Assembly: GCA_017462505.1 (NCBI GenBank)
Contig: JAFTQY010000052.1
Location: 1 to 8,301 of the forward strand
Direction of reading: 5' to 3'
DNA: 8,301 nucleotides
DNA from: Clostridia bacterium
Lineage (GTDB): Bacteria > Bacillota_A > Clostridia > Christensenellales > Borkfalkiaceae
A program made the position numbers and the translations under genes. Positions 1 to 8,301 of this stretch are shown one piece after another. The notes under the pieces are model-generated. The model made no database searches and was not told the DNA's origin. It was given only the letters and a program-made list of their open reading frames with translations. The stretch's first letter is position 1. Every line of letters begins with the position of its first letter.

Positions 1-495
1 CTTACGGACAATATCAACCGTACGGCGGGGGATGTGCGCGCGATCCTCGGTAAACACGGCGGTCAGCTCGGTCAAAATGGTTGCGTATCCTACAACTTCG
101 ACAACAAGGGCTATATCGTGGTGGAAAGAACGGTAGAGCTTGACGAAGATACGATCACGGAAATCGCTTTGGAGGCAGGCGCGGACGACGTAGTGGTCAG
201 CGACGACGTTTACGAAATCTTCACCGATCCCGACGCGTTCTCCGACGTTCGTAAATTCTTGGAAGAAAAGAACGCGGAAATGATGGCGGCTGCACCCAAG
301 ACCAGAAGAAACGAAGAGGAAGAACCCAAAATCCGTTTCGTACAGGCAGAGGTTGCGATGATCCCGCAAAACAAGATCACCTTGCCCGACGACAAAGTGG
401 CTACGTTTGAAAAGATGATCGACGCGCTTGAAGAGCACGACGACGTACAGAACGTATATCATAACGTGGATCTTCCCTACGACGACGAAGAATAA
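1..495 (+). CDS. yebC: YebC/PmpR-family transcriptional/translation-associated regulator, 3' part
   Basis: Open from base 1 in frame 1, so the start lies upstream of the window; 164 residues are visible. The first residues (TDNINRTAGDVRAILGKHGG) match the conserved YebC stretch that reads TDN-NRT--EVR---KHGG-LG in relatives. 'NGCVSYNFDNKGYIVVE' and the C-terminal 'DALEEHDDVQNVYHNVDLP' are also typical of the family. YebC-type proteins are cytosolic, three-domain proteins of about 240-250 residues, so roughly 75-85 N-terminal residues are missing. Members are annotated as DNA-binding regulators, and some have been linked to translation of proline-rich stretches. The role here cannot be told from the sequence. 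The acidic tail ends at three consecutive in-frame TAA codons (493-501). No strong terminator follows directly; the nearest is at 727-762. Confidence 0.95.
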   Translation, partial: LTDNINRTAGDVRAILGKHGGQLGQNGCVSYNFDNKGYIVVERTVELDEDTITEIALEAGADDVVVSDDVYEIFTDPDAFSDVRKFLEEKNAEMMAAAPKTRRNEEEEPKIRFVQAEVAMIPQNKITLPDDKVATFEKMIDALEEHDDVQNVYHNVDLPYDDEE

Positions 496-541
496 TAATA
501 AAACGACGTATAAGGGCGCATCTTCATCACAAAAACGGAAC

Positions 542-584
542 TTGCCCTCGGGCACGTACGGCTCAGTACGCTCCCGTCGGGCAA
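542..584. repeat. Long imperfect palindrome (REP-like hairpin)
   Basis: TTGCCC (542-547) pairs with GGGCAA (579-584), CGGG (549-552) with CCCG (573-576), and CGTAC (555-559) with GTACG (566-570), leaving the loop GGCTCA. That gives 15 base pairs in one nested hairpin with small internal loops. It is followed by a smaller palindrome, AAAAC-CCGT-GTTTT (583-596). There is no T-tract on either side, so it does not look like an intrinsic terminator. It lies in a non-coding gap and is best read as a repetitive extragenic palindrome or the remnant of a small non-autonomous element. Copy number cannot be judged from this window. Confidence 0.5.
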
Positions 585-661
585 AACCCGTGTTTTGCGC
601 GAATCTGCAACCCTTCTCCGCCGTTTTCGTGTATACCGTTTTGCGGTGAGAACTTACTCGC

Positions 662-702
662 CGTCATTGCGAACGTAGCGTAAGCGTAGTGCGGCAATCT
701 CG
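662..702. repeat. REP-like element of the CGTCATTGCGA...GGCAATCTCG type
   Basis: The stretch begins CGTCATTGCGA and ends GGCAATCTCG, with ATTGC (666-670) and GCAAT (694-698) as inverted ends. Between them is a GC-rich core carrying short repeats of GCGTA. I recall very similar intergenic repeats (GTCATTGCGAG...GCAATCTC) in many unrelated bacterial genomes. It sits about 75 bases after the larger palindrome at 542-584, and the two may be parts of one composite repeat. No coding potential is visible. This identification rests on recognising the motif, not on a search. Confidence 0.55.
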
Positions 703-726
703 TTAAAACCATTCACAAAACAAACA

Positions 727-762
727 AAAACACCCTCAACCGAACACGGTAGGGGGTGTTTT
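727..762. terminator. Bidirectional intrinsic terminator between yebC and the TSCPD gene
   Basis: AAAACACCC (727-735) pairs with GGGTGTTTT (754-762). The helix continues through T736-G753 and C737-G752, an A-A mismatch, and ACCG (739-742) with CGGT (747-750), closing on the loop AACA. On the + strand the stem ends in TTTT; on the - strand it is followed by a T-rich run (TTTTTGTTTGTTTTG). It therefore suits both the rightward yebC transcript and the leftward DUF4364/TSCPD transcript. Confidence 0.85.
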
Positions 763-811
763 CCTATTTGTATACAAAATCTAACCTATGAAAAAAGCAA
801 GAAACGGAGCG

Positions 812-1069
812 TTATTCCGCCGACTGCGCCGCCTTCCATTCGCCGATCGCTTTGGAAAGCTGATCGGGGCAGGAGGTATTGTTTCTGCAACGGATACCCG
901 CCAGTAACGTTTCCACCTCGTCAACGTTTTTCCCTTCTACAAGCTTTGCAATGCCTTGCAAGTTGCCGCCGCAACCGCCGATAAAACGGACGTTGTGCAT
1001 TTTGTTCTCTCCGTCAACGTCAAACAAAATCTGTCTGGAACACGTGCCTTTGGTCGAATACGTAAACAT
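812..1069 (-). CDS. TSCPD-domain protein (TIGR03905-like), function unknown
   Basis: An 85-residue cytosolic protein. It carries 'GGCGGNLQGI' (residues 31-40) and 'GIRCRNNTSCPDQL' (58-71), which contains the TSCPD motif that names the family. Cysteines are at 10, 33, 61 and 67. The TSCPD domain also occurs at the C-terminus of B12-dependent ribonucleotide reductases; small stand-alone proteins of about 80 residues are common in Clostridia and have no firm function. The frame is open upstream to an ATG at 1099, but the start at 1069 is preferred: AGGAAGG lies 8 bases before it, and MFTYSTKGTCS is the usual family N-terminus. The gene lies 89 bases downstream of the DUF4364 gene on the same strand and probably shares its transcript. 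The four cysteines suggest metal binding or redox chemistry, which is inference only. Confidence 0.88.
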   Translation of the reverse strand: MFTYSTKGTCSRQILFDVDGENKMHNVRFIGGCGGNLQGIAKLVEGKNVDEVETLLAGIRCRNNTSCPDQLSKAIGEWKAAQSAE

Positions 1070-1102
1070 AAAAAATACCTTCCTTGTAAATAGTGTCAAT
1101 AT

Positions 1103-1130
1103 GCGCGCACAAACCGATGGTTTAACGCGC
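1103..1130 (-). other. Intercistronic stem-loop between DUF4364 and TSCPD genes
   Basis: GCGCG (1103-1107) pairs with CGCGC (1126-1130), and AAACC (1111-1115) with GGTTT (1119-1123), around the loop GAT and a small internal loop. In the direction of transcription it is not followed by a T-tract, so it is unlikely to terminate. It could protect or separate the two parts of the message, or be a binding site. No clear promoter for the TSCPD gene is visible; a TTGACA at 1100-1095 on the - strand has no suitable -10 before the start codon. Confidence 0.4.
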
Positions 1131-1158
1131 CAAAAACGAAAACGGTGGGGGACGTGTC

Positions 1159-1686
1159 TTAATCAACCAACGTTTCGTAGATTGCCGAATACAGTTCGGA
1201 CGCCTTACTTTCCCAGCTTTTATAGATATTTTGCGCCGTCTTTTTGTCGGGAATAACAAACTTTAATTCCAGCATCGGCTGCACGGGCGCGATAATTTTC
1301 AAAAATACGGTATACGACCCGTCCACGTTTTGGAAATAATCGGCTTTACATTCCTGACGGTTTCTCAATTTCCCGCTGTTGTTTTTAATAAATGCGGAAA
1401 TCTCGTCACGGATACTCTTAGGGATCGTGATATAGAAATTTTTCAAACTTTCCCTGCCGTCGCTGGTGATGGTATACAGCGCCTCTTCCTCGGGGGAGGA
1501 AATGCGGCACAAAAACCCGTCGTCAAGGAGCTTTGGCAACAATTCCATGCAGTCCATATAATTGAGCCAAGTATTGCCCGCCGTGCACATTTCAACAACC
1601 GTGCGTTCGGAAAGCGCGCTTTCCATTTTATCGAAAACGTAAAGCACGATCAATTTATTGACGGACATTTCCCCTTGGATCTGCAT
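1159..1686 (-). CDS. DUF4364 family protein (winged-helix-like)
   Basis: A 175-residue soluble protein recognised as DUF4364, a Clostridia-associated family with a winged-helix N-terminal part related in fold to PadR-type regulators. Residues about 8-85 give the helical/winged-helix part ('KLIVLYVFDKM...LSERTVVEMC...YMDCMELLPKLLDDGFL...YTITSDGRESL'). Residues about 110-175 form a strand-rich C-terminal part ('CKADYFQNVDGSYTVFLKIIAP...LELKFVIPDKKTAQNIYKSWESKASELYSAIYETL'). The start at 1686 is supported by AGGAG 9 bases upstream; Met7 is an alternative without its own Shine-Dalgarno. It is first in a leftward unit with the TSCPD gene and divergent from the Nudix gene. A regulatory role is inferred from the fold; no target is known. 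Confidence 0.85.
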   Translation of the reverse strand: MQIQGEMSVNKLIVLYVFDKMESALSERTVVEMCTAGNTWLNYMDCMELLPKLLDDGFLCRISSPEEEALYTITSDGRESLKNFYITIPKSIRDEISAFIKNNSGKLRNRQECKADYFQNVDGSYTVFLKIIAPVQPMLELKFVIPDKKTAQNIYKSWESKASELYSAIYETLVD

Positions 1687-1729
1687 TTGTAAAAACTCCT
1701 TTTTGCGAAAGCGTACGAAACGTTACTGT

Positions 1730-1759
1730 ATTATAACTGAAAAAAGAAAAAAAATCAAG
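1730..1759 (-). promoter_or_regulatory. Sigma-A-type promoter for the DUF4364-TSCPD unit
   Basis: Reading leftward, -35 TTGATT (1759-1754) and a perfect -10 TATAAT (1735-1730) are separated by 18 bases. The start codon follows 44 bases after the -10 box, with a clear Shine-Dalgarno between. Confidence 0.7.
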
Positions 1760-1778
1760 ACGTTTTGCGAAAAAATCT

Positions 1779-1806
1779 TGGATATTTTCGTTTTTTGTGC
1801 TATAAT
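1779..1806 (+). promoter_or_regulatory. Extended -10 sigma-A promoter for the Nudix gene
   Basis: -35 TTGGAT (1779-1784), 16-base spacer, -10 TATAAT (1801-1806) preceded by TGC (extended -10). It is divergent from the DUF4364 promoter. The two -35 regions lie about 20 bases apart and carry near-inverted copies of ATCAAGA/TCTTGGAT (1755-1761 and 1777-1784). Confidence 0.75.
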
Positions 1807-1852
1807 GATAATATATTGATAAAATCTTGGTGAAAATGCCAAAGGAGCTTTT

Positions 1853-2383
1853 ATGGATTATATTGAAAAAACCCTGAAAAAAAATTACGTGTTTCGGGGC
1901 AAAATTTTAACTGTCCGTTGCGACGACGCGTTACTTCCCGACGGCAAGCCTTGCACGCGTGAAATTATCGAACACAGCGGCGGCGCGTGCGTGCTGTACG
2001 TCGAAGACGACAAAATTTTACTCGTGCGGCAATACCGCTATCCCTACGGCGAAAGTATTTACGAGATCCCTGCGGGCAAGCTCGATAAAGGGGAAGAGCC
2101 CATCGTGGCGGCGGCGCGCGAGCTGGAAGAAGAGGCGGGGATAAAGGCGGAAAAATTCGAGTTGCTCTATATCGACTACCCCAGCCCCGGCTATACGGAC
2201 GAAAAAATTTATATCTACCGCGCGTACGACGGTCAAAAGACCAAGGCGCATTTGGACGACGGCGAATTTTTGGACGTAGAATATATCCCCGCCGCGCGCG
2301 TGTGGGAAATGCTGAAAAACGGCGAGATACGCGACGGCAAAACGATCATTGCCCTGCAAGCCTATTTCTTGTCTGAAAAATAA
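1853..2383 (+). CDS. nudF: Nudix hydrolase, ADP-ribose pyrophosphatase type
   Basis: A 176-residue cytosolic enzyme expected to cleave ADP-ribose to AMP and ribose 5-phosphate with Mg2+. The complete Nudix box (G-x5-E-x7-REL-x-EE-x-G-I) spans residues 75-97, with G75, E81, R89, E90, E93, E94 and G96 in place. The preceding 'IYEIPAGKL' and the following 'YPSPGYTDE' (109-117), with Pro112 sixteen residues after the end of the box glycine, are characteristic of the ADP-ribose pyrophosphatase subgroup. Overall layout and length match Bacillus NudF. The start is fixed by AAAGGAG (1841-1847) five bases upstream. The gene is monocistronic, with its own promoter (1779-1806) and terminator (2402-2431). 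Other nucleoside diphosphate-sugar substrates are possible. Confidence 0.92.
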   Translation: MDYIEKTLKKNYVFRGKILTVRCDDALLPDGKPCTREIIEHSGGACVLYVEDDKILLVRQYRYPYGESIYEIPAGKLDKGEEPIVAAARELEEEAGIKAEKFELLYIDYPSPGYTDEKIYIYRAYDGQKTKAHLDDGEFLDVEYIPAARVWEMLKNGEIRDGKTIIALQAYFLSEK

Positions 2384-2401
2384 ATGTCAAAAAACAAAAA
2401 A

Positions 2402-2431
2402 GCGGAGTCGGGGTTACCGGCTCCGCCTTTT
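2402..2431. terminator. Bidirectional terminator between Nudix gene and small convergent gene
   Basis: GCGGAG (2402-2407) pairs with CTCCGC (2421-2426), and TCGG (2408-2411) with CCGG (2417-2420), giving 10 bp around the loop GGTTA. It is followed by CTTTT on the + strand and preceded by an A-rich run that becomes a T-tract on the - strand. It ends the Nudix message and can also end the minus-strand small gene. Confidence 0.9.
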
Positions 2432-2466
2432 CGTGGAGTAAAAATAAGGAGATAAAGAAGAAAAAA

Positions 2467-2688
2467 TCAATAGCCGTTATTGCAGCCGCAGTTACACGAG
2501 CAGTTGCAGGACGGGGTGAGGAGTGACGCCAACGTTCCGTTTCTGTACAGACAGAAAAGGAGCGCGATGATCACGGGCAAGCCACAGCCGCTTAAAACGT
2601 TCGAGCAGAACACACCGTTCTTCGAGCCGAGCACGAGCAGAGCGATAAGAATCCAAAGGGTAACGTTACCCTGATTGCAACAAGTCAT
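2467..2688 (-). CDS. Small Cys-rich membrane protein, unknown
   Basis: A 73-residue product that I do not recognise. It begins MTCCNQGN and has a hydrophobic stretch at about 10-21 (LWILIALLVLGS) and a second at about 36-48 (GLPVIIALLFCLY). It ends in a tail with five alternating cysteines, CNCSCNCGCNNGY (61-73). Ten of its 73 residues are Cys. The gene is likely real: AGGAGG lies 7 bases before the ATG, the stop is followed by a good terminator, and the composition is not that of a chance ORF. Two membrane passes with an exposed Cys tail, or a spore/cell-surface peptide cross-linked by disulfides or binding metal, are possible. It is preceded on its own strand by a leader of unknown length and stands alone between two + strand transcription units. 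Confidence 0.72.
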   Translation of the reverse strand: MTCCNQGNVTLWILIALLVLGSKNGVFCSNVLSGCGLPVIIALLFCLYRNGTLASLLTPSCNCSCNCGCNNGY

Positions 2689-2727
2689 AATAAACCTCCT
2701 GTGTTAGCCGCAGGGGAATATGTACTA

Positions 2728-2741
2728 CCGCCAAGCGGCGG
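2728..2741 (-). other. Short GC hairpin upstream of the small Cys-rich gene
   Basis: CCGCC (2728-2732) and GGCGG (2737-2741) form a 5-bp stem about 40 bases upstream of the start codon of the leftward gene, inside its probable 5' leader. No convincing sigma-A promoter could be set for this gene; A/T-rich boxes at 2759-2787 are candidates with poor spacing. The rest of 2689-2861 holds only A/T-rich sequence, including A6-GCGG-T6 (2801-2816). Confidence 0.3.
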
Positions 2742-2861
2742 AAAACCTACGGCGACGTGTTTCTATTACATAATATTCTTTTTTCAAGGGCGGTTGTGTT
2801 AAAAAAGCGGTTTTTTCCAAGATTTTTTTGATAGGATTATTCAATTTTTCCCTTTATTTCC

Positions 2862-2890
2862 TTGCTTAAATGAAAAAAATGCGCTATAAT
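2862..2890 (+). promoter_or_regulatory. Sigma-A promoter for the ECF S component-coaX operon
   Basis: -35 TTGCTT (2862-2867), 17-base spacer, perfect -10 TATAAT (2885-2890). Transcription would begin near 2896-2898, right at the first base of the folded leader, leaving a 5' UTR of about 105 bases before the start codon at 3002. Confidence 0.78.
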
Positions 2891-2896
2891 AAAAGC

Positions 2897-2972
2897 ATAC
2901 TCGCGGAGAATACGCTTTTTGAGGCGGTTCTACCAAAAAACGGGTAAATATTTATTTTTTTGCTACGGGTAT
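2897..2972 (+). promoter_or_regulatory. Candidate pan-type RNA / riboswitch-like leader
   Basis: A hairpin spans 2905-2934. GG pairs with CC, A2932 is bulged, AGAAU (2907-2911) pairs with GUUCU (2927-2931), A2912 is bulged, and CGC (2913-2915) pairs with GCG (2924-2926) around an 8-base loop. Two bulged adenosines on opposite strands around a short helix are what I remember as the hallmark of the pan RNA motif, found upstream of pantothenate synthesis genes. The flanking AUACUCG (2897-2903) can pair with CGGGUA at 2941-2946 or with CGGGUAU at 2966-2972; a U-rich tract (2949-2961) lies between the two partners. The genes downstream are an ECF S component and pantothenate kinase, which suits control by pantothenate or a derivative. 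The pairing is read from the sequence; the family name is from memory and unverified. Confidence 0.55.
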
Positions 2973-2996
2973 CGCGGAGGCGAACTCGATAGGAGG
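2971..2996 (+). promoter_or_regulatory. Stem-loop abutting the Shine-Dalgarno of the S component gene
   Basis: UAUCG (2970-2974 region) can pair with CGAUA (2987-2991), with an inner GAG/CUC, directly before the strong ribosome binding site AGGAGG (2991-2996), which lies 5 bases from the ATG at 3002. This helix uses bases that also take part in the long-range pairing of 2966-2972 with 2897-2903, so the two folds exclude each other. Confidence 0.35.
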
Positions 2997-3001
2997 TTTT
3001 T

Positions 3002-3604
3002 ATGGAAAAGCGGAAGTATTTTTCCGCGAAACGCGTTACGGGGCTGGCGGTATTGCTCGCGCTCGTGATCGTTTTGCAATGGTTCGGCAGCTATTTCAAA
3101 ATAGGTGCAACGTCGCTGAGCTTCGTGCTTGTGCCCATTGTTTTGGCAGGGGTGCTCTACGGTGCGATCGCGGGCGGCATTATGGGTCTGGCGTTTGGCG
3201 CGGTGGTGCTGGTGCAGGCGTTGACGGGCGTAGACGGATTTACCCTGATCTTGATAGAAGATCATCCCGTTTGGACGGTACTGCTTTGCGTGGTAAAGGG
3301 CACGGCGGCGGGCGTCGTTTCGGGCTTGCTCTATAAATGGATAGCAAAGAAAAACAGCTACGTAGGCGTGTTGGTCGCCGCGGCGGCTGCGCCTATCGTC
3401 AATACGGGGCTCTTTATTTTGGGTTCGCTGTGTTTTTTACAGGACACGCTCAAAGCGAACTTTGTCGCGGGCGGACAGACGGTGATCTACTTTTTGGTGA
3501 TCGTTTGCGCAGGGATCAATTTCTTGGTGGAATTTGCCATCAATCTCGTACTTGCGCCGTCTATCCATACGGTTTGCCGCGTCGTCGGTAAACGGACGAA
3601 ATAA
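3002..3604 (+). CDS. ECF transporter S component, probable pantothenate (or related vitamin) uptake
   Basis: A 200-residue integral membrane protein with about six hydrophobic segments (roughly 12-31, 38-53, 55-73, 90-113, 119-144, 160-187) and positively charged ends. This is the size and shape of energy-coupling-factor S components, the substrate-binding subunits that work with EcfT and the EcfA/A' ATPases. The stretch 'FVLVPIVLAGVLYGAIAGGIMGLAFG' region (about 41-66) is typical. Small residues in segment 1 (A16, A20) could serve contact with EcfT. No EcfA or EcfT gene is in the window, so it likely uses a shared module encoded elsewhere (group II). coaX follows after 11 bases, and the leader carries a pan-like hairpin. 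Pantothenate is therefore the best-supported substrate, by inference from context only. Confidence 0.85.
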   Translation: MEKRKYFSAKRVTGLAVLLALVIVLQWFGSYFKIGATSLSFVLVPIVLAGVLYGAIAGGIMGLAFGAVVLVQALTGVDGFTLILIEDHPVWTVLLCVVKGTAAGVVSGLLYKWIAKKNSYVGVLVAAAAAPIVNTGLFILGSLCFLQDTLKANFVAGGQTVIYFLVIVCAGINFLVEFAINLVLAPSIHTVCRVVGKRTK

Positions 3605-3615
3605 AAGGAAAAATT

Positions 3616-4398
3616 ATGATTATTTGTATAGATATCGGCAATACGAATATTAAATACGCGATCTATGACGGGGACGAACTGAAAGTTTCTTCCCGTGTGG
3701 CGACCGATTTCAAAAAGACTTCGGACGAATACGGCGCACAACTGACGGGCATGCTCGCGGCGCGCGGCGTAAACGTGGAGGATATCGACGGGGGTATCGT
3801 TTCTTCCGTCGTTCCGTCTTTGGATTATACGATCGATAAAATGTGTCAGCTGTATTTGCAGATCGCGCCCTTGCATATCGCGCCCGGCTTAAAATCGGGC
3901 TTGAATATCCGTTGCGACGACGCACGCGAAGTGGGTGCGGACCGTATCGTCAACTGCGTTTCGGCGATCGTCGGCTACGGCGAGGGAACGCCCATGATCG
4001 TGGTGGATTTCGGCACGGCGACCACCTTTAATATCATCAGCGAAAACAACGAATTTATCGGCGGCGTAATCGCGCCCGGGATTAAGGGCTCGCTCGATTC
4101 GCTCGTCAACGGTACGGCGAAATTGCCGCGCGTAGAAATCGAAGCCCCCAAGAGCATTATCGCCAAAAACACGGTGACCAACATGCAGGCGGGTATCGTG
4201 TTCGGCTTTGCGGGGCTTGTCGAATATATCGTAAAGCGTATAAAAAAGGAGCTCAAAGCCCCCAAGGTCAAGACGATCGCAACGGGCGGTTTCTCTACGA
4301 TCATCGCCAAAGAGATCGAGGGGATCGACGTAGTGGACAAGTTGCTCACGTTAAAGGGCTTGAAATATTTGTACGATTTAAACACCGTCAAGGCGTAA
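3616..4398 (+). CDS. coaX: Type III pantothenate kinase
   Basis: A 260-residue cytosolic kinase of the ASKHA fold that phosphorylates pantothenate, the first step of CoA synthesis. Family motifs are all present: N-terminal phosphate loop DIGNTN (6-11), GADR (107-110) with the catalytic aspartate D109, DFGTATTF (131-138), and GGVIAPG (149-155). Length is normal for CoaX. Type III enzymes typically need a monovalent cation and are not inhibited by CoA, so control at the level of gene expression would make sense. The start at 3616 has AAAGGA at 3605-3610, 5 bases upstream. The gene lies 11 bases after the S component gene and is clearly co-transcribed with it. Confidence 0.97.
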   Translation: MIICIDIGNTNIKYAIYDGDELKVSSRVATDFKKTSDEYGAQLTGMLAARGVNVEDIDGGIVSSVVPSLDYTIDKMCQLYLQIAPLHIAPGLKSGLNIRCDDAREVGADRIVNCVSAIVGYGEGTPMIVVDFGTATTFNIISENNEFIGGVIAPGIKGSLDSLVNGTAKLPRVEIEAPKSIIAKNTVTNMQAGIVFGFAGLVEYIVKRIKKELKAPKVKTIATGGFSTIIAKEIEGIDVVDKLLTLKGLKYLYDLNTVKA

Positions 4399-4419
4399 CC
4401 CTAAAAAGGGCGGGGGACG

Positions 4420-4450
4420 GTACGCGACGAACGGCTTTTTTCGTCCGTAC
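4420..4450 (+). other. Stem-loop between coaX and hom
   Basis: GTACG (4420-4424) pairs with CGTAC (4446-4450), G4426 with C4445, and ACGAA (4427-4431) with TTCGT (4440-4444), around the loop CGGCTTTT. This gives 11 bp with one bulge. It is followed by AAACGGC, not a T-tract, so it is at best a weak terminator. It may mark the end of the pantothenate transcript or be a processing or regulatory element ahead of hom. No sigma-A promoter is evident between here and hom. Confidence 0.45.
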
Positions 4451-4502
4451 AAACGGCAATACACAAAAAAGGAAAAATGTCAAACGGCAGGAGGTTTAGG
4501 AT

Positions 4503-5789
4503 ATGAAAAAGAGAGTAGGCGTTGCAATTCTCGGTTTGGGCGTAGTCGGCGGCGGCACGTATAAAACGCTGGTCGATCACAGAGAATTTTATTTAAAAAC
4601 GCAAAACGTCGATATCGTGGTCGAGAGCGTTTTGGATAAAAACACGGCGCGCTTGAAAGAGCTCGGCGTGCCCGAAGAATGTATCGCAGGCAGCATTGCG
4701 GAAGTGGTGGCAAATCCCGCGATCGATATCGTCATCGAAACGATCGGCGGCGTCGGCGTAGCGAAAGAATTCGTTATGATGGCGCTCAAAGAGGGCAAGA
4801 CCGTCGTTACCGCAAACAAGGAAATGATCAGCAAATGCTCGCACGAATTAGAGCGTATCGCAAAACGCAACTGCTGCGGTTTGTATTACGAGGCAAGCTG
4901 CGTAGGCGGCGTGCCCATTATCCGTACTCTTTTGGACGGCGTGCAGGCGAACCATATTACCGAAATGATGGGTATCGTCAACGGCACGACCAACTATATC
5001 CTGACGAAAATGGCGCAGGACGGCGCGGATTATCAAACGGCGCTCAAAGAGGCGCAGGCGCTCGGCTATGCGGAATTCGACCCCACCAACGACGTGGAGG
5101 GGTTCGACTCGACGTACAAGCTGTCCATTCTCTCGTCTATGGCGTTCCATACCAAAGTGCCTTATACCAAAGTGCACCGCGAGGGGATCACGTCCGTCAA
5201 TGCAATGGATATTGCGATCGGTAAAGAATTTGGGTATGTGCTTAAATTGCTTGCGATCGGCAAAAACGGCGACAAGGGCGTGGAGGTACGCGTACATCCC
5301 ACGTTTATTCCTGCGGCGCATCCTTTGGCGAGCGTAAACGACGCATACAACGCAGTATATCTTCGCGGCGACGCGCTCGACGATATCATGCTGTACGGCA
5401 AGGGCGCGGGGGCGTTCCCGACGGCAAGCGCGGTAGTCAGCGACGTTATCTATGCGGCGACCCATTCCGAAATCAAATATTCCACCTACAAAAACAACGC
5501 GACGGCGGACAGCGACGTAAAATTCGTTTCAGACTTTGAAAGCGCGTACTATATCCGCCTTTCTGTGGAGGACAAAGCGGGTACGCTGTCGAAGATCAGC
5601 AACATTTTCGGTAAGAACGGCGTATCGATCGTAGAGATCGCGCAAAAGGCAAAGGCGGCGGACCAAACGCGTGTTCCGCTTATCATCATCACGCACAAAA
5701 CGCACGAACAGGCGATCAAGAACGCCGTTGCAAAGATCAACGCGTCCGAGGTCGGCTCGGTCGAGGCGGTTATTCGCGTAGAGGCATAA
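4503..5789 (+). CDS. hom: Homoserine dehydrogenase with C-terminal ACT domain
   Basis: A 428-residue cytosolic oxidoreductase that reduces aspartate 4-semialdehyde to homoserine, the branch point to threonine and methionine. The NAD(P)-binding GLGVVGGG is at 11-18 and conserved 'VTANK' with K106 at 102-106. 'NGTTNYIL' is at 160-167. The family signature around 'ALGYAEFDPTNDVEGFDSTYKL' (186-207) includes E191, D202 and K206. An ACT domain occupies about 349-420 ('YYIRLSVEDKAGTLSKISNIFGKNGVSIVEI'), as in Gram-positive enzymes inhibited by threonine. The start is supported by AGGAGG (4489-4494), 8 bases upstream. The length is normal. The gap of 104 bases to coaX has a hairpin but no visible promoter, so read-through from coaX or a non-canonical promoter is needed. 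No T-box or other long amino-acid leader fits in that space. Confidence 0.97.
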   Translation: MKKRVGVAILGLGVVGGGTYKTLVDHREFYLKTQNVDIVVESVLDKNTARLKELGVPEECIAGSIAEVVANPAIDIVIETIGGVGVAKEFVMMALKEGKTVVTANKEMISKCSHELERIAKRNCCGLYYEASCVGGVPIIRTLLDGVQANHITEMMGIVNGTTNYILTKMAQDGADYQTALKEAQALGYAEFDPTNDVEGFDSTYKLSILSSMAFHTKVPYTKVHREGITSVNAMDIAIGKEFGYVLKLLAIGKNGDKGVEVRVHPTFIPAAHPLASVNDAYNAVYLRGDALDDIMLYGKGAGAFPTASAVVSDVIYAATHSEIKYSTYKNNATADSDVKFVSDFESAYYIRLSVEDKAGTLSKISNIFGKNGVSIVEIAQKAKAADQTRVPLIIITHKTHEQAIKNAVAKINASEVGSVEAVIRVEA

Positions 5790-5803
5790 AAGCAGAGTGT
5801 AAC

Positions 5804-5829
5804 GGGGGACGGAATACCGTCCTCTTTTT
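5804..5829 (+). terminator. Intrinsic terminator after hom (possibly leaky)
   Basis: GGACGG (5807-5812) pairs with CCGTCC (5817-5822) around AATA. The helix can extend by three more pairs with G-U wobbles (5804-5806 with 5823-5825), followed by TTTTT (5825-5829). The ATP-grasp gene begins only 29 bases later with no room for an obvious promoter, so either some read-through occurs or a promoter overlaps the end of hom. Confidence 0.75.
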
Positions 5830-5858
5830 CATAACGAAAGGGCAAAGGGGCGAACAGA

Positions 5859-6746
5859 GTGCAAGGGCTTATTATTATAAACGGATATCCAAACGGTGAA
5901 AAATTTTATCGGCAAGCAGAGCGTATCGCAGAAGAGCTCCGTCTTTTGGATGTGGAAACGGACGTTCGCCGCAACGGTGAAATCACGGCGGCGATCCATT
6001 CGACGGGGGACGTGACCGCGTTCACGGGCAAAAAATACGATGTCGCCGTATATTTGGACAAGGATAAATATCTTGGCAAAATGCTGGAAAAAACGGGGTT
6101 GAGGCTCTTTAACAGCGCGGCGGCGGTGGAAACCTGCGACGATAAAATGACGACCTATCTCGCCTTGCTCGGCGCGGGCGTACGACTTGCGAAAAGCATA
6201 CCCGCCCCCCTTTGCTATACCCCGAACGCAAAAGCGGACGAAATCTTTTTACAAATGCTCGCAAAGGAGCTTGGTTTTCCGCTCGTAATGAAACATAGCT
6301 ACGGCTCGTTCGGCGCGGGCGTTCGGCTCGTTCGCGATATGTCCGAGCTTATCCAAACGGAGCAGGAAAATCTTTACCGCCCGCACTTTTATCAAGCGTT
6401 TATTGCCGAGGCGAGCGGCAGGGATATCCGCGTGATCGTGATCGGCGGAAAAGCGGCGGCGGCTATGGAACGCGTCGCGATGAACGGCGAATTCCGCTCG
6501 AATATCGAGCTTGGCGGCAGGGGTAAAAAAATCGAGCTTGCTCCCGAAATTGCCACTCTTGCGGAAAAAGCGGCGCAAACGCTGGGCTTGGACTATTGCG
6601 GCGTGGACGTATTGCAAACGTCGGACGGCGGCGTGATCTGCGAGGTCAACTCCAACGCATTTTTCGAGGGCTTGGAAAGTACGACGGGGGTAAACGTGGC
6701 GAAGAAATATGCCGAATATATTACGGAGCAGGTAAAGAAGGGGTAA
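5859..6746 (+). CDS. RimK-like ATP-grasp ligase, substrate unknown
   Basis: A 295-residue cytosolic enzyme of the ATP-grasp superfamily, resembling RimK-type amino acid ligases that join an amino acid to a carboxylate at the cost of ATP. The N-terminal domain starts with a strand (GLIIINGYP). 'CDDKMTTYLAL' (93-103) is the usual entry to the ATP-grasp part. 'PLVMKHSYGSFGAGV' (141-155) gives the ATP-binding lysine K145 and glycine loop; 'FIAEASGRDIRVIVIG' is at 181-196 and 'FRSNIELGG' at 212-220. 'GVDVL' (248-252) and 'CEVNSNAFFEG' (261-271) supply the metal-binding D250, E262 and N264. The start is GTG at 5859, with AAGGGG (5845-5850) 8 bases upstream; the first strand needs this start. It follows hom, which hints at a link to amino-acid chemistry, but nothing in the sequence fixes the substrate. 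Confidence 0.85.
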   Translation: MQGLIIINGYPNGEKFYRQAERIAEELRLLDVETDVRRNGEITAAIHSTGDVTAFTGKKYDVAVYLDKDKYLGKMLEKTGLRLFNSAAAVETCDDKMTTYLALLGAGVRLAKSIPAPLCYTPNAKADEIFLQMLAKELGFPLVMKHSYGSFGAGVRLVRDMSELIQTEQENLYRPHFYQAFIAEASGRDIRVIVIGGKAAAAMERVAMNGEFRSNIELGGRGKKIELAPEIATLAEKAAQTLGLDYCGVDVLQTSDGGVICEVNSNAFFEGLESTTGVNVAKKYAEYITEQVKKG

Positions 6747-6762
6747 AAACCGCGAAAAAACC

Positions 6763-6791
6763 TTGACAATGTGATCGTTCTGTGATATAAT
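6763..6791 (+). promoter_or_regulatory. Consensus sigma-A promoter for the dehydratase gene
   Basis: Perfect -35 TTGACA (6763-6768), 17-base spacer, perfect -10 TATAAT (6786-6791) with an extended -10 TGA in front. The spacer region contains TGTGAT twice. It should be a very strong promoter unless repressed, and it marks the start of a new transcription unit. Confidence 0.93.
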
Positions 6792-6803
6792 AAACTTTGT
6801 GCG

Positions 6804-6820
6804 TATCCACTCTGTGGATA
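6804..6820 (+). promoter_or_regulatory. Perfect dyad at the transcript start (operator or 5' stem-loop)
   Basis: TATCCAC-TCT-GTGGATA is a perfect 7-bp inverted repeat. It lies 12 bases after the -10 box, so roughly +6 to +22 of the message. As DNA it is well placed for a repressor to block this strong promoter. As RNA it forms a 5'-terminal hairpin that could stabilise the transcript. It is not followed by a T-tract. The ribosome binding site GGAGGAAAT follows near 6836-6844. Confidence 0.6.
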
Positions 6821-6844
6821 GTTTGACGGGCGTTTGGAGGAAAT

Positions 6845-8301
6845 ATGGCAAAAACAAATGCAAAATTGAGAAATAAGATCATAGCCGTCGGATTATGCGG
6901 TTGCGACGTATTGTTGACGGCGTTGGCGGCGTTCGGCGCGTACTGGCTGTTGGCTTGGAAACAGTTCAACCTCACTTGGATGAGCACGACGCTTGCCTTT
7001 TGGGCGCTCAGCAACGCCTTTGCGGTAATCGCGCTTTGCGTGGCGTTGGGCTTATATTCCATGCTCTTTTCTTCCGTAGGCTTTCCCGAGGCGTTCCGCT
7101 TGTTGATCGTTTCGTCGGTGATCGGCGTAGGCAACCTCGCGTTTGTACTGATTACCCGTTTGGCTGGCGTAAACCTCGGTATCGGGTATTCCGTCGTTAT
7201 TTTCTACACAATGCTGCTCTTTATCGGCTTGTCCGCTCTGCGCTTTTCAAAGCGTTTGTACCGCGCCGTCAAGACGCAAGTCGTCAATCTTTTCAGTAAG
7301 CAAAAACGGGTAATGCTCGTCGGGTGCAACAACGACTCGCTTACGCTGATCAAAAATATAAACATGAACAAAAAGAGCCTTTACAAAGCGGTTTGTATTA
7401 TCGATCCCAACGAAGAATATTTGGGCAAACGCTTGGTGGATACCCGCGTAGTAGGGGCGCTGGAAGATATCAAAGAGGTTGCGAAAAAATACCGCATACA
7501 GGAAATTTTCGTGGCGATCCCCTCGCAGAAAAAGGGCTTGCTTGCGGAAATTTTAAGCTACTGTAAGGATTGCGGCTGTCCCATTCGCTTGCTCCCCGAG
7601 CTTTCCAAAATGACGAACGGCGAAATCACCGTATCCAAGCTCCGTCCCGTCAAGATCGAAGATCTGCTGGGCAGAGAACAGGTCAGTGTGAATTTGCACG
7701 AGGTCATGGGGTATATCGAGGGTAAGGTCGTGCTCGTCACGGGTGGCGGCGGCTCGATCGGCAGCGAGCTCTGCCGTCAGATCGCCTCGCACAACCCCGC
7801 GCAGCTCATCATTTTGGATATTTACGAAAACAACGCGTACGAGATCGAACAGGAGCTCAAACGGCATTGTCCCAACCTCAATCTTTTGACCTTGATCGCA
7901 AGTATCCGCGATAAGGTAAAGGTACGCGACGTATTTGAAAAATACCGTCCGCAGATCGTCTTTAACGCGGCGGCGCACAAGCACGTGCCCCTGATGGAAA
8001 CCAGCCCCAACGAGGCGGTGAAAAACAACGTATTCGGTACGCTGAACCTTGCCAAAGCGGCAGAAGAGTTTCACGTGGAAACGTTTGTGCAGATCTCTAC
8101 CGACAAGGCGGTCAACCCCACCAACATTATGGGCGCGACCAAGCGTATTTGCGAGATGATCATTCAAAATATCGGCAAAAACAGCAAGTATACCAACTTC
8201 GTGGCGGTGCGCTTTGGTAACGTGCTCGGCTCGAACGGCTCGGTTATTCCGCTCTTTAACAAGCAGAACGAAGAGGTCGGGCCCGATACGGTCACGCACA
8301 A
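6845..8301 (+). CDS. FlaA1/CapD/PglF-type nucleotide-sugar 4,6-dehydratase, membrane-bound, 3' end cut off
   Basis: ATG at 6845 with GGAGG 7 bases upstream opens a frame that runs off the window after 485 codons. The product begins MAKTNAKLRNKIIAVGLCG. About four hydrophobic segments fill residues 12-140, followed by a first Rossmann-like domain (RVMLVGCNND from 155) and a second, SDR-type catalytic domain with TGGGGSIGSE (299-308), 'NAAAHKHVPLME' and 'STDKAVNPTNIMGATKR' (418-434). This is the long, membrane-anchored form (usually over 600 residues) of UDP-GlcNAc-type 4,6-dehydratases that begin synthesis of dideoxy- or diamino-sugars for capsule, glycan or flagellar modification. The usual SDR tyrosine is replaced by Met429, with Lys433 retained, as in PglF relatives. 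About 130-180 C-terminal residues lie beyond the window. It probably heads a surface-polysaccharide locus. Confidence 0.93.
   Translation, partial: MAKTNAKLRNKIIAVGLCGCDVLLTALAAFGAYWLLAWKQFNLTWMSTTLAFWALSNAFAVIALCVALGLYSMLFSSVGFPEAFRLLIVSSVIGVGNLAFVLITRLAGVNLGIGYSVVIFYTMLLFIGLSALRFSKRLYRAVKTQVVNLFSKQKRVMLVGCNNDSLTLIKNINMNKKSLYKAVCIIDPNEEYLGKRLVDTRVVGALEDIKEVAKKYRIQEIFVAIPSQKKGLLAEILSYCKDCGCPIRLLPELSKMTNGEITVSKLRPVKIEDLLGREQVSVNLHEVMGYIEGKVVLVTGGGGSIGSELCRQIASHNPAQLIILDIYENNAYEIEQELKRHCPNLNLLTLIASIRDKVKVRDVFEKYRPQIVFNAAAHKHVPLMETSPNEAVKNNVFGTLNLAKAAEEFHVETFVQISTDKAVNPTNIMGATKRICEMIIQNIGKNSKYTNFVAVRFGNVLGSNGSVIPLFNKQNEEVGPDTVTH

Follow-up and report, generated by a model that had tools for sequence, protein, structure and literature searches.

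We analysed an 8,301-nt stretch of DNA from a Clostridia bacterium (the window) in which an RNA leader precedes genes for an ECF S component and a pantothenate kinase. Our best explanation, based on sequence comparison, is that this S component-coaX leader is a divergent pan-type RNA through which a CoA-pathway signal exerts feedback control of the ribosome site, a reading that we consider likely. A preliminary description of the DNA had already placed a pan-type RNA on an uptake-plus-kinase operon, and that assignment is supported by the conservation of bulged adenosines and base pairs and by reciprocal covariance-model matches. The occurrence of a pan-type RNA on an uptake-kinase operon, in hosts lacking pantothenate synthesis and mostly lacking CoaBC, eliminates the majority of the ligands that could be considered; only a short list is left.

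A tandem leader RNA and the operon behind it

The hairpin that had been noticed at positions 2905–2934 (+ strand), with A2912 and A2932 bulged on opposite strands around a 5-bp helix, was present in the minimum-energy fold and was also recovered by the hairpin scanner and alignments described below. It is real, and it is half of a larger tandem RNA spanning 2898–2996. The span originally given to the element, 2897–2972, was too short, as the fold adds an outer stem, P0 (2898–2903/2941–2946), and a second hairpin (2963–2992); the preliminary description saw hairpin 1 but overlooked the outer stem, the hairpin over the ribosome site and the pathway losses of the hosts. Minimum-energy folding of 2897–3001 gave −28.9 kcal/mol (z −2.35, with 3 of 200 shuffles equally good), and the same fold holds P0 and both hairpins with two bulged A's. 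Hairpin 1 is predicted to comprise the pairs G2905-C2934 and G2906-C2933, the 5-bp helix 2907–2911/2927–2931, and 2913–2917/2922–2926. Hairpin 2 (+ strand), also pan-type and likewise found by folding, scanner and alignments, has a CTA/TAG base and a 5-bp helix, CGGGT/ACTCG, between the bulged A2971 and A2989. The Shine-Dalgarno sequence AGGAGG (2991–2996, + strand) starts inside the hairpin 2 base. P0, the weakest helix, joins TACTCG (2898–2903, + strand), assigned from the minimum-energy fold, to CGGGTA (2941–2946, + strand), assigned from the fold and from alignments A2 and A4. A linker U run (2955–2961, + strand) corresponds to T-rich columns in related leaders, and its last three residues, 2959–2961, are paired with 2994–2996 of the Shine-Dalgarno sequence in the predicted fold.

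Hairpin 1 had been described as starting near the expected transcript start. A presumed −10 element, TATAAT, can be read by eye at 2885–2890 (+ strand), and by eye it recurs at a like distance in many related leaders, but a consensus promoter scan of the window returned no + strand promoter; the transcript start is therefore an inferred one. When 30 nt of coding sequence were added to the fold, the mean pair probability of hairpin 1 was only 0.10 in the window, where its competitor is a pairing with the gene start; L001 and L002, which are most closely related to the window, reached 0.92 and 0.94. The first codons in the window (3002–3031, TCGCGGAGAA) can pair with part of TTTTTCCGCGA in the 5′ leader, in competition with hairpin 1.

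Several other features were considered and rejected. A resemblance to purine riboswitches (GTTCTACC..CGGGTAAA..GCTACGG) had no Rfam support, a three-way junction closed by 2897–2903/2966–2972 was an artefact of the cut at 2972 and competes with hairpin 2, and a strand exchange of ACTCG 2899–2903 for ACTCG 2984–2988 was, by eye, confined to the window's closest relatives. Elsewhere in the window, a 73-aa ORF on the − strand (2467–2688) with a Cys-rich tail, CNCSCNCGCNNGY, had no match in Pfam or NCBIfam.

The genes said to lie downstream were confirmed. The first (3002–3604, + strand) encodes a PanT-like ECF S component (PF12822, E 3.9e-13) that also matched by sequence the PDB chains 4rfs_S and 6zg3_C, which we take to be pantothenate ECF complexes. 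The second, coaX (3616–4398, + strand), encodes a type III pantothenate kinase (PF03309, E 4.4e-70; PDB 2h3g, 3djc and 3bex among eight matches). Between the window and locus L141 of genome G001, CoaX is 98% identical and the S component 82%, and on this sequence comparison the S component changes much faster than CoaX. Residues 102, 104 and 199 are mostly D102, A104 and F199 in 41 CoaX proteins encoded beside the leader and mostly E, P and Y in six comparison CoaX proteins, the groups being defined by leader type and not by the CoaBC status of each genome. D102 and A104 precede the GADR motif, and D102/A104/F199 form a possible substrate-pocket signature.

Conservation among related leaders and kinship with the pan motif RNA

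Relatives were collected through an alignment of 33 S components, which led to 80 genome loci (the best 80 of 194 found); a scan of viral contigs for relatives gave none. In 81 leaders (the window plus these 80), the final 128 nt were searched with a scanner for base pairs, a 5-bp helix, opposite single A bulges and an upper stem. It found 108 A/A 5-bp hairpins, whereas 50 dinucleotide shuffles averaged 2.2 and never exceeded 7; as the leaders are mutually related, the counts are not independent. Helices of 3, 4, 6 and 7 bp accounted for 13, 12, 1 and 2 hairpins, and each of the other 15 bulge-letter pairs for 0–3. At least one hairpin was present in 68 of the 81 leaders and two in 39 by the strict scanner, and a relaxed scanner found two in 47, a few of them doubtful. 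Hairpin starts were mostly about 88–109 and 37–49 nt before the start codon.

A lack of conservation of the bulged A's and of paired changes in related leaders had been named beforehand as what would refute a pan-type RNA; when the leaders were aligned, both were strongly conserved. Alignment A2 holds 31 of the 47 leaders with both scanner hairpins, a selection biased towards the A's, and leaves out the window, L001 and L002 (held out on purpose) and 13 divergent or doubtful leaders. In A2, 88.8% of cells pair (96.4% in hairpin 1, 97.8% in hairpin 2 and 54% in P0), 26 of 29 pairs vary on both sides, and the covariation score was 0.593 versus 0.279 when shuffled and at most 0.171 when slid. Covariance model R1 was built from the A2 leaders, with a short calibration and hence rough E-values. 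It recovered the window, which had been held out, with a score of 60.1 bits (E 1.1e-10); of 50 sources outside the model, 31 gave matches at E<1e-3, and every one of these fell on the leader. The 60 R1 matches at E≤0.01 that contain no A2 sequence were aligned as A4, which is fitted to R1 and so favours the structure. The four bulged A's occurred there in 60, 57, 60 and 60 of the 60 sequences, 28 of 29 pairs had both-side changes, and 473 double-change cells were counted versus 166.9 in shuffled alignments; the paired cells amounted to 91.3% in hairpin 1, 96.7% in hairpin 2 and 59–75% in P0, with both-side changes in the latter. All 11 pairs of hairpin 1 vary on both sides in A2 and in A4, and its sequence is little conserved beyond the A's and the helix geometry. 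The structure of the leader and its four A's are thus established by comparative analysis.

A scan with the Rfam pan covariance model (RF01749) had likewise been put forward as a possible refutation, and it went against the preliminary description: at gathering score no Rfam family matched the window, and at E≤10 positions 2701–3101 gave seven matches, the best at E 0.15, with pan absent. RF01749 was over its cut-off in none of nine related genomes and gave no match at E≤2 in 20 related loci. Weak RF01749 matches in G009 and G007 (E 2.4 and 4.4; L081 and L082), followed only by small ORFs (93 and 107 aa), were taken as chance. Across the phylum to which G001 (the closest relative's genome) belongs, RF01749 was above cut-off in 138 of 398 genomes. 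Fifty RF01749-positive RNAs from a diverse subset of 73 sequences, with poorly aligned ones left out, formed alignment A3, which has the same geometry: 95.0% of cells paired, a helix length of 5 and four invariant bulged A's.

Each group was then recognised in part by the covariance model of the other. R1, searched against 52 pan loci (50 RF01749-positive and 2 weak), gave 10 matches at E≤10 and left 42 loci without a match. Seven of them had E-values under 1e-3 and coincided with the RF01749 match in every case (L091 and L110 are close relatives of each other); of the weaker ones, L109 (0.026) also coincided with it, and L103 (0.033) and L095 (0.12) overlapped it partly. Model R2 was built from the 50 A3 RNAs, two of which (L198 and L205) come from S component-coaX loci, and its short calibration also makes its E-values rough. 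With filters off, R2 matched the window at 2904–2996 with 27.0 bits (E 7.9e-5), the next best match reaching 9.0 bits, and the leader gave the top match in each of 13 loci picked, mainly for short length, from the 61 bearing the RNA; six were below E 0.005 and nine below 0.05, and L021, L027, L029 and L075 lay between 0.08 and 4.4. Among the 30 S-coaX loci from the order, R2 matched five at E≤1.9e-4, all with a non-PanT S component, and two more weakly (0.01 and 0.92). With default filters on 62 sources, R2 missed the window and matched at the leader below E 0.05 only in L014 (0.0058) and L028 (0.014), and R1, run at genome scale with a more stringent initial pass, recovered G001 alone of the 398 phylum genomes. 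The kinship of the leader with pan RNAs shows clearly only when searches are restricted or run with filters off.

Because RF01749 misses the group but R1 and R2 cross-match, we conclude from these comparisons that the leader is a divergent pan-type RNA, related to the pan motif by common descent with strong divergence and not to be filed under RF01749 as that model stands. R1 provides a covariance model for a group missed by Rfam's model wherever tested. A chance hairpin, or an unrelated RNA resembling pan, would be consistent with the failure of the Rfam model and with cross-matches confined to restricted or filter-off searches, but it is contradicted by the scanner counts, the covariation and the reciprocal model matches, and is the least credible of the readings considered here.

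Gene neighbourhoods and CoA metabolism of the hosts

The RNA was found at 61 of the 80 panT loci (31 through A2 and a further 30 through R1 matches at E<1e-3), and coaX is directly downstream in all 61. At the 19 panT loci without the RNA, coaX is upstream in nine, downstream in one and not found in the available stretch, which is short in some cases, in nine. A simple translational hairpin or an RNA thermometer, responding to no specific effector, would suffice for the overlap of hairpin 2 with the ribosome site, but leaves unexplained hairpin 1, the four near-invariant A's (60, 57, 60 and 60 of 60) and the tie to a downstream coaX (61/61 with the RNA, 1/19 without); we consider it very improbable. 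In L072, L074 and L078 panT comes after coaX, yet a hairpin-2-like element (GCCGT A TCCG..CGGA ACGGC A) can be seen by eye before panT. R1 is weak on L072 (E 0.31) and L074 (E 0.14) and does not match L078.

Within the order, R1 matched 35 of 297 genomes, and coaX is downstream in 30 of 30 R1 loci examined, these being the loci returned, with L141, the locus of L001, among them. Their S component was found with the window's PanT in 21 (two weakly) and not in nine. In L133, L137, L139, L147, L151, L153 and L160, proteins of 196–225 aa, hydrophobic by eye and not found with the window's PanT, are encoded between the leader and coaX; that of L133 had no Pfam or NCBIfam match and those of L137, L153 and L160 no NCBIfam match. 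Weakly L133-like stretches also occur behind RF01749-positive RNAs. On sequence grounds, L133-type proteins are a candidate new S component family for CoA precursors.

For the canonical pan RNAs, 150 loci among the RF01749 matches listed were compared, L083–L112 having 1.5 kb of downstream sequence only. KPR-like (DUF2520), panB or panC genes follow in 130, seven of which are PanS-panC. Seven others have coaX at most 2 kb away, preceded by S components that are of the BioY family and/or L133-like, and in one case by BirA too; the rest comprise four with weak L133-like matches and no coaX, three with an OPT transporter, three with BirA only and three matching none of the probes. The BioY-family proteins encoded between an RF01749-positive pan RNA and coaX (L116, L131, L198 and L260; PF02632 for L116 and L131, the others by similarity) may carry a CoA precursor. 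OPT-family transporters follow RF01749 pan RNAs in L123, L128 and L208 (PF03169 for L123, the others by similarity). Since Opt1 of yeast takes up CoA precursors in the form of mixed disulfides with glutathione (PMC12406275), the bacterial OPT proteins may by analogy also import CoA precursors. For the naming of transporters, a protein encoded between a pan RNA and coaX is probably a CoA-precursor transporter.

Gene content was examined in 30 leader-bearing genomes, namely G001–G009 and 21 of the 34 others matching R1 in the order. PanB was found in none of the 30 and PanC over cut-off in none (one 18-bit match), whereas CoaD was found in 30 and CoaE in 28. CoaB and CoaC domains were each found in two of the 30, the same two in both cases (G585 and G690), an absence of CoaBC elsewhere that rests on genomes without stated completeness. 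Among control genomes, the CoaB and CoaC searches were positive in 14 of 14, PanB in 11 and PanC in 9. In 28 of 30 cases, the hosts resemble the genomes that, as described in PMC6593275, lack CoaBC and depend on pantetheine, and pantetheine salvage by the type III kinase is probable in these 28 from their gene content. The type III kinase of P. aeruginosa has no affinity for pantethine, as stated in PMC12570885, so either the CoaX proteins here differ or an unrecognised CoaBC exists.

Probable control of the ribosome site and comparison with known systems

Folding was examined in 43 of the 47 two-hairpin leaders (L028, L030, L033 and L072 were left out). The ribosome-site motif lies 1–2 nt after the last (3′) bulged A in 43 of 43, and the start codon 11–16 nt after that A. 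On average, the pairing probability of hairpin 1 was 0.88 and that of hairpin 2 was 0.85, and the ribosome site reached 0.73; hairpin 2 was at or below 0.30 in five of the 43 (L005, L045, L047, L048 and L070) and hairpin 1 at or below 0.20 in two, the window (0.10) and L069 (0.20). Canonical pan RNAs had a terminator-like hairpin within 180 nt in 107 of 150 cases, compared with a mean of 1.25 and a maximum of 3 in 20 mononucleotide shuffles. The complementarity of the terminator 5′ arm plus loop to the 3′ strand of its own hairpin 2 was 15.0, versus 13.8 for swapped partners (best of 200 swaps 14.36) and 12.56 (maximum 13.07) with the arm shuffled. This antiterminator signal is modest, and the canonical pan leaders are, judging from their sequences, probably attenuators with an antiterminator. 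Because hairpin 2 abuts the ribosome site in one group and the terminator arm can pair with the hairpin 2 strand in the other, our results suggest that the formed pan hairpin is the OFF state, and hence feedback repression, on both platforms.

The opposite polarity would be an activating switch, in which the pan fold, once bound by the effector, exposes the Shine-Dalgarno sequence, and a different fold, adopted without effector, masks it. Even in predictions without an effector, a large part of the ribosome site is paired (mean probability 0.73 in the 43 leaders), and the window's ACTCG at 2899–2903 repeats the hairpin 2 strand at 2984–2988, making an exchange possible. However, the repeat is by eye absent from other leader clades, and both the abutment of hairpin 2 on the site in 43 of 43 leaders and the capacity of the canonical strand to pair with the terminator arm point to an OFF state when the pan structure is formed; we judge activation improbable.

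With feedback repression as the preferred reading, a plentiful CoA-pathway product would lead an effector to bind the tandem A-bulged hairpins and stabilise hairpin 2, which would hide the ribosome site and reduce the amount of transporter and kinase made. When the product is scarce, the hairpin would open and the operon would be translated. A mechanism in which binding holds hairpin 2 closed, with the ribosome site masked, is probable. Since the hosts examined are without PanB and PanC and mostly without CoaBC, the signal, if it is common to the leader and canonical pan RNAs, would lie at or after 4′-phosphopantetheine. The signal is probably 4′-phosphopantetheine, dephospho-CoA or CoA and not an intermediate of pantothenate synthesis, a point on which we are less sure than on the OFF mechanism.

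The signal could act directly or through a protein, and the effector of the leader may itself be a protein. Possibly, a dimeric RNA-binding protein, perhaps CoaX, uses the tandem hairpins as its operator and would hide the Shine-Dalgarno sequence when bound to both; the hairpins would then not be a metabolite aptamer. The tandem arrangement and the scant sequence conservation of hairpin 1 besides its A's and helix geometry favour such an operator, and a dimeric RNA-binding protein was suggested for the tandem pan hairpins by Weinberg et al. 2010 (PMC2864571). CoaX is the constant gene beside a divergent RNA and is present in 147 of 151 RF01749-positive genomes, but four such genomes (G026, G105, G171 and G269) had no CoaX match, and CoaX is also present in 211 of 247 RF01749-negative genomes, so co-occurrence decides nothing and CoaX as an obligate RNA partner is not supported. 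The protein operator as a whole is a serious contender, although we place it somewhat short of an even chance.

The leader resembles the pan motif RNA in having tandem hairpins, each with two bulged A's round a 5-bp helix, in the 5′ leader of CoA-pathway genes. It differs in possessing the outer stem P0, in having no RF01749 match, in its usual hairpin 2 helix (CUUGG/CCGAG, against the CGGAU/AUCCG type of the pan motif), in its position on a ribosome site and not ahead of a terminator, and in its control of uptake and a kinase in hosts that lacked panB and panC where checked. Described arrangements of pan include pan-panB-panC-panD in B. methanolicus (PMC4342826) and pan before panB in Paenibacillus (PMC5670726). 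No published case of pan on a coaX or transporter operon was found in a search whose scope excluded the supplements of PMC2864571 and most subscription journals, and the papers examined named no effector of pan RNAs. According to a 2022 review (PMC10043782), there was no validated riboswitch class for CoA. A bolder idea, which we regard as on balance doubtful, is that pan RNAs fill the vacant place of a riboswitch for CoA or for the precursors just before it (4′-phosphopantetheine, dephospho-CoA), as a tandem sensor like NAD+-I that in hosts lacking PanB, PanC and CoaBC controls a pantetheine-salvage operon whose S component imports pantetheine and whose CoaX phosphorylates it.

Vitamin-type ECF S component genes are also found under other RNA leaders, namely preQ1-II or THF riboswitches, whose architecture is different from that of the leader described here; neither family was matched by Rfam in this leader. 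The NAD+-I riboswitch (nadA motif) has two similar tandem bulged stem-loops, the second of them over the ribosome-binding site (PMC10043782, PMC10702441 and PMC7297122), and it carries a ACANCCCC bulge (PMC7297122). Our leader is unlike NAD+-I in having single A bulges only, other genes and no Rfam match, and is like it, by analogy only, in its tandem plan with the second domain on the ribosome site. The leader provides a compact version of the pan RNA, about 100 nt in length and probably translational in its action.
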